64,000 bases of DNA from Erythrobacter tepidarius (lineage in GTDB: Bacteria; Pseudomonadota; Alphaproteobacteria; Sphingomonadales; Sphingomonadaceae): positions 62,001-126,000 of the forward strand of contig NZ_MUYJ01000003.1 in NCBI RefSeq assembly GCF_002155695.1, given 5' to 3'. The translations under genes were made by a program, and so were the position numbers. Positions within the stretch are counted from its first letter, which is position 1; each line of letters opens with the position of its first letter. Below the pieces are notes generated by a model. The model made no database searches. It worked only from the letters and a program-made list of their open reading frames with translations, and was not told where the DNA came from. Shown piece after piece: positions 1 through 64,000 of this stretch.

Positions 1-1
1 G

Positions 2-157
2 CTTTACCGCGCAGTCGGGCATGAACAGCGCGATCCGGCCCGGCCGCAGTTCTGCGACGCCTGCTTCACCGGCGACTACCCCACTTCGCTCACCGACCTT
101 GCGCTGGCCGAAGCCAAGAACGCCGAGCTTCCCTTCGCTGACCCCAAGGCCGCATGA
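2..157 (+). CDS. purF: Amidophosphoribosyltransferase, C-terminal fragment (gene cut by window start)
   Basis: Only the last 51 codons are present and the frame is open to the left edge. The readable peptide contains QFCDACFTGDYPT, the conserved C-terminal segment of glutamine phosphoribosylpyrophosphate amidotransferases, followed by a short acidic/alanine tail and TGA. The enzyme makes 5-phosphoribosylamine, the first committed step of purine synthesis, in the cytoplasm. An SDR gene starts four bases after the stop, so the two are probably co-transcribed. Identification rests on the short C-terminal motif alone, but that motif is characteristic. Confidence 0.85.
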   Translation, partial: LYRAVGHEQRDPARPQFCDACFTGDYPTSLTDLALAEAKNAELPFADPKAA

Positions 158-161
158 TTCC

Positions 162-878
162 ATGACCGAGACTGCAAAACCGCTTTCCGGGCGCATCGCG
201 CTCGTCACCGGCGCGAGCCGCGGCATCGGCGCGGCCACCGCCAAGGCGCTGGCTGGGGCCGGTGCACACGTCATTCTCGTCGCCCGCAAGGTCAAGGCGC
301 TGGAGGCGGTCGAGGATGAAATCCATGCCGCGGGCGGAACCTCGACCATCGCCCCGCTCGATCTGACCGAGCCGGATTCGATCACGCGCCTCGCCACGGC
401 GATTGCCGGCCGCTGGAACAAGCTCGATATCCTCGTGCTTTCAGCAGCCTATCTGCCGGATCTGACACCGGTTGCGCAGATCGAACCCAAGCAGTTCAAC
501 CAGGCCCTGCTGACCAATGTGGTCGCCACGCAGGCGATGATTGCCGCCTTCGACACGATGCTGCGCCAGTCCGAGGCGGGCCGGTTGATTGGCCTCACCA
601 GCAGTCTCGGTCGCGCGCCGCGGGCCTATTGGGGCGCCTATGGCGCGACCAAGGCGGCGTTCGAGAACCTGCTGGAAACCTATGGCGCGGAAGTGGAGAA
701 GCTCAGCCGCCTGCGCGTCGCGATCATCGATCCGGGCGCGACCCGCACCGACATGCGTGCCCGGGCCTTCCCCGGCGAGGATCCGGAGACGGTCAAGCCT
801 CCCGAAGTCGTCGCCGACCGGCTGGTCGCGCTGCTGGTGGAAGGCTTCGACATGCTCCACCGCGAACGCATCGGCTGA
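162..878 (+). CDS. SDR family NAD(P)-dependent oxidoreductase
   Basis: A 238-residue short-chain dehydrogenase. The Rossmann cofactor motif TGASRGIG lies near residue 20, an NNAG-position variant (LSAAYLPD) near residue 95, and the catalytic YGATK (YxxxK) near residue 160, with a preceding Ser in LTSSLG. The start chosen is the ATG at 162, four bases after the purF stop. The frame is open further upstream to 21, but that part is the purF C-terminus read in another frame. The substrate cannot be told from sequence. Translational coupling to purF is likely. The weak NNAG motif is unusual but is seen in other SDRs. Confidence 0.85.
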   Translation: MTETAKPLSGRIALVTGASRGIGAATAKALAGAGAHVILVARKVKALEAVEDEIHAAGGTSTIAPLDLTEPDSITRLATAIAGRWNKLDILVLSAAYLPDLTPVAQIEPKQFNQALLTNVVATQAMIAAFDTMLRQSEAGRLIGLTSSLGRAPRAYWGAYGATKAAFENLLETYGAEVEKLSRLRVAIIDPGATRTDMRARAFPGEDPETVKPPEVVADRLVALLVEGFDMLHRERIG

Positions 879-950
879 ATTGTTTTCGCGCGCCTTTTCG
901 GCAAGCGGGGGCAGCGGTTTACCAATTCCGGTAACGGCGCCTTAGGGATT

Positions 951-992
951 TCAGGCTCATTCAACCTGATAGCTCAGGCCGCGTGCGCGGCC
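951..992 (+). promoter_or_regulatory. Candidate leader with alternative small hairpins upstream of PilZ gene
   Basis: Within the 138-base gap before the PilZ gene, TCAGG (951-955), CCTGA (965-969) and TCAGG (974-978) can form either of two mutually exclusive 5-bp stems. They are followed by GGCCGC-GTGC-GCGGCC (977-992), a perfect 6-bp stem. No promoter consensus is clear. The stems are short, so chance formation in GC-rich DNA is possible. Confidence 0.25.
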
Positions 993-1016
993 CGCGTCTG
1001 ACACGAGGTTGAAGTC

Positions 1017-1364
1017 ATGCCACCGGAAAACGATGCCTATCGTCTGGCCGCGCAGGAAGATCGTTGCAGTCCGCGCACACGGCTGACAATCCCGGCGACC
1101 TTGCGCGCTTCAGGGGGCCGCGCCTTCCAGAGCGTGGTGCATGACCTGTCGATCTCGGGCTTCTCGGCCTCGTCGATCAACCGCATGTACGAAGGCCAGC
1201 TGTGCTGGCTCACCCTGCCCGGCCTCGAATCGCTTCAGGCCGAGGTGGTGTGGTGGGACAACTGCATCGTCGGCTGCGCCTTTTCGGAGCTGCTCAGCCC
1301 GATCGTGCACGACAACATCTTGCAGCGCTACAGCAATGTCGGGGTCTACCGGCAGGTGATCTGA
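1017..1364 (+). CDS. PilZ domain protein
   Basis: A 115-residue single-domain PilZ protein and probable c-di-GMP receptor. The two ligand motifs are visible: RCSPR (RxxxR, residues 16-20) and DLSISG (D/NxSxxG, residues 43-48), spaced as in the family, followed by beta-strand-like sequence with WLTLPG and VVWWDN. There is no signal peptide or other domain. It stands alone between an SDR gene and a convergent serine hydrolase gene. Its effector partner cannot be inferred. The two GGDEF/EAL/PilZ proteins at 32-37 kb show that c-di-GMP signalling is present in the same genome. Confidence 0.85.
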   Translation: MPPENDAYRLAAQEDRCSPRTRLTIPATLRASGGRAFQSVVHDLSISGFSASSINRMYEGQLCWLTLPGLESLQAEVVWWDNCIVGCAFSELLSPIVHDNILQRYSNVGVYRQVI

Positions 1365-1383
1365 GGCAGGCGCGCCGCGCAGT

Positions 1384-2589
1384 CTATTCGACTTGGGCGG
1401 CAACCTTGCGGGCAAGCTCCAGAAACTGCTCGCGCTCCGGCCCGCCGCTGGCTTTGGCCCAGTTGCCGACATAGGCGAAAACGATCTTCTTTTCCGGGAA
1501 GATCGTGATCCCCTGTCCGAAGATCCCCTGCGCGCCGTAGGCACCCTGCGGATAGGTCCACCACTGGTAGCCATAACCGAAGCCGCTTTCGCCGAAATCG
1601 ACAAGGCTGTCGGTCGCTTCGGCAAACCAGTCCGGCGGCACCTCGGCCCCGCCGCCTTCCAGCACGAACTGGCCCATGCGGGCATAGTCGGACAGGCGGA
1701 TCGAGAGGCAGCACCCGCCGATATTGCCGCCGCGCGGATCGACCATCCAGAACAGCCCACCCTCGAACCCGGCCGCTGCAACGATGTGGTGCTGGGCATA
1801 TTCGGCGAGCGACATGCCGACCGCATTTTCGACCAGCAGGCCGAGCAGATTGGTCTCGCCGGTCTTGTAAACCCACTTGGTCCCCGGTTCCGCCTCGCGC
1901 GGGAGCGCCTTCATCTGCGCGACGATCGCCTCGGGGCCGTAATCGACAACGAAGCGGTTCATCTGCGCCACGTCCGAATTGGGATCGGTGTAGTCCTCGT
2001 TCCACTTGACCCCGCTGGTCATGGTGGCCAGCTGCTTGACGGTCACGCCGTCATAGGCGCTGCCCGCAAGGCCGGGGATATAATTGGTCACCGGATCATC
2101 GAGGCTGGCGATCTTGCCGTCCTTCACTGCCGCACCCAGCAGGGTCGAGGTGAAGCTCTTGGCGACCGAGAAGCTGGTCCAACGATCCTTGGGGCCCATC
2201 CCGAGGCCATAATGCTCGAAGGCGACCTTGCCATCCACCAGCACCATCACGCCTGCAGTGCCGGTGGCCTTCATCAGCGCGGTAATCTCGGCCTGCAAGG
2301 CGGGGTTGAGCGGAGTGCCCTTTTCCAGCGGACGGGTGGAGGGCGGCGGAGGCACCTCGTGTCCGGCGAACCACTGCTCCATCGCCCGGAAGCGCTGGCT
2401 GCGCTGTTCGTCGCTCCAGAACAGCACCTGAAGTTCAGTCTGGTCACGCGCCGGCGGTTGGGTCAGCGTGACCTCGCCCATGGGCGCGAGCCTGACGTGG
2501 GGCGCCTCCTGCGCCACAGCCGGTCCGGATGCCGCTGCCAGCAGTGCCGCCAGCGCCGCGCCCGCAGCCAAGGTTCCGATCCCACGCAT
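1384..2589 (-). CDS. Secreted serine hydrolase, class C beta-lactamase family
   Basis: 401 residues. An N-terminal signal peptide (residues about 1-26, ending AVAQ) suggests periplasmic location. SVAK (SxxK) near residue 145 is the nucleophile motif of class C beta-lactamase/6-aminohexanoate-dimer hydrolase-like enzymes (COG1680). It is followed by LDDPVTNYIPGL and the conserved LATMTSGVKWNEDY region, and GYGYQWW near the C-terminus. Family members are esterases, amidases or D-peptidases rather than true beta-lactamases, and the substrate is unknown. It is convergent with the PilZ gene (19-base gap) and lies downstream of the photolyase pair. Confidence 0.8.
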   Translation of the reverse strand: MRGIGTLAAGAALAALLAAASGPAVAQEAPHVRLAPMGEVTLTQPPARDQTELQVLFWSDEQRSQRFRAMEQWFAGHEVPPPPSTRPLEKGTPLNPALQAEITALMKATGTAGVMVLVDGKVAFEHYGLGMGPKDRWTSFSVAKSFTSTLLGAAVKDGKIASLDDPVTNYIPGLAGSAYDGVTVKQLATMTSGVKWNEDYTDPNSDVAQMNRFVVDYGPEAIVAQMKALPREAEPGTKWVYKTGETNLLGLLVENAVGMSLAEYAQHHIVAAAGFEGGLFWMVDPRGGNIGGCCLSIRLSDYARMGQFVLEGGGAEVPPDWFAEATDSLVDFGESGFGYGYQWWTYPQGAYGAQGIFGQGITIFPEKKIVFAYVGNWAKASGGPEREQFLELARKVAAQVE

Positions 2590-2655
2590 CGCATTCTCCC
2601 GTCTTGTCTCGTCGGCAACAGGCTTAGGCGGGCGCGGGGCGCGTGGGCAAGCCCT

Positions 2656-4047
2656 TCAGCTGTCCTTCATTGCCTTCAGCGCCGCCAGCGCGCGTTCGCG
2701 GGCGAACTTGTGGGGGACGATCTTGCGCGGATAGCCTGCGGGTCGCTGCCCAAATTGCTCCGGGTCATGGACGTAAGGTTCTTCCAGCCCTTTGAGTTCG
2801 GGCACATAGGTGCGGATGTAGCGCGCGGCGTCGAACTTCTCGGATTGCGAAAGCGGCGCCATGATCCGGCTGAACATGTTGGAATCCACCCCCGTCCCCG
2901 CGGTCCACTGCCAGTTGGTCGCGTTGGAGGCGTAGTCGGCATCGCACAGCGTATCCCAGAACCACTTTTCCCCCTCGCGCCAGTCGATCAGCAGGTGCTT
3001 GATGAGGAAGCTCGCGGTGATCATCCGCACGCGATTGTGCATCCAGCCGGTCTGCCACAGCTGGCGCATTCCGGCATCGACGATCGGGTACCCGGTGCGA
3101 CCCTGCTGCCATGCCTTGAGATCACGCGCCGCGGCGGGATCGGTGGCGGGATCGCGCCAGGGGAAGCGGTCGAACTCCGCGCGGTAGTTCTGCGTGGCAT
3201 AGGCAGGGAATTGCAGGATCGCATTGGCCGAATAGTCGCGCCAGATCAGCTCGCCCTCGAACGTCTCCCAGCCCTTGGAGGTATGATGCTTCAAGGCATG
3301 CCAGATCTGGATCGGCGAGATTTCGCCGAAATGCAGATGCGGCGAGAGGCGCGAGACCTTGTCAAGGCTGGGGAAATTGCGCTTGTCGTCGTAGTCGTCG
3401 ACGTCCGCTTCCCAAGCCTTGAGCCGCGCGTGGGCCGCCTCTTCGCCCACTTCCCAGAACGCGCGCATCCCCCCGGCCCAATCGGGCTTCGTCGGAAGCA
3501 GGTTCCATGATGCCAGATCGTCCGAAGCGGGCCAGCTGGCGGGGGCTTCGAGCCGGTCGGGCGCGGGGACTTCGGAACGCGGCGGGAATTCGGCGCGCAG
3601 GGCGCGGCTGAAGGGGGTGTAGATCTTGTATTGCCCGCCGGTGCCGGTGGTGATGCTGCCGGGCGGCATGAGATAGTTGCCATGGTGCAATTGCAGGTCG
3701 AGGCTCTTGGCCAGCTTGCGCTCGGCATTCAGCCACCAGGGTTCGTAATGGCAATTGGCGTGGATCGCGTTCGCGCCGACCTCGTTCGCGAACTTGGTCA
3801 GTTCCGCCACCGCCTCCCCGCCCCGTAGGATCAGCTTGCTGCCCCGCGCTTCCAGGCTGCGCGCAAGGCTCGCCAACGAATGATGCAACCACCAGCGCGA
3901 GGCCCCGCCATAGGCGTGGTGCCTGGGGCTTTCGTCATCGAGGACATAGACCACCACGACCGGGCCAGCCTTGGCGGCGTGGTAGAGCGCGGGATTGTCG
4001 GCAAGACGCAGGTCGCGCCGCAGCCATACGATTTGGGTGTTACTCAT
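2656..4047 (-). CDS. phrB: Deoxyribodipyrimidine photolyase (class I CPD photolyase)
   Basis: 463 residues, normal length. The N-terminal photolyase alpha/beta antenna domain begins with VWLRRDLRLADNPAL. The C-terminal FAD-binding helical domain contains GRTGYPIVDAGMRQLW, MHNRVRMI and the Trp-rich FAD segment WFWDTLCDADYASN followed by NWQWTAG. It repairs cyclobutane pyrimidine dimers using light. It starts 15 bases after the stop of a YdjM-like membrane protein gene on the same strand, so the two are likely one transcript. No cryptochrome-type C-terminal extension is present. Confidence 0.93.
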   Translation of the reverse strand: MSNTQIVWLRRDLRLADNPALYHAAKAGPVVVVYVLDDESPRHHAYGGASRWWLHHSLASLARSLEARGSKLILRGGEAVAELTKFANEVGANAIHANCHYEPWWLNAERKLAKSLDLQLHHGNYLMPPGSITTGTGGQYKIYTPFSRALRAEFPPRSEVPAPDRLEAPASWPASDDLASWNLLPTKPDWAGGMRAFWEVGEEAAHARLKAWEADVDDYDDKRNFPSLDKVSRLSPHLHFGEISPIQIWHALKHHTSKGWETFEGELIWRDYSANAILQFPAYATQNYRAEFDRFPWRDPATDPAAARDLKAWQQGRTGYPIVDAGMRQLWQTGWMHNRVRMITASFLIKHLLIDWREGEKWFWDTLCDADYASNATNWQWTAGTGVDSNMFSRIMAPLSQSEKFDAARYIRTYVPELKGLEEPYVHDPEQFGQRPAGYPRKIVPHKFARERALAALKAMKDS

Positions 4048-4062
4048 GCTGCCCGAAGCGCC

Positions 4063-5019
4063 TTACCCGGCGGAGAGTTCCACACATTTGACATCCGGCA
4101 GCGCGATCGAGAACCGGTCCCGCGCGCGCGGATCGTAGAAGCGGGCGTCGTAGAGAATCACTGAGCCGTCCCGCGCCCGCACCGCAAAGGGCGCGCGCGA
4201 CCAGAACAGGAAGGCGTCGAGTTGCGAATTGGTGCGGCGGGCTGCGGTGAGGTCGGGCAGCTTGCACTGTGTGGCCTTCGAATTGGCGTAGCCATAGCCG
4301 AATGCCAACCCGTTCCAGTGGCTTGAAATCCAGCGACCATCCTCGACCAACGCGATGCGCTCGCGGTTCCAGAAGGCGAACGGCACGGGTGCCGCAATAA
4401 CCGCGACCGGATAGGGTTCTTGCATTTCGCCGTCAAGGCGTTGGACACTCCACGAAAGGGCTGCATTCGCGCCGATATAGCCCAGTGTCGCCACAATCCC
4501 GACGATTGCCGGCCAGCGAAAAGCCGCCCCCGCCTTCTCCCGCCGCCGCGACCACCACACGGTCGCGATCAGCACCGCCCACAGCCACGGGTCGATGATG
4601 AACAGCGTGTCGCCATAGAACCACTGCGAGGAGAACGGCTCCAGCAGGCGGATGCCATAGACATTGAGCCAGTCGAAGAAGGGGTGGCTGAGGCACCCGA
4701 TGAAGGCCATCGCATAGAGCCAGCCGAAGCGCACGGGCAGTCGCGCCTCGGGCCGCGTGCCGCGCTTCATCTGCCAGCGGTCCCAGCCCCACAGCAGCCC
4801 CGCCAGAGCCAGCGGCAACAGCACCAGCGCGGGCGGGCCATGGGTGATGCCGCGGCGGAAGGCGAGATGCTCGGTGCCCTCCAGCCAGAAGAAGCACGCC
4901 GCGTCCACGTCGGGCAGGTTGGCGCCGATGATCAGCGCCGGCATGGCAAGGCCGGTGGTGCGCTTCAACCCCGCCTGCCCCAGCACCGCGCCGACGAGGC
5001 TATGTGTCAGATTGTCCAT
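4063..5019 (-). CDS. YdjM-like membrane-bound metal-dependent hydrolase (DUF457)
   Basis: 318 residues from the ATG at 5019. The frame is open to 5052, but family members begin MDNxTHS, as here. Family motifs are NLTHSLVG at the N-terminus, NLPDVD, RRGITHG (residues 55-61) and HPFFDWLN, giving the His/Asp set expected for a metal site. Four or five hydrophobic membrane segments alternate with these motifs; the C-terminal 120 residues look extracytoplasmic. The family is found across bacteria and its substrate is not established. It is upstream of the photolyase gene on the same strand. Confidence 0.82.
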   Translation of the reverse strand: MDNLTHSLVGAVLGQAGLKRTTGLAMPALIIGANLPDVDAACFFWLEGTEHLAFRRGITHGPPALVLLPLALAGLLWGWDRWQMKRGTRPEARLPVRFGWLYAMAFIGCLSHPFFDWLNVYGIRLLEPFSSQWFYGDTLFIIDPWLWAVLIATVWWSRRREKAGAAFRWPAIVGIVATLGYIGANAALSWSVQRLDGEMQEPYPVAVIAAPVPFAFWNRERIALVEDGRWISSHWNGLAFGYGYANSKATQCKLPDLTAARRTNSQLDAFLFWSRAPFAVRARDGSVILYDARFYDPRARDRFSIALPDVKCVELSAG

Positions 5020-5115
5020 CGCTTCGCTGGCTAGCGCGCCGCTCATCATCAAGCGAGTGGAAATCCGGCTCTCGCTCGCCTATCGCACCGGCCAGCTAAC
5101 CGGGAGAGAACCACG

Positions 5116-6066
5116 ATGACCGACGCGCCCTATATCCGCCCCGACATGAAGGCCTTCCTCGACATGATGGCGCAGGTGAACGGGCCGAAGCTTGCGGACA
5201 TGACTCTGGAAGAGGCACGGCAGTCCTATGTCGCGATGCACAATCTCGCCGACCGCCCGGCGCGTCAGCTCCCGGTGATCCGTGACCTCGCCTGCCCCGG
5301 CCCGGCGGGTGACATTCCGCTGCGCCTCTACGACGCGCGCGAAAAGCGCGAGGGGCCGACGCCGGTGATCACCTTCTACCACGGCGGGGGCTTCGTCATC
5401 GGCGATCTCGAAACCCACCATGCGCTGTGCACCGAGATCGCCGCGCTGATCGACCTCCCGCTCGTCGCGGTGCATTACGCCCGCGCGCCCGAAGCCCCCT
5501 TCCCCGCCGCGATCCTCGATTGCGAGGCGGCGACGCGCTGGGTTGCCTCCAGCCCCGCCGAACTGGGCCGCGCCGCCAGCGGGATCATCACCATGGGCGA
5601 TTCGGCGGGTGGCAATGCGACTGTGGTGGTGAGCCAGCTGCTTGGGCAGCGCCCCGCCGCCGTCCCTGTGGTGCTGCAAGTCCCGATCTTCCCGCTGGTC
5701 GCCGACGCCAACGGCTCGGACAGCATGGCGGCGTTCAGCGAAGGCTTCCTCCTCACCGCCGAGACGATGGCCTTCTTCGATGCCGCCTATGGCGCCGACC
5801 GCAACGATCCGCGCGGCTTTCCCATCCTCGCCGACCACTCGGCCGCCCCGCCTACCATCGTCGTCACCGCCAGCCTCGATCCGATCCGCGATTCGGGCCG
5901 CGCCTACGCCAAGGCGCTGGTCGATGCCGGGCGCGACGTGGTGTTCCTCGAAATGCGCGGGGTGACGCACAGTTTCATCAATCTCAGGCAGATGGTGCCG
6001 AGCACGCAACACGATCTCGAACGCGTGATCGCCGCGATGCAGTTCATGCTGGCCAACCCCGCATGA
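5116..6066 (+). CDS. Alpha/beta hydrolase, hormone-sensitive-lipase (HSL) esterase family
   Basis: 316 residues. The HSL oxyanion motif HGGG lies near residue 91, the nucleophile elbow GDSAGG near residue 163, and Asp (DPIRDSG) and His (VTHSF) complete the triad near residues 257 and 286. These enzymes hydrolyse short-chain acyl esters; the real substrate is unknown. It has a GGGAGAG ribosome-binding site just before the ATG. The stop codon overlaps the rppH start (ATGA), suggesting translational coupling. There is no signal peptide, so it is cytoplasmic. Confidence 0.88.
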   Translation: MTDAPYIRPDMKAFLDMMAQVNGPKLADMTLEEARQSYVAMHNLADRPARQLPVIRDLACPGPAGDIPLRLYDAREKREGPTPVITFYHGGGFVIGDLETHHALCTEIAALIDLPLVAVHYARAPEAPFPAAILDCEAATRWVASSPAELGRAASGIITMGDSAGGNATVVVSQLLGQRPAAVPVVLQVPIFPLVADANGSDSMAAFSEGFLLTAETMAFFDAAYGADRNDPRGFPILADHSAAPPTIVVTASLDPIRDSGRAYAKALVDAGRDVVFLEMRGVTHSFINLRQMVPSTQHDLERVIAAMQFMLANPA

Positions 6067-6542
6067 GCCCCGAAGGCCTGCCCTACCGCCCCTGCGCGGG
6101 CTTCATGCTGGTGAACCGCGATGGCCTCGTCTTCGTCGGCCAGCGCGTCGATCCTTCCGCACATGGCTTCTGGCAGATGCCGCAGGGGGGGATCGACAAG
6201 GGTGAGGATCCGCGCACGGCGGCCCTGCGCGAGCTTGAGGAGGAAGTCGGGGTTGCGGCGCACCTGGTCGAGGTGATCGCGCAGTCCGCGCAGCCCTATC
6301 GCTACGATCTGCCGCCCGAACTTCTGGGCAAGGTCTGGAAGGGCAAGTATCGCGGGCAGGAACAGCACTGGTTCCTTGGCCGCTTCCTCGGCGAGGAGAC
6401 GGATATCGACCTCGATGCCCACGAGCCGCCCGAATTCAACGCCTGGCGCTGGGTCGCGCCCGAATTGCTGCCAGAGCTGATCGTGCCCTTCAAACGCGAT
6501 GTCTATGCCGCGCTGGTGGCCGAGTTCGGCAACCTGATCTGA
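6063..6542 (+). CDS. rppH: RNA pyrophosphohydrolase (Nudix)
   Basis: 159 residues. The Nudix box GGIDKGEDPRTAALRELEEE runs from residues 42 to 61. The N-terminal YRPCAGFMLVNRDG and WQMPQGGI are typical of RppH/NudH, as is the Trp-rich C-terminal half (KVWKGKYRGQEQHWFLGRF). It removes pyrophosphate from the 5' end of triphosphorylated mRNA and so starts RNase E-dependent decay. It starts inside the stop of the esterase gene (ATGA overlap). Confidence 0.92.
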   Translation: MSPEGLPYRPCAGFMLVNRDGLVFVGQRVDPSAHGFWQMPQGGIDKGEDPRTAALRELEEEVGVAAHLVEVIAQSAQPYRYDLPPELLGKVWKGKYRGQEQHWFLGRFLGEETDIDLDAHEPPEFNAWRWVAPELLPELIVPFKRDVYAALVAEFGNLI

Positions 6543-6545
6543 GCG

Positions 6546-7043
6546 TCAATTGCTCGCCGGCGTGCTCGCTGCGGTTTCAACCGCGAGCCGCGCCGATGGC
6601 GCGCGTGCAATGGTGCTCTGCAAGGCCATGGTTTCGGGGCAATTATCGCCGCACAGCGATTGCAGCTTGGCGAGATTGCGCCGCGCCTTCTCAACCGCGC
6701 CCTTCTCCACCAGGGCCGCGCCTTCGCCCGAAATCGCGGCGAAATTGCCGGGATCGCGTTCCAGCGCCTCGCGGTAATAGCGGATCGCCTTGCCTTGCAA
6801 TCCGGTTTTGCGCGCGGCTTCGGCAAGGTCGATGAAGATCGGCGTGTAGCCCGGATCGACCGCCAAAGCGGCCTCGAAGGCATCAACCGCCGCCTCGGTC
6901 TGGCCCGCGGCGAGCGCCGCCCGCCCTTGCGCGATCAGCGCAGCGGCGCGCGGATCGGGAACCTGGCTGGCGCCGGCATTGAGCACGCTTGCCGAAATGG
7001 CCAGACACAGCGAAAGGGCAGCGGCAGCGGGTGCGAAACGCAT
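6546..7043 (-). CDS. Secreted tetratricopeptide-repeat protein
   Basis: 165 residues from the ATG at 7043, which has AAGGAG about ten bases upstream and leads straight into a signal peptide (MRFAPAAAALSLCLA, cleavage near ASQV). The frame is open further upstream but overlaps rsmB out of frame. Two to three TPR-like helices follow: AALIAQGRAALAAGQTEAAV, DAFEAALAVDPGYTPIFIDL and AIRYYREALERDPGNFAAI. A CGDNC pair near residue 135 could form a disulphide. It is probably a periplasmic scaffold of unknown partner. It ends three bases from the rppH stop (convergent). Confidence 0.78.
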   Translation of the reverse strand: MRFAPAAAALSLCLAISASVLNAGASQVPDPRAAALIAQGRAALAAGQTEAAVDAFEAALAVDPGYTPIFIDLAEAARKTGLQGKAIRYYREALERDPGNFAAISGEGAALVEKGAVEKARRNLAKLQSLCGDNCPETMALQSTIARAPSARLAVETAASTPASN

Positions 7044-7104
7044 CAGAAGCTCCTTCAGCGCAAAAGACCGGGAACCGGAGGGCTGAGCCATAGAGTTCAC
7101 AATA

Positions 7105-8283
7105 TCATGGCGAACGCAAGCCCGCGACGAAAAAACCATCCGTTGCGTCATGGTATGGGTCAAGTCGCCAGCCCGGCCCATGCGCGCGGCCGAGCGGCAT
7201 CGCCAGGGCCTCGGCGCGCCAGTCCGGGTGACGCGCGAGGAAGGCGGCGATGCGATCGGCCCCTTCGGCATCGAGCAGCGAGCAGGTGACGAAACTCACC
7301 GTCCCGCCAGGCCGCACCAGCTGCGCGGCAAGATCGAGCACATGATCCTGAAGCCGGTTCAGCCGGGCAAGCCCGGCGCGATCGAGTCGCCAGCGTCCCT
7401 CGGGGCTGCGCCGCCATGTCCCGCTGCCCGAACAGGGCGCATCGACCAGCACGTGATCGGCCCTGCCGGCAAAGGGGGCAAGCGCCTGCATCTCGCGGCC
7501 CGGTTCGAGCAGCACGACTTGATCGATCGCCGCCCCCGCGCGGGCGGCGCGCGGTGCGAGATTGCCGAGCCTGCGCTTGTCGGTATCGGCGGCGATCAGG
7601 CTCGCGGCGTTGCCCAGCCTCGCGGCAAGCGCCAGCGTCTTGCCCCCGCCGCCGGCGCACAGGTCGATGATGGTGTCACCGGGGGCGACCGGCAGCGCCT
7701 CGACGATCAGCTGGCTGCCGAGGTCCTGCACCTCGATCAGCCCATCCGCATGGGCATCCCACTGTTCGACCGGCGTTCCGGTGGCGAAGCGCAGGCCCTG
7801 CGTGCTGGCGAGCGGCTCGCCCGGTTCGGGCAACACCAGGCTTGCACGGTCGGCCTTGAGGGCATTGACACGGATATCGAGCGGCGCGCGCTCGAGCAGC
7901 GCGGCGATCGCGGGCCCGCCCAGCCCGGACGCGCGCAAATCGGCGAGGATCCACTTGGCCGCCAGCCCCGTCCTCGCCACCGGCTCGCCCGCGGCACGGG
8001 GTGCAGGGCCGTAGGCAGAGCCGTCGAACAGGCTTGCGACGCCCGCATCCTGCGCCGCCACCGCCAGCATCGCCGCGCGCCCGCTTTCGGGCACCGGGCC
8101 GCACAGTCGGATTGCGCGATAGACCAGATCGCGCACCGCGCGCCGGTCTTTCGATCCGGCAAAGCGGCGCGCGCGGAAATAGTCGGCGATGATCCGGTCT
8201 GCCGGCGCGCCCTGGACACGCGCAGCGGCGATCACGCCATCAAGCAGCTCGATCGCCGCCTGGATTCTGGCGGCCGGGGTCAT
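7105..8283 (-). CDS. rsmB: RsmB/NOP2 family rRNA cytosine-C5 methyltransferase
   Basis: 392 residues. The N-terminal NusB-like RNA-binding helical region (about 1-140) is followed by a SAM-dependent methyltransferase domain. DLCAGGGGKTLALA is SAM motif I, VLVDAPCSGSGTWRRSP carries the PCSG Cys, and VSFVTCSLLDAEG holds the catalytic TCS Cys. This matches the m5C methyltransferases that modify 16S rRNA position 967, or a close paralogue. It starts nine bases downstream of guaB on the same strand, so both probably share a transcript. The exact target nucleotide is inferred from family only. Confidence 0.85.
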   Translation of the reverse strand: MTPAARIQAAIELLDGVIAAARVQGAPADRIIADYFRARRFAGSKDRRAVRDLVYRAIRLCGPVPESGRAAMLAVAAQDAGVASLFDGSAYGPAPRAAGEPVARTGLAAKWILADLRASGLGGPAIAALLERAPLDIRVNALKADRASLVLPEPGEPLASTQGLRFATGTPVEQWDAHADGLIEVQDLGSQLIVEALPVAPGDTIIDLCAGGGGKTLALAARLGNAASLIAADTDKRRLGNLAPRAARAGAAIDQVVLLEPGREMQALAPFAGRADHVLVDAPCSGSGTWRRSPEGRWRLDRAGLARLNRLQDHVLDLAAQLVRPGGTVSFVTCSLLDAEGADRIAAFLARHPDWRAEALAMPLGRAHGPGWRLDPYHDATDGFFVAGLRSP

Positions 8284-8292
8284 GCCCCGGTC

Positions 8293-9834
<1,542 letters not shown>

Positions 9835-11340
9835 CTAGGGGCGCAGGCCAGCCGGCGCAGAATAGCGCGCGGCATCGGCGAGAATGCGCACCAGCCGCTC
9901 GTGCAGCAGCAGGTCGTCGACCGCCCCGCCCAGCTCGATCGTCCCGGCCATATCGGCGGGACGGTGGTAGCGGTGGGCAAGGAAGGGCTGGAGCACCGCC
10001 TCGCTGCCGAAGGCGCTCGACAACAGAACCGCGGGCACGCCCCGTTCGAGCAGCACCCAGCCATCCTGCCGGGCAAGGAAACGCTCGGCCAGCGCCTTGT
10101 CGCCGATGCTGCGCCCGCTGCGCGCGATTTCGGCGCGGATCACCGTGTCGAGCGGGGTCCGGCCTTCCCCGATGAAGCCTACCGGGCTGCCCTTGGGGGC
10201 GAGCGCGAGCATATCGAGATTGAAGGCGGCAAGGATGCTGGACAGCGGCACCGGCGGGGCCTTGGCAAAGGCGCGCACGCCGAGCAGACCGGCCTCTTCC
10301 GCGGTGCTGGCCAGAAAATAGATGTCCCGATCGGGCGGCCGGCCGGTCTTCAAGCGCCGCGCCAGTTCGAGCAGCACCGCGAGCCCGCTGGCATTGTCGA
10401 CCGCGCCATGACAGATTCGCTGCGTCGCATCCGCCGCGCCGCATTCGCCGAGGTGGTCCCAGTGCGCCAGCACCAGCACCGCACCCGATCCCGGCAGCCG
10501 GCCTGGTATCATGCCGATGAGGTTGCTGCTGGTGAATTGGTGCCGCTCGGCGGTGGCTTCGATGCTGATCGCCAGCTGGATCTCGATCGGGGTGAAATCG
10601 GGCTCGTCGCTGCGCGCCTTGAGTCGCTCCCAGTTGGCCTTGCCCAGCACCTGCGCCAGCGCGCTGTCGGTGACATAGGCCGTGAGCGTATCGACCTCCT
10701 CGCTCGCCAGCTGCACGCTTTCCCCTTCGCGCGCGGCGCGCAGTTCGGCGAGGGCTGCGGCATCGGGCAGCACGGTGATCACCGCCGTCGCCCGGTCGCG
10801 GTAGGGATCGGCCATGCGCGAAGGCTCGCGCCCCTCGGCCCCGAGCAGCACCACCATCGCGCCCGCCACGGTTTCGGGCGCGACCGGCCCTTCCCCGCGC
10901 CCGACGAACACCACCGGCACGCCCGTGGCCGGCCCGCCGGCCGCAAGCGCACGGCGGCGGCGGGTATAGACCACGCCCTCTGCCTCGGGCACCACCAGCG
11001 CAGTGCGCCCGCGCGCAAGGATCAGCTTGCCCGAAAGGGGCCTGACCGCCACCAGATCGACCGGCATCCGCCAATAGGAGCCGGGATCGCCCGTGCCCGA
11101 CAGCAGGCCAACCTCGCCAAAACGCTGTTCGAGATAGGCGAGCGTTTTCTCTTCGCCCGGTGTGCCCGGCCTGCGCCCGGCGAAATCGTCGCTCGCCAGC
11201 ACCGCGATATCGGCCGATAGCCGCGCGGCGATGGCAGAACGTTCGGGAGCCGGGACACTGCCGAGCGGCGCGCGGGCACAGGCGGCCAGCATCAGGCTCG
11301 CCAGCAAGGTCACCAGCAGCCGGATGCGCAGCGCGCTCAT
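9835..11340 (-). CDS. M28 family zinc aminopeptidase-like lipoprotein
   Basis: 501 residues. The N-terminal lipobox LAAC (Cys21) marks a lipoprotein. The catalytic M28 domain occupies the C-terminal half: HWDH (first zinc His and catalytic Asp), GAVDNASG (bridging Asp), STAEEAG (Glu pair), FNLDML (Asp) and HRYHRPAD (last His), so all zinc ligands are present. The central part (about 120-260) looks like a protease-associated (PA) insertion. The start overlaps the stop of the hydroxybutyrate dehydrogenase gene (ATGA). It probably removes N-terminal residues from periplasmic peptides. Confidence 0.87.
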   Translation of the reverse strand: MSALRIRLLVTLLASLMLAACARAPLGSVPAPERSAIAARLSADIAVLASDDFAGRRPGTPGEEKTLAYLEQRFGEVGLLSGTGDPGSYWRMPVDLVAVRPLSGKLILARGRTALVVPEAEGVVYTRRRRALAAGGPATGVPVVFVGRGEGPVAPETVAGAMVVLLGAEGREPSRMADPYRDRATAVITVLPDAAALAELRAAREGESVQLASEEVDTLTAYVTDSALAQVLGKANWERLKARSDEPDFTPIEIQLAISIEATAERHQFTSSNLIGMIPGRLPGSGAVLVLAHWDHLGECGAADATQRICHGAVDNASGLAVLLELARRLKTGRPPDRDIYFLASTAEEAGLLGVRAFAKAPPVPLSSILAAFNLDMLALAPKGSPVGFIGEGRTPLDTVIRAEIARSGRSIGDKALAERFLARQDGWVLLERGVPAVLLSSAFGSEAVLQPFLAHRYHRPADMAGTIELGGAVDDLLLHERLVRILADAARYSAPAGLRP

Positions 11341-12089
11341 TCGGCGGTCCATCCCCCGTCGATGGCGTAATTCGCGCCGGTGATGTTGCGCGCCGCATCG
11401 CTGCACAGGAACACCGCCAGCGCGGCGACATCCTCGGGAGTGACGAAACTCCTGGTCGGCTGCTTGGCGAGCAGCACCTCGTTCAGCACCTGCTCGCGCG
11501 TCATGCCGCGCGCGGCCATGGTGTCGGGAATCTGGTTCTCGACCAGCGGGGTCCAGACATAGCCCGGACTGATGCAATTGGCGGTGATGCCATGGGTGGC
11601 AAGTTCGAGCGCGATCGTCTTGGTGAAACCCGCAATGGCGTGCTTGGCCGCGACATAGGCGCTCTTGTAGGGCGAGGCGACCAGCGAATGCGCGCTCGCG
11701 GTGGCGATGATCCGTCCCCAGCCCTTGGCCTTCATCCCCGGCACGGCCAGGCGCGTGGTATGGAACGCCGCCGACAGGTTGAGGGCGATGATCGCGTCCC
11801 ACTTGTCCGGCGGGAAATCCTCGACCGGCGCAACGTGCTGCATCCCGGCATTGTTGACGAGAATGTCGATCGGGCCGATGTCGGCCATCATCGCCGCAAT
11901 CTCGTCCGGCTTCATCAGGTTTGCGCCATTGTAGCTCGCGCCCAGTTCCTGACAAAGCTGCGCGATTTCTTCGGGATTGCCGAGCCCGTTGAGAATTACC
12001 TCGGCCCCCTCGGCAGCCAGCGCACGCGCGATTGCCAGTCCGATTCCCGAGGTCGAGCCGGTCACCAGGGCGCGCTTTTCCTTGAGCAT
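11337..12089 (-). CDS. 3-hydroxybutyrate dehydrogenase (SDR)
   Basis: 250 residues from the ATG at 12089 (GGAG ten bases upstream). SDR motifs are TGSTSGIG, NNAG and YVAAKHA. The features ANLMKPDEI, NAGMQHVAP, SAHSLVASPYKSAYVAAKHA and GYVWTPLVENQIP match bacterial D-3-hydroxybutyrate dehydrogenase. It interconverts 3-hydroxybutyrate and acetoacetate with NAD, the last step of PHB breakdown. It fits with the PHA synthase and depolymerase-like genes at 37-40 kb, though not in one operon with them. Confidence 0.85.
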   Translation of the reverse strand: MLKEKRALVTGSTSGIGLAIARALAAEGAEVILNGLGNPEEIAQLCQELGASYNGANLMKPDEIAAMMADIGPIDILVNNAGMQHVAPVEDFPPDKWDAIIALNLSAAFHTTRLAVPGMKAKGWGRIIATASAHSLVASPYKSAYVAAKHAIAGFTKTIALELATHGITANCISPGYVWTPLVENQIPDTMAARGMTREQVLNEVLLAKQPTRSFVTPEDVAALAVFLCSDAARNITGANYAIDGGWTAE

Positions 12090-12184
12090 TGGCGGCAACT
12101 CCTGCACTTGTACGGGTATTGGCAATCGCTTTTGCCGCGCCGCAAGCGGCTGTCCAGCGATTTGCGCGAAGGTAAGGAAACGCG

Positions 12185-13054
12185 ATGCGGCTGGGGCCCT
12201 ATGACAGTTCGGATATCGAGGTGCGTTCAAGCGGTGGCGGCGGGATGCGCCGCGCGGGCGGGATCGGCTGCGGTACAATCGTGATCGCGCTCATCGGCGC
12301 GCTGGTGTTCGGCCTCGATCCGATGCAGACCATCGGCATGGTCGAAAGCGTCCAGCAGCAGGCCGCCCCCGGCAGCACGAGCAGCGCGAGCGACATGAGC
12401 GAGGCGGAGGTCTGCGCCGCCAGCGAATATGCCGGCGAGGCCTGCGCCGCACTCGCCAGCCTCAACGCCACCTGGCAGGCCGTCTTTGAACGCGCGGGCA
12501 TCGCGTTCCAGCGCCCGGTGCTCGATCTCTACCGCGATGGCCGCGTGACGACCGAGGGCTGCGGCAGCGCCACATCGGCGGTGGGGCCGTTCTACTGCCC
12601 GGCTGACAAGGGCATCTATATCGACACCAGCTTCTACGACCAGCTCGCCCAGATGTCGGGCACGGGCGGCGATTTCGCGCGGCTTTACGTGATCGCGCAT
12701 GAATATGGCCACCACGTCCAGAACATCACCGGGCTTTCGGCGCAGGTGCGCAAGCAACAGCAGCGCAATCCCGCCGCCGCCAATCGCCTGCAGGTGGCGA
12801 TGGAATTGCAGGCCGATTGCTATGCCGGGATGTGGGCGGGCCGCAACCGCGACCGGATCGAGCCGGGCGATCTGGAGGAAGGTCTCGCCGCCGCCAGCGC
12901 CATCGGCGACGATACCCTGCAACGCAATGCCGGCCAGCGCGTCAATCCCGAAAGCTTCACCCACGGCACCAGCCGTCAGCGCATGGCCGCTCTGCGTCTG
13001 GGCCTTGAAAGCAAGGACGATACCGCCTGTGACGTATTCTTCGAAAACGGCTAG
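12185..13054 (+). CDS. ypfJ: YpfJ-type neutral zinc metallopeptidase
   Basis: 289 residues. It has a short cytoplasmic N-terminus, a Gly-rich stretch, one transmembrane segment (about residues 27-43, GCGTIVIALIGALVFGL), and then an extracytoplasmic domain with the zinc motif HEYGH at 172-176. Other conserved YpfJ elements are CPADKGIYIDTSFY, AVEMELQADCYAGMW-like sequence (MELQADCYAG) and DDTLQ. It is divergent from the hydroxybutyrate dehydrogenase gene, with AAGGAA before the ATG. The substrate is unknown in the family. Confidence 0.88.
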   Translation: MRLGPYDSSDIEVRSSGGGGMRRAGGIGCGTIVIALIGALVFGLDPMQTIGMVESVQQQAAPGSTSSASDMSEAEVCAASEYAGEACAALASLNATWQAVFERAGIAFQRPVLDLYRDGRVTTEGCGSATSAVGPFYCPADKGIYIDTSFYDQLAQMSGTGGDFARLYVIAHEYGHHVQNITGLSAQVRKQQQRNPAAANRLQVAMELQADCYAGMWAGRNRDRIEPGDLEEGLAAASAIGDDTLQRNAGQRVNPESFTHGTSRQRMAALRLGLESKDDTACDVFFENG

Positions 13055-13535
13055 GCTTCTGCTCGCCGCCGCCCTGATCGCGCCCTTGCCCGCAGCCGCG
13101 CAGGTGGTGCCCGAGCCCGACGCGGCCGAAGTCGCCAAGACCCCGCTGCGCGATCTCAACCTCGACGCGCGCGACATTCCCGAGCTGCTCAAACAGGCGA
13201 TGGAGAACCCCTACGCGACCGCGCGGCTGAAGAGCTGCAACGCGATCATCGCCGACATCGCCGAACTCGATGAGGTGCTGGGCGCGGATTACGACATTGC
13301 CGAGGCAAGCGAGGGCGGCGGGATCAATGTCGGGCGGATCGGGCAGAAGGTGGTGGGCTCGATCATTCCCTTTCGCGGCATCCTGCGCGAAGTGACGGGC
13401 GCGGCCGATGCCGACCGCGCCCTGCGCGCCGCCTTTACTGCGGGAATGGTGCGGCGCGGGTTCCTGAAAGGTCTGGGGCTGGGCCGTGGGTGCAGGTATC
13501 CCGCCCGGCCCAAACCCCTGCCCAGATCGAAGTAA
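13029..13535 (+). CDS. Hypothetical secreted protein overlapping ypfJ
   Basis: 168 residues from a GTG at 13029, which has AAGGA about ten bases upstream and gives a clean signal peptide (KTARLLLAAALIAPLPAAAQ). The frame has no ATG closer to this point. It overlaps the end of ypfJ by 26 bases. The mature part is acidic then basic, with one Cys (LKSCNAIIADI), a glycine-rich middle (EGGGINVGRIGQKVVG) and a basic end with a second Cys (GRGCRYPARPKP). I do not recognise a family. Overlap and strand suggest co-expression with ypfJ. Confidence 0.6.
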   Translation: MTYSSKTARLLLAAALIAPLPAAAQVVPEPDAAEVAKTPLRDLNLDARDIPELLKQAMENPYATARLKSCNAIIADIAELDEVLGADYDIAEASEGGGINVGRIGQKVVGSIIPFRGILREVTGAADADRALRAAFTAGMVRRGFLKGLGLGRGCRYPARPKPLPRSK

Positions 13536-13541
13536 GGCTGC

Positions 13542-15263
13542 TCAGCCTTCCTTCTCGCTCCACCGGACGATCGCACGGTCAAGCTCCCTGAGAATTCGCT
13601 GGCGCGTTTGCTCCGGGATATCGCGATTGGCGGCAATCTCGTCGCGCGCTTGTTTCAGTCCCCTGCGCGCGGAGGCATAAATGCGCCGCTCGCAAATGGT
13701 CACGGTGCTCGTCCCGTCGGCGTGCTCGGTGGTTTCGGCGGGCTCGTCGCTGCCCGGACGGCATTCGCGTTTGACGACCACCCGGGCCTGCTGGCTTGCC
13801 GCTGTGGCTGCGGCGCGGGCTGCTTCGGCCTCGGCCATGGCCTCGCTGACGATCCGCGGCATGTCGGCCAGCGCGCGGTCAGCCTCCGCCAGCCCCTGGC
13901 GCAGTTCGGCCAGCATCTTCTCCTGATCGGCGCGGCGCGCTTCGGCCAAGGCCTTCAGCTCGGCAGCCTGCGCAGCGCGGTCGCCATGACCGCGGAACAC
14001 CATCCGCACGCGCTTTTCCTTGCCGTCCTCGCCGCGGACTACGCGCTCGATCACTTCGACCTTCCCGTCCTTGCCTTCCGGGGCATCGGGATCGATCGCG
14101 AGGATCGCTTCGATCGCCGGCTGCGCGGGGGGCGCGGGCGGCTCCGGGGCCTCGGGCGGCGCCGGGGGTGAAGGCGGGGCGGGCGGTGCCGGGGGCGCAG
14201 GCGGTGCCGGAGGCACGGGCGGCTTGGGCAGCGTCGGCGCGGCCTCGCCGGCAGCATAGCTGACCGTGGCGGTCAACGGCAGCGCGAGCAGGCCGAGGCC
14301 CAGCATCGCGCGGCCAGCCAGACGGCGGCGGGGTGAAATGTGCGACATCCTCAGGCTCCTCAATCGTTCTATGATGGATTTCTCGCCAAGCACGGGGCAC
14401 GCCATCGGCGCGGCCAGAGCAAGGTTGGGGCCGGCCGCGAATCCGGCGATCAGGCGGGCATAGGCGGCCCGCTCCTCGGCGCTGCGGCGGGCGATCACGC
14501 GGGCATCGCAGGCCGCCTCCTGATCGCGCCGCAGCGCCAGCCAGCCATAGTGCCCGAGCGGGGTGAACCAGTGCAGCGCGAAAAGCGGCTGAACCACGAC
14601 ATTGACCAGCAGATCAAGCCCGCGGTGATGCGCCAGCTCGTGCGCCAGCGCGAGATCGCGCGCGCGCCGGTCATGCAGGGCCATGAAGCCCGGCGGCAGC
14701 GCGATCACCGGATCGAGCACCCCGAAGGCAAGCGGGGCAAGCGTGCCGGGGGTCTCGACCAGCCGGATCGGCCCCAGCGGCCCGGAAGCTCTGCCGACCT
14801 CGCGCGCGTCGGCCAGCAGCTGTTCGCGCAGCGCGAAATAGGCGGTGAAGCGACGGATCAGGAACACCCCCGCCCCGCCCAGCCACACCGCCAGCAGGAT
14901 TTCCGCAAGCGGCAGGGTGCCCAACCAAGCGAGGAAATCGAAAGCCGGTTCGGGCGGCGGCGGGGCGGCCACGCTGAAGGTGGCTGGCACGCTCTCGGCC
15001 TGCCAGGCGAGCGGCTCGACGAGCGTGGCGCGCGTGGCCTCGCTCGGAGCGGGGTGCGGCGCGAGCTGCGACAGCAGCGGGTCGGCCGGGGCCATCCATG
15101 CCGGCAGGGTCAGCGGCGGCAGCACCAGCCGCAGCACCGGCAAGGCCCACAGCGCATAGGCATATTGCGGCCCGAAGGTGCGGGCCACCGGACGGCGCAG
15201 CACCAGCACCAAAGCGATCAGCGCGCCGCTCCAGGCGAGCGTTTCCAGCACTGCCACGCTCAT
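13542..15263 (-). CDS. BlaR1/MecR1-like M56 family metallopeptidase
   Basis: 573 residues. Transmembrane segments are visible at about 10-22, 36-53, 112-136 and 317-337. The zinc motif HELAH (208-212) and downstream RRDQEAACDARVI match the M56 gluzincin domain of BlaR1. After the last membrane segment comes a Pro/Ala-rich stretch (about 344-382, PPAPPAPP repeats), then a charged coiled-coil-like tail rich in Ala/Glu, and two Cys near the end. The penicillin-binding sensor domain of true BlaR1 is absent. It overlaps the BlaI-like gene (ATGA), so the pair is likely a repressor plus membrane protease switch with an unknown signal. Confidence 0.82.
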   Translation of the reverse strand: MSVAVLETLAWSGALIALVLVLRRPVARTFGPQYAYALWALPVLRLVLPPLTLPAWMAPADPLLSQLAPHPAPSEATRATLVEPLAWQAESVPATFSVAAPPPPEPAFDFLAWLGTLPLAEILLAVWLGGAGVFLIRRFTAYFALREQLLADAREVGRASGPLGPIRLVETPGTLAPLAFGVLDPVIALPPGFMALHDRRARDLALAHELAHHRGLDLLVNVVVQPLFALHWFTPLGHYGWLALRRDQEAACDARVIARRSAEERAAYARLIAGFAAGPNLALAAPMACPVLGEKSIIERLRSLRMSHISPRRRLAGRAMLGLGLLALPLTATVSYAAGEAAPTLPKPPVPPAPPAPPAPPAPPSPPAPPEAPEPPAPPAQPAIEAILAIDPDAPEGKDGKVEVIERVVRGEDGKEKRVRMVFRGHGDRAAQAAELKALAEARRADQEKMLAELRQGLAEADRALADMPRIVSEAMAEAEAARAAATAASQQARVVVKRECRPGSDEPAETTEHADGTSTVTICERRIYASARRGLKQARDEIAANRDIPEQTRQRILRELDRAIVRWSEKEG

Positions 15264-15649
15264 GGCCTAAGCTCCTTGAGCAGCGCCTCGATTTCGGCGA
15301 GGTCATCCTCGGTAAGCGCCTCGGTCTCGGCCAGATGGGCAACCAGCGAGGCCGCGCTGCCACCGAACAGCCGGTCGACCAGCCGCCGGGATTCGCCCCC
15401 GACATAGGCGGCACGTTCGATCAGCGGCGAATAGAGATAGCGCCGCCCGTCCGGCTCGGCGGCAATTGCGCCCTTCTGGACAAGGCGGGACAGCAGGGTC
15501 TTGACGGTGGCGGGGCTCCAGCCCCGCGCGGCGCAGACTTCCTCGCAGACCTCGGCCGCGGTGCGGCGCGGGCGTTGCCACAGCACGTCCATCACCGCCA
15601 GCTCGGCCTCGGTGATGCGCTCGTGGACCGGTTCCTCGGTGCTGTTCAC
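15260..15649 (-). CDS. BlaI/MecI-family transcriptional repressor
   Basis: 129 residues from the GTG at 15649, preceded by GGGAGG at good spacing. The open frame runs further upstream to 15775, but that part covers the operator and has no matching sequence. The winged-helix domain ITEAELAVMDVLWQRPRRTA, WSPATVKTLLSRLVQKG and RRYLYSPLI matches BlaI/MecI; the helical dimerisation part follows. Cleavage of such repressors by the partner M56 protease relieves repression. The neighbouring TACA/TGTA dyads are the obvious binding site. Confidence 0.88.
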   Translation of the reverse strand: MNSTEEPVHERITEAELAVMDVLWQRPRRTAAEVCEEVCAARGWSPATVKTLLSRLVQKGAIAAEPDGRRYLYSPLIERAAYVGGESRRLVDRLFGGSAASLVAHLAETEALTEDDLAEIEALLKELRP

Positions 15650-15673
15650 GAAGGGGCCTCCCTCAAGCTTGAT

Positions 15674-15704
15674 TACATCTGTAGTCATCACGACTACGGC
15701 TGTA
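15674..15704. promoter_or_regulatory. BlaI-type operator (compound dyad) in the divergent promoter region
   Basis: Two TACA-NN-TGTA-like half-site pairs: TACATCTGTA at 15674-15683 (perfect) and TACGGCTGTA at 15695-15704 (one mismatch). Between and overlapping them is a perfect 6-bp inverted repeat GTAGTC/GACTAC with a 5-base spacer (15681-15697). TACA/TGTA dyads are the known recognition elements of BlaI/MecI. The site lies 25-55 bases upstream of the repressor start and about 70 bases upstream of the divergent gene, so it could control both. AT-rich relative to its surroundings. Confidence 0.75.
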
Positions 15705-15774
15705 AACATTGCCACCCGATGAACCGCGCGCCTGCCCGCTTGCGCCTCGACGAAGCGCCGATATGTTCGGACCA

Positions 15775-17376
15775 ATGATGTTGCGCGCCGCCTTCTCCGC
15801 TCTGCTTGCCGCCCTTGCCGCGCCCGCGCTGGCGCAGAGCGAAAGCTTCCTGCCGCTGACCGAGCCGATCGAGCTTGCCCCGGGCGAGCCGGACAGGCAG
15901 GTCGGCGCGCTCATCTACCGCGGCGGCGTGGCGATCGCGCCCGACAAGGCCGGGATCGGCGGCATTTCGGGCCTCGAATGGTACGACGGGAAGCTCTACG
16001 CCGTCACCGATGACGGGCGCTGGCTGGTGCTGACGCCGGAGGATGTGCAGGGCCGGCTGGTCGATGTTTCCGCAGTGACCCTCGCCCCGCTCCTCGACGC
16101 GAAGGGCAGAAGGCTCGGCTCCAAGGAGCGCGGCGATGCCGAGGCGATCACCCGAACGGGGGACGGGACATGGCTGGTCGCCTTCGAGCAGGAGCACCGC
16201 ATCTGGCGCTATCCCGCCCTCGATGGCGCGGCGGCCGGCGGCGAGAGCGGCGCGGCGGCGCTGGTGGCGGGGGCAGAACCCAATCGCGGGATCGAAACCC
16301 TTGCCGGCTTTGCCGAAGGCCTGCTGGCTTGCGGCGAATGGGCCGATCCGGCGCGCCCCAACTGCCTGCGCATTACCGCGACCGGGTCCACGCCGTTCCA
16401 CCTCGCCGTGCCCGAGGGGATTGCCGCCGCCGGGGGCGTGCCGAGCGATGCCGCCTGCAGCCTTGAGGGCACCTGTTACGTCCTGTTGCGCAGCTACAAC
16501 CCCGGCGAAGGCAACCGCGCGGCAATCGTCAGGCTTGCGCCCGACAATGCTGCAACCACACTTGCCGTGCTCGCCCCGCCGCTCACGCTCGACAATTTCG
16601 AGGGGCTGGCGCTGCGCGAGGAGCCGGAGGGCAGCTTCCTCTATCTCGTCTCGGACGACAATTTCCACAATTGCGACAACGACCCCACACCCGGCTGCCA
16701 GCGCACCTTGCTGATGAAGTTCCTGATCGATGGCACCCAGCCCTTGGCCAGCCCGGGAGGGCAGGTCATCGCCGCCGTTCCGCCCACCCCCGCAACCGGT
16801 CGACCGGGCAAACGCCCCTTCCCCGAGGCCGCGAGCGTCAGCGTGGTGCTGTCCACCGAACTGGGCGATATCACCATCGCGCTCGAAACCGAGCGTGCGC
16901 CGATCACCGCCGGCAACTTCCTGCGCTATGTTGATGAAAAGCGTCTCGACGGCACGGTCTTCTACCGCGCAATGCGATTGGACCGGGCGCCGCGCCCCAA
17001 CGGATTGCTGCAGGGCGGCACCCAGTTCGATCCCAAGCGCATCCTGCCGCCCATCCCGCACGAGCCGACGACGCAGACCGGGCTGACCCACACCCACGGC
17101 GCGCTGTCGATGGCAATGGGCGAGCCTGGCAGCGCCAACGGCGATTTCTCTATCATGATCGAGGACCAGACCGGCCTCGACGCCGATCCATCCGCGAGCG
17201 ATCCGGTTTGGAAGCACGGCTATGCGGTGTTCGGCTATGTCACGGACGGGATGGACGTGGTCGCGGCGATCCACGCCACCGCGATCGATCCTAACAAGGG
17301 CGAAGGCTGGATGAAGGGCGAGATGTTGGCGAGGCCGGTGAAGATCATTTCTGCCCGGCGCGTGCCGGCGCGATAA
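15775..17376 (+). CDS. Secreted phytase-esterase-like domain fused to a cyclophilin-type peptidylprolyl isomerase
   Basis: 533 residues in one uninterrupted frame. A signal peptide (MMLRAAFSALLAALAAPALA) is followed by a domain like the esterase-like activity of phytase family: GISGLEWYDGKLYAVTDDG (about 63), DAEAI (about 120), NFEGLAL (about 275). After a Pro-rich linker, a cyclophilin domain begins near residue 353: LGDITIALETERAPITAGNF, VFYRAM, GALSMAMG and YAVFGYVTDGMDVV. The isomerase part has no signal of its own, so the fused form would carry it to the periplasm. Start: ATG 15775 (15778 and 15763 also possible). It is divergent from the BlaI-like gene and overlaps the C13 peptidase gene tail to tail by 32 bases. 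Confidence 0.78.
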   Translation: MMLRAAFSALLAALAAPALAQSESFLPLTEPIELAPGEPDRQVGALIYRGGVAIAPDKAGIGGISGLEWYDGKLYAVTDDGRWLVLTPEDVQGRLVDVSAVTLAPLLDAKGRRLGSKERGDAEAITRTGDGTWLVAFEQEHRIWRYPALDGAAAGGESGAAALVAGAEPNRGIETLAGFAEGLLACGEWADPARPNCLRITATGSTPFHLAVPEGIAAAGGVPSDAACSLEGTCYVLLRSYNPGEGNRAAIVRLAPDNAATTLAVLAPPLTLDNFEGLALREEPEGSFLYLVSDDNFHNCDNDPTPGCQRTLLMKFLIDGTQPLASPGGQVIAAVPPTPATGRPGKRPFPEAASVSVVLSTELGDITIALETERAPITAGNFLRYVDEKRLDGTVFYRAMRLDRAPRPNGLLQGGTQFDPKRILPPIPHEPTTQTGLTHTHGALSMAMGEPGSANGDFSIMIEDQTGLDADPSASDPVWKHGYAVFGYVTDGMDVVAAIHATAIDPNKGEGWMKGEMLARPVKIISARRVPAR

Positions 17377-18376
17377 AATCCGCCGGATCGAAGGCCGGGC
17401 GGCCCACCGGCGCGCTGGCGATGCGGGGCATGTGCGCTTCGATCTGCGCCAGCCAGCCCTTGGCCTCGGCGCCGATGCTGACCTGCGGGAGCGAGGCGAG
17501 GAAGCGTGCCCGGGTTTCCCATTCCGCGACCGAACGCCCGGCCATCTTCGCCGCCTCTTCGAGGCTGACCGGCTGGCGCAGTGCGCGGTTGATCAGCGCA
17601 TCGCCGAAGAAGGTCCAGTCGTTCTCGGCGGCGCAGCCGAAGGAAGTGCGCGTCGCAGCCGCCGCGGTGAGGATCGCGGTGTCGGGGCTGGCGAGCACCG
17701 GCACAAACACCCCAGAATGGCAGGCCGAGAGGATCAGCACCCGCCGCCGGATACCCGCCTCCTCCAGCGCCGCCTTGAGCCGCGCGGGGCTGAGGATGCC
17801 GTAGCCGGTGTCGCCGTAGTGATAGACCAGGCCGATATCAGCGCCGTGGCTGGTGGTATAGAGCACCAGCACGTCCTCCGAAGGATCCATCAGGCTCCCG
17901 ATGTGGGAAAGCGCGAGCGCCAGCGCGGATATCGAGCCGTGGGGGGCATCGTCGCGCACCCCGTCCGGCCCGGCAAGCACCAGCATGCGCCCCTCGGCCC
18001 GGTAACGCGCCCCCAACACCCGCGCCGCCTCGCGCGCCTCGCGCGCGAAGACCGGATCGCTATCGAGCGCGACGGTGACGACGAAGGCATCCGGCGTGCC
18101 GGGGGTGTGGGGCCGAATCGCGGCCAGCGCGCTATCGAGCCGGCGCTGTTGGTCGCGCAAGGTTGCGGCGGACACCCCGCGCTGCAATTCCGGCCCGGCC
18201 TCGAAACTCGTCCGCCGCTCGATCCGGCTCTCCCCGCTGCCGAGATCGGGAAACGGCGCGGTGTGCGGCGGCGGCTGGAAAGGATTGGCGGGCGCGGACT
18301 GGGCCAAGCAAGGAGGTCGCACCGGAGCCGCAAGGAATAGCGCAAAAAGCCCAGCGATGATCCAGCCCCTGTTCAT
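17345..18376 (-). CDS. Secreted C13 (legumain-like) cysteine peptidase
   Basis: 343 residues with a signal peptide (residues about 1-26). The clan CD catalytic pair is visible: VLYTTSHGADIG with His177 after a hydrophobic strand, and VLILSACHSG with Cys219 after a second strand. This is the layout of C13 peptidases, some of which in bacteria are annotated as caspase-like. The N-terminal 80 residues are Pro- and Arg-rich. The 3' end overlaps that of the fusion gene. The cleavage specificity (Asn/Asp in eukaryotic relatives) cannot be inferred here. Confidence 0.75.
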   Translation of the reverse strand: MNRGWIIAGLFALFLAAPVRPPCLAQSAPANPFQPPPHTAPFPDLGSGESRIERRTSFEAGPELQRGVSAATLRDQQRRLDSALAAIRPHTPGTPDAFVVTVALDSDPVFAREAREAARVLGARYRAEGRMLVLAGPDGVRDDAPHGSISALALALSHIGSLMDPSEDVLVLYTTSHGADIGLVYHYGDTGYGILSPARLKAALEEAGIRRRVLILSACHSGVFVPVLASPDTAILTAAAATRTSFGCAAENDWTFFGDALINRALRQPVSLEEAAKMAGRSVAEWETRARFLASLPQVSIGAEAKGWLAQIEAHMPRIASAPVGRPAFDPADFIAPARAGQK

Positions 18377-18442
18377 CGCGGGCGAAGCTGCCTCTGCGTG
18401 CCCCCAGCGTCAAGCCGCCATTGTCCAGATGCACCAAAACCA

Positions 18443-18473
18443 AAGGCCCGATCCCGAAAGAGGACCGGGCCTT
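18443..18473 (-). terminator. Rho-independent terminator of the sdhCDA operon
   Basis: Read on the minus strand, AAGGCCCG and CGGGCCTT form a perfect 8-bp stem around a 15-base loop, 25 bases after the sdhA stop. The minus-strand sequence after the stem is TTGGTTTTGG, a moderate U tract. It lies between sdhA and the start of the C13 peptidase gene. Confidence 0.75.
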
Positions 18474-18498
18474 CGATTTCATTCGCCGAAACGCTGGA

Positions 18499-20367
18499 TC
18501 AATACACCCGCGCCTTCGGCTCGATATAGGCGATATCGTCGGTCAGCGTGTAATCGTGGACCGGGCGGTAATCGATCCGGATATTGCCGCCGCGCCCGCC
18601 CCAGCCATCGAACCAGGCGATGGTGTGCTTCATCCATTCCTTGTCATTGCGCTCGGGGTAGTCCTCGTGCGCGTGGGCGCCGCGGCTTTCCTTGCGGTTG
18701 GCGGCGCTGGCCATGGTGACATTGGCCTGGGCCATGAGATTGTCGAGCTCGAGTGTCTCGATCAGATCGGAGTTCCAGATCAGCGAACGGTCGGTGACAT
18801 GGATGTCCTCCATCCGCTTGTTCTGTTCGGCCAGCTTGGCCACGCCCTCGTCCATCAGCTTCTGGTCGCGGAACACGGCGCAGTGCTTTTGCATCGCCTT
18901 CTGCATCTCCGCGCGGATCTGCGCGGTGGGCGAGCCACCATTGGCGTAGCGGAAGTGATCGAGCCGGGTCAGCGCGAAATCGGCGCTGTCGGCGGGCAGC
19001 TCGGGCTGCTTGGCGTTGGGCTTGAGGTTGTCACGCAGGTGGTGGCCGGTCGCACGGCCGAACACCACGAGGTCGATCAGCGAGTTCGAGCCGAGGCGGT
19101 TGGCCCCGTGCACCGAAACGCAGGCCGCCTCGCCCACGGCATAGAGGCCGGGAATGACGGTATCCGGATTGCCGTCCGGTCCCAGTGTCACGACCTGCCC
19201 ATGGTAGTTACACGGAATGCCGCCCATGTTGTAATGCACCGTCGGGGTGACGGGCAGCGGCTGTTTGGTGAGATCGACCCCGGCGAAGATCTTGCCGCTT
19301 TCGGTGATGCCCGGCAGGCGCTCGGCCAGCACCTTGGGATCGATGTGATCGAGGTGGAGGTAGATGTGATCGCCCTCCGGCCCGACGCCGCGGCCCTCGC
19401 GGATCTCGAGCGCCATCGAACGGCTCACCACGTCGCGGCTGGCGAGGTCTTTCGCGCTCGGCGCGTAGCGCTCCATGAAGCGCTCGCCCTCGGAGTTGGT
19501 GAGATAGCCCCCCTCCCCGCGCGCGCCTTCGGTGATCAGCACGCCCGCGCCGTAGATACCGGTGGGGTGGAACTGCACGAATTCCATGTCCTGCAGCGGC
19601 AAGCCGGCGCGCAGCACCATCCCGCCACCGTCGCCAGTGCAGGTGTGGGCCGAGGTGGCGGTGTAGTAGCAGCGCCCGTACCCGCCGGTCGCCAGCACCA
19701 CGCTCTGCGCGCGGAAGCGATGGATCGTGCCGTCATCGAGGCACATCGCCATCACCCCGACGCATTGCTTCACCCCGTCCCGCTCGGACATGATCAGATC
19801 GAGCGCGAAATATTCGATGAAGAAGTCCGCGTCATACTTCAGGCTTTGCTGATAGAGGGCATGAAGCATGGCATGGCCGGTGCGGTCGGCCGCGGCGCAG
19901 GTGCGCTGCACTGGCGGGCCGGCGCCCATGTTCTGCATGTGCCCGCCGAACGGGCGCTGGTAGATCGTGCCATCGGGATTGCGGCTGAAAGGAACGCCCG
20001 CGTGTTCGAGTTCATAGACCGCCGCCGGGGCCTCGCGCGCGAGGTATTCGATCGCATCCTGATCGCCCAGCCAGTCCGAACCCTTGACAGTGTCATACAT
20101 GTGCCAGGTCCAGTGGTCGGGACTGTTGTTGCCGAGCGAGGCGGCGATCCCGCCCTGGGCAGCAACCGTGTGCGAACGGGTGGGGAAGACCTTGGAGATG
20201 TTGGCGGTGCGCAGGCCCGCCTCGGCCGCGCCCATGGTCGCGCGCAGGCCCGAACCGCCCGCGCCCACCACCACCACGTCATAGGTGTGATCGACGATTG
20301 TGTAGGCGCCCTTCAGATGCGCGCCTCCCACATCATTGGCGGTTCCCTTGGGTGCTGCGGTAGCCAT
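18499..20367 (-). CDS. sdhA: Succinate dehydrogenase flavoprotein subunit
   Basis: 622 residues. FAD-binding [17 protein letters not shown] near residue 30, the covalent FAD His in [10 protein letters not shown], and [19 protein letters not shown] and catalytic [14 protein letters not shown]-like sequence ([15 protein letters not shown]) are all present. The N-terminus is about 20 residues longer than usual. With SdhB it oxidises succinate in the TCA cycle and passes electrons to the membrane anchor. Its ATG overlaps the sdhD stop by one base. sdhB does not follow; a terminator does. Confidence 0.97.
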
Positions 20368-20753
20368 CAGGCCTTACCTCCGAATGCGAGCGCGGCGACG
20401 CTGAAAATCCCGTAGGCGCCGCCGCCGATGGTTGCGAGGTTGAGCGCGAGGAGCGCTCCGAACTTGGTGCCGGTGTCGTGCAGATAGTCCTCGATCAGCA
20501 CCTGCAGGCCGAGCCTTGCGTGCCAGAACAGGCTGAACACCAGCAGGATCATCGCGGTCGCGTTGAACGGATGCGCGAGCCACTTGGTGATGGTGGCATG
20601 GCCATAATCCCCGAGCATGACGAGGCTGACCAGCAGCCAGCTCATCAGCACCAGATTGCCCACCGCGGTAAAGCGCTGCACCAGCCAGTGATGCGCGCCG
20701 TGATGCGCTGCGCCCAAGCCGCGGACGCGGCCGATGGAAGTTCCGTTACCCAT
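20367..20753 (-). CDS. sdhD: Succinate dehydrogenase hydrophobic membrane anchor subunit
   Basis: 128 residues from the ATG at 20753; the frame is open further upstream inside sdhC but does not resemble SdhD there. Three membrane segments are visible ([35 protein letters not shown] and [20 protein letters not shown]). The [16 protein letters not shown] segment carries the conserved His that helps bind haem b, and the Asp/Tyr near the quinone site. It sits between sdhC and sdhA with an overlap of one base to sdhA. Confidence 0.9.
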
Positions 20754-20764
20754 GTGTCGTCCCC

Positions 20765-21145
20765 TTACCTGATCAGGATAACGGCCCAGAAGGCCGCGGT
20801 AAGAACAACCGCGATCACCGGCGAGGCGATCGACCACAGGCGGTTGGTGTTGAGTTCGTAGCCGGCACCTATATCGAGCACGAAATGGCGAAGCCCGCTC
20901 ATCAGGTGGGTGAAGAATGCCCAGGAGAGCCCGACCAGCACGATCATTCCCGGGACCGAGCCCATGATCCGCTGGAAGCTGCCATAGGCTTCCGGCCCGC
21001 CCGCGAGCGCACCAAGCCACCACACCAGCACTCCCAGCCCGACCAGCGCCATCCCGTCACCGGTCGCGCGGTGCAGGATCGAAACGAGCATGTGCGGCCC
21101 CCAGCGCCAGATCTGGAGATGGGGCGAAAGCGGTCTTTGGTTCAT
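20765..21145 (-). CDS. sdhC: Succinate dehydrogenase cytochrome b556 subunit
   Basis: 126 residues from the ATG at 21145, giving the canonical MNQRPLSPHLQIWRW. The family signatures SILHRATG (quinone-site Ser/Arg) and HLMSGLRHFVLDIG (haem His) are present, along with three membrane helices. A spacing of 11 bases to sdhD and the one-base sdhD/sdhA overlap support one operon. The operon promoter should lie in the 109-base gap to the divergent SDR gene. Confidence 0.93.
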   Translation of the reverse strand: MNQRPLSPHLQIWRWGPHMLVSILHRATGDGMALVGLGVLVWWLGALAGGPEAYGSFQRIMGSVPGMIVLVGLSWAFFTHLMSGLRHFVLDIGAGYELNTNRLWSIASPVIAVVLTAAFWAVILIR

Positions 21146-21254
21146 GATGATACCGTCGTGTCCCTGTTGGTCGCATCCCATCTAGCGCGGATGTCGGCTG
21201 AGGCAAGCGGCGACATAGTGGACACGGCTTGCAAAGTTTCGGATAGCGCCTTGC

Positions 21255-21980
21255 ATGGGACACATTCTTGTAACCGGATCGAGCCGCGGCATCGGCAGGG
21301 CAGCGCTTGCGGCGCTGGCCGCGCGCGGGGCGAGAGTCATCGGCCACGCCTCGCGTCCGCAGGCCGACTTGCCTCCCGGGGTGCCGCTGATCGCGGCCGA
21401 TTTCGGCGATCCCTTAGCCGCGCAGAGCCTGTGGGAGCAGGCACTCGAGATCGCGGGCGGGGCCATCGACGTGGTGGTCAATAATGCCGGACGCTTCGAG
21501 GCCAACCGGCTCGACCGGTCGGACATCGAATGGCTCGATGCGTGGGAGGACACGCTGCGTGTCAACCTCACCAGCGCCGCGCAGCTCTCGCGCTTTGCGG
21601 TGCGCCACTGGCAGGCGCGTGGCTTTGCCGGCCGACTGGTGCACGTGGCGAGCCGCGCCGCCTATCGCGGCGATTCGCCCGCGCACTGGCACTATGCCGC
21701 AGCCAAGAGCGGGATGGTGGCGATGCACAAGACCATTGCCCGCGCCTATGCCAGGCAAGGCATCCTCAGCTTTGCTGTCACCCCCGGCTTCACCGACACC
21801 TCCATGGCCGGCGACTACTTGGCCAGCCGCGGCGGGCCGGGGCTGCTCGCCGACATTCCGCTCGGCCGTGTTGCCACCCCGGACGAAATCGCCGCGATCA
21901 TCACCTTCTGCGCGCTCGACGCGCCGCCGAGCATGACCGGGGCGGTGATCGATGCCAACGGAGCGAGCTTTGTCCGCTAA
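21255..21980 (+). CDS. SDR family oxidoreductase
   Basis: 241 residues. TGSSRGIG (residues 7-14), VVNNAG (about 77) and the catalytic HYAAAKSG (YxxxK, about 150) with a preceding Ser in VASRAAY are all present. The C-terminus ends GAVIDANGASFVR, the usual SDR cofactor-side strand. The substrate is unknown. Transcription runs divergently from sdhC; the 3' end overlaps the PrmA-type methyltransferase gene, implying co-translation with it. Confidence 0.85.
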   Translation: MGHILVTGSSRGIGRAALAALAARGARVIGHASRPQADLPPGVPLIAADFGDPLAAQSLWEQALEIAGGAIDVVVNNAGRFEANRLDRSDIEWLDAWEDTLRVNLTSAAQLSRFAVRHWQARGFAGRLVHVASRAAYRGDSPAHWHYAAAKSGMVAMHKTIARAYARQGILSFAVTPGFTDTSMAGDYLASRGGPGLLADIPLGRVATPDEIAAIITFCALDAPPSMTGAVIDANGASFVR

Positions 21981-22892
21981 CGCCACCTGGAAACTCTCGG
22001 CCTTCGCCCCCAAGCCCGTGGTCCAGGCGGCGCTCATCGCGCATGACGCAATCGAGGACTGGGACCCCGATCTCGTCATCGCCGGGCGCGAGGTCGCCGA
22101 GGACCGGCCCGAGGACTGGGTGCTCGAAGCCTGGTATCCGGCAAGGCCCGGCAAAGCCCAGAAAGCGGCGATCGCTGGCCTGTTCGCGGGGGTGGCGGAA
22201 AATGGGGTTCCGAAGATCACCATCGAGCAACTCCCTCCCGCAGACTGGGTGACGCTCAGCCAGCAGGGCGTCACGCCGATCCGGGCCGGGCGCTTCCATG
22301 TCCACACCCCCGATTTTCCCGCTGCGCCCGATGCGATCGATATCATCATTCCCGCCAGCCAGGCCTTTGGCACCGGCCAACACCGCACCACCGCAGGCTG
22401 TCTCGAAATGCTCGGCCACATGAAGGCAACCGGCATGGCGGTGCGCAATATCGCTGATATCGGCACCGGCACCGGCCTGCTCGGCTTCGCCGCGCTGCGC
22501 CTGTGGCCGCGTGCGCTGTGCACGTTGACCGACATCGATCCGGTTTGCGTGCCGGTGGTCACGGACAACGCCGCGCGCAACGCCATCGCGCTCGGACCCA
22601 GGCCGGGCGAGGCGCTGATGATCCTCGCCGACGGGATGGGCGATCCGCTGATCACCTTGCGCGGGCCTTACGATCTGCTGATTGCCAACATCCTTGCCAG
22701 CCCGCTGGTGCGCCTCGCGCCCGATTTCGGGAAGGCGGTGGTGCCGGGGGGCAGCCTGCTGGTGGCCGGCCTATTGGCGGGCGAGCAGGAGAATGACGTG
22801 CAGCGCGCCATGCGCCGGGCCGGTTTCCGCATGGCCGCAAGATTGCAAAGCGGCGACTGGGCGATCCTGTGGCTGCGCCGGCGGAGGGCGCG

Positions 22893-22896
<4 letters not shown>
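21952..22896 (+). CDS. prmA: Ribosomal protein L11 methyltransferase
   Basis: 314 residues. The mid-region IIPASQAFGTGQHRTTAGCLEML segment and DIGTGTGLLGFAALR (SAM motif I), TDIDPVCV and LLIANILASPLVRLAPDF (NxxA motif) match PrmA, which trimethylates L11. The coordinates use the first ATG (21952), overlapping the SDR gene by 29 bases; a TTG at 21970 has a better-placed GGAG six bases upstream and may be the true start. The N-terminal L11-binding domain is present. Confidence 0.87.
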
Positions 22897-26446
<3,550 letters not shown>

Positions 26447-26450
<4 letters not shown>

Positions 26451-28111
26451 ACCCCCTCCAGCAGCCGGTCGGCCTGCGCGCGGGCTTCGGGCGTGACCTC
26501 GGCGCCCGAGAGCATCCGCGCGATCTCCTCCTGCCGGCCCGCAGCGTCGAGCAGCACCACGCTCGTCTTGGTCACCGTGCCGCTGGAAGCCTTGGCGATC
26601 AGGTAATGCTGCCCCCCGCGCGCCGCGACCTGCGGGCTGTGCGTCACCGCCAGCAATTGCCCGTCGCTCGCCAGCCGCGCCAGCCGCTCGCCGATGGCCG
26701 AGGCGACCGCCCCGCCCACGCCGCGGTCGATCTCGTCGAAGATGATCGTCGCCGCCCCGCCCTTCTCCGCCAGCGCGACCTTGAGCGCGAGGATGAAACG
26801 CGAAAGCTCCCCGCCCGACGCGATCTTGGCGAGCGGCGCGAAGTCCGCGCCGGGGTTGGTGGAGATGAGAAATTCGACCGCATCCATGCCATGGGCGCCC
26901 CAGCGTTCCTCGGGCAGCTTGGCCACCTGCGTGCGGAACCTGGCGGCATCGAGCCTGAGCGGCGCGAGTTCGGCTGCGACCGCCGCGTCGAGCCTGCCCG
27001 CCGCCGCGGTGCGCGCCCTATGCGCCGCCTCTGCCGCCGCGACATAGGCGCTGCGGGCTTCCTTGGCCGCCGCTTCCAGCGCGTCCAATTGTGCTTCCCC
27101 GCCCTCGATCGCGTCGAGCCGGGCGCGCATGGTGCGCATCAGCTCGGGCAGATCGTCGACCTCGCAGCGGTGCTTGCGCGCGGCAGCGCGCAGATCGAAC
27201 AGCCGCGTCTCGGCCCGTTCAAGCGCGATCGGATCATGCGCCAGCGCCTCGGCGGCCATGGCCAGCTTGTCCTCGGCCTCGCCCGCCTCGATCACCGCGC
27301 GGTCGAGCGCGGCGAGCGCCTCGGCCAGCAGCGGGTGCTGCCCGGCAATCCGGTCAAGCCGCCGCGCCGCCAAACGCAGCGCCGCAAGCGGGGAATCCGA
27401 GCCGTCCCAGACGTGCCGCAGCTCCTCAAGATCACCCGCCAGCCTCTCGCCCTTTTGCATGTCGGCCCGGGCCAGCGCGAGGCGCTCCTCCTCGCCCGCG
27501 ACCGGATCCAGCGCGGTCAGTTCGGCCAGGTGGGCGATGAGCAGATCCTGATCGGCCTTGGCCTGCTCCACGCTTCCGCGCGCTTCGGCCAGCTGCGCCT
27601 CGGCGCGCGCCCACTCGGCCCAGGCGCGTTCCAAGCCGGCCACATCCGTCCCGGCATAGCGATCGAGCAGCGCGCGGTGCCCGCGGGGGTTGACGAGGCC
27701 GCGATCATCGTGCTGGCCGTGCAGTTCAACCAGCGCGGGCGCCAGTTCGCGCAGCAGGGCGACGCTCGCCGGTTGATCGTTGATGAACGCCTTGGAGCCG
27801 CCATCGGCCTTGATCTGGCGACGGATCAGCAGCGGCTCGCCCGGTTCGATGGCGATGTCGGCATCCTCCAGCGCGGCGGCAATCGCGGAGGGCAGCGTGG
27901 CGAATTCGAAGGTGGCGGCAACGCTCGCCTTATCCTCGCCGGCGCGCACCAGCGCGGTGTCCGCGCGATCCCCCAGCACCAGCCCCAAAGCATCGAGCAG
28001 GATCGACTTGCCCGCGCCGGTCTCTCCGGTGAGCACGCCCAGCCCGCGCGCGAATTCAAGATCGAGCGCTTCGATGAGGACGACGTTGCGGATCGAGAGG
28101 CGGGTGAGCAT
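26447..28111 (-). CDS. recN: DNA repair protein RecN
   Basis: 554 residues. The N-terminal Walker A TGETGAGKSILLDAL (residues 28-42) is followed by a long central coiled coil and the C-terminal ABC signature ASGGELSRFILALK and Walker B TIIFDEIDRGVGG. It is an SMC-like protein in double-strand break repair. It lies between bamD (95-base gap) and the hydrolase lipoprotein gene, which overlaps its stop. Confidence 0.97.
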
Positions 28112-28205
28112 GGGCAGCGGAACAGATAGCGCACGTGCGCAGCCGCGTCACCTGCGGATGCGCGGGCAATCCCCAAGCCTCGGGGCGCGGCGCCGCCCGC
28201 AGGGC

Positions 28206-29000
28206 TCAGCTCGCGGTGACGCCCTCAGCGTGCTTGTTCACCAGCTTGTACGCCTTCTCGTACCACTTGGAGCCGGGATAGTTTGCCCCCAGCACCGCGG
28301 CATATTTCACCGCCTCTGCCGGGATGCCGAGCGCAAGGCTGCTCTCGCACAGGCGGTAGAGCGCCTCGGGCGTGTGGCTGGTGGTGTCGAACTTTTCGAC
28401 CACGTTGCGGAAGCGCAAGTCGGCGGCAAGCCACATGCCCATGCGCTGGTAATGGCGGCCGATCTCCATTTCCTTGCCCGCGAGGTGATCTTCGACCAGA
28501 TCGAGCTTCAACCGCGCATCGGCGGCATATTCGCTCTGCGGGAAGCGCCGGTTGACCTCGCGCAGCGCGGTCTGCGCCTGCTCGGTGATCTTCTGGTCTC
28601 GGGTCACGTCGCTGATCTGCTCGTAGTAGGAGAGCGCGATCAGATAATAGGCGTAAGGTGCATCCTTGTTGCCGGGGTGGATCGACAAGAACCGCTGGGC
28701 GTTCTGGATCGCCTTGTTGTAGTCGCGCGCGATGTAATAGCTGAAGGCGCTCATCAACTGCGCGCGGCGCGCCCAGGGCGAATAGGGGTGCTGGCGCTCG
28801 ACTTCGTCGAACAGCGCTGCGGCGACCAGCGTGTTGCCGCGATCGAGCCGGCGCTGCGCTTCGGCATAGAGCGATTCGACATCGCGTGCGACATAGGCGA
28901 CGTCCTTGCCCTCGGTCGAACGGGCGCACCCGGCAGTGGTGGCAAGCGCCGCCGCGATCAGGCCGGCGCGCAAAATACGGGAGGAGAAGGATGTCACCAT
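28206..29000 (-). CDS. bamD: Outer membrane protein assembly factor BamD
   Basis: 264 residues from the ATG at 29000. A lipoprotein signal with lipobox ending TAGC (Cys25) is followed by TPR-like helices: LYAEAQRRLDRGNTLVAAAL, FDEVERQHPYSPWARRAQLM, SAFSYYIARDYNKAIQNAQR and FLSIHPGNKDAPYAYYLIAL. This is the BamD/ComL family, part of the BAM complex inserting beta-barrel proteins into the outer membrane. The gene leads the bamD-recN-ligA block known in alphaproteobacteria; lpxC, often upstream, is not here. Confidence 0.95.
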   Translation of the reverse strand: MVTSFSSRILRAGLIAAALATTAGCARSTEGKDVAYVARDVESLYAEAQRRLDRGNTLVAAALFDEVERQHPYSPWARRAQLMSAFSYYIARDYNKAIQNAQRFLSIHPGNKDAPYAYYLIALSYYEQISDVTRDQKITEQAQTALREVNRRFPQSEYAADARLKLDLVEDHLAGKEMEIGRHYQRMGMWLAADLRFRNVVEKFDTTSHTPEALYRLCESSLALGIPAEAVKYAAVLGANYPGSKWYEKAYKLVNKHAEGVTAS

Positions 29001-29337
29001 GGCGCACCCTATAGCGAGCGGCGCGCTGAACGCCAAGTGAAGGGTGAAGCCCCTTGCGCAGGTCATCGGCTTGGGAAAGTGGGGCGCAGCTCGTCGGGCT
29101 GGCCCACCTTGCAATCCAAGCGCAGCCGCGCCGCGCGCAGGGCCGGTGCGCGGGCAAACGCGCGGCGGCGCGGGACGGCCTCGGCCCAACCGGCATTTTC
29201 CTACACGCGCCTTTTGTGTTCCAAACTCCAACGGTCGCACAGCGACCGCAAGGGCGACCGCCCGCCCGCAGCGACGCTGGCGCAGCCAGCATAAGCGAGG
29301 AAACCGCGCCCGCACAGGCGGGTGCGAAAGGATAAAG
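29001..29337. promoter_or_regulatory. Divergent intergenic region with a group of mini-hairpins
   Basis: This 337-base stretch separates bamD (minus) from the HTH-like gene (plus) and must hold both promoters, although no clear -35/-10 pair stands out. The part from 29232 to 29324 holds three clear hairpins: CGGTCGC-ACA-GCGACCG (29232-29248), GCTGGC-GCA-GCCAGC (29276-29290) and CCCGC-ACAG-GCGGG (29309-29322), plus a weaker GGGCGACCGCCC (29252-29263). They end just before the AAGGA ribosome-binding site, so they would be in the mRNA leader if transcription starts upstream of them. Confidence 0.45.
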
Positions 29338-30153
29338 ATGACCAGACGCAAAGACCCCCGCATCACCCGCCGCCCCGTCCCCGCGGGCGAGCTGCCCCCC
29401 TTCACCCCCGTCCCGCGCCGCTGCGCGCGTCACGACGGCTGGACCCCTGAGCGCCAGATCGCCTTCATCGAGGCGCTGGCCGACACCGGCTCGGTTGAGG
29501 CCGCCTCCAAGGCCGTCAACATGAGCGCCGAGGGCGCCTACAACCTGCGCCGCCAGCCCGGAGCCGAGAGCTTCCGGGCCGCGTGGGAGGCTGCGCTCCA
29601 GCTCGGCGTCCAGCGGATCGAGGACGTGGTGATGGACCGCGCGTTGAACGGCGTTGAGGAACCGCTCTACTCCTACGGCAAGCTGGTCGGCACCCGGCGG
29701 CGCTATAACGACCGGCTGCTGATGTTCATCCTGCGCAACCGTGCGCCCGAACGCTTCGCCGAAGGCAAGCCCAAGGCATTGAACGCGATCGGCCGGATGG
29801 AGCGCGAACGGCTCAAGAAGAAGTGGCGCAAGGAGTGGGAGGCCGAGCAGCGCAACGTCACGCCCGAGGAGGTGCGCGCCAGCATCGAGCGCAAGATCAT
29901 CGAACTGCGGACTCGTACCCGGCGCGAGGCCGAGCACCGCTGGGCCGCGCTGTCGCCGGAAACCCGCAGCGCCTGGGCGCGCTTCATCGCCTTGCGCGAC
30001 CGCGACCTTGCCGCGATGAACGCCGATGCCAAGACCCGCGCGGTGCTCGACGTGCCATGGCAGGCGCGGGCGGATCATTTCGATCCACCGGAAAGGCTGC
30101 GGTTGGTTGGGGGCGAATGCGCGGCGACGCAGGCGCCGGAGGAAGAGGAATGA
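29338..30153 (+). CDS. Uncharacterised protein with HTH-like N-terminal part
   Basis: 271 residues from the ATG at 29338, preceded by AAGGA. Residues about 35-75 (WTPERQIAFIEALADTGSVE, AASKAVNMSAEGAYNLRRQ) look like the terminase-small-subunit/homeodomain-like helix-turn-helix that recognises repeated DNA. Then come AFRAAWEAALQLGVQRIEDV-like helices, a basic coiled region (MERERLKKKWRKEWEAEQR) and an acidic C-terminal tail. I do not know the family function; DNA binding is an inference. It lies alone between bamD and lepA, flanked on both sides by small hairpins. Codon use resembles its neighbours. Confidence 0.7.
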   Translation: MTRRKDPRITRRPVPAGELPPFTPVPRRCARHDGWTPERQIAFIEALADTGSVEAASKAVNMSAEGAYNLRRQPGAESFRAAWEAALQLGVQRIEDVVMDRALNGVEEPLYSYGKLVGTRRRYNDRLLMFILRNRAPERFAEGKPKALNAIGRMERERLKKKWRKEWEAEQRNVTPEEVRASIERKIIELRTRTRREAEHRWAALSPETRSAWARFIALRDRDLAAMNADAKTRAVLDVPWQARADHFDPPERLRLVGGECAATQAPEEEE

Positions 30154-30155
30154 AG

Positions 30156-30387
30156 GCGCGCAGCGCAAACCTTCGCGAAGCGAACGGCAAGCTGCAAGCC
30201 GGTGCGCGTCAGCGCATCACCCGCCCCGACCGGCGGGTCGCCCCTAAGCAAAGCGAGGGATGAACCCGATTGCCCTCAAAGCCCCGGCCAAGAGGTGGGC
30301 TTCGCCCAGTTTCGCTTCCGAACGGGTTTCACTGCGGCCCCGCCGGCCGGAGTTGCAGCCTCTCGCGCGTAAGCTTCGCTTACACGC
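30156..30387. repeat. Array of short hairpins between HTH gene and lepA
   Basis: Short perfect stems occur in close succession: GCGC-GCA-GCGC (30156-30166), TTCGC-GAA-GCGAA (30172-30184), TGCGC-GTCA-GCGCA (30203-30216), ACCCGCC-6-GGCGGGT (30219-30238), TGGGC-TTC-GCCCA (30296-30308) and GTAAGC-TTC-GCTTAC (30369-30383). The last extends by three more pairs past a mismatch. Several have the GC-GNA-GC form (or its complement), which is known to give very stable DNA mini-hairpins. The final one lies just after the lepA stop and may act in termination. No coding sequence is supported here. Confidence 0.5.
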
Positions 30388-30393
30388 ACGGCT

Positions 30394-32211
<1,818 letters not shown>

Positions 32212-32270
32212 CGTGCCCGCGACTTAGCCTTGCGATGCGGCAAAGTCATTCGAGAAAAACACAACTGTCC

Positions 32271-34454
32271 TCAGTCCGCCCTTGTGCCATGAGCATAGCC
32301 GAATTTGGGGGCACCGCTCTGCCCGAAGAGTCCCCCAACCATGCCCTGATAGCTCCCTGGCGCCAGCGCGGCGAGCGGTGCTCCGGCCGCGGCCAGCGCG
32401 TAGGGTGAGACGCGGTTGCGGGTACACAGCCCGCCCGAACCATCGTCTATCAGCGACTGTTCGAATTCCAGCCCCTGCGTGTCCCCGCTCGAGCGCGTCA
32501 CGGTCGCCACGGCCAGCTGCCCCCCGCCCAGGTCGACAACAAACTGCGTCCCCTTGGGCACATCTGTCAGACCCTGGATCAGCGCCCCGGTGCGCGACAG
32601 GTTGCGCAAGGTCACTTCGTAGGCATAGTCGTCGTGGATCACCTGAATTTTGCGGAATACGGTTCGGCGCCGAGCCCGGTGGGTCCGGTTTGATCCGGGT
32701 TCGATCTTCCACGTCCCGCCCGCGATTTCCTGCGCGACCATCTCCTGATCGATCGGTTCGCTGAAGATTGGGCCCTGCAGATAGCTTACCCCGCACTCTC
32801 TGAGCAGCGCCAGCAAAGCCCCGCTCTCGATCCCGTTGGCGATGGTGTCCATGTCAAGCGCGCCGGCCAGCGCCACGATCGCCCGCACCAAACCCAGTTC
32901 GCGGCTGTCGTGGCGTTCCACCTCGGCGAGGAGCTTCTGGTCGATCTTTATCGCATCGAACGGCGCGCGGCGAAGATAGGCGAGCGACGAATAGCCGGAG
33001 CCAAACTCGTCCAGCGTCAGGCGCACACCAAGCTTGAACAGGCTGGCGAGAGTGCGGTCGACCACCGCGGTATCGCCGAAGAACACCGCCTCGCTGATCT
33101 CCAGTTCGAGCCGATTCGGGGCCAAGCCGGCGGCGGTCAGCGCTTCGCTGACCTGTTCGACGAAGGTTTCCGACAGGAACAGCGGCACCGGCACATTGAC
33201 CGCAATGCGCACGCTATCGGGCCAGTCGGCCGCGCGGCGGCACGCTTCTGTGATTGCCCACATGCCGACCTCACCGATCAGGCTCGAGCCCTCGACGATC
33301 TGGCCGAATTCCTCCTCGTCGATGATGCCGCGTTCGGCATGGTTCCAGCACACATGCGCCTCAACCGCCTGCACCATCTGCGTCTCGGCGTTCACGATCG
33401 GCTCGAAGCGCAGGAACAGATGCTCCATCTTCAGCGCATCGCCGAGATGCTGTTCAAGCCTTCGGCGGAAGATCGTCTCGTTTTCAAGCTCGCCAGAGAA
33501 GAAGCGGTATTGCCCGCGACCGCCGTTCTTGGCGGCGTAGAGCGCCAGATCGGCGGCGCGCACGATATCATCGTGATTGACCCCGTCATGCGGCGCGATC
33601 GCAATGCCCACCGATGCGCCGATCACGCAGCGCCCTTCCTCAAGACTATAGGGCTGACGCAGCATGGCGATGATCTTGGCCGCCAGCTCGCCCAACTCGC
33701 CGCGATCGGCGATATCGGGCAACAGCACTTGGAATTCATCGCCGCCAAGCCTGCCGATCTCGCATTCGCGGTCGATCGCACGGGTAAGGCGGGCGGCGAC
33801 CTGCTTGAGCAATTCGTCCCCGGCAGCATGGCCGAGCGTATCGTTGACATGCTTGAAGCGATCGAGATCGAGCATCATCACCGCGCAGTTGCGGCGCGCC
33901 GCCTTGAACGCGGTCAGCATGGTCTCGATCTGGTGCGCCATGCGGTGCCGGTTCGACAGGCCGGTGAGCGAGTCGAACCGGGCGAGCCGCGCGGTTTCCT
34001 GCTCGCGGTAGAACTCGTCGGTGATATCGGCGCCGGTACCGCGGAAGCCGACGAAGCGATCGCCGGCTGCGAACACCGGTTGCCCGGACAAACGCAGCAC
34101 CGGCCCTTCAGGCCGGCGCGACGCGCGCACCGCCATGCCGGTGAAAGCCTTGTGCGCGCCGAGCATCAGCGCAAGCGACTTGGCGCGTCCTTCGCGCTCT
34201 GCGGCGGTGAATATGGCGGTGAGCGGCTGACCGAGCAGATCGGTCAGCGGCAGATCGAGCCGTTCGGCGATCGCGGCGGATATATAGGTCAAGTTGCCTG
34301 CGGCGTCGCTTGCCCAGAACCAGCCGAGACCGGATTTCTCCAATTCGTCAAGCATCGCCAGTCGTTCGCCATCGGACAGCATCGATGCCGCCTGACCGCG
34401 AAGGCCGCGCTGCGCGGAGGGGCCGCGCGATGACAAGAGACCCTTGAGGGACAC
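32271..34454 (-). CDS. PAS-GGDEF-EAL-PilZ protein with degenerate EAL domain
   Basis: 727 residues. A PAS domain (about 28-150), GGDEF domain with intact RLGGDEF (235-241), an EAL domain (about 330-575) and a C-terminal PilZ domain (about 590-670; RARRR at 593-597, NLSRTG at 618-623) lie in order. The EAL domain is degraded: EAL reads EAH (365-367), DDFGTG reads DEFGSG (482-487) and AEGVET reads ANGIES (539-544), removing metal and general-base residues. No I-site RxxD precedes GGDEF. It is likely a diguanylate cyclase or c-di-GMP-responsive regulator, not a phosphodiesterase. There are no membrane segments. It is a paralogue of the next gene. Confidence 0.85.
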   Translation of the reverse strand: MSLKGLLSSRGPSAQRGLRGQAASMLSDGERLAMLDELEKSGLGWFWASDAAGNLTYISAAIAERLDLPLTDLLGQPLTAIFTAAEREGRAKSLALMLGAHKAFTGMAVRASRRPEGPVLRLSGQPVFAAGDRFVGFRGTGADITDEFYREQETARLARFDSLTGLSNRHRMAHQIETMLTAFKAARRNCAVMMLDLDRFKHVNDTLGHAAGDELLKQVAARLTRAIDRECEIGRLGGDEFQVLLPDIADRGELGELAAKIIAMLRQPYSLEEGRCVIGASVGIAIAPHDGVNHDDIVRAADLALYAAKNGGRGQYRFFSGELENETIFRRRLEQHLGDALKMEHLFLRFEPIVNAETQMVQAVEAHVCWNHAERGIIDEEEFGQIVEGSSLIGEVGMWAITEACRRAADWPDSVRIAVNVPVPLFLSETFVEQVSEALTAAGLAPNRLELEISEAVFFGDTAVVDRTLASLFKLGVRLTLDEFGSGYSSLAYLRRAPFDAIKIDQKLLAEVERHDSRELGLVRAIVALAGALDMDTIANGIESGALLALLRECGVSYLQGPIFSEPIDQEMVAQEIAGGTWKIEPGSNRTHRARRRTVFRKIQVIHDDYAYEVTLRNLSRTGALIQGLTDVPKGTQFVVDLGGGQLAVATVTRSSGDTQGLEFEQSLIDDGSGGLCTRNRVSPYALAAAGAPLAALAPGSYQGMVGGLFGQSGAPKFGYAHGTRAD

Positions 34455-34592
34455 TCGGGGCTAACCTTTCGATATCGCAGGTCCAGCCTTGTGCAGCTTG
34501 CGCACAAGTCCGACCGTCAATGACCGTTGCGTAAAGCCCGATGGTTATTTTTTGGCTAAGCGCCAGCCTTGCGGCATGTGGCCGAAATCCTG

Positions 34593-37310
34593 CTAGCCAA
34601 GATTTGCGATGCGCGCGCCGGTGCCGCGCGGCAATGCGAAGCCACCATTGCCGCAACGGCGCAACGGCAGATGGAATTCGACGCCAAGCCGGTTCTCCTG
34701 CGACCAGCGCACCTGCCCGGTAATCGCCTGGCTGGGGCTGAACTCGACTCTCAGCACATGGCCTTCGGCCACGTTCCACAGGCCTTCGATCATCGCCCCG
34801 CCCTCGGAAATATTGCGCAACGTGGCATTGTGACGGACGCCGCGATGGACCACGACCACCTTGCGCAGCACCGCATAGCGCGGGGCACGGGCCGATTGCG
34901 GCCCATTGGCCACCGCATCCAGACCACCCGCCACGAGCGCGGCCGCATCCTTGGCACTCATCGGCGGGAAATAGATGTGGCCCTGGACATGGCTGCACCC
35001 GAGCAGGCGCACCAGTTCAAGTTCGTCGCGCGTTTCCACCCCTTCGGCGGTGGTGTCCATGTGCAGCACTTCGGCAAGGCTGGTGATCGCGGCAATGATC
35101 GCGCCGTTGCGGCTGCCCTGCTCGGTCGCACTGCGCACGAAGCTGCGGTCGATCTTGATCCGGTCGAAGGGTGCCTTGCGCAAATAGCCGAGCGAAGAAT
35201 AACCGGTGCCGAAATCGTCGAGCGCCAGCCGCACGCCTAGCTGCTTCAATGCGCGGAAGGTCGCCTCGATCCCGGGCGTGTCGCTCACGAACACGCTTTC
35301 GGTGATTTCCAGTTCGAGCCGCGCCGGGTCTATGCCGTTATGCGCCAGCGCCGAAGCGACGATGGTGGGCAATTCGGGATTGGCGAATTGCAGCGCCGAG
35401 ACATTGATCGAGCAGCGGATGTTCGCTGGCCAGCGCGCCAGATCGGCGCAAGCGGACTGGAGCGCCCATTGGCCGAGCCTGTCGATCAGCCCCGCGTCCT
35501 CGGCAATCGGGACGAATTTCGTCGGCGACACACATCCGCGCTGCGGGTGATCCCAGCGCATCAGCGCCTCGAAACCGACCACCTTCTCGCTCGCGGCATA
35601 GACCACCGGCTGATACCATAGCTTGAGCTCGCCCCGGGTGATGGCCGCGCGCAAGTCCTGTTCCAAGGCGGCGCGCTCCTCGACGGCGGCGTGCATGCCC
35701 GGCTCGTAGAAGCGCGCGACCCCGCGTCCTGCATCCTTGGCAGCGTAGAGCGCCAAGTCGACGCTGCGGATCAGCGCCTCGCTGGTGCTGCCGTCAGACG
35801 GCGCCCGCGCGATCCCGATCGAGACGCCAATAACCACGCTCTGCCCACCAATCATGTAGGGCTGTGACAGCAGCGCGATGATCTCCTGCGCGATGGCGGC
35901 AAGCTCCTCCGGGCTGCGCTCGCCCGGAATAATCACCTTGAATTCGTCTCCGCCCAGACGCCCGCAACGCCCATCGGTACCAATCACCTGTTCGAGCCGT
36001 TGCGCAACCTGCTGGAGCAGCGCATCTCCCGCCGGGTGGCCGAGCGTGTCGTTGACCTGCTTGAAGCGATCGAGATCAAGCATCAGCACCGCGCAGGCTC
36101 GCTCGCGCTTGGCTGGGGCGGCGAGGATCTGTTCGAGCGCCTGGCTCATCTGGACGCGGTTCGCTAGGCCGGTAAGCGAATCGTAAAGCGCGAGGCGCGA
36201 GACCTGCTGCTCGCTGCGGCGCCGCTCGGTGAGATCGGTGCCATGGCCGCGGAAACCACAGAAATTCTTGTAAGAATCATAGACCGGCCGACCGGTAAGC
36301 GCCCACCAACGTTCCTCGTCCGGACACCCCGCGCGCATTTCGAGATCCTGGAATTGCGAGCGTGCGCTGAGGTGGAAGGCGAGCGCCCGCGCAGCCTCGG
36401 CCCCGTCGGCATCTGTCGTAAACAACTCGCGCAAGGGCGCGCCGCGCAGACTTTCGGGACTGCGTCCCAGCACCCGCGCCACCTTGGGTGAGATATAGGT
36501 GATCAGCCCAAGGCGGTCGGTCTCCCAGAACCAGCCCTGCCCGCTTTCCTCGAAGCTGCGCAGAATGTCCTCGGCGCGCGCCGCGATCCGCTCGCGCGCC
36601 TCGTGCAGCGCCCGGCGGCGTTCGGCGGCGCGCCATTCGATCTGGGCGATCAATGCCAGTGTCACCGCCGCGCCGGTGAGTGCGGCGAAGGTCAGCAGGC
36701 CTGGCGCGGCAATCACCACGAACCCTGCCCAACTGGCGATGTTGGCGCAGAACAGCGAGGCAATGCGGCCCGAGAACAGCACCGCGGCGGCGGCATTGAT
36801 GCACACCAGGGTCGCTACCGCCCATTCCCACGGCAGACCGCTGGCGATCGCTGCGCCCAGAGCATAGCCGACACAGGCCATCGGCAGGATATTGGCGAGA
36901 ATCAGCAGCGCAAAGCGCATCGGACGCCTGGTCTGGCAGCGACGCTCGATCGCGGCGAACCATCCGCCAACTGCAAACAGGCCGGTCGAAAGCAGCCCTG
37001 CAATCAGCGAGGGCCAGCCCGGCAATGCGGGCGAGACCGCCGCAGCCAGACCGAGGGCGACCAGCAGCGACACCGCCATCGGGCGGCTGCGCGGCGGGAG
37101 ATAGAAGTGCTGCTCCTCCTTGGCGGCGCCGGCGTTCTGGACGATTTCTGCAAGCCCTTCGGGCGCCAGACGCTGGGCGGCGCGGCGTTCGCTGCCGGCA
37201 CGCAGGGCGCTGACGTCCGCCTGAGCCGTCGCGTCGGCCACGGCCAATGCCTCGTCCGCAACAGCGGCGGACGCGGTTTCCCTATGCGATCTTGCGGGCA
37301 GCCCTGACAT
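34593..37310 (-). CDS. Membrane PAS-GGDEF-EAL-PilZ protein with intact EAL domain
   Basis: 905 residues. Five to six membrane segments lie between about 79 and 225, followed by a PAS domain (about 245-365), GGDEF (453-457, intact), EAL (EALMRW 581-586, ITES 669-672, DDFGTG 698-703, KIDRSF 719-724, AEGVET 755-760, all intact) and a C-terminal PilZ domain with NISEGG but a poor RxxxR. It should be a bifunctional c-di-GMP synthase/phosphodiesterase tied to a membrane signal. It is 138 bases upstream of its soluble paralogue on the same strand and divergent from phaC. Confidence 0.88.
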   Translation of the reverse strand: MSGLPARSHRETASAAVADEALAVADATAQADVSALRAGSERRAAQRLAPEGLAEIVQNAGAAKEEQHFYLPPRSRPMAVSLLVALGLAAAVSPALPGWPSLIAGLLSTGLFAVGGWFAAIERRCQTRRPMRFALLILANILPMACVGYALGAAIASGLPWEWAVATLVCINAAAAVLFSGRIASLFCANIASWAGFVVIAAPGLLTFAALTGAAVTLALIAQIEWRAAERRRALHEARERIAARAEDILRSFEESGQGWFWETDRLGLITYISPKVARVLGRSPESLRGAPLRELFTTDADGAEAARALAFHLSARSQFQDLEMRAGCPDEERWWALTGRPVYDSYKNFCGFRGHGTDLTERRRSEQQVSRLALYDSLTGLANRVQMSQALEQILAAPAKRERACAVLMLDLDRFKQVNDTLGHPAGDALLQQVAQRLEQVIGTDGRCGRLGGDEFKVIIPGERSPEELAAIAQEIIALLSQPYMIGGQSVVIGVSIGIARAPSDGSTSEALIRSVDLALYAAKDAGRGVARFYEPGMHAAVEERAALEQDLRAAITRGELKLWYQPVVYAASEKVVGFEALMRWDHPQRGCVSPTKFVPIAEDAGLIDRLGQWALQSACADLARWPANIRCSINVSALQFANPELPTIVASALAHNGIDPARLELEITESVFVSDTPGIEATFRALKQLGVRLALDDFGTGYSSLGYLRKAPFDRIKIDRSFVRSATEQGSRNGAIIAAITSLAEVLHMDTTAEGVETRDELELVRLLGCSHVQGHIYFPPMSAKDAAALVAGGLDAVANGPQSARAPRYAVLRKVVVVHRGVRHNATLRNISEGGAMIEGLWNVAEGHVLRVEFSPSQAITGQVRWSQENRLGVEFHLPLRRCGNGGFALPRGTGARIANLG

Positions 37311-37491
37311 GAACGGGCATTGCGCCTTGAGCCCTTGGAAAAGCGTGAATCGAAGCGGTAAACAAGGCCCTGACAGCGCCGCAAAATCGCGCCAGTGAAA
37401 GCCACTTGCTCATGCTTGCAACTTGCTGCGGCTGGCTGCATCTTGGTACCGGCCGCAGATCGCACAACAGAAATGCAGGACAGGGGATCGA

Positions 37492-39189
37492 ATGGCACAA
37501 GACGAAGTAAGGCTCGAAAACGAGGCCGCCCAGTCAACCAGCGCGTTGGGGCCGCTGATCGGGGTGGCGCGCGAGGACTTCGTCAGCGCCGTGGCGCTCC
37601 TTCTGCGCGAAACCGCCTCCGATCCCGCGCGCTTGATCCGCCACTCGACTGCGATGGCGCAAGACATGGTCAGGATTATGGCCGGGAAAAGCGAGCTTGC
37701 ACCCGATCCCAAGGACAAGCGGTTTATGGATCCGGCCTGGCAGTACAACCCCTTCTTCCGCGCCGGTGCGCAATATTACCTCGCCGTTCAAAAAGGGGTG
37801 AAGAATTGGCTGGAAGAGCTCGAGCTCGACGAACTCGAACGCAACCGCGCGAATTTTATCGCCAATATCATCCTGGACGGCCTCGCGCCGACCAACACGC
37901 TCCTCGGCAATCCGACCGCGCAAAAGCAGATCATCAATTCGGGCGGGCTCAGCCTGATCAAGGGCCTTCAGAACGCCTACAACGATCTCGTCCACAACCA
38001 AGGCATGGTCAGCCAGGTCGACAAGCGACCCTTCAAGCTGGGCGAAAACATCGCCACCTCGAAAGGCGCGGTGATCTATCGCGACGAGATCATGGAGCTG
38101 CTGCACTATGCGCCGACGACCGAGAAGGTCTACGCGATCCCGCAGCTCACTATCCCGCCGCAGATCAACAAGATGTATATCAACGACCTGTCGCCCGACA
38201 AATCGGTGGTCAAATGGCAGGTCGACAACGGCATCCAGACCTTTGTGATCTCGTGGCGCAATCCCCGCAAGGAACAGGGCCACTGGGGGATGGCCGATTA
38301 CGTCGCCGCCTGTGAGAAGGCGCTCGAGGTTGTGTCGCAAGTCACCGGCTCGAAGAAAGTTAACGTTTCGGCCGGATGCTCGGGCGGTCAAACGGCCTCG
38401 GTGCTCGCCTCCAAACTGGCGGCGAAGGGCAATCCGATCCTCGGCACGCTGACGCTGATGGTATGCGTGCTGCACCCCAAGCCGACCGATATCGAAGCCG
38501 CATCGCTGGTAAGCGAGAACGGGATGAAGCTTGCCCGCCAGCGCGCGATGAAGGCGGGCGTGATCAAGGCAGACGATCTGGCGCGCGGTTTTGCCTGGCT
38601 CAGGCCCAATGACCTTATCTGGAACTACGTCATCAACAACTATCTGCTCGGACAGGATCCGCCGGCTTTCGACGTGCTGTTCTGGAATGCCGACGCCACC
38701 AACCTTTCGGCAAACCTGATGGGCGATTTCCTGACGCTGTTTGAAACCCTTGCCTTCACCAAACGGGGCGAGGTCGAGATGGCCGGGCACAAGATCGATC
38801 TGAGCAAGGTCACCGCCGATCTGTTCATCCTTGGCGGGGTAACCGATCACATCACGCCGTGGAAGGCGACATATCGTTCGACCCAGCTGTTCGGCTCGAA
38901 GGATGTCACCTACGTGCTCTCGCAGAGCGGTCACATGCAGGCGATCCTCAACCCTCCGGGCAATCCCAAAGCGAAGTATTACGTCCAGAAGAAGAAGGGC
39001 AAGCTGCCCGCCACCGCCGAGGAGTGGCTGCAAGGCACCGAGGAGGTGAAGGGCAGCTGGTGGCCGCTGTGGATGCAGTGGCTACAGGCGCGCTCGGGCG
39101 ACCAGCAGCCTGCCCCCGCCAGCTTGGGCAACGATAGCTACAGGCCGCTCGATCCCGCACCGGGACTCTACGTCATCGAAGAAGTCTGA
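37492..39189 (+). CDS. phaC: Class I poly(R)-hydroxyalkanoate synthase
   Basis: 565 residues from the ATG at 37492 (AGGGGA upstream). The lipase-like box is AGCSGG with Cys296; Asp452 (GGVTDHITPW) and His481 (SQSGHMQAILNPPG) complete the triad, and WWPLWMQWL lies near the C-terminus. The N-terminal segment FMDPAWQYNPFFR is typical of class I synthases. It polymerises 3-hydroxyacyl-CoA into storage polymer. The first Gly of the GxCxG box is Ala here, a conservative change. No phasin or phaR gene is next to it; a depolymerase-like gene follows. Confidence 0.95.
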   Translation: MAQDEVRLENEAAQSTSALGPLIGVAREDFVSAVALLLRETASDPARLIRHSTAMAQDMVRIMAGKSELAPDPKDKRFMDPAWQYNPFFRAGAQYYLAVQKGVKNWLEELELDELERNRANFIANIILDGLAPTNTLLGNPTAQKQIINSGGLSLIKGLQNAYNDLVHNQGMVSQVDKRPFKLGENIATSKGAVIYRDEIMELLHYAPTTEKVYAIPQLTIPPQINKMYINDLSPDKSVVKWQVDNGIQTFVISWRNPRKEQGHWGMADYVAACEKALEVVSQVTGSKKVNVSAGCSGGQTASVLASKLAAKGNPILGTLTLMVCVLHPKPTDIEAASLVSENGMKLARQRAMKAGVIKADDLARGFAWLRPNDLIWNYVINNYLLGQDPPAFDVLFWNADATNLSANLMGDFLTLFETLAFTKRGEVEMAGHKIDLSKVTADLFILGGVTDHITPWKATYRSTQLFGSKDVTYVLSQSGHMQAILNPPGNPKAKYYVQKKKGKLPATAEEWLQGTEEVKGSWWPLWMQWLQARSGDQQPAPASLGNDSYRPLDPAPGLYVIEEV

Positions 39190-39237
39190 TAAGGCGCATC
39201 GGGCCAATGCGCGCCCCTGGCCCGCGCGAGACCCTGC

Positions 39238-39270
39238 GGGCGCTTTCGTGAGGGATCGACGAAAGCGCCC
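39238..39270 (+). promoter_or_regulatory. Perfect 12-bp hairpin between phaC and phaZ-like gene
   Basis: GGGCGCTTTCGT (39238-39249) and ACGAAAGCGCCC (39259-39270) are perfect reverse complements around a nine-base loop. No U tract follows, so it is not a classical terminator; it may protect the phaC mRNA end or attenuate the downstream gene. A weaker stem GGGCCA/TGGCCC (39201-39223) lies just before it. The distance to the next ATG (39325) is 54 bases. Confidence 0.5.
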
Positions 39271-39324
39271 AACCTGCCCCCTTGCGTGAGGGGCGAGAAA
39301 GGACGTGAAGAGGTGAAAAATCCG

Positions 39325-40176
39325 ATGGACGAGGCGGTCGTCTCGATGGAGCAGGTAGCCGGGCGGACGCTACGGACTGCTAGCTGGCGGCTCGACATGC
39401 CATCCGATCACCCGCCGATCCTTTTCTTCAACGGGATCGGCGCGAATATCGAAGCGGTGGCCCCGCTGGCAGCGGCCCTGCCCGAGCGCGGTTTCATCAT
39501 GTTCGACATGCCCGGAACCGGCGAATCACCCGATCCCCTGGTGCCCTACAATCCGTTCACCATGAGCTGGACCGCAGCGCAGTTGCTGCGTAAATATGGC
39601 CTCGACGAGGTCGATGTGATGGGGGTTTCATGGGGCGGCGCGATGGCGCAGCACTTCGCGCTCCAGCATCCCGGCCGGACCCGTCGCCTTATCCTGATTG
39701 CGACCACGCCGGGTATGGTGATGGTGCCGGGCAACCCCGCCGCTTTCACCAAGATGGCCGATCCGCGCCGCTACATCGATCCCGAGTTCATGAACGAACA
39801 CTTCGCCACGCTCTATGGCGGGGTCGACAGGGACGGGGCTGAGCACCACAAGAACAGCCACATCGGCCGGCTCAAGCCACCATCCCCGCGCGGCTACATG
39901 TACCAGTTGCTATGCATGCTCGGTTGGACCAGTCTGCCCGCCTTGCCCTTCCTGACCAAGGAAACGCTGATCATGATGGGCGAGGACGACCAGATCGTCC
40001 CGCTTGCCAACGGCAAGATCCTCAAGGCGCTGATCCCCAATTCGCGGCTGATCACCTTCGAAGGCGGCGGGCACCTTTTCCTGCTGACCCACGCCGATGA
40101 AAGCGTGGCCGCGATCCGCGCATTCCTCGACGCGCCGGAAACCGAGAAGGAAGCGCAGCGCGCAGCGGTCGCCTAG
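39325..40176 (+). CDS. phaZ: Intracellular poly(3-hydroxyalkanoate) depolymerase-like alpha/beta hydrolase
   Basis: 283 residues from the ATG at 39325 (AGAGG eight to ten bases upstream; in-frame GTGs at 39286 and 39313 exist). The nucleophile elbow is GVSWGG, as in medium-chain PHA depolymerases of Pseudomonas; ILFFNGIGANIEAV, FDMPGTGES, MGEDDQIVPL (Asp) and EGGGHLFLLTH (His) follow in order. No signal peptide is present. Position directly after phaC supports a role in mobilising stored polymer. Preference for chain length is not determinable. Confidence 0.8.
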   Translation: MDEAVVSMEQVAGRTLRTASWRLDMPSDHPPILFFNGIGANIEAVAPLAAALPERGFIMFDMPGTGESPDPLVPYNPFTMSWTAAQLLRKYGLDEVDVMGVSWGGAMAQHFALQHPGRTRRLILIATTPGMVMVPGNPAAFTKMADPRRYIDPEFMNEHFATLYGGVDRDGAEHHKNSHIGRLKPPSPRGYMYQLLCMLGWTSLPALPFLTKETLIMMGEDDQIVPLANGKILKALIPNSRLITFEGGGHLFLLTHADESVAAIRAFLDAPETEKEAQRAAVA

Positions 40177-40192
40177 GCCTCGGCTCCCGGAA

Positions 40193-40459
40193 TCAGTACT
40201 GGCTGCAATTCAAACCGATCGAGCGCCATAGCAGCGAGGATGCCCCAGCGCACCTCTGCTGGAGAGCCTCGTCGATGCAGTCCTGCCGCAGGCAGCGACG
40301 GTCGCCGGGGCGGACAGGAACAACCCGAAGATTGCCGATGGCCGGCACGTCGGCAGGCACGCAGGCCATCGTCGCCGTCCGGGCGGCAACCGAGGCTGGC
40401 ACGCCCTGCGCCAGCAATGGCGCAAGCAGCAAGACGGCGCGCGCCGGACAGCCGGGCAT
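40193..40459 (-). CDS. Possible small Cys-rich secreted protein in a 346-base gap
   Basis: The gap between the depolymerase gene and the GDPD gene (40177-40522) has no clear gene. One minus frame encodes 88 residues with a signal-like start (CPARAVLLLAPLLAQGVPA) and five Cys in the remaining 60 residues, downstream of the GDPD stop. There is no convincing ribosome-binding site and two other frames are also open here, so this could be chance in GC-rich DNA. No homologue is recognised. Confidence 0.3.
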   Translation of the reverse strand: MPGCPARAVLLLAPLLAQGVPASVAARTATMACVPADVPAIGNLRVVPVRPGDRRCLRQDCIDEALQQRCAGASSLLWRSIGLNCSQY

Positions 40460-40522
40460 CGGGCGGGATAGGCCCTTGTGTTCGAACCGGCGAAATATCG
40501 CCTTGCCGCAATCGCAAAGGCG

Positions 40523-41467
40523 CTAACCGCCCCGGCTGACCCCGCACTGCCCCGGCTTGGGCAGCCGCCCAGCCTCGGCCAGAGCAGCGGCGGCCTCGCG
40601 CGGGCGATCGGTGGCAATAATGTCGACGCCCTCCCTGCCCAGATCAGGATAGCGCTCATCCATGCCCAACCGCGCGATCACCGCATCGATCGAACGCGGC
40701 GAACCACCCAGCGTGCCGAAGATCACCTCGATGTCGTCCCTGTCGAGCTCGGCGAAAAGTTCGGGACGCGGATAGCGGGTGCCGGTGAAGGCGACCAAGC
40801 GATCCGCGGGAATGCCGACCGATTTCAAGGCCGCCACATCGTCGAGATCGTTGACTGACACCGACAGCAGCATCTCGGGTGCAGCGCGGTGGAGGGCGGC
40901 AGCCTGATCGACCGAGTAGGCGATCAGGATGACACTGCGCTCCATCCCCGCCGCCCGGATTGCGGCAATCACTTTATCGACATTGACCGAGCGCTTGAAA
41001 TCAATCTGCAACACGGTGCGCCCCTTGGCCCAGTCCAGCGCCTCATCCAGCCGGGGAATGGCATAGGGCGTGACCCAGCCCCAATTGTCCTTGAGCCGCA
41101 GCTTGCTGAGCGCCGCCCAGTCCTGCGCCGCGGCCTCGCCGGTGCCGGTGGTCGTGCGATCGAGCCGATCATCGTGAAGCAGGAACAGCATCCCGTCGGC
41201 GCTCTGGCCAACATCGACCTCCATGATCGCCGGGTATGCCGCTAGCAGCGCATCCATGGTGGCGATGGCATTTTCCGGCAGGCCCGGGGTCGGCCCTCCG
41301 CGATGGGCGGAAATCAAGGTCTGCCCGGCGGCTTCGAAACAATCGAGCATTGCCGAAAGATCGCTCTCCGGCACCAGCCGCCACGCGCCCTGATCCTGCG
41401 CGGCCAGCGGCGCTGCCAGCATTGCCCAGACTGCCACGACACAGCGCCACACCCGCTTGCGAACCAT
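40523..41467 (-). CDS. Secreted glycerophosphodiester phosphodiesterase family protein
   Basis: 314 residues with a signal peptide (about 1-23, ending PLAAQ). The GDPD catalytic motifs are present: ISAHRGG (His/Arg near 53-57), PENAIATMDA (Glu), MEVDVGQSADG (Glu/Asp) and FLLHDDRLDRTT (His). The barrel continues with VLQIDFKRS and ends at TDRPREAAAAL. It likely cleaves glycerophosphodiesters in the periplasm. It is divergent from the D-aminoacylase gene with an 87-base gap. Confidence 0.85.
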   Translation of the reverse strand: MVRKRVWRCVVAVWAMLAAPLAAQDQGAWRLVPESDLSAMLDCFEAAGQTLISAHRGGPTPGLPENAIATMDALLAAYPAIMEVDVGQSADGMLFLLHDDRLDRTTTGTGEAAAQDWAALSKLRLKDNWGWVTPYAIPRLDEALDWAKGRTVLQIDFKRSVNVDKVIAAIRAAGMERSVILIAYSVDQAAALHRAAPEMLLSVSVNDLDDVAALKSVGIPADRLVAFTGTRYPRPELFAELDRDDIEVIFGTLGGSPRSIDAVIARLGMDERYPDLGREGVDIIATDRPREAAAALAEAGRLPKPGQCGVSRGG

Positions 41468-41554
41468 TTTCAGTTCCCTTGCCTAATTCCACAATCCTCG
41501 CGCTCTTGTAGGACGGCACGATTTGCGACATCCTGCCCATAAGGGAGAGAATGA

Positions 41555-43321
41555 ATGGCGCAATATGATCTGATCATCCGGGGCGGCACGATTGTAGATG
41601 GCACCGGGGCCCCTGCCTTTACCGGCGATGTCGCGATCCGCGACGGGTTGATCGCCGCGGTCGGCAAGGTCCACGGCAGCGCCACCGAGGAGATCGACGC
41701 GACGGGCAAAGTGGTCGCGCCGGGCTTCGTCGACATTCATACCCACTACGACGGGCAGGCCACCTGGGATCAGGAAATGGCCCCGTCGAGCTGGCATGGC
41801 GTCACCACTGTCGTCATGGGCAATTGCGGGGTGGGCTTTGCCCCGGCCCGCCCCGACCGGCATGATTGGCTGATCAGCCTGATGGAAGGCGTCGAGGATA
41901 TCCCGGGTACCGCACTCGCCGAGGGGATCACCTGGGATTGGGAAACCTTCCCCGAATATCTTGACGCGCTCGAAAAGCTTCCCCGCACTCTCGATATCGC
42001 CACCCATGTGCCCCATGGCGCGGTGCGCGCCTATGTGCTGGGTGATCGCGAAAAGCCGGGTGCGGTGCCCACGGCCGAGGACATTGCCGAGATGAGCCGC
42101 ATCGTCGAGGAAGGCGTGCGCGCGGGCGCGCTCGGCTTCTCGACCTCGCGCACGGTCCTGCACAAATCGGTCGATGGCGAGCTGGTGCCGGGAACCACGG
42201 CGACGCCTGAAGAACTGATCGCCATCGGCAGGGCGCTGGGCCGCGCCAAGGCGGCGGGCGGTCACGGCGTGTTCGAGATCGCCAGCGATCTCAAGCGCGA
42301 ATGGAACGAGTTCGAATGGATGGGCAAGCTCTCGCGCGAGGCCGGCATTCCCGTGACCTTCGCCGCGCTGCAATCCATCGCCAAGGAGCTGCCGCTCGAC
42401 GAGCAGATCGCCCTGATGCGCGCCGAGAACGCCAAGGGCGCCAATATCGTCGCGCAGATCGCGCTGCGCGGCAACGGCATCATCATGGCCTGGCGGGGCA
42501 CCGTCCACCCCTTCCGTTTCCGTCCCAGCTGGAGGGCGATTGCCGATCTGCCGTGGGAGCAGCAGAAGGCCAAGCTGCTCGATCCGGCGTTCAAGGCAAG
42601 ACTGCTGGCCGAGCCCAATGACTACACCGACGCCCCCAAGGACATTGGCGGAGTGGTGATGGCGATCAGCATGGGCTGGAGCCTGCAATATGAGATGGAC
42701 CCGGATTTCGATTACGAACCCGCGGCTGACGCCAGCATCAACGCCCGCGCCGCAGCAGCGGGCGTGAGCCCGCAGGAATATGCCTACGACCTTCTTTGCC
42801 AGGAGGACGGGAATGGCTTCATCTACCTGCCGATCCTCAACTATGCCGACGGCAATCTCGATTTCCTGCTCCCGCTCCAGCACGCCGATGACACCGTGAA
42901 CTCGCTGTCCGACGGCGGCGCGCATTGCGGGACGATCTGCGATGCGGCCTCGCCCACCTTCATGCTTGAACACTGGGTCAAAGGCCGCAAGCGCGGCGGT
43001 CGCATCAGCCTCGAACATGCGATCAAGCGCCAGTGCCGCGACACGGCAGCGCTCTATGGCCTCGAAGACCGGGGGGTGATCGCGCCGGGCTATCTTGCCG
43101 ACCTCAACGTGATCGACATGGACGCCCTGAAGCTGGGTAAGCCGTGGCTCGCCTTCGATCTTCCCGCGGGCGGCAAGCGGCTGTTGCAAAAGGCGGACGG
43201 CTATGTCGCCACCATCAAGAGCGGGACAGTGACCTTCCGCAACGGGCAGTGGACCGGCGCCACGCCCGGCGGTCTGATCCGCGGTCCGCAACGGGTGGAG
43301 CTGGCAGAGGCGGCGGAATAG
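41555..43321 (+). CDS. N-acyl-D-amino-acid deacylase family amidohydrolase
   Basis: 588 residues. N-terminal [18 protein letters not shown] and [15 protein letters not shown] (HxH at 62-64) mark an amidohydrolase; [18 protein letters not shown] carries the Cys metal ligand typical of D-aminoacylases. FSTSRTVLH and DGGAHCG also fit. The family (COG3653) removes acyl groups from N-acyl-D-amino acids, but some members act on other substrates. No signal peptide is present. It is convergent with the DUF2855 gene. Confidence 0.85.
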
Positions 43322-43345
43322 GCCTCCTTCGGGATCCATTCGGGC

Positions 43346-44428
43346 CTAGGGTTCGATCACGATGCCCTTGGCCGGATCGGCCCGCCCCGCCACCATCGCA
43401 GTGAAGACATCGCGCGCCGCCGCCAGACCTGGCAGGCGCGCGATCGTGATAGCGCCAGCGCTCGCAGCAAGGAATGCGCGCCAGGCGGCCGCAATCAGCC
43501 TTCCGCCCTCCTCCGGCCCGTGCGCCTTGAAAAAGGCATCCGCATGGTCGGGTGCGAAGAACAGTGCAGGCTTGGGGCCAGGCAAAGCTTCGCTGCCACC
43601 TAGGGTCGAACGCGCCTCGATATGCGTCATCCCGACCAGCGCGGAATGGGTGAGCGCCGCGCCAAACAGGCGATGGATGCGCGCCAGCAGCTCGGCATTG
43701 CCGGCAAAATCGACGCTGACGCTGCGCAGCACAGTCACGCGCTCCAGATCGTCATAGGCGAAGACCGCATCGTAAAGCCCGCTCGCCTCGACAAAGCCGA
43801 CATTCCCGCGCGAGGTCAGCCCGATGCGCTTCACCTGCGGCGAGGATTGCCGCGCCACGCTGGCAAGGCCCAGCGCGGTCTTGGACGAGGCGCTGGTGAC
43901 GACCAGCTGCTCGGCGCCGAACCATCCTTCCCCACGCAGGAAATACTCGATCAGGAAGCCGGTGCGGAACAGCGGGCCGAAGATCATCCGCTCGGCCTCG
44001 CGCGCGGGATCGTGCTCGGGATCGGCGGCAAGGCGGGTGTAGCTGTTGTAGACCGGGCTCATCGGCTGACGGTGCGCGGCCATGTCCGCAAAGCCGCCTT
44101 CGCTTACCCGGCCGGGGAGAACATCGAGGTGGCTTGCCATCGGCAGATAGCCATAGACCCGCTCGCCCACGGCGATATCGGGATGGCGGCTTTCGATCAC
44201 CCGCGCGTGCCCCCACATCGGCACGATGCCCATGCCGTCCGGCGCGGGGAAGAAGTCAGAATATCTGAAGGCGTCCCCCGCCACCGCATAGGTGACATTG
44301 TTGGCAGTGACCGCGAAGCTCTCGATGCCAAGCCGCAGTGCGCCATCCCCCAACGGGGCGAGCGGCACTTCGGCCAGCGCAGCATCGGTAAGCGCGCCTT
44401 TGCGCACATGAACCTGCACGGCGTTCAT
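43346..44428 (-). CDS. DUF2855 family protein (MDR-like)
   Basis: 360 residues. The sequence resembles a medium-chain dehydrogenase/quinone oxidoreductase lacking zinc ligands: ESFAVTANNVTYAVAGDAF, WGHARVIESRHPDIAVGERV and the cofactor-side LVVTSASSKTALGLA. It corresponds to DUF2855, whose activity is not established. It lies just downstream of dnaN... in map order but is separated from it by only 29 bases on the same strand, so they may be co-transcribed. Confidence 0.78.
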   Translation of the reverse strand: MNAVQVHVRKGALTDAALAEVPLAPLGDGALRLGIESFAVTANNVTYAVAGDAFRYSDFFPAPDGMGIVPMWGHARVIESRHPDIAVGERVYGYLPMASHLDVLPGRVSEGGFADMAAHRQPMSPVYNSYTRLAADPEHDPAREAERMIFGPLFRTGFLIEYFLRGEGWFGAEQLVVTSASSKTALGLASVARQSSPQVKRIGLTSRGNVGFVEASGLYDAVFAYDDLERVTVLRSVSVDFAGNAELLARIHRLFGAALTHSALVGMTHIEARSTLGGSEALPGPKPALFFAPDHADAFFKAHGPEEGGRLIAAAWRAFLAASAGAITIARLPGLAAARDVFTAMVAGRADPAKGIVIEP

Positions 44429-44457
44429 CGCCTCTCCCCTCCGTCAGATGGCGGGGA

Positions 44458-45585
44458 TCACACCCGCATCGGCATCAGCACATAGAGCGCGCGCGCCTTC
44501 TCGCTCTCGCGGATCAGCGTCGGTGCACCGGCGTCGGCGAGGTGGATTTCCACCGTATCGCTGTCGATCTGGCCGAGGATGTCCTTGAGATAATTGGCGT
44601 TGAAGCCGATTTCGAGCCCTTCCGAGCGGTATTCGGCCGCAAGCTCCTCGGCCGCTGTGCCATTGTCGGGCGAGGTGACCGACAGCGTCACGCGGTCATT
44701 GTCGAGGCCTATCTTGACTGCGCGGGTCTTTTCGGTGGCGATCGTGGCAACGCGGTCGACACCCGAGAAGAAGGCCTTGGGATCGACCTTGAGCAGCTTG
44801 TCATTGGCGGTCGGAATCACCCGGCTGTAATCGGGGAAGGTTCCGTCGATCAGCTTGGAGGTGAGCACGACGCCGCCTTCCCCGCCGAGCGTGAAGCGGA
44901 TCTTGCTGGCCGATAGGTCGATCAGGACATTGCCGTCGAGCGCTTCTTCGAGCAGCTTGCGCAGCTCTCCCACGGCCTTGCGCGGCACGATCACGTCTGG
45001 CATCCCGGCGGCGCCTTCGGGGCGCGGCAAGGTGAAGCGCGCGAGGCGGTGGCCATCGGTCGCCGCGGCTTTGAGCAGCGGCTCGTCCTCGTCGGTGACA
45101 TGCAGGAAGATGCCGTTGAGATAGTAACGGGTTTCTTCGGTCGAAATCGCAAAGCGGGTCCGGTCGATCAGTTCGGCGAGCAGGCGTGCCGGCAGTTCGA
45201 AGCTGGTCGGCAGGTCGCACTCGACGATCACCGGGAAATCCTCGCGCGGCAAGGTTGGCAGCTTGAAGTTCGAGCGGCCCGCCTTGACCTCCAGACGGTT
45301 GTCGCTGGTGGTGAGGCTGACCTCACTGCCTTCGGGCAACTTGCGGGCGATTTCGAACAGCAGGTGTGCGGAAACAGTGATTGCCCCTGCCTGATCGACC
45401 CGGTTGGCCGCCATGGTCTCAACCACCTGCAGATCAAGGTCGGTCGCCATCACCCGCACGCTCCCGCCCGCATCGGCATCGATCAGCACGTTGGACAGGA
45501 TCGGGATAGTGTTGCGGCGCTCGACCACCGATTGCACATGGGAAAGGCACCGCAGCAGCGTCGCGCGTTCGATCGTGGCCTTCAT
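44458..45585 (-). CDS. dnaN: DNA polymerase III subunit beta (sliding clamp)
   Basis: 375 residues with the three-fold clamp repeat: MKATIERATLLRCLSHVQSV at the N-terminus, NTIPILSNVLIDA, TDGHRLARF, and C-terminal RALYVLMPMRV, the standard ending that forms the partner-binding pocket. It encircles DNA and tethers polymerase III and other factors. dnaA and recF are not adjacent, as is common in alphaproteobacteria. Confidence 0.98.
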   Translation of the reverse strand: MKATIERATLLRCLSHVQSVVERRNTIPILSNVLIDADAGGSVRVMATDLDLQVVETMAANRVDQAGAITVSAHLLFEIARKLPEGSEVSLTTSDNRLEVKAGRSNFKLPTLPREDFPVIVECDLPTSFELPARLLAELIDRTRFAISTEETRYYLNGIFLHVTDEDEPLLKAAATDGHRLARFTLPRPEGAAGMPDVIVPRKAVGELRKLLEEALDGNVLIDLSASKIRFTLGGEGGVVLTSKLIDGTFPDYSRVIPTANDKLLKVDPKAFFSGVDRVATIATEKTRAVKIGLDNDRVTLSVTSPDNGTAAEELAAEYRSEGLEIGFNANYLKDILGQIDSDTVEIHLADAGAPTLIRESEKARALYVLMPMRV

Positions 45586-45746
45586 CGCGTGTCCTTATCG
45601 TTCCAGTGTGTGGCAGGAGGCCGAAGGAATCGCCTCCAAGCGCCGGAAAGTGCCTGAAACCTTAGCGCGCCCGACGCGACGGGCAAGTTGACGGCTTTGC
45701 GAGGGGTGACTGTGCTGGGGATAAGGGGCGCGATTGGTGGCGCGGC

Positions 45747-46511
45747 TCACCCCAGCATCGCCATCCCGCCGTTCACGTGCAGCGTCTCCCCGGTGACATA
45801 GGCCGCTTCGCGGCTGGCGAGGAAGGCCACCGCAGCGCCGATCTCGGCGCCCTCACCCATTCGGCCCATCGGAATGCGGCTGTTGATCGCAGCCTGCTGC
45901 TTCTCGTCCAACGCGGCGGTCATCGCGGTGCGGATGAAGCCAGGGGCGACGCAATTGGCGGTGATCCCGCGGCTGGCGACTTCCTGCGCGAAGGCCTTGG
46001 TCATGCCGGTCAGGCCGGCCTTGGCGGCGCAGTAGTTCATCTGGCCGGGGTTGCCGGTCGCGCCCACCACGCTGGTGATGTTGATGATGCGCCCGAAGCG
46101 GGCCTTCATCATCGGCTTGGCTGCGGCGCGCATCAGGCGGAAGGCGGCTTCGAGGTTGATGCGGATCACCTGTTCCCATTCCTCATCCTTCATCCGCATC
46201 CCCAGATTATCGCGGGTGATGCCGGCATTGTTGACGAGAATGTCCAGCGTGCCGAGCGTGTCGAGCGTTGCCGGGATCAGCTCCTCGACCTGCGACTGGT
46301 CGCCGAGGTCGCAGGTGATCTCGACATGGCCGTCGTGATCGTGGTGCGGATAGGCTTCGTTGAGCTCGTCACGAAAGGCCCGCAGCTTGGCCGCATTCGA
46401 GCCTGACAAAGCCAGCCGCGCGCCCTGCGATGCGAGCGCATGCGCGATTGCAGACCCGATCCCCCCCGATGCGCCAGTCACCAGCGCGTTCATGCCCTTG
46501 AGCGAAAACAT
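45747..46511 (-). CDS. fabG: 3-oxoacyl-[acyl-carrier-protein] reductase
   Basis: 254 residues from the ATG at 46511, which overlaps the fabD stop (TGATG); a GTG at 46514 is also possible. AAGGAG is placed eight bases upstream. SDR motifs are TGASGGIG, NNAGITRDN, the catalytic Ser in NITSVVGATGNPGQ and YCAAKAG; the NAGITRD and NCVAPGFI segments are characteristic of FabG. It reduces 3-oxoacyl-ACP in fatty acid elongation. Forms a fabD-fabG operon. Confidence 0.95.
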   Translation of the reverse strand: MFSLKGMNALVTGASGGIGSAIAHALASQGARLALSGSNAAKLRAFRDELNEAYPHHDHDGHVEITCDLGDQSQVEELIPATLDTLGTLDILVNNAGITRDNLGMRMKDEEWEQVIRINLEAAFRLMRAAAKPMMKARFGRIINITSVVGATGNPGQMNYCAAKAGLTGMTKAFAQEVASRGITANCVAPGFIRTAMTAALDEKQQAAINSRIPMGRMGEGAEIGAAVAFLASREAAYVTGETLHVNGGMAMLG

Positions 46512-47449
46512 CACGTGATCTCCTTCGCAAATGCCTCAAGGTCGGCCATCGTCACAAGGCTCATCACCCGAGCGTCCCTGTCGATCCGGCCAACCATCGG
46601 GCCGACCACCTTGCCACCCAGTTCGACGAAGCTTTCAACACCGTCAGCGCGCATGGCAAGCACGCTTTCGCGCCAGCGCACGCGGCCCGTCACCTGCTCG
46701 ACCAGAAGTGCGCGCTCCTCGTCGGGATCGGTAACGGGGGCAGCGGTGACATTGGCATAGATCGGCAGCGCCAGCGCGCCGGGCGGGGTTTCCGCCAGCG
46801 CCTCGGCCATGCGCGCCGCTGCCGGGGCCATCAGCGAAGAATGGAAGGGCGCAGAGACATTGAGGATCATGCCGCGCTTGATCGCGAAGTCCTTCACCAG
46901 CGCCACCGCGCGTTCGATTGCGCCTGTATGGCCGGAGAGCACGACCTGCGAGGGGTCATTGTCGTTTGCAACTTCGCACACCTCTCCCTGCGCGGCGGCT
47001 TCGGCCAGCGCCTTGGCCTGTTCGAGATCCGCACCAAGCAGCACCGCCATGGTCCCCTCGCCTACCGGCACGGCGGCCTGCATCGCGCTCCCGCGCAGCT
47101 TGAGCAGCCGCGCGGTATCGGCCAGCCCGAAGGCCCCGACCGCGCACAGAGCGGAGTATTCGCCGAGCGAGTGGCCGGCGACACAGTGGCCGTGCTCGAT
47201 CAGCTTTATCCCGAAGTCGCGTTCCAGAACCCGCAGCGTGGCAATCGCATTGGCCATGATCGCGGGTTGGGCATTTTCGGTAAGGGTCAGCTGCTCCTCC
47301 GGCCCTTCGCGCATGATCGCGAACAGCTTCTGGCTGAGCGCCTCATCCACCTCACCGAACACGTCGCGGGCAGCCTCGCTCGCCGCGGCCAGTTCGACAC
47401 CCATGCCGACCTTCTGGCTTCCCTGACCCGGAAAAAGAAACGCGCGCAT
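46511..47449 (-). CDS. fabD: Malonyl CoA-acyl carrier protein transacylase
   Basis: 312 residues. FLFPGQGSQKVGMG at the N-terminus, the nucleophile GHSLGEYSAL, the Arg in LLKLRGSAMQ and the catalytic His in APFHSSLM are all present. It transfers malonyl from CoA to ACP. It precedes fabG with overlapping stop and start. acpP and fabF are not in the window. Confidence 0.97.
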   Translation of the reverse strand: MRAFLFPGQGSQKVGMGVELAAASEAARDVFGEVDEALSQKLFAIMREGPEEQLTLTENAQPAIMANAIATLRVLERDFGIKLIEHGHCVAGHSLGEYSALCAVGAFGLADTARLLKLRGSAMQAAVPVGEGTMAVLLGADLEQAKALAEAAAQGEVCEVANDNDPSQVVLSGHTGAIERAVALVKDFAIKRGMILNVSAPFHSSLMAPAAARMAEALAETPPGALALPIYANVTAAPVTDPDEERALLVEQVTGRVRWRESVLAMRADGVESFVELGGKVVGPMVGRIDRDARVMSLVTMADLEAFAKEIT

Positions 47450-47485
47450 GATCGCCCCCTTCGGTTGTCTTTTCGGCGCGCGCCG

Positions 47486-48316
47486 TTACGTCCGCGTGGG
47501 CGGGCTGGCAAGGCCGAAGGGCACAACCCTGTTGGCAGACGTGTGCCCGATCAGCGCGCGGCCAAGGAAGGGTATCCCCGCGCGCTCGCACCAGTAACGG
47601 GCGATTTCCTCCTCGCTCTGGCCGAATTCGACGTAGTTTTCGGGCACATCGGTAACCGCTCCCAGACGCAGACCCGCGAGCCGCGGAAGCGTCAGGGCGA
47701 GGTGAAAGAACAGCCGGTCGACCGAATAGAGATGCTCTGCCACCTCCTCCACCATCAGGACATGGCCGGTGAGATCGGGCATCATCGGCGTGCCCGCGAT
47801 CATGGCCAAAGTGATGAGATTGAAGGCGGCTGCGGGCGTGGTGCTATCGAGGCTCGGCTCGACCCCGCTGGTGTCGCCTTCGAGCCACCTGAGGACCCGC
47901 CGGATCGCCTCGCGCCCGCCTTCCGAGCGGGCGCTGACCGGCATGTGGCCATGCACGCTCTGGCCGATGCCGTTGCGGTAGAGCGCGGCCAAGAGGTAGC
48001 CAGCGTCGGAAAAGCCGATATAGGTTTTGGTCCGCGCAGCAGTGTTCATCTGCGCCACCGCCGCCTCGGCAATGCGGTTCGAGCCGTAGCCCCCCTTGGC
48101 AAACCATACGACATCGAAGGCCGGATCGTTGGCGCATTCGAGCAGCGCGGTCAGACGCCGTAGATCGTCTCCGGCAAAATGGCCCTGACGCTCGAAACAT
48201 TGTTCGTGAAACGTCACCCGGTGCCCCGGAAACTCTGCGGCGACCAGCGCCTCAAGCGCGGCCTGATGCTCACGGGTGATCGGCGTTGCCGGTGCACAGA
48301 TGGCGATATTTGTCAT
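47486..48316 (-). CDS. LD-carboxypeptidase family (S66) protein
   Basis: 276 residues from the ATG at 48316. The triad positions fit LdcA: Ser103 in YIGFSDAGY, Glu190 in VLMVEEVAEHLY and His258 in GHTSANRVVPFG; KGGYGSNR is the usual GGYG turn. These enzymes cut the terminal D-Ala from murein tetrapeptides in the cytoplasm. It is divergent, 56 bases away, from a Mur ligase gene, a pairing that suggests murein recycling. Confidence 0.85.
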   Translation of the reverse strand: MTNIAICAPATPITREHQAALEALVAAEFPGHRVTFHEQCFERQGHFAGDDLRRLTALLECANDPAFDVVWFAKGGYGSNRIAEAAVAQMNTAARTKTYIGFSDAGYLLAALYRNGIGQSVHGHMPVSARSEGGREAIRRVLRWLEGDTSGVEPSLDSTTPAAAFNLITLAMIAGTPMMPDLTGHVLMVEEVAEHLYSVDRLFFHLALTLPRLAGLRLGAVTDVPENYVEFGQSEEEIARYWCERAGIPFLGRALIGHTSANRVVPFGLASPPTRT

Positions 48317-48372
48317 ATCTCCCAGCCTATGGCGCTTGTCAGTCCTGGCGCAAGGCAATAACCGTGAAGAAT

Positions 48373-49800
48373 ATGGATAATCGGGTCTTGGCCGGGTCGC
48401 TCGATGGGCGCCCGCTTTTCTTTTGCGGCATTGGCGGATCGGGGATGCTGCCGCTCGCGCAGATCGCCCATGGCCTGGGGCATCCGGTCGCCGGGTCGGA
48501 TCGCGGCCATGATCAGGGCCGAACCCCGGAAAAGTTTGCATGGCTCGCAAGCCATGGTTTCCAGCTCTTCCCGCAGGACGGCAGCGGGGTCACCTCGCCG
48601 GAACAGGTTCTCGTCGCCTCGGCGGCGATCGAGGACAGCGTTCCCGAAGTCGCCCGCGCGAAGGCGCTCGGCTGCGAACGGGTCAGCCGCGCCGAGCTGC
48701 TGGCAGCGCTGTTCAACGCGGCCGGTTTCTCGATCGCGGTCGGGGGAACCTCGGGCAAGTCCACCGTCACCGGGATGATCGCCTGGATCCTCCATGAAGG
48801 CGGTTTTGATCCCACGGTGATGAACGGGGCGGTGATGAAAAACTTCGTCAGCCCCGACAATCCCTTCGCCAGCGCCCGTATCGGGCGGCGCGACCGGTTC
48901 GTCAGCGAGGTCGACGAAAGCGACGGCTCGATCGCACTCTACCGCCCGACAATCGGCGTGCTGCTCAATGTCAGCCTCGATCATAAGAGCATCGAGGAGC
49001 TGCGCGTGCTGTTCGGCAACTTCATCGCCAGTGCCGGAACGGCAGTGATCAATCTCGACAGCCCCGAGGCCGGCGCCCTGGCGCCGCGCGCCCGCAACCG
49101 GGTTACCTTCGCGCTGAAGAACCCCATGGCCGACATCACCATCGAGCCCGACTCGATCGACCAGAGCGACTTCGGCATCCGCGCTGCGGTAATCGACAAC
49201 CGCAGGCGCGAGGTGTTCCCGCTGATCCTGCCCTTGCCCGGGCTGCACAACCTCTCCAACGCTCTGGCGGCGATCGCCGCGGCGGACGCGGCGGGGATCG
49301 GCGTTGACGAAGCGGCCTATGCGCTGCGCAGCTTTGCCGGCCTTGCCCGCCGCTATGATGTGATCGGGACCTCGCCCTCGGGGATCACCGTGATCGACGA
49401 CTTTGGCCACAACCCCGAAAAATGCGCCGCCACCTTGCGCACGCTCAAGGCCGGCCAAGGTCGCGTCATCGCCTTTTTCCAGCCGCACGGTTACGGGCCG
49501 CTGCGGCAGATGGGCACCGAACTGGCCCAAACCTTCGCCCGCGAACTGGGGCCGGATGATGTCACCATCCTGTGCGACCCGGTCTATTTCGGCGGCACGG
49601 TCGACCGCAGCGAGGGTTCGGAACAGATCGTCGCACGCATCAACCAGGGCGGCGGCAAGGCCGAGCACATCCCCGCGCGCGAGGCCTGTCTTGAGCGCAT
49701 CATTGCCCTCGCCCGGCCTGGCGACCGGATCGTGGTGATGGGGGCGCGCGACGACACGCTGAGCGACTTCGCCCGTTCCATCCTTGGCCGGCTTGCCTGA
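48373..49800 (+). CDS. mpl: Mur ligase family protein, probable murein tripeptide ligase (Mpl-like)
   Basis: 475 residues from the ATG at 48373 (a GTG at 48364 with AAGG is possible). The N-terminal Rossmann-like FFCGIGGSGMLPLAQ and SDRGHD resemble MurC/Mpl. The P-loop reads GTSGKST (125-131) where MurC/Mpl have GTHGKTT. SEVDESDGS, VSLDHKSIEEL, LPGLHNLSNALAAIAA and DDFGHNPEKC (third domain) follow. The role in joining recycled L-Ala-D-Glu-mDAP to UDP-MurNAc is inferred from family and from the adjacent LD-carboxypeptidase. MurC itself is a less likely alternative since no mur cluster is present. Confidence 0.68.
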   Translation: MDNRVLAGSLDGRPLFFCGIGGSGMLPLAQIAHGLGHPVAGSDRGHDQGRTPEKFAWLASHGFQLFPQDGSGVTSPEQVLVASAAIEDSVPEVARAKALGCERVSRAELLAALFNAAGFSIAVGGTSGKSTVTGMIAWILHEGGFDPTVMNGAVMKNFVSPDNPFASARIGRRDRFVSEVDESDGSIALYRPTIGVLLNVSLDHKSIEELRVLFGNFIASAGTAVINLDSPEAGALAPRARNRVTFALKNPMADITIEPDSIDQSDFGIRAAVIDNRRREVFPLILPLPGLHNLSNALAAIAAADAAGIGVDEAAYALRSFAGLARRYDVIGTSPSGITVIDDFGHNPEKCAATLRTLKAGQGRVIAFFQPHGYGPLRQMGTELAQTFARELGPDDVTILCDPVYFGGTVDRSEGSEQIVARINQGGGKAEHIPAREACLERIIALARPGDRIVVMGARDDTLSDFARSILGRLA

Positions 49801-49851
49801 CCCCCAAAATCGCTGATGGATGGAGATGCCGAGCGCGTTTAGGCTGGCGCC

Positions 49852-51393
49852 ATGCATCCGCGTGATTTCTCCCTCGATACGCTGCTTGCCAACTGCGCTC
49901 AGCGCCACGGTCACCGCCTTGCCACCGTCGATGGCACCCAGCGCCTGACCTGGGCAGAGCTCGACGCGCGCGTCACCAACCTTGCCCGCTGGCTGCTCGC
50001 CCGCGGGCTGGCGCCGGGTGATCGCATCGCGCTGCTGCTGACCGACGGTGCCCCGTTCCTCACCACCCTGCTTGCCGCGGGCCGGATCGGAGCGATCGCG
50101 GTGCTGCTCAACTGGCGGCTGGCCCCGGGCGAGCTTGCGTGGATCTGCGCCAATGCCGGGCCCGCGATGACCTTCGCCAACCCCCGCTTCGCTGATCTCA
50201 TCGCCGGGGCCGAGGCGGGCGAGGTGCTGCTCGTGGACGAGGGCCACGCCGCAGACGGCCTGTTCGAGGCCGCTGTCACCACCGCCCACGCCCCGCTTGC
50301 CAATCCCTACGATCTTGGCCTTGGCCTTGCCCCTGACCGGCCGCTCTACATGATGTACACCAGTGGCACCACCGGCCGGCCCAAGGGCTGCCTTCAGGCC
50401 GCCAGCGCGGTCGCCGCCAGCGCACTCGGCTTTGCCCAGCACCGCCGCTTCACCGCGAGCGAGGTGCTGCTCTCGGTCAACCCGCTGTTCCACGTGGTGG
50501 GCATGCAGCAGGTGGCGGCGATGCTGGCCTGCGGGGGCACCTCGGTGTTCGCGGGGCGCGACGATGACAGCGCCGCGATCCTCGATCTGCTCCACCGCGA
50601 AGGCTGCACCACCACCAGCGCCTTCCCCACGATCTGCTTCCCGTGGCAGGCGATGAACCCGGTTCGCAATGGCGTGATGCCGCTGACCAATTACACCGGA
50701 GGCGCAGGCACGGGCCGCCCGCAAATCTACGAGTTCATCGAGAAGGAGTGGGACGCGCGGGTGATCGGCGGATACGGCCAGACCGAGATCTGCGGCTTTG
50801 CGACCTTCATCGACTACCCCGATATGCTCGAAGCTCCGCGCTCGATCGGCTGGACTTTGCCGCACGTGACGATGACGGTGCTCGATCCCGAGGGCAACCA
50901 TCTGCCCCCGGGTGAGGAAGGCGAGCTGTGTCTGCGCGGCCCTTCGGTGATGCTCGGCTACTGGAACAATCCCGAAGCGAGCGAGGCCGCGCTTGGGGCT
51001 GGCTGGCTGCGCACCGGCGATCTCGGCACGATGGACGCGCGCGGACGCGGCTATCTGCTCGGCCGCGCCAAGGAGCTGATCAAGACGGGCGGCGAGAATG
51101 TCTATCCGGCCGAGGTCGACGCAGTCTTCGCCGCCATGCCCGAAGTGGCGGACGCCGGCTGCTGCGGGGTGCCCGACAAGCAGTGGGGCGAGGCGGTCAA
51201 GGCCTTCGTGGTGCTCAAGCCCGGCATGAGCCTGACGCGCGAGGAAATCACGCGCCGGTTCAAAGGCCAGATCGCCGGCTACAAGCGCCCGCGCTACATC
51301 GAATTCGTGGACAGCCTGCCGCGCGATCCAATCGGCAAGCTGCTCCGGCGCGAGCTTTCCGCGCGCCCCGTCACCCCCGATCAGGCCGCGTAA
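49852..51393 (+). CDS. AMP-dependent acyl-CoA synthetase/ligase
   Basis: 513 residues. The adenylate-forming motifs are YTSGTTGRPKG (about 167-177), NYTGGAGTGRP, GGYGQTEICG, RTGDLG, GRAKELIKTGGENVYP and the catalytic Lys in DPIGKLLRREL. It activates a carboxylic acid to an acyl-AMP and then acyl-CoA; the acid is unknown. It follows the Mur ligase gene by 51 bases but has no functional link to it. It ends before a strong symmetric repeat. Confidence 0.88.
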   Translation: MHPRDFSLDTLLANCAQRHGHRLATVDGTQRLTWAELDARVTNLARWLLARGLAPGDRIALLLTDGAPFLTTLLAAGRIGAIAVLLNWRLAPGELAWICANAGPAMTFANPRFADLIAGAEAGEVLLVDEGHAADGLFEAAVTTAHAPLANPYDLGLGLAPDRPLYMMYTSGTTGRPKGCLQAASAVAASALGFAQHRRFTASEVLLSVNPLFHVVGMQQVAAMLACGGTSVFAGRDDDSAAILDLLHREGCTTTSAFPTICFPWQAMNPVRNGVMPLTNYTGGAGTGRPQIYEFIEKEWDARVIGGYGQTEICGFATFIDYPDMLEAPRSIGWTLPHVTMTVLDPEGNHLPPGEEGELCLRGPSVMLGYWNNPEASEAALGAGWLRTGDLGTMDARGRGYLLGRAKELIKTGGENVYPAEVDAVFAAMPEVADAGCCGVPDKQWGEAVKAFVVLKPGMSLTREEITRRFKGQIAGYKRPRYIEFVDSLPRDPIGKLLRRELSARPVTPDQAA

Positions 51394-51401
51394 TTTTCTT
51401 T

Positions 51402-51435
51402 CAAAGGTGACAAAGGTGACACGCTGTCACCTTTG
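51402..51435. repeat. Tandem 9-bp repeat with perfect inverted copy
   Basis: CAAAGGTGA occurs twice in tandem (51402-51410, 51411-51419) and its complement TCACCTTTG follows at 51427-51435. The second and third copies form a perfect 11-bp stem CAAAGGTGACA/TGTCACCTTTG around CGC (51411-51435). The location eight bases after the acyl-CoA synthetase stop, with T-rich DNA beyond, suggests a terminator, but tandem copies also resemble a protein-binding site. Confidence 0.6.
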
Positions 51436-51723
51436 CACTATCACCCTTTATCCTTTTAATTCCGTTGCTTGCCTCTTTTATGGCGGCCGGACGGACAGAA
51501 AGCGACCGCAGCGAAACGCGCGACCGGCGTGCGTGGTGATCGACGATGCGAAAGAGCCGCGCACATCCTAGCGCGGCCCCATCCGGTAGGAAAATCGTTC
51601 CACAAGCTGCGCCCCACATCCAGGGCATGACTCGATTTTCCGAAAGACCTATGCTCTGGCGCAAGATGCGTAAACGCAGCCGGAGAGGGCTGCCGCGAGA
51701 TGCGCGGGAGGGAGAAATTCGCA
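51436..51723. other. Non-coding stretch upstream of the NADP oxidoreductase gene
   Basis: Together with the repeat above, this makes a 330-base gap without a gene. The first 50 bases are AT-rich for this genome (TTTATCCTTTTAATTCCG); the rest is of normal composition. No tRNA-like fold, promoter consensus or supported frame is seen. It probably holds the promoter of the downstream gene. Confidence 0.4.
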
Positions 51724-52362
51724 ATGCGGATTGCAATCATCGGTGCCGGCACTGTGGGAAGCGCGCTCGCTCGCGGGTTGAAGGGCAAGGGTCACAGCGT
51801 GACGCTGGGCGTGCGCGATCCCTCCTCGCCCAAGGCGCTCGCGCTTGCCGGGCAAGCCGAAGCCGGGCTTGCGCTTCCGGCCGAGGCCGCGGCTGCATCG
51901 GATATCGTCATTCTGGCGCTGCCTTGGTCGGGGGCCGAGGAGGCGGTCAAGGCGCTTGGCGATCTTTCGGGCAAGATCGTGGTCGACTGCACCAATCCGC
52001 TCGCGATGGTCGATGGCGAGCTGGTGCTCACCATGGGGCACGCCACGAGCGGGGGCGAAACTGTCGCCGGGTGGCTGCCCGGCGCGAAAGTGGTCAAGAC
52101 CCTCAATACGGTGGGCGCCGAGATGATGGAAGACAATGCCGCGCTCGCGCATCGGCCGGTGATGTTCATGGCGGGCGATGACGCGGCGGCCAAGGCGAAG
52201 GTTGCCGACTTGCTGAGCGACCTCGGCTTCGCCCCGCTCGATGCCGGAGACATCACCAAATCCCGCCTGCTGGAGCCTTTCGGGCTGGTCTGGATCAACC
52301 AAGCATTGTTCCGCGGCAAGGGACGCAATTGGGCCTTTGCGGCGGTGGAGGCCGCCCGCTAG
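51724..52362 (+). CDS. NADP oxidoreductase, coenzyme F420-dependent family
   Basis: 212 residues from the ATG at 51724 (GGAG ten bases upstream), giving MRIAIIGAGTVGSALA with the dinucleotide motif GxGxxG. DIVILALPW, VVDCTNPL and VKTLNTVGAEMM follow, as in COG2085 (NADPH-dependent F420 reductase-like/NAD-binding proteins). In organisms without F420 these reduce or bind other substrates. It is convergent with the GST gene. Confidence 0.8.
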   Translation: MRIAIIGAGTVGSALARGLKGKGHSVTLGVRDPSSPKALALAGQAEAGLALPAEAAAASDIVILALPWSGAEEAVKALGDLSGKIVVDCTNPLAMVDGELVLTMGHATSGGETVAGWLPGAKVVKTLNTVGAEMMEDNAALAHRPVMFMAGDDAAAKAKVADLLSDLGFAPLDAGDITKSRLLEPFGLVWINQALFRGKGRNWAFAAVEAAR

Positions 52363-52369
52363 AGGCGCC

Positions 52370-53011
52370 CTAACCCGCCAGCGCCTTGCGCCCCTCCTCT
52401 TCCCGCGTGAAGGCTCGCTTGTAGGCAGAGCGTGCGGTGAGACGGGCGCGGTATGCCTTGAGGCTTTCGGGCACGCCCTCGTCCAGCCCCACGCTCTCGG
52501 CCAGAATCAGCGCATAGCCGACACAGATGTCGGCCACGGTAAAGCGGTCGGCGCACAGGTATTCGCGGCCCTGAAGCCGCTGCTCGACCTTCACCAGGCG
52601 CTTGTGGAACCACTTGGCATAGGCGTGCCCCGCCGCCTCGAGCCCCTTGTCCTTCTCGAACAGGCAGAAACGCATGTAGACCGTCTGCGGGAAGGTGATC
52701 GTCGCGTCGGCGTGGTAGGTGAAATCGCAGTATTCGCCATAGTCGCGCTCGCCGGGGGCGATCGCCAGCGAGGTGTAACCCCCGCGCGTGGCGAGATAAT
52801 GGGCGATGGCGCAGCTTTCGGTCAGCTTCGTCTCGCCGTCGACCAGCATCGGCACCGTGCCGAGCGGGTTCAGTTCCATGTATCCGGGCGCGAGATAGCG
52901 CGGCGGGAACGGCAGGATCCGCAGGTCGATATCGACCCCCGCCTCCTCGGCCGCCCAGGTGGCGCGCAGCCCGCGCGAGCGGGCGCAGGAGTAGAGAATC
53001 GGCTTGTTCAT
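52370..53011 (-). CDS. Glutathione S-transferase family protein
   Basis: 213 residues. The N-terminal thioredoxin-like fold contains LYSCARSRGLRATWAAEEAG, NPLGTVPMLVDG (cis-Pro) and the gamma-glutamyl-binding LTESCAIAHYLA. The C-terminal helical domain has DRFTVADICVGYAL. It binds glutathione; substrates are unknown. It is ten bases downstream of the DUF808 gene on the same strand and may share its transcript. Confidence 0.88.
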   Translation of the reverse strand: MNKPILYSCARSRGLRATWAAEEAGVDIDLRILPFPPRYLAPGYMELNPLGTVPMLVDGETKLTESCAIAHYLATRGGYTSLAIAPGERDYGEYCDFTYHADATITFPQTVYMRFCLFEKDKGLEAAGHAYAKWFHKRLVKVEQRLQGREYLCADRFTVADICVGYALILAESVGLDEGVPESLKAYRARLTARSAYKRAFTREEEGRKALAG

Positions 53012-53020
53012 GGATGCCGC

Positions 53021-53959
53021 TTAGTGCCCCTCGCCCGCGCCTACACCCAGCACTTTGTGCAGGATCAGGGCGATAAGGCTTCCCAGGATCAGCCCGAAGA
53101 TTGCCGAAAGCGTGGTCGCGGTCAGCCACCCGGCCACCCCGCCCGCCATCTCGTGCACCGCGTGCTCCGCGCCGTGGATCGGAGCGTAGAACCAGTCGAG
53201 GCCCAGCTTGTGGAGGCTGTCGACCACGATGTGCCCGCCGACCCACAGCATCGCCGCCGTGCCGACGAGCGAAAGCATGGCAAGCAGCCTGGGCACGAAT
53301 CGCAGCAGAAAGCGCCCGAAAGCCTGCGCGCTGGCGCTTGCCTTGCGGGTCAGATGCAAGCCGATATCGTCGAGCTTCACGATCAGGCCGACCACGCCAT
53401 AGACCGCGACGGTCACCGCCACCGCCACCAGCGCCAGCACCGCACCGCGCAAGAGGAGGCTCTCGTCGGCGACCTCGGCCAGCGCGATCGCCATGATCTC
53501 CGCCGAGAGGATGAAGTCGGTGCGGATCGCCCCCCCGACGCGCGCAATCTCGAAGGCGACGGGATCGGCGATCTCATCCTCCAAAGTCTCGCCATGCTTG
53601 GCGAAACCGAGCTTCTCCATCACCTTCTCTGCGCCTTCGTAGCACAGGAAGGCCCCGCCGACGATCAGCAGCCATGTGATCGCCGCAGGCAGAAACTCCG
53701 ACAGCAGCAGCGCGACTGGCAGCAGGAACAACAGCTTGTTCCTCAGGCTGCCCTTGGTGATCTTCCAGATGATCGGCAATTCGCGCGAAGGCGACAGGCC
53801 CGTTACATAGCTTGGGGTGACAGCGGCGTCGTCAATCACCACGCCGGCCGTCTTGGTGCCGGCCTTGCCCGCCGCCGCCGCCACATCATCGAGCGAGGCC
53901 GAGGCGGCCTTGGCGATGACCGAAATATCGTCGAGCAAAGCGACCAGACCTGACGGCAC
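53021..53959 (-). CDS. DUF808 (YedI-like) multi-pass membrane protein
   Basis: 312 residues from the GTG at 53959, which has GGGGG at normal spacing and gives [13 protein letters not shown], the expected family start; the frame is open to an ATG at 54046 but that would add 29 atypical residues. Segments [37 protein letters not shown] and at least three more hydrophobic helices near the C-terminus are visible, with [10 protein letters not shown] and [13 protein letters not shown] conserved. The function is unknown. Confidence 0.82.
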
Positions 53960-54113
53960 GGACAATCCCCCTTTTTCGATTCGTGCAAACCAAGCCTCCG
54001 CCTGCCCGTCCGATTCCCCGCCGACAAGACTTGCAATTGTCCGCAAAAGCTGTAAGGGGCCGCGCTTCGCATGGGAACCGCCCGGCGATGCATCGAAGAA
54101 AGCCGGAGGGGCC

Positions 54114-54132
54114 CCGGACGCTTTCGCGTCGG
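54114..54132 (+). promoter_or_regulatory. Candidate S6:S18 autoregulatory hairpin in the rpsF leader
   Basis: About 38 bases before rpsF, GACGC-TTTC-GCGTC forms a perfect 5-bp stem, extended by CC/GG with a bulged G, so a CCG lies at the lower stem. A CCG-containing hairpin in the rpsF leader is the known S6:S18 binding motif in many bacteria. The match is short and structural context was judged by eye. Confidence 0.3.
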
Positions 54133-54170
54133 ATCAGCCAGCGATCGGCAAGGTAGTGAAAGGACGCAAG

Positions 54171-54536
54171 ATGGCGCTCTACGAGCACGTCTTTCTTGCG
54201 CGTCAGGATCTGAGCCAGGCTCAGGTTGACGCGCTGGCGGCGCAAGCCACCGCAATTGTCGAAGCCAATCATGGCAAGGTCACCAAGATCGAAACCTGGG
54301 GCTTGAAGTCGCTCGCTTACAAGATCCAGCGCAACCGCAAGGCGCACTTCGTGCTGCTCAACATCGACGCCCCCGGATCGGTCGTCGCCGAGCTCGAGCG
54401 CCAGACCCGCATCAACGAAGACATCATCCGCTACATGACCGTCCGCGTGGACGCGCACGAGGAAGGCCCGTCCGTGATGATGCGCAAGAACGAACGCGAG
54501 CGCAAGCGCCGCGAAACCCGTGAGGAGCGCGACTGA
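54171..54536 (+). CDS. rpsF: 30S ribosomal protein S6
   Basis: 121 residues from the ATG at 54171 (AAGGA upstream): [15 protein letters not shown] is the canonical start. [20 protein letters not shown] and [13 protein letters not shown] are conserved. The basic tail [15 protein letters not shown] is typical of alphaproteobacterial S6. It heads the rpsF-rpsR-rplI operon; its stop overlaps rpsR by one base. Confidence 0.97.
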
Positions 54537-54760
54537 TGGCCCGCCCGTTTTTCCGCCGCCGCAAGTCCTGCCCCTTCGCGGCCAAGGATGCCCCCAAGAT
54601 CGATTACAAGGACGTGCGCCTGCTGCAGGGCTTCATGTCCGAGCGCGGCAAGATCGTGCCCAGCCGCATCACCGCCGTTTCGGCGAAGAAGCAGCGCGAG
54701 CTGGCCCAGGCGATCAAGCGCGCGCGCCAGATCGGCTTGCTGCCCTTCATCGTGAAGTAA
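54536..54760 (+). CDS. rpsR: 30S ribosomal protein S18
   Basis: 74 residues. [60 protein letters not shown] and LPFI are highly conserved in S18. The ATG overlaps the rpsF stop (TGATG), so translation is coupled. S18 pairs with S6 in the small subunit platform. Confidence 0.98.
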
Positions 54761-54774
54761 GAGGAGAAGGACCC

Positions 54775-55380
54775 ATGGAAATCATTCTCCTTGAGCGCAT
54801 CGAAAAGCTCGGCTCGATCGGCGATGTCGTCACCGTGAAGGACGGCTATGCGCGCAACTTCCTGCTGCCGCAGAAGAAGGCCCTTCGCGCCAACGAAGCC
54901 AACCGCAAGGTGTTCGAAGCCAACCGCGAGCGGCTCGAAAAGGAAAACGCCGAGCGCCGCGCCGCTGCCGAAGCGCAAGGACAGAAGGTCGCGGGCGCCG
55001 AGGTGGTGCTGATCCGCGCCGCTTCGAACGCCGGCCAGCTCTACGGTTCGGTGAGCGTTCGCGACATCGTTGCCGGTCTGGCCGAACAGGGCCACGCGGT
55101 CGACAAGCGCATGGTCATCCTCGGCGCGCCGATCAAGACCATCGGCATGCACGAAGTCACCATCGCCCTGCACCCTGAGGTGCGGGTGACGATCAAGGCC
55201 AACGTTGCCCGTTCGGACGACGAAGCCAAGCTCCAGAGCGAGGGCGTTGACGTGCTTGCGCGGATGTTCGAGGACGAACAGCGCGCGATCGAGGAACAGG
55301 CCGATGCCACCCGCATCGACACCGGGCTTGAACCGGGGGAAATCCCGGCCGAACTGCTCGAAGGGGGCGCGGACGCCTGA
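54775..55380 (+). CDS. rplI: 50S ribosomal protein L9
   Basis: 201 residues, longer than the usual ~150 because of an acidic C-terminal extension, as often in alphaproteobacteria. [37 protein letters not shown] and the long connecting helix are clear. It starts from the ATG at 54775, after GAGGAGAAGG. The gene ends the operon and is followed by a strong hairpin. Confidence 0.97.
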
Positions 55381-55410
55381 GCCTGCTGGCTTCCGGCCAA
55401 GACCCACAGC

Positions 55411-55443
55411 AGGGCGCGAAGGTCATGCCGATCTTCGCGCCCT
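55411..55443 (+). terminator. Terminator hairpin of rpsF-rpsR-rplI
   Basis: AGGGCGCGAAG (55411-55421) and CTTCGCGCCCT (55433-55443) are perfect complements, and the stem extends inward by three more pairs including one wobble, leaving a five-base loop. The trailing TCTCGT is only weakly U-rich, so it may work partly as a 3' stability element. It lies 30 bases after the rplI stop. Confidence 0.7.
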
Positions 55444-55516
55444 TCTCGTAAACACGCGCTGCAACCACCAAGGCATTGCAATACAACGATAACACAAAAG
55501 GAGCAGAACAACTGCG

Positions 55517-56953
55517 ATGATCGACATTCCCGCCATCCTCAGCGAACTGCGGCAGCACTACGACGATGCGGTGCGCACCCTGCGCGACGACGTCATCGCC
55601 TTCGGGCGCGACGGCACCATCCCGCCGGCCCGTAAACGTGAGGACGGCTCTTATGCCTATCCGCAGATCACGCTGACCTATGCCGGCATCGGCGCCCCGC
55701 GCGATCGCAGCCGCGCCTTCGGCCGGCTGGAAATGCCGGGCACCTATACCACCACCATCACCCGGCCCGATCTTTTCGCTGAATATCTCACCGAACAGCT
55801 GAGCCTGATCGCCGCCGAATACGAGGTGACGGTGAAGGTCGAACGTTCGCGCCAGGAAATCCCCTTCCCCTATGTGCTCGATGGCGAGGCCGGGGCGGCG
55901 ATGGTCGGCATCGCGCCGCAAGAGATTGCCGCGCACTTCCCATCGACCGACCTCGCCCTGATCGGAGATGAACTGGCCGACGGGATCGAGATCGACGGGA
56001 TGAGCAACATGCCGCTCTCGCTGTTCGACGGCCTGCGCACCGATTACTCGCTCGCCCGCCTCAAGCACTATACCGGTAGCGAAGTCAGCGACTTTCAGGA
56101 CTTCATCCTGTTCACGAACTATCACCGCTATGTTGATGAATTCGTGAATTGGGGTGCCACCCAGATCGGCTCTGGCGGCTATGTCGCGCTGACCGGTGCG
56201 GCGGGGCTCGACATCCGCGAGAACACCCCCCACGCGCAGGATCAGCTCAACGATACCGCGTGGCGGCGTCACCAGATGCCCGCCTATCACCTGATCCGCG
56301 AGGACGGGCGCGGGATTACTCTCGTCAACATCGGTGTCGGCCCGTCCAACGCCAAGACGATCTGCGATCATCTCGCGGTGCTGCGCCCCCACGCCTGGCT
56401 GATGATTGGCCACTGCGGCGGCCTGCGCTCGACCCAGAAGATCGGCGACTTCGTGCTCGCCCATGCTTACCTGCGCGATGATCACGTGCTCGATCCGGTG
56501 CTTCCGCCCGAAGTGCCGATCCCGCCGATTGCCGAAGTCCAGCAGGCGATGGCCGCCGCGGCCGAGCAGGTCAGCGGCGTCCAGGGCGCGAACCTCAAGC
56601 AGCGGATGCGCACCGGCACGGTTGTCACCACCGATGATCGCAACTGGGAGCTGCGCTATTCCTCCTCGGCCAAGCGCTTCTCGCAGAGCCGCGCGATCGC
56701 GATCGACATGGAAAGCGCCACCATCGCCACGCAGGGCTACCGCTTCCGCGTGCCCTACGGAACGCTGCTGTGCGTCTCGGACAAGCCGCTCCACGGCGAG
56801 ATCAAGCTGCCCGGGCAGGCCAACAAGTTCTATGAGGAAGCCATTGCCGCGCATCTGCAGATGGGCATCGTCGCCTGCACCAAGCTGCGCGACGAGGGCG
56901 ACCGCCTGCATTCGCGCAAGCTGCGCGCGTTCAACGAGCCGCCCTTCAGGTAA
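55517..56953 (+). CDS. amn: AMP nucleosidase
   Basis: 478 residues. The N-terminal Amn domain (TITRPDLFAEYLTEQLSLIA, YPQITLTYAGIG) and the C-terminal nucleoside phosphorylase-like domain (LVNIGVGPSNAKTICDHLAV, MIGHCGGLRSTQKIGDFVLA, AIDMESATIATQGYRFRVPY) match AMP nucleosidase. It splits AMP into adenine and ribose 5-phosphate and so adjusts the adenylate pool. It has its own leader after the rplI terminator; AAGGAG lies 13 bases before the ATG, a longer spacing than usual. Confidence 0.94.
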   Translation: MIDIPAILSELRQHYDDAVRTLRDDVIAFGRDGTIPPARKREDGSYAYPQITLTYAGIGAPRDRSRAFGRLEMPGTYTTTITRPDLFAEYLTEQLSLIAAEYEVTVKVERSRQEIPFPYVLDGEAGAAMVGIAPQEIAAHFPSTDLALIGDELADGIEIDGMSNMPLSLFDGLRTDYSLARLKHYTGSEVSDFQDFILFTNYHRYVDEFVNWGATQIGSGGYVALTGAAGLDIRENTPHAQDQLNDTAWRRHQMPAYHLIREDGRGITLVNIGVGPSNAKTICDHLAVLRPHAWLMIGHCGGLRSTQKIGDFVLAHAYLRDDHVLDPVLPPEVPIPPIAEVQQAMAAAAEQVSGVQGANLKQRMRTGTVVTTDDRNWELRYSSSAKRFSQSRAIAIDMESATIATQGYRFRVPYGTLLCVSDKPLHGEIKLPGQANKFYEEAIAAHLQMGIVACTKLRDEGDRLHSRKLRAFNEPPFR

Positions 56954-57009
56954 GGGCAACGCAGGCCGAACGCCCGCCCGGTGCGCAGGGGCAGATCCGG
57001 CCCCGTGGC

Positions 57010-57498
57010 CTAGAGATCGTCCTTGCCGCCGGTCAGCTCGATTTCCTTGTCGTCGGCGGTTTCGGAAATCACCGTGATCACCGCGTCGAGCTGCTCGGCC
57101 GAAAGACTATCCAGCACCTTGGCGACGAAATAGAGCACGCCGCCGCGGACTTCCCAGCTGCCAATCTTGGTCTGGCCCGCGGCCTCTAGCAGTGCGAGCG
57201 CCTGCTTGCCGTTGATGTCGTGCTTTTCGATGATCGCCGCGGGCGCGAAGACTTCGCGGATCACCAGGCCGGCGACTTCCTCGGTCTTGCCCGAGACGAA
57301 CACGATCTGCGTGCGCCCTTCGTTCTTCCAGCTGACCACGATCTTGTAGTCGCCGTCCTCGTCGATCTCATATTTGGTGCCCTGCGCATCGAGGCGCTGC
57401 TCGATGCTGGCGTCCTTTGCGGCGGCAGGCACGGCGGTGGCCACAAGCAGCCCCGCGGCAGCGAGCGCGGGCAGCGACAGGACGTGACGTGCATTCAT
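57010..57498 (-). CDS. Secreted hypothetical protein, possibly YbjN-like
   Basis: 162 residues from the ATG at 57498 (GGAGA upstream), which begins a signal peptide (VLSLPALAAAGLLVATAVPA, cleavage near AAA-KD). The mature part KYEIDEDGDYKIVVSWKNEG, RTQIVFVSGKTEEVAGLVIR and GGVLYFVAKVLDSLSAEQL alternates strands and helices, somewhat like the YbjN sensory-regulator fold, but I cannot assign it firmly. It is convergent with amn. The ending is acidic. Confidence 0.65.
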   Translation of the reverse strand: MNARHVLSLPALAAAGLLVATAVPAAAKDASIEQRLDAQGTKYEIDEDGDYKIVVSWKNEGRTQIVFVSGKTEEVAGLVIREVFAPAAIIEKHDINGKQALALLEAAGQTKIGSWEVRGGVLYFVAKVLDSLSAEQLDAVITVISETADDKEIELTGGKDDL

Positions 57499-57647
57499 GC
57501 GATTGTCTCCATAGAGCGCCACAGCGGCGCACGATTCGCTTTAGCCCAGTTCGGGGCTTGCGCCTTGGATTTTCTGACAGGCCGAGCGCAGGGTGACGCG
57601 CAGGCCGCGCCCGGTTATTCTGGCGCAAAGCTGCCGGAGAATGCGCG

Positions 57648-58415
57648 ATGTCTCACCCTGCCCTGTCCCGTTCGATCGCCGGACGCGTCGCGATCATCAC
57701 CGGCGCGGCAAGCGGGATGGGGCGGGCAACCGCGCAGCTCTTCGCCGCCGAGGGCGCACGGGTGGCCGTGACCGATCTTGACCATGGCGCCTGCGCGGCG
57801 GTCGCGGCGGCGTGCGGCGCTGGCGCAAGGGCCTATGCACTGGATGTGGCCGATGCCGCGGCCGTCGCCCGCACTGTCGCACAGATCGCTGAAGATTTCG
57901 GAGCGATCGACATACTCGTCAACAACGCCGGGATTTCGAGTTTCTGCGCGCTCGATGATCCGGCTTACGAGGAGGTGTGGCACCGCGCGCTTGGCGTGAT
58001 GCTCACCGCCCACCAGCGCATGGTGCGCGCCGCCCTGCCGTGGCTGCGCCGAAGCAACGCACCCCGGATAGTCAACATCGCCAGCACCGAAGGGCTTGGC
58101 GCGACCCCGGGCGATACCCCCTATGTCGCCGCCAAGACCGGGGTGATCGGGCTGACGCGCGGTCTCGCGGTCGATCTCGGCCCCGAAGGCATCACCGTCA
58201 ACTGCATCTGTCCGGGGCCGATCCGCACCGCGATGACCGATGCCGTGGCCGAGGAGCACAAGGTGATCTTCGCCCGGCGCCGCACCGCGCTCAGGCGCTA
58301 TGGCGATCCCGAGGAGGTCGCGCACATCACCCTGTCGCTGGTGCTTCCGGCGGCGAGCTATATCACCGGCGCGGCGATCCCGGTCGATGGCGGGCTGACA
58401 GCGCGCAACGCCTGA
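57648..58415 (+). CDS. SDR family oxidoreductase
   Basis: 255 residues. TGAASGMG, DILVNNAGISSF, Ser in NIASTEGLG and the catalytic YVAAKTG form a complete SDR set; NCICPGPIRTAM and the ending ITGAAIPVDGGLTARNA are typical of classical SDRs. The substrate is unknown. It is convergent with rimK, with six bases between stops. Confidence 0.87.
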   Translation: MSHPALSRSIAGRVAIITGAASGMGRATAQLFAAEGARVAVTDLDHGACAAVAAACGAGARAYALDVADAAAVARTVAQIAEDFGAIDILVNNAGISSFCALDDPAYEEVWHRALGVMLTAHQRMVRAALPWLRRSNAPRIVNIASTEGLGATPGDTPYVAAKTGVIGLTRGLAVDLGPEGITVNCICPGPIRTAMTDAVAEEHKVIFARRRTALRRYGDPEEVAHITLSLVLPAASYITGAAIPVDGGLTARNA

Positions 58416-58421
58416 GCAGCG

Positions 58422-59327
58422 CTAGCCGCGCCCCTTGGTCTTGGTTGTCCCGCCCTCGGCATTGGCGGCGATGAAATCGATGATCTGGCCGGCGACATCC
58501 TTGCCCGTCGCGCTTTCGATGCCTTCGAGTCCGGGGGAGGAATTGACCTCCATGATCACCGGGCCGTGGTTCGAGCGCAGCATGTCCACGCCGCAGACGT
58601 TCAGCCCCATGCGTCGGGCCGCGCGCACCGCGGTGGAACGTTCCTCGGGGGTGATCTTGATCACCTGCGCGCTGCCGCCGCGGTGCAGGTTGGAACGGAA
58701 CTCGTCCGGTGCGCCGGTGCGCTTCATCGCCGCCACCACCTTGCCGCCCACCACCAGCGCGCGGATGTCCGTGCCGCCGGCTTCCTTGATGAACTCCTGC
58801 ACGAGGATGTTGACGTTGGCGCCGCGGAACGCCTCGATAACCGACTTGGCGCTCGACATCGTCTCGGCGAGCACCACACCGATCCCCTGCGTGCCCTCGA
58901 TCAGCTTGATCACCACCGGGGGGCCATTGACGGCCTTGATGATCTCCTCGGCCTGCTTGGGGTCATTGGCGTAAGCGGTAAGCGGCAGCCCGAGGCCGTG
59001 CTTGGCGAGGATCTGCAAGCTCCTGAGCTTGTCGCGGCTGCGCCCGATGGCGACGCTTTCGTTCAACGACCAGATTCCCGCCATCTCGAACTGCCTGAGG
59101 ATCGCCAGGCCGTAATTGGTGATCGAGGCGCCGATCCGCGGGATCACCGCGTCATAGGCGGCGATTGGCGCGCCGTTGTAGAACACCTGCGGCCGATGGC
59201 TGGCGATATGCACCGTGCAGCGCAGCGTGTTGAGGATGTCGAGACTGTGGCCGCGCGCCTCCGCGGCCGCCTTCAACCGGCGGTGCGAATAGAGATCCGG
59301 ATTGCGCGCCAGCATGGCGATTTTCAT
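58422..59327 (-). CDS. rimK: ATP-grasp ribosomal S6 modification protein (RimK family)
   Basis: 301 residues. [20 protein letters not shown] at the N-terminus, then the ATP-grasp core: [38 protein letters not shown] and the Mg-binding [10 protein letters not shown]. RimK adds Glu residues to S6 in E. coli; its substrate here is by analogy. Together with the aspartic protease-like RimB gene upstream it forms a known pair. The end is Thr/Lys/Gly-rich. Confidence 0.92.
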
Positions 59328-59350
59328 GGGAACCCTTTCATGCCGGTGTC

Positions 59351-59821
59351 CTACCGGCGGCCCGGCCCCTTAGACGCATTATGTGACGATTGCAGCCATG
59401 AATGACCACTATCGACCACCATCCTGCGCCGCAGCGCGGTGCGCCCGATCAGCATCGGAAACTGCATCTGCGAGCGGTCCGCCAGGCTGATTTCCGCGCG
59501 GAAGGTAAGATTACCGATCGATAGCGGCGTCTTAATGACAAACCGCTCCTGGCTCTCGCCGTTGGAGCTGGTGATCCCGCGCAGATCGACATGGACCGCC
59601 TCGCAATGGTGACGCACTCCACCCCAGTCGACCGCGAAGCGCACGAATCTTTCCCCGTCGCGCAGGAAATCGTCGAGCACATGGGCGTGGAGCGAGGAGG
59701 TGCGCGCGCCAGTGTCGATCTTGGCGGGAATGCCGGCAAGGCCAAGCTCGGGCAGATCGACCAGCTCGCGCCAGCCCACGACCATGAGCGGGGTCGGCAT
59801 CAGATGGTCCAGCTCGCTCAA
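59351..59821 (-). CDS. rimB: RimK-associated ATP-dependent zinc protease-like protein (retropepsin fold)
   Basis: 156 residues from a TTG at 59821 that overlaps the preceding stop (TTGA); an ATG at 59800 would give 149 residues. [34 protein letters not shown] (DTGA active-site-like turn), [12 protein letters not shown] and [17 protein letters not shown] are family hallmarks. In Pseudomonas the partner protein removes or tunes RimK glutamylation. It is upstream of rimK by 23 bases on the same strand. Confidence 0.85.
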
Positions 59822-60114
59822 AGCACAATCGCCGTTTTCAGATCGCCAGCCCCGTGCCGACCCCCGCCGGCGCCCGCGCAGTCCGAGAAGGGCAGACAGA
59901 CCGGCCCGTCGCGGGTGCTGATCTGGAACGAAGGCTGTTTGCGCTCCTCACCCACGTCCTCGAATTTCGCCTTGTAGCCCGCCCCGCGCGGGATTTTCAG
60001 CGCCCACCTGGCATCATTCGTCTTGATGAGCGGCGCGGGGCTATCCTGCGCCCGCAGCGCCTGGCCGAGTGCGACGAGCACAAGCCAAGCTCCTGAAACG
60101 AGACGAAATCTCAT
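59818..60114 (-). CDS. Small secreted hypothetical protein upstream of rimB
   Basis: 98 residues from the ATG at 60114 with a signal peptide (RLVSGAWLVLVALGQALRAQ). The mature part begins DSPAPLIKTNDARWALKIPR and contains two Cys (PVCLPFSDC) in a Gly-rich end (GAGGGRHGAGD). I do not recognise a family. Its stop overlaps the rimB start, which suggests coupled translation. Whether it acts with RimK/RimB is not known. Confidence 0.6.
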   Translation of the reverse strand: MRFRLVSGAWLVLVALGQALRAQDSPAPLIKTNDARWALKIPRGAGYKAKFEDVGEERKQPSFQISTRDGPVCLPFSDCAGAGGGRHGAGDLKTAIVL

Positions 60115-60195
60115 GTGCGCCCCGCGGAAAACCAACAGGCGCGGTTCATAGGCGCGCAGGCCCGCCCGGCCAAGCCCCCTTGCCCGATGGTCCGA

Positions 60196-60951
60196 TCAGG
60201 CCGCAAGAAAGCGCACAATCCCCGCGCCCAGTTCGGGCTTGGTCGCGCTGTCGAGATGGCCACCGGGGACTTGCGCGTAAGTCGCATTCGGCAGAAGGTC
60301 GGCCAGATCGCGGGCCGAGCCATTGTCCTGATCCTGCGCGCCGCAGATCACCAGCGTCGGGCAAGTAATCTTGGCGAGGCCCGCCAGATCAAGATCCTCG
60401 AAGCCATTCAGCAGCAGCCGCGCGGCGGCACGATCCACCCCTTGCGACTTGAGGAACTGGCGTGAGAGCCAGGCCGGATCGTCGCGGGTGATGGTGTCGA
60501 ACTCGTCGATCACGCGGGTGAAGAAGGCCGCGCGCCGCCGCCAGTCGGCAAGGCCCGAAACCCCCATCCCGGCCAGCACCAGCCGGCGCGGCGCGAAGAC
60601 GCCGGTGGCGCAGCCATGCACCGACGTGCGCGCGCCCAATGAAAAGCCGCACAGATCGTACTCGCCTTCGGCCAGACCGAGATGGTCGATCAGCGCCGCG
60701 ACATCGCGCACCAGCACGCCGGGGGGATAGCGGGCAGGATCCTGCGGCGCCTCGCTGTCGCCGTGGACGCGAAAGTCGAGCATGATCGCCGCGAACCCGG
60801 CTGCCACGAGGCGCTGGTCATGGCCCCACTTTATCCAGTTCATATGGGCCGAGGAAAACAGCCCGTGCAGCAGGATCACCGGGCGGCCCGCGCCCTCGCG
60901 GTGGATCGCGAGGCGGGTGCCGTCGAAAGAGGTGAAATGTTCGAGGCTCAA
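60196..60951 (-). CDS. Alpha/beta fold hydrolase
   Basis: 251 residues. VILLHGLFSSA (oxyanion HG), DFRVHGDSE, the nucleophile CGFSLGA (Ser about 103), LVICGAQDQDNG (Asp) and VPGGHLDSA (His) make a complete triad. No signal peptide is present. The lack of specific motifs prevents naming the substrate. It is divergent from the MarR-type repressor gene, with the repressor palindrome between them. Confidence 0.85.
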   Translation of the reverse strand: MSLEHFTSFDGTRLAIHREGAGRPVILLHGLFSSAHMNWIKWGHDQRLVAAGFAAIMLDFRVHGDSEAPQDPARYPPGVLVRDVAALIDHLGLAEGEYDLCGFSLGARTSVHGCATGVFAPRRLVLAGMGVSGLADWRRRAAFFTRVIDEFDTITRDDPAWLSRQFLKSQGVDRAAARLLLNGFEDLDLAGLAKITCPTLVICGAQDQDNGSARDLADLLPNATYAQVPGGHLDSATKPELGAGIVRFLAA

Positions 60952-61108
60952 ACGTGCTTCTCCCGTCTGTTTTGCTCCATCCGCCCCTTCCCCATGGCGA
61001 TGCGGGCCTGCCCGAAAATCGGCTCGCCCGCGATCAACCGGTCTTCATGGCGTGTCCTGGCAATGCTGCTAGCGCGCTTCGGGCGGCGGAGCCAGAGCAG
61101 GCTTGAGA

Positions 61109-61128
61109 ATAATAAGCGTGCTTATTAT
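61109..61128. promoter_or_regulatory. Perfect 20-bp palindrome upstream of marR (probable operator)
   Basis: ATAATAAGC (61109-61117) and GCTTATTAT (61120-61128) are perfect complements with GT between. It is AT-rich in a GC-rich region, ends ten bases before the marR ATG and abuts the AAGGA ribosome-binding site. MarR proteins bind such palindromes to repress their own operon. Confidence 0.75.
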
Positions 61129-61138
61129 AAGGACACGC

Positions 61139-61582
61139 ATGAGTATCGAGACAGGCTATCGACTCGCCGACAATTCGCGCCAGCTGCGCCGCCTGTTCGA
61201 CGAGCGGGTGCGCTCGCTCGGCCTGACCGGCCCGCAGGCACGCCTGCTGCTCGCGCTCGAGCGCAGCCCGAACGCAAACCAGGCCTTCTATGCCGAGCGA
61301 CTGGAGATCGAGCCAATCACCCTCACCCGTATTGTCGATCGGCTCGAGGAGGCCGGCTGGGTCGAACGGCAGGCCGATCCCGCCGATCGCCGCGCCCGCA
61401 TCCTCCACCTCACCGACAAGAGCCGCGGCATCGTCGCCCGGCTGCGGCTGACGGTGGAAGGGCTGTTCGAGGACATGCTCAACGGCTTCGATCAGGCCGA
61501 GCGCGACAGCTTTGCCGCCTCGTTGGAACGCATCGCCGCCAATCTCGCCGCGGCGCGCCAGCCGGAGGCGATCAATGGCTGA
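61139..61582 (+). CDS. MarR family transcriptional regulator
   Basis: 147 residues from the ATG at 61139 (AAGGA five bases upstream). The winged helix reads LTGPQARLLLALERSPNANQ, AFYAERLEIEPITLTRIVDR, LEEAGWVERQADPADRRARI and LHLTDKSRG, with the conserved DRRA wing. It likely represses the downstream EmrAB-type efflux genes and responds to small lipophilic compounds. The emrA start overlaps its end by eight bases. Confidence 0.93.
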   Translation: MSIETGYRLADNSRQLRRLFDERVRSLGLTGPQARLLLALERSPNANQAFYAERLEIEPITLTRIVDRLEEAGWVERQADPADRRARILHLTDKSRGIVARLRLTVEGLFEDMLNGFDQAERDSFAASLERIAANLAAARQPEAING

Positions 61583-62672
61583 AGCCGATCCCGCCATCGC
61601 CCGCGGGGCGACCCCCGCCGCACCGGCTGCACCGGACATACAGGATGCACCGGCCGCGCAGGCGCGGCGTCCGTGGGGCCGCTGGGCGCTGATGCTCGCG
61701 GTGCCGCTGGCCCTGCTGACCGGCGCCTTGCTCTACTGGCAGAGCCTGGCCGGCAAGGTCTCGACCGACAATGCCTATATCAAGCAGGACATGGTCTCGA
61801 TCAGCGCCGAAGTCGGCGGACGGATCGTGGAAGTGTTCGTCAAGGAGGGATCGCAGGTGGCTGCGGGCGACCTGCTGTTCCGCATCGATCCCGAACCCTA
61901 CCGCCTGCAACTGGCCGAGGCCGAGGCCGCGATCGCGCAGGCCCAGGCCAATGTGATCGCGCTCAGCAACGCCGCCGAGCTCTCCGACACCGAGATCGCC
62001 GCCGCACGCAGCGATCTCGCCTTTGCCCAGGCACGCTTCGAACGTGTCAAGGCACTGCGCGAAAAGGGTTTTTCGACCAAGGCTGATTACGAGGCAGCCG
62101 AACAGGCCGTGGTTCAGGCCCGCGAGGCGGCGCGGCGGGCAGAAGACCGCCAGCGCGAGGCCCGCGCGCGGCTCGCCACTGGCGCAGCGGTGCCCGGGGT
62201 CAATCCGCAGATCGCCGCCGCTCTGGCCAGGCGCGCCAATGCCGAGCTGTCGCTGCGCCGCACCGAGGTCCGCGCGCCCGCCGCCGGCCGGATCGCGCAG
62301 GCCGAGCGGCTCCAGCTGGGCCAGCAGGTCGTGCCCAATCTCCCGGTGCTCACGCTGGTGCGCGTCGGTTCGACCTACGTCGAAGCCAATTTCAAGGAGA
62401 CCGATCTGGCCGACATGGCGGTTGGCCAGCGCGCCGAAGTGCGCTTCGATGCCTACCCCGACCTCGTCCTGAAGGGCCGGGTCGAAAGCATCGGCGCGGG
62501 CACGGGCGCGGAGTTCTCGGTGCTGCCCGCGCAGAACGCCACCGGCAACTGGGTCAAGGTCACGCAGCGCGTGCCGGTGCGCATCGCGCTCGAGGGCCAA
62601 AGCCCGCGCCCGCTGATCGCCGGGCTGTCGAGCGAGGTGACGGTGTTCACGGGCGAAGCGGCCGGGCGCTGA
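61575..62672 (+). CDS. emrA: HlyD/EmrA family efflux periplasmic adaptor
   Basis: 365 residues from the ATG at 61575 (GGAGG seven bases upstream). A Pro/Ala-rich cytoplasmic start leads to one membrane helix (about 36-54) and then the adaptor: STDNAYIKQDMVSISAEVGG, an alpha-helical hairpin (about 110-215), RAPAAGRIAQAERLQLGQQV and VEANFKETDLADMAVGQRAE. It links the inner membrane pump to an outer membrane channel. The pump gene starts one base after its stop codon. Confidence 0.93.
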   Translation: MAEADPAIARGATPAAPAAPDIQDAPAAQARRPWGRWALMLAVPLALLTGALLYWQSLAGKVSTDNAYIKQDMVSISAEVGGRIVEVFVKEGSQVAAGDLLFRIDPEPYRLQLAEAEAAIAQAQANVIALSNAAELSDTEIAAARSDLAFAQARFERVKALREKGFSTKADYEAAEQAVVQAREAARRAEDRQREARARLATGAAVPGVNPQIAAALARRANAELSLRRTEVRAPAAGRIAQAERLQLGQQVVPNLPVLTLVRVGSTYVEANFKETDLADMAVGQRAEVRFDAYPDLVLKGRVESIGAGTGAEFSVLPAQNATGNWVKVTQRVPVRIALEGQSPRPLIAGLSSEVTVFTGEAAGR

Positions 62673-62673
62673 C

Positions 62674-64000
62674 ATGGCGAGCCGCGCCGCGCCCGTGCCC
62701 GCGCCTGCGCCCGTGCCCCGGCCAGCCGATGCGGCAGAACTCGAAAGCGGCAATTATCCCTTGATGATCCTCGGGGTGATGGCGGCCTCGCTCCTCCAGA
62801 TCCTCGACACCACCATCGCCAATGTCGCGCTGCCGCACATGCAGTCCTCGCTCGGCGCGACGGTCGACACCATCACCTGGGTGCTGACCAGCTACATCAT
62901 CGCTTCGGCCGTGGCCCTGCCGATCACCGGCTGGCTGGCCGACCGGATCGGCGCGCGGCGGCTGTTCATCGGCTCGGTCGCGGGCTTCATCCTTGCCTCG
63001 ATGCTCTGCGGGCTGGCGCAGAATCTCGAGGAAATGGTCATCTTCCGTGCGTTTCAGGGCATCGCCGGGGCGTTCATTGCCCCGCTCAGTCAGGCTTTCA
63101 TGCTCGATGCCACCCGACCATCCCGGCACCCGCAGATCATGGCCGTGTGGGGCATGGGGATCATGATCGGCCCGATCCTCGGCCCAATCCTCGGCGGCTG
63201 GCTGACCGAAACCGCCAACTGGCGCTGGGTATTTTTCGTCAATCTGCCGGTTGGCGCCCTGTCGCTCGCCGCGCTGATCGCTTTCCTTCCGCACCGGCCG
63301 CAGCGCGCGCGGCGGTTCGATATCGCTGGTTTCGTCCTGTTGGCGCTGGCGCTGACCGCTTTCCAGCTTCTGCTCGATCGTGGGCAGCAGCAGGACTGGC
63401 TCGCCTCGACCGAGATCTGGGTCTATCTGCTGATCATGCTTTCGGCGACCTGGATGGTGGTGATCCACTTCGCCACCGCCACGGCCCCGATGTTCGACCG
63501 CGCGCTGTTCGCCGATCGCAATTTCGCCATCGCGCTGGGCTTCATGGTCGTTATCGGCATCGTCATGTTTGCGGTGATGGCGCTGCTGCCGCCGATGCTG
63601 CAGAACCTGTTCGGCTACGGCGTGATCGACACCGGCATCGTGCTGATGCCGCGCGGTGTGGGGATCCTGATCTCGATGCAGCTGTCCGGCGTGCTGATGC
63701 GGCGCGGGTTCGATGCAAGGCCGGTGGTGGCGGGCGGCTTTGTGATCTGCGCCCTATCGCTGTGGCAAATGGCGCACTGGTCGCTCGATGTGGACGCGCT
63801 GCACGTTATCGTCAGCGGCCTGCTGCAAGGCCTCGGCATGGGGCTGGTGTTCATCCCCTTGCAGGTCAGCGCCTTTGCCACGCTCTCCCCGCGTCTGCGC
63901 ACCGACGGATCGAGCCTGCTCAACCTGTTCCGCTCGCTGGGGGCATCAGCCGGGATCGCCTGGATGACGGTGCTGCTCGCGCGCAACATCCAGACCAGCC
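62674..64000 (+). CDS. emrB: DHA2/EmrB-QacA family MFS efflux pump, cut by window end
   Basis: The first 442 codons are visible. After a Pro-rich N-terminus, membrane helices follow: LMILGVMAASLLQILDTTIA with the motif DTTIANVALPHM, TWVLTSYIIASAVALPITGW, LADRIGARR (motif A) and GPILGPILGGWLTE (motif C), NWRWVFFVNLPVG. This is the 14-helix EmrB/QacA type. It exports hydrophobic drugs or metabolites with EmrA. It starts one base after the emrA stop and is still open at the right edge, so roughly the last 80 residues are missing. Confidence 0.93.
   Translation, partial: MASRAAPVPAPAPVPRPADAAELESGNYPLMILGVMAASLLQILDTTIANVALPHMQSSLGATVDTITWVLTSYIIASAVALPITGWLADRIGARRLFIGSVAGFILASMLCGLAQNLEEMVIFRAFQGIAGAFIAPLSQAFMLDATRPSRHPQIMAVWGMGIMIGPILGPILGGWLTETANWRWVFFVNLPVGALSLAALIAFLPHRPQRARRFDIAGFVLLALALTAFQLLLDRGQQQDWLASTEIWVYLLIMLSATWMVVIHFATATAPMFDRALFADRNFAIALGFMVVIGIVMFAVMALLPPMLQNLFGYGVIDTGIVLMPRGVGILISMQLSGVLMRRGFDARPVVAGGFVICALSLWQMAHWSLDVDALHVIVSGLLQGLGMGLVFIPLQVSAFATLSPRLRTDGSSLLNLFRSLGASAGIAWMTVLLARNIQTS

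What the first reader, a model, noticed from the sequence alone, without database searches (positions are those of the whole stretch)
15775..17376. One reading frame joins a phytase-esterase-like domain to a cyclophilin
The frame runs without a break from a signal peptide through a phytase-esterase-like domain (to about residue 335) and a Pro-rich linker into a cyclophilin domain from about residue 353. The two are normally separate proteins. The cyclophilin lacks its own signal, so fusion may be the way it reaches the periplasm. If real, it links a hydrolase with a folding activity.
Basis: partly seen in the sequence, partly recalled or inferred. Interest (0 to 1): 0.55.

Follow-up and report, generated by a model that had tools for sequence, protein, structure and literature searches.

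The report
Secreted propeller–cyclophilin fusion in Erythrobacter
A group of mostly marine bacteria encode a protein, predicted to be exported, that joins a five-bladed propeller domain to a protein-folding (cyclophilin) domain; the fusion is real, looks to have arisen once, and sits in a slot where relatives carry a different domain, both, or none.

Summary
Window 15775-17376 (+) encodes 533 residues in one frame: signal peptide, Phytase-like domain (PF13449), Pro-rich linker, cyclophilin (PF00160). It is no sequencing artefact: 60 of 94 genomes of the genus carry both domains in one frame, and both evolve under purifying selection. The 60 fused propellers form one clade, so one origin is favoured. 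No match spanning both domains was listed outside the genus in samples of the order and class.

The proposed reason is not supported. Unfused orthologues, mostly at the same locus, have a signal peptide of their own (14 of 14 in the genus, 31 of 31 named loci, by a simple rule), so the cyclophilin does not need the fusion for export.

New: the stretch between signal peptide and cyclophilin is a variable slot. Among 77 genus loci it holds the propeller (59), another ~240-residue domain (3), both (1), or neither (14). The propeller model resembles YjiK and glutaminyl cyclases; the domain order matches eukaryotic PPWD1, by convergence. The 'phytase' name reports no tested function here. Best reading, mostly inferred: a periplasmic cyclophilin with an exchangeable N-terminal module.

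The parts
15775..17376 (+). Whole fused gene, 533 aa plus stop
   Evidence: full-length relatives
15775..15834 (+). Signal peptide, residues 1-20 (cut before QS, read by eye)
   Evidence: The rule finds a signal peptide in 63 of 63 genus proteins with propeller or TPRL
15841..16728 (+). Five-bladed propeller (Phytase-like, PF13449), residues 23-318
   Evidence: Pfam 60-297; AF2 of the domain alone pLDDT 91.8, about 20 strands, hence five blades; VIA Z 19.9 to YjiK 3qqz
16744..16830 (+). Pro-rich linker, residues 324-352
   Evidence: pLDDT under 50 at 324-334; sequence
16831..17373 (+). Cyclophilin domain, residues 353-533
   Evidence: VIA Z 24.0, 1.5 A over 160 residues to E. coli cyclophilin 1j2a
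15740..15774 (+). Promoter-like element TTGCGC-16-TATGTT ending 7 nt before the ATG; the message may be leaderless (inferred)
   Evidence: Pattern with this spacing in 57 of 77 genus loci: 46 of 60 with propeller, 3 of 3 TPRL, 8 of 14 cyclophilin-only; in 10 of 1540 shuffled controls
15673..15707 (.). Pair of BlaI-like palindromic boxes, 21 bp apart, between BlaI and the fused gene; goes with the BlaI-M56 pair at least
   Evidence: kept beside BlaI where the fused gene is absent; gone in two loci that keep the fused gene
15260..15649 (-). BlaI-type repressor (context; start codon inferred)
   Evidence: PF03965, 117.6 bits
13542..15263 (-). M56 (BlaR1-type) membrane peptidase (context)
   Evidence: PF05569, 137.3 bits
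17345..18376 (-). C13-type peptidase with a signal peptide (by eye), convergent, overlapping the fused gene by 32 bp (context)
   Evidence: PF01650, 57.7 bits

Best explanation
It is a soluble two-domain protein, exported to the periplasm, built on an old exported cyclophilin. A five-bladed propeller of the Phytase-like family came to lie, once and in frame, between a signal peptide and the cyclophilin domain. The flexible linker leaves the domains as two loosely tethered units. The propeller most likely acts as a recruiting or second-function module in the envelope: it binds a ligand or client through its conserved acidic face, or acts on it, and brings the prolyl isomerase to it. Because relatives fill the same slot with another domain, both or nothing, the N-terminal module is an exchangeable accessory and the cyclophilin the constant part. 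Shown here: the reading frame, both folds (as predictions), one clade of fused propellers, the slot, selection on both domains, the conserved acidic core. Inferred: export, the recruiting role, any catalysis.
For: Propeller and cyclophilin in one frame in 60 of 94 genus genomes. The 60 fused propellers are one clade, SH-aLRT 99, quick method. Slot states in 77 loci: propeller 59, TPRL+propeller 1, TPRL 3, neither 14. M56, BlaI, C13 and SdhA all lie in the fetched stretch of 68 of 77 loci; some of the nine exceptions are contig ends. Unfused orthologues have their own signal peptide. dN/dS below 1 in both domains in all nine comparisons. D79, E123, E138, N170, E174, D273, N274, E276, D294 and N296 are kept in at least 59 of 60 fused, 10 of 10 anchored and at least 24 of 25 far relatives. 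pTM 0.61 for the whole against 0.91 for the propeller alone fits a loose tether.
Against: No ligand, client or activity is known. The gene is dispensable in nature: 17 of 94 genomes have no match at E below 1e-60, and in 9 of the 15 of these whose SdhA side was fetched BlaI and SdhA are present with no cyclophilin match. One genome (G363, L264) has a decaying propeller. Three cyclophilin pocket positions depart from E. coli PpiA throughout or nearly so, so isomerase activity may be weak. The propeller may simply be an unrelated enzyme that gained a signal peptide and promoter by landing here.
Confidence: 0.5

Rival explanations
1. Passenger reading: the propeller is an independent envelope enzyme (phosphoester or ester hydrolase, as its family name suggests). 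The fusion gave it a cleavable signal peptide and a promoter; the cyclophilin is only a carrier or helps the propeller itself to fold.
For: A catalytic-looking core is conserved. The nearest relatives are free-standing propellers, apparently membrane-anchored, that end at the same point. The anchored gene (E up to 1e-85) is present in 8 of 60 fused genomes against 7 of 17 genomes with the cyclophilin but no fused propeller (states), as if the fusion could stand in for it.
Against: The difference in anchored copies is not corrected for kinship; 8 genomes keep both, and of 17 genomes without the cyclophilin only 2 have it. A carrier role does not explain why a quite different domain occupies the same slot.
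Confidence: 0.3
2. BlaI-M56 envelope-stress reading: the fused gene is the target of the divergent BlaI repressor and is induced when the M56 protein senses envelope damage.
For: A double box 21 bp apart lies between BlaI and the gene in 75 of 76 genus loci with a BlaI match.
Against: The boxes stay with BlaI when the cyclophilin lies about 1-5 kb away in other relatives and when the gene is absent (at least one box beside BlaI in 9 of 9 such loci). In G055 (L195) BlaI is a remnant and M56 and the boxes are gone, and G026 (L220) has neither BlaI, M56 nor boxes, yet both keep the fused gene and its near promoter. The single genome-wide match of TACNNNTGTAGTC is not above its control, the reversed pattern, which gave three; the long pattern was taken from this site and its relatives and matches by construction.
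Confidence: 0.12
3. Neutral domain shuffling at a permissive slot: in-frame inserts between signal peptide and cyclophilin are tolerated and come and go without function.
For: At least 4 changes between propeller and no propeller on the cyclophilin tree, a partial deletion in L222 (by eye), decay in L264.
Against: dN/dS 0.25-0.50 for the propeller and conservation of its core in nearly all of 60 genomes.
Confidence: 0.08

Closest known systems
Eukaryotic PPWD1 / Arabidopsis CYP71 (WD40 propeller plus C-terminal cyclophilin; layout recalled)
   Same: N-terminal propeller, C-terminal cyclophilin. By E-value the three best whole-model matches in the PDB are spliceosome chains 7a5p_z, 9fmd_w and 5yzg_2. 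7a5p_z and 5yzg_2 align over both domains and end at residue 646 like 2a2n, the PPWD1 isomerase domain, so they are taken to be PPWD1 (inferred).
   Different: Here the propeller is a five-bladed Phytase-like domain, not WD40; the protein is bacterial with a signal peptide; rmsd is 26 and 44 A over both domains, so the arrangement differs, and by Z plain cyclophilins rank above them. Convergence, not kinship (inferred).
E. coli periplasmic cyclophilin PpiA
   Same: Fold (1j2a, Z 24.0, 1.5 A over 160 residues; labelled cyclophilin B there, but over the aligned stretch shown its letters equal those of 8xck_j, labelled isomerase A). Arg and Gln of the active site kept (R398, Q413).
   Different: CypA positions F60, Q111 and W121 (numbering recalled; the last is Phe in PpiA) are G410, D457 and G467 here; F113 is S459 in the window but Phe in several relatives. 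The alignment to 3t1u is shifted at F60. Far below the NCBIfam PpiA cut-off (59.3 against 308 bits).
Free-standing Phytase-like proteins (PF13449)
   Same: Same domain, same acidic core.
   Different: Unfused; the sister group has an apparent N-terminal membrane anchor instead of a cleaved signal peptide (by eye). Cys228 and Cys234 are kept in 59 and 60 of 60 fused forms and are not the common residue in the others.
YjiK (SdiA-regulated family) and propeller glutaminyl cyclases
   Same: Best folds by Z among Foldseek's 1000 top chains: YjiK 3qqz 19.9; glutaminyl cyclases 3mbr, 2iwa, 3nol, 2faw, 3nok 17.6-18.9; next NHL propellers at 15.4 and below.
   Different: Identity 10-15%. Foldseek itself ranks a Deinococcus Cu/Zn-superoxide dismutase chain and an NHL domain first and second (TM about 0.45). 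No Pfam match to Glu_cyclase_2; catalytic residues not compared.

Membership tests
Cyclophilin domain (PF00160) | Profile match above the curated cut-off | tested here: met
   85.8 bits against 21.7
Cyclophilin domain (PF00160) | Cyclophilin fold | tested here: met
   Predicted model, VIA Z 24.0 to 1j2a
Cyclophilin domain (PF00160) | Canonical proline-pocket residues of CypA/PpiA | tested here: not met
   R398 and Q413 kept; F60, Q111 and W121 positions are G410, D457, G467 (numbering recalled). So it is filed as a cyclophilin-fold domain, not as a canonical PpiA
Cyclophilin domain (PF00160) | Prolyl isomerase activity | not testable with these tools
   Needs an assay
PpiA equivalog (NCBIfam PRK10903) | Score above cut-off | tested here: not met
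   59.3 against 308 bits
Phytase-like (PF13449) | Profile match above the curated cut-off | tested here: met
   102.5 bits against 27.6
Phytase-like (PF13449) | Glu/Asp/Asn core shared with free-standing relatives | tested here: met
   against 10 anchored and 25 far relatives; these relatives were found by similarity to the window's domain
Phytase-like (PF13449) | Esterase or phytase activity | not testable with these tools
   The family's name only; no convincing solved relative found by sequence
PPWD1/CYP71 type | N-terminal propeller followed by C-terminal cyclophilin | tested here: met
PPWD1/CYP71 type | WD40 propeller | tested here: not met
   Pfam gives PF13449 and lists no WD40 at E up to 0.1; about 20 strands, i.e. 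five blades
Propeller glutaminyl cyclase (PF05096) | Pfam profile match | tested here: not met
   Not among matches at E up to 0.1; no match of this family in the window's genome
Propeller glutaminyl cyclase (PF05096) | Fold of the solved cyclases | tested here: met
   Z 17.6-18.9 to five cyclases; a shared fold shows no function
Propeller glutaminyl cyclase (PF05096) | Catalytic residues and activity | not tested
   Cyclase sequences were not at hand for a residue comparison
BlaI regulon member | BlaI box controls the gene | tested here: inconclusive
   Boxes adjacent but they follow BlaI, not the gene

The most novel reading that the evidence does not exclude
The propeller acts like a glutaminyl cyclase on exported proteins and works in tandem with the cyclophilin: it caps N-terminal glutamines as pyroglutamate while the cyclophilin isomerises prolines of the same newly exported chain. 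Leads: nearest folds by Z include five glutaminyl cyclases; PF05096 has no match in 80 of 82 genus genomes, the window's among them; signal peptides here often end before Gln; and in Novosphingobium (same order, recalled) nine exported proteins carry N-terminal pyroglutamate, one of them labelled peptidylprolyl isomerase (PMC3608174, passages). Against: the cyclophilin-type isomerase in that table is not marked with pyroglutamate; cyclases of other kinds were not searched.
Probability: 0.05. Interest if true: 0.75.

Novelty: new variant of a known kind. Interest (0 to 1): 0.42.

Why it matters
It shows a bacterial exported cyclophilin gaining and losing N-terminal modules at one fixed slot, reaching by convergence the propeller-plus-cyclophilin order known from the spliceosomal PPWD1. 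Natural variants with propeller, another domain, both, neither, or no gene exist within one genus that includes named, cultured strains, so what an accessory domain adds to a prolyl isomerase can be tested directly. It also gives a handle on the Phytase-like family, for which the searches here turned up no tested function.

Tried and rejected
Sequencing error or assembly join at the linker: rejected, 60 genomes share the frame. Two separate genes with stop and start at the propeller-cyclophilin linker: none found; the only separate neighbour pair seen is TPRL next to the cyclophilin in L157. Several independent fusions: not favoured, since the fused propellers form one clade; state changes then read as losses, but lateral replacement of the locus is not excluded, because the trees use genes of the same locus. 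Fusion as the way to the periplasm: rejected. Long open frames upstream of the cyclophilin in other genera: 14 such loci were inspected, plus one with a normal frame, and none has a propeller match; other long frames listed (for example G878, 1050 aa) were not inspected. A fused or split form in genus g74 suggested by stop-bearing matches: inspected, no propeller match there. BlaI control: doubtful. Sequence search for a solved relative of the propeller: nothing convincing (three chains at E 1.2-1.4, none). TPR nature of the slot's other domain: Pfam gives TPR families only at E 0.29 and 1.3, below cut-off, and DUF6587 at 0.071, so 'TPRL' is a working label. Literature: the listings of searches (10 of 125 shown; 10 of 18 shown) show no title on this fusion; only PMC3608174 was opened (passages). 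The 'viral' fold library, PHROGs, PADLOC, Rfam and the phage, plasmid and viral collections were not searched.

Rows dropped: two duplicate loci (L278, L279) from the propeller tree; loci without enough SdhA from the SdhA+BlaI tree (89 of 93 rows kept), in which L204 and L222 had labels of their own.

Full report
What is there. Window 15775-17376 (+) is one open frame of 533 residues. Pfam places a Phytase-like domain at residues 60-297 (102.5 bits, cut-off 27.6) and a cyclophilin at 357-506 (85.8 bits, cut-off 21.7). A signal peptide precedes them (by eye and by the rule). The predicted structure has two confident domains and a stretch of low confidence at 324-334. The propeller alone folds with mean pLDDT 91.8 and about 20 strands, so five blades.

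It is real and conserved. I searched the 94 genus genomes returned at 90% completeness or more with the cyclophilin domain. 77 have the orthologue at E below 1e-60; 17 have only weak matches or none. I fetched all 77 loci and classed them (where L204 is counted under PHY although TPRL is listed too): propeller-cyclophilin 59, TPRL-propeller-cyclophilin 1 (G389, 795 aa open frame), TPRL-cyclophilin 3 (G030, G392, G227), cyclophilin only 14. In all 63 with an insert, insert and cyclophilin lie in one stop-free frame. dN/dS against nine relatives is 0.25-0.50 (propeller) and 0.10-0.41 (cyclophilin); the signal peptide (up to 2.25 in one pair) and linker (up to 0.91) are freer, and synonymous sites are near saturation in the more distant pairs. 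Named carriers include Erythrobacter sp. NAP1, E. longus, E. ramosus, E. donghaensis, E. sanguineus DSM 11032 and several Porphyrobacter (the best 80 of 355 matching stretches were kept, 78 loci: 46 with the propeller, 32 without).

Where it occurs. In an order-wide sample (347 genomes) and a class-wide sample (387 genomes), the listed matches that run without a stop from well inside the propeller into the cyclophilin come only from the window's own genus. Both lists are cut at the weak end, and the samples share genomes with each other and with the other searches. One match from genus g74 (G464) seemed to span both with a stop inside; on inspection its upstream stretch has no propeller match. 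Of the loci found in the family search with the cyclophilin (298 genomes), 15 from other genera were inspected, 14 with long frames, and none has a propeller match.

Same locus in relatives. M56, BlaI, C13 and SdhA all lie in the fetched stretch of 68 of 77 genus loci; BlaI in 76 and C13 in 72. Among the named unfused loci and those of other genera the cyclophilin mostly has BlaI and SdhA near it too, often with an LldD-like or other gene between BlaI and it; several of the more distant ones do not (for example L145-L148). Unfused orthologues have their own signal peptide: 14 of 14 in the genus and 31 of 31 named, by a simple rule that 394 of 2800 shuffled controls also pass. So the fusion is not needed for export. 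A promoter-like element 7 nt before the ATG is seen in 57 of 77 loci, across all states, against 10 of 1540 shuffled controls.

A variable slot. Three genomes have, in place of the propeller, a ~240-residue domain (TPRL, a working label; no Pfam match above cut-off). One genome has both, in the order TPRL, propeller, cyclophilin. G388 (L222) keeps both ends of TPRL with the middle missing, then propeller and cyclophilin (by eye). In another genus (G255, L157) TPRL is a separate gene that ends 5 nt before the likely ATG of the cyclophilin, each with its own signal peptide by eye. TPRL matches in 6 of 94 genus genomes: four at this slot and two elsewhere in frames of 298 and 275 residues, G011 and G039, whose surroundings were fetched but not examined. 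Of the 17 genomes without the gene, SdhA-side stretches of 15 were fetched; in 9 BlaI and SdhA are there with no cyclophilin match; the other six show no BlaI, some because the contig ends.

Origin. On a tree of 95 propellers the 60 fused ones form one clade (SH-aLRT 99; quick method). Next to them are ten free-standing, apparently membrane-anchored propellers, nine from the genus and one (G109) from another. The propeller label needs 8 changes on the SdhA+BlaI tree, where L204 and L222 had labels of their own, and 5 on the cyclophilin tree, or 4 when pooled with the three-domain form. In both trees a few rows of other genera fall among the genus rows. One gain with several losses fits; replacement of the locus from outside is not excluded. 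The anchored paralogue (E up to 1e-85) occurs in 17 of 94 genomes: 8 of 60 fused, 7 of 17 with cyclophilin but no propeller, 2 of 17 without the gene; kinship is not corrected for.

What the domains may do. The propeller's acidic core is conserved. Among Foldseek's top 1000 chains the best by Z are YjiK (19.9) and glutaminyl cyclases (17.6-18.9), ahead of NHL propellers (15.4 and below); Foldseek's own first two ranks are a Deinococcus superoxide dismutase chain and an NHL domain at TM about 0.45. No convincing sequence relative is solved. Phytase or esterase activity is only a family name. The cyclophilin keeps Arg398 and Gln413, but the positions of F60, Q111 and W121 (CypA numbering, recalled) are G410, D457 and G467 by the alignments to the E. 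coli protein. R398, G410, Q413 and D457 are invariant and G467 nearly so over the 36 sequences of alignment A2, six of them unfused; the F113 position is Ser here and Phe in several relatives. So the altered pocket is not a product of the fusion. C186 and C197 are shared by 59 of 60 fused and 10 of 10 anchored forms; C228 and C234 are typical of the fused ones; disulfides are inferred.

Likeness to PPWD1. By E-value the best whole-model matches in the PDB are three spliceosome chains. Two of them align over both domains with rmsd 26 and 44 A, meaning the same order of domains and not the same arrangement; plain cyclophilins score higher there. Their numbering matches PPWD1 (2a2n). The propellers are of different types, so I read this as convergence.

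Regulation. A double box 21 bp apart lies between BlaI and the gene in 75 of 76 loci with a BlaI match. The match counts add nothing: the long pattern was taken from the site and its relatives, and the short one found one site against three for its reversed control. The boxes follow BlaI, not this gene. G055 keeps the fused gene with BlaI reduced to a remnant and M56 and boxes gone; G026 keeps it with no BlaI, M56 or boxes.

Novel reading. A glutaminyl-cyclase-like role is not excluded: PF05096 has no match in 80 of 82 genus genomes, the window's among them (3 of 14 control genomes ring), and passages of PMC3608174 report nine exported Novosphingobium proteins with N-terminal pyroglutamate; its table marks Saro_2251, labelled peptidylprolyl isomerase, with it, while Saro_0837, labelled cyclophilin type, lost its signal peptide but is not so marked. 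Other kinds of cyclase were not searched. I give it 0.05.

Verdict. A true, conserved fusion, seen only in this genus so far; a new variant of the multi-domain cyclophilins. Moderate interest, mainly for the slot and its natural variants.

Noticed in passing
L204 (G389; named equivalent L056): Three-domain protein: TPRL, propeller, cyclophilin in one 795-residue open frame.
   Followed up: partly
L222 (G388): Both ends of the TPRL domain remain with the middle missing (by eye), ahead of propeller and cyclophilin.
   Followed up: partly
L157:4737-5573: TPRL as a separate gene that ends 5 nt before the likely start of the cyclophilin gene, in another genus.
   Followed up: partly
L264 (G363): Propeller of the fusion is degenerate (acidic motif lost, a segment missing) while the cyclophilin is kept.
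   Followed up: partly
window 15673-15707: Highly conserved pair of BlaI-like boxes 21 bp apart, also beside BlaI in other genera.
   Followed up: yes
L195 (G055) and L220 (G026): L195: BlaI reduced to a fragment (residues 40-75), M56 and boxes gone. L220: no BlaI, M56 or boxes. Both keep the fused gene and its near promoter.
   Followed up: partly
window 17345-18376: C13 (legumain-like) peptidase gene overlapping the 3' end of the fused gene by 32 bp, convergent; a C13 match lies in the stretch of 72 of 77 genus loci.
   Followed up: no
L305-L314: Free-standing Phytase-like paralogues with an apparent N-terminal membrane anchor, next to the fused propellers on the tree.
   Followed up: partly
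L315 (G011), L316 (G039): TPRL matches in frames of their own elsewhere in two genomes.
   Followed up: no
genus, PF05096: Canonical propeller glutaminyl cyclase found in only 2 of 82 genomes (G036, G057).
   Followed up: no
G878:C22:4451-5041: Cyclophilin match inside a 1050-residue open frame in another family of the class; may be another multi-domain form or read-through.
   Followed up: no
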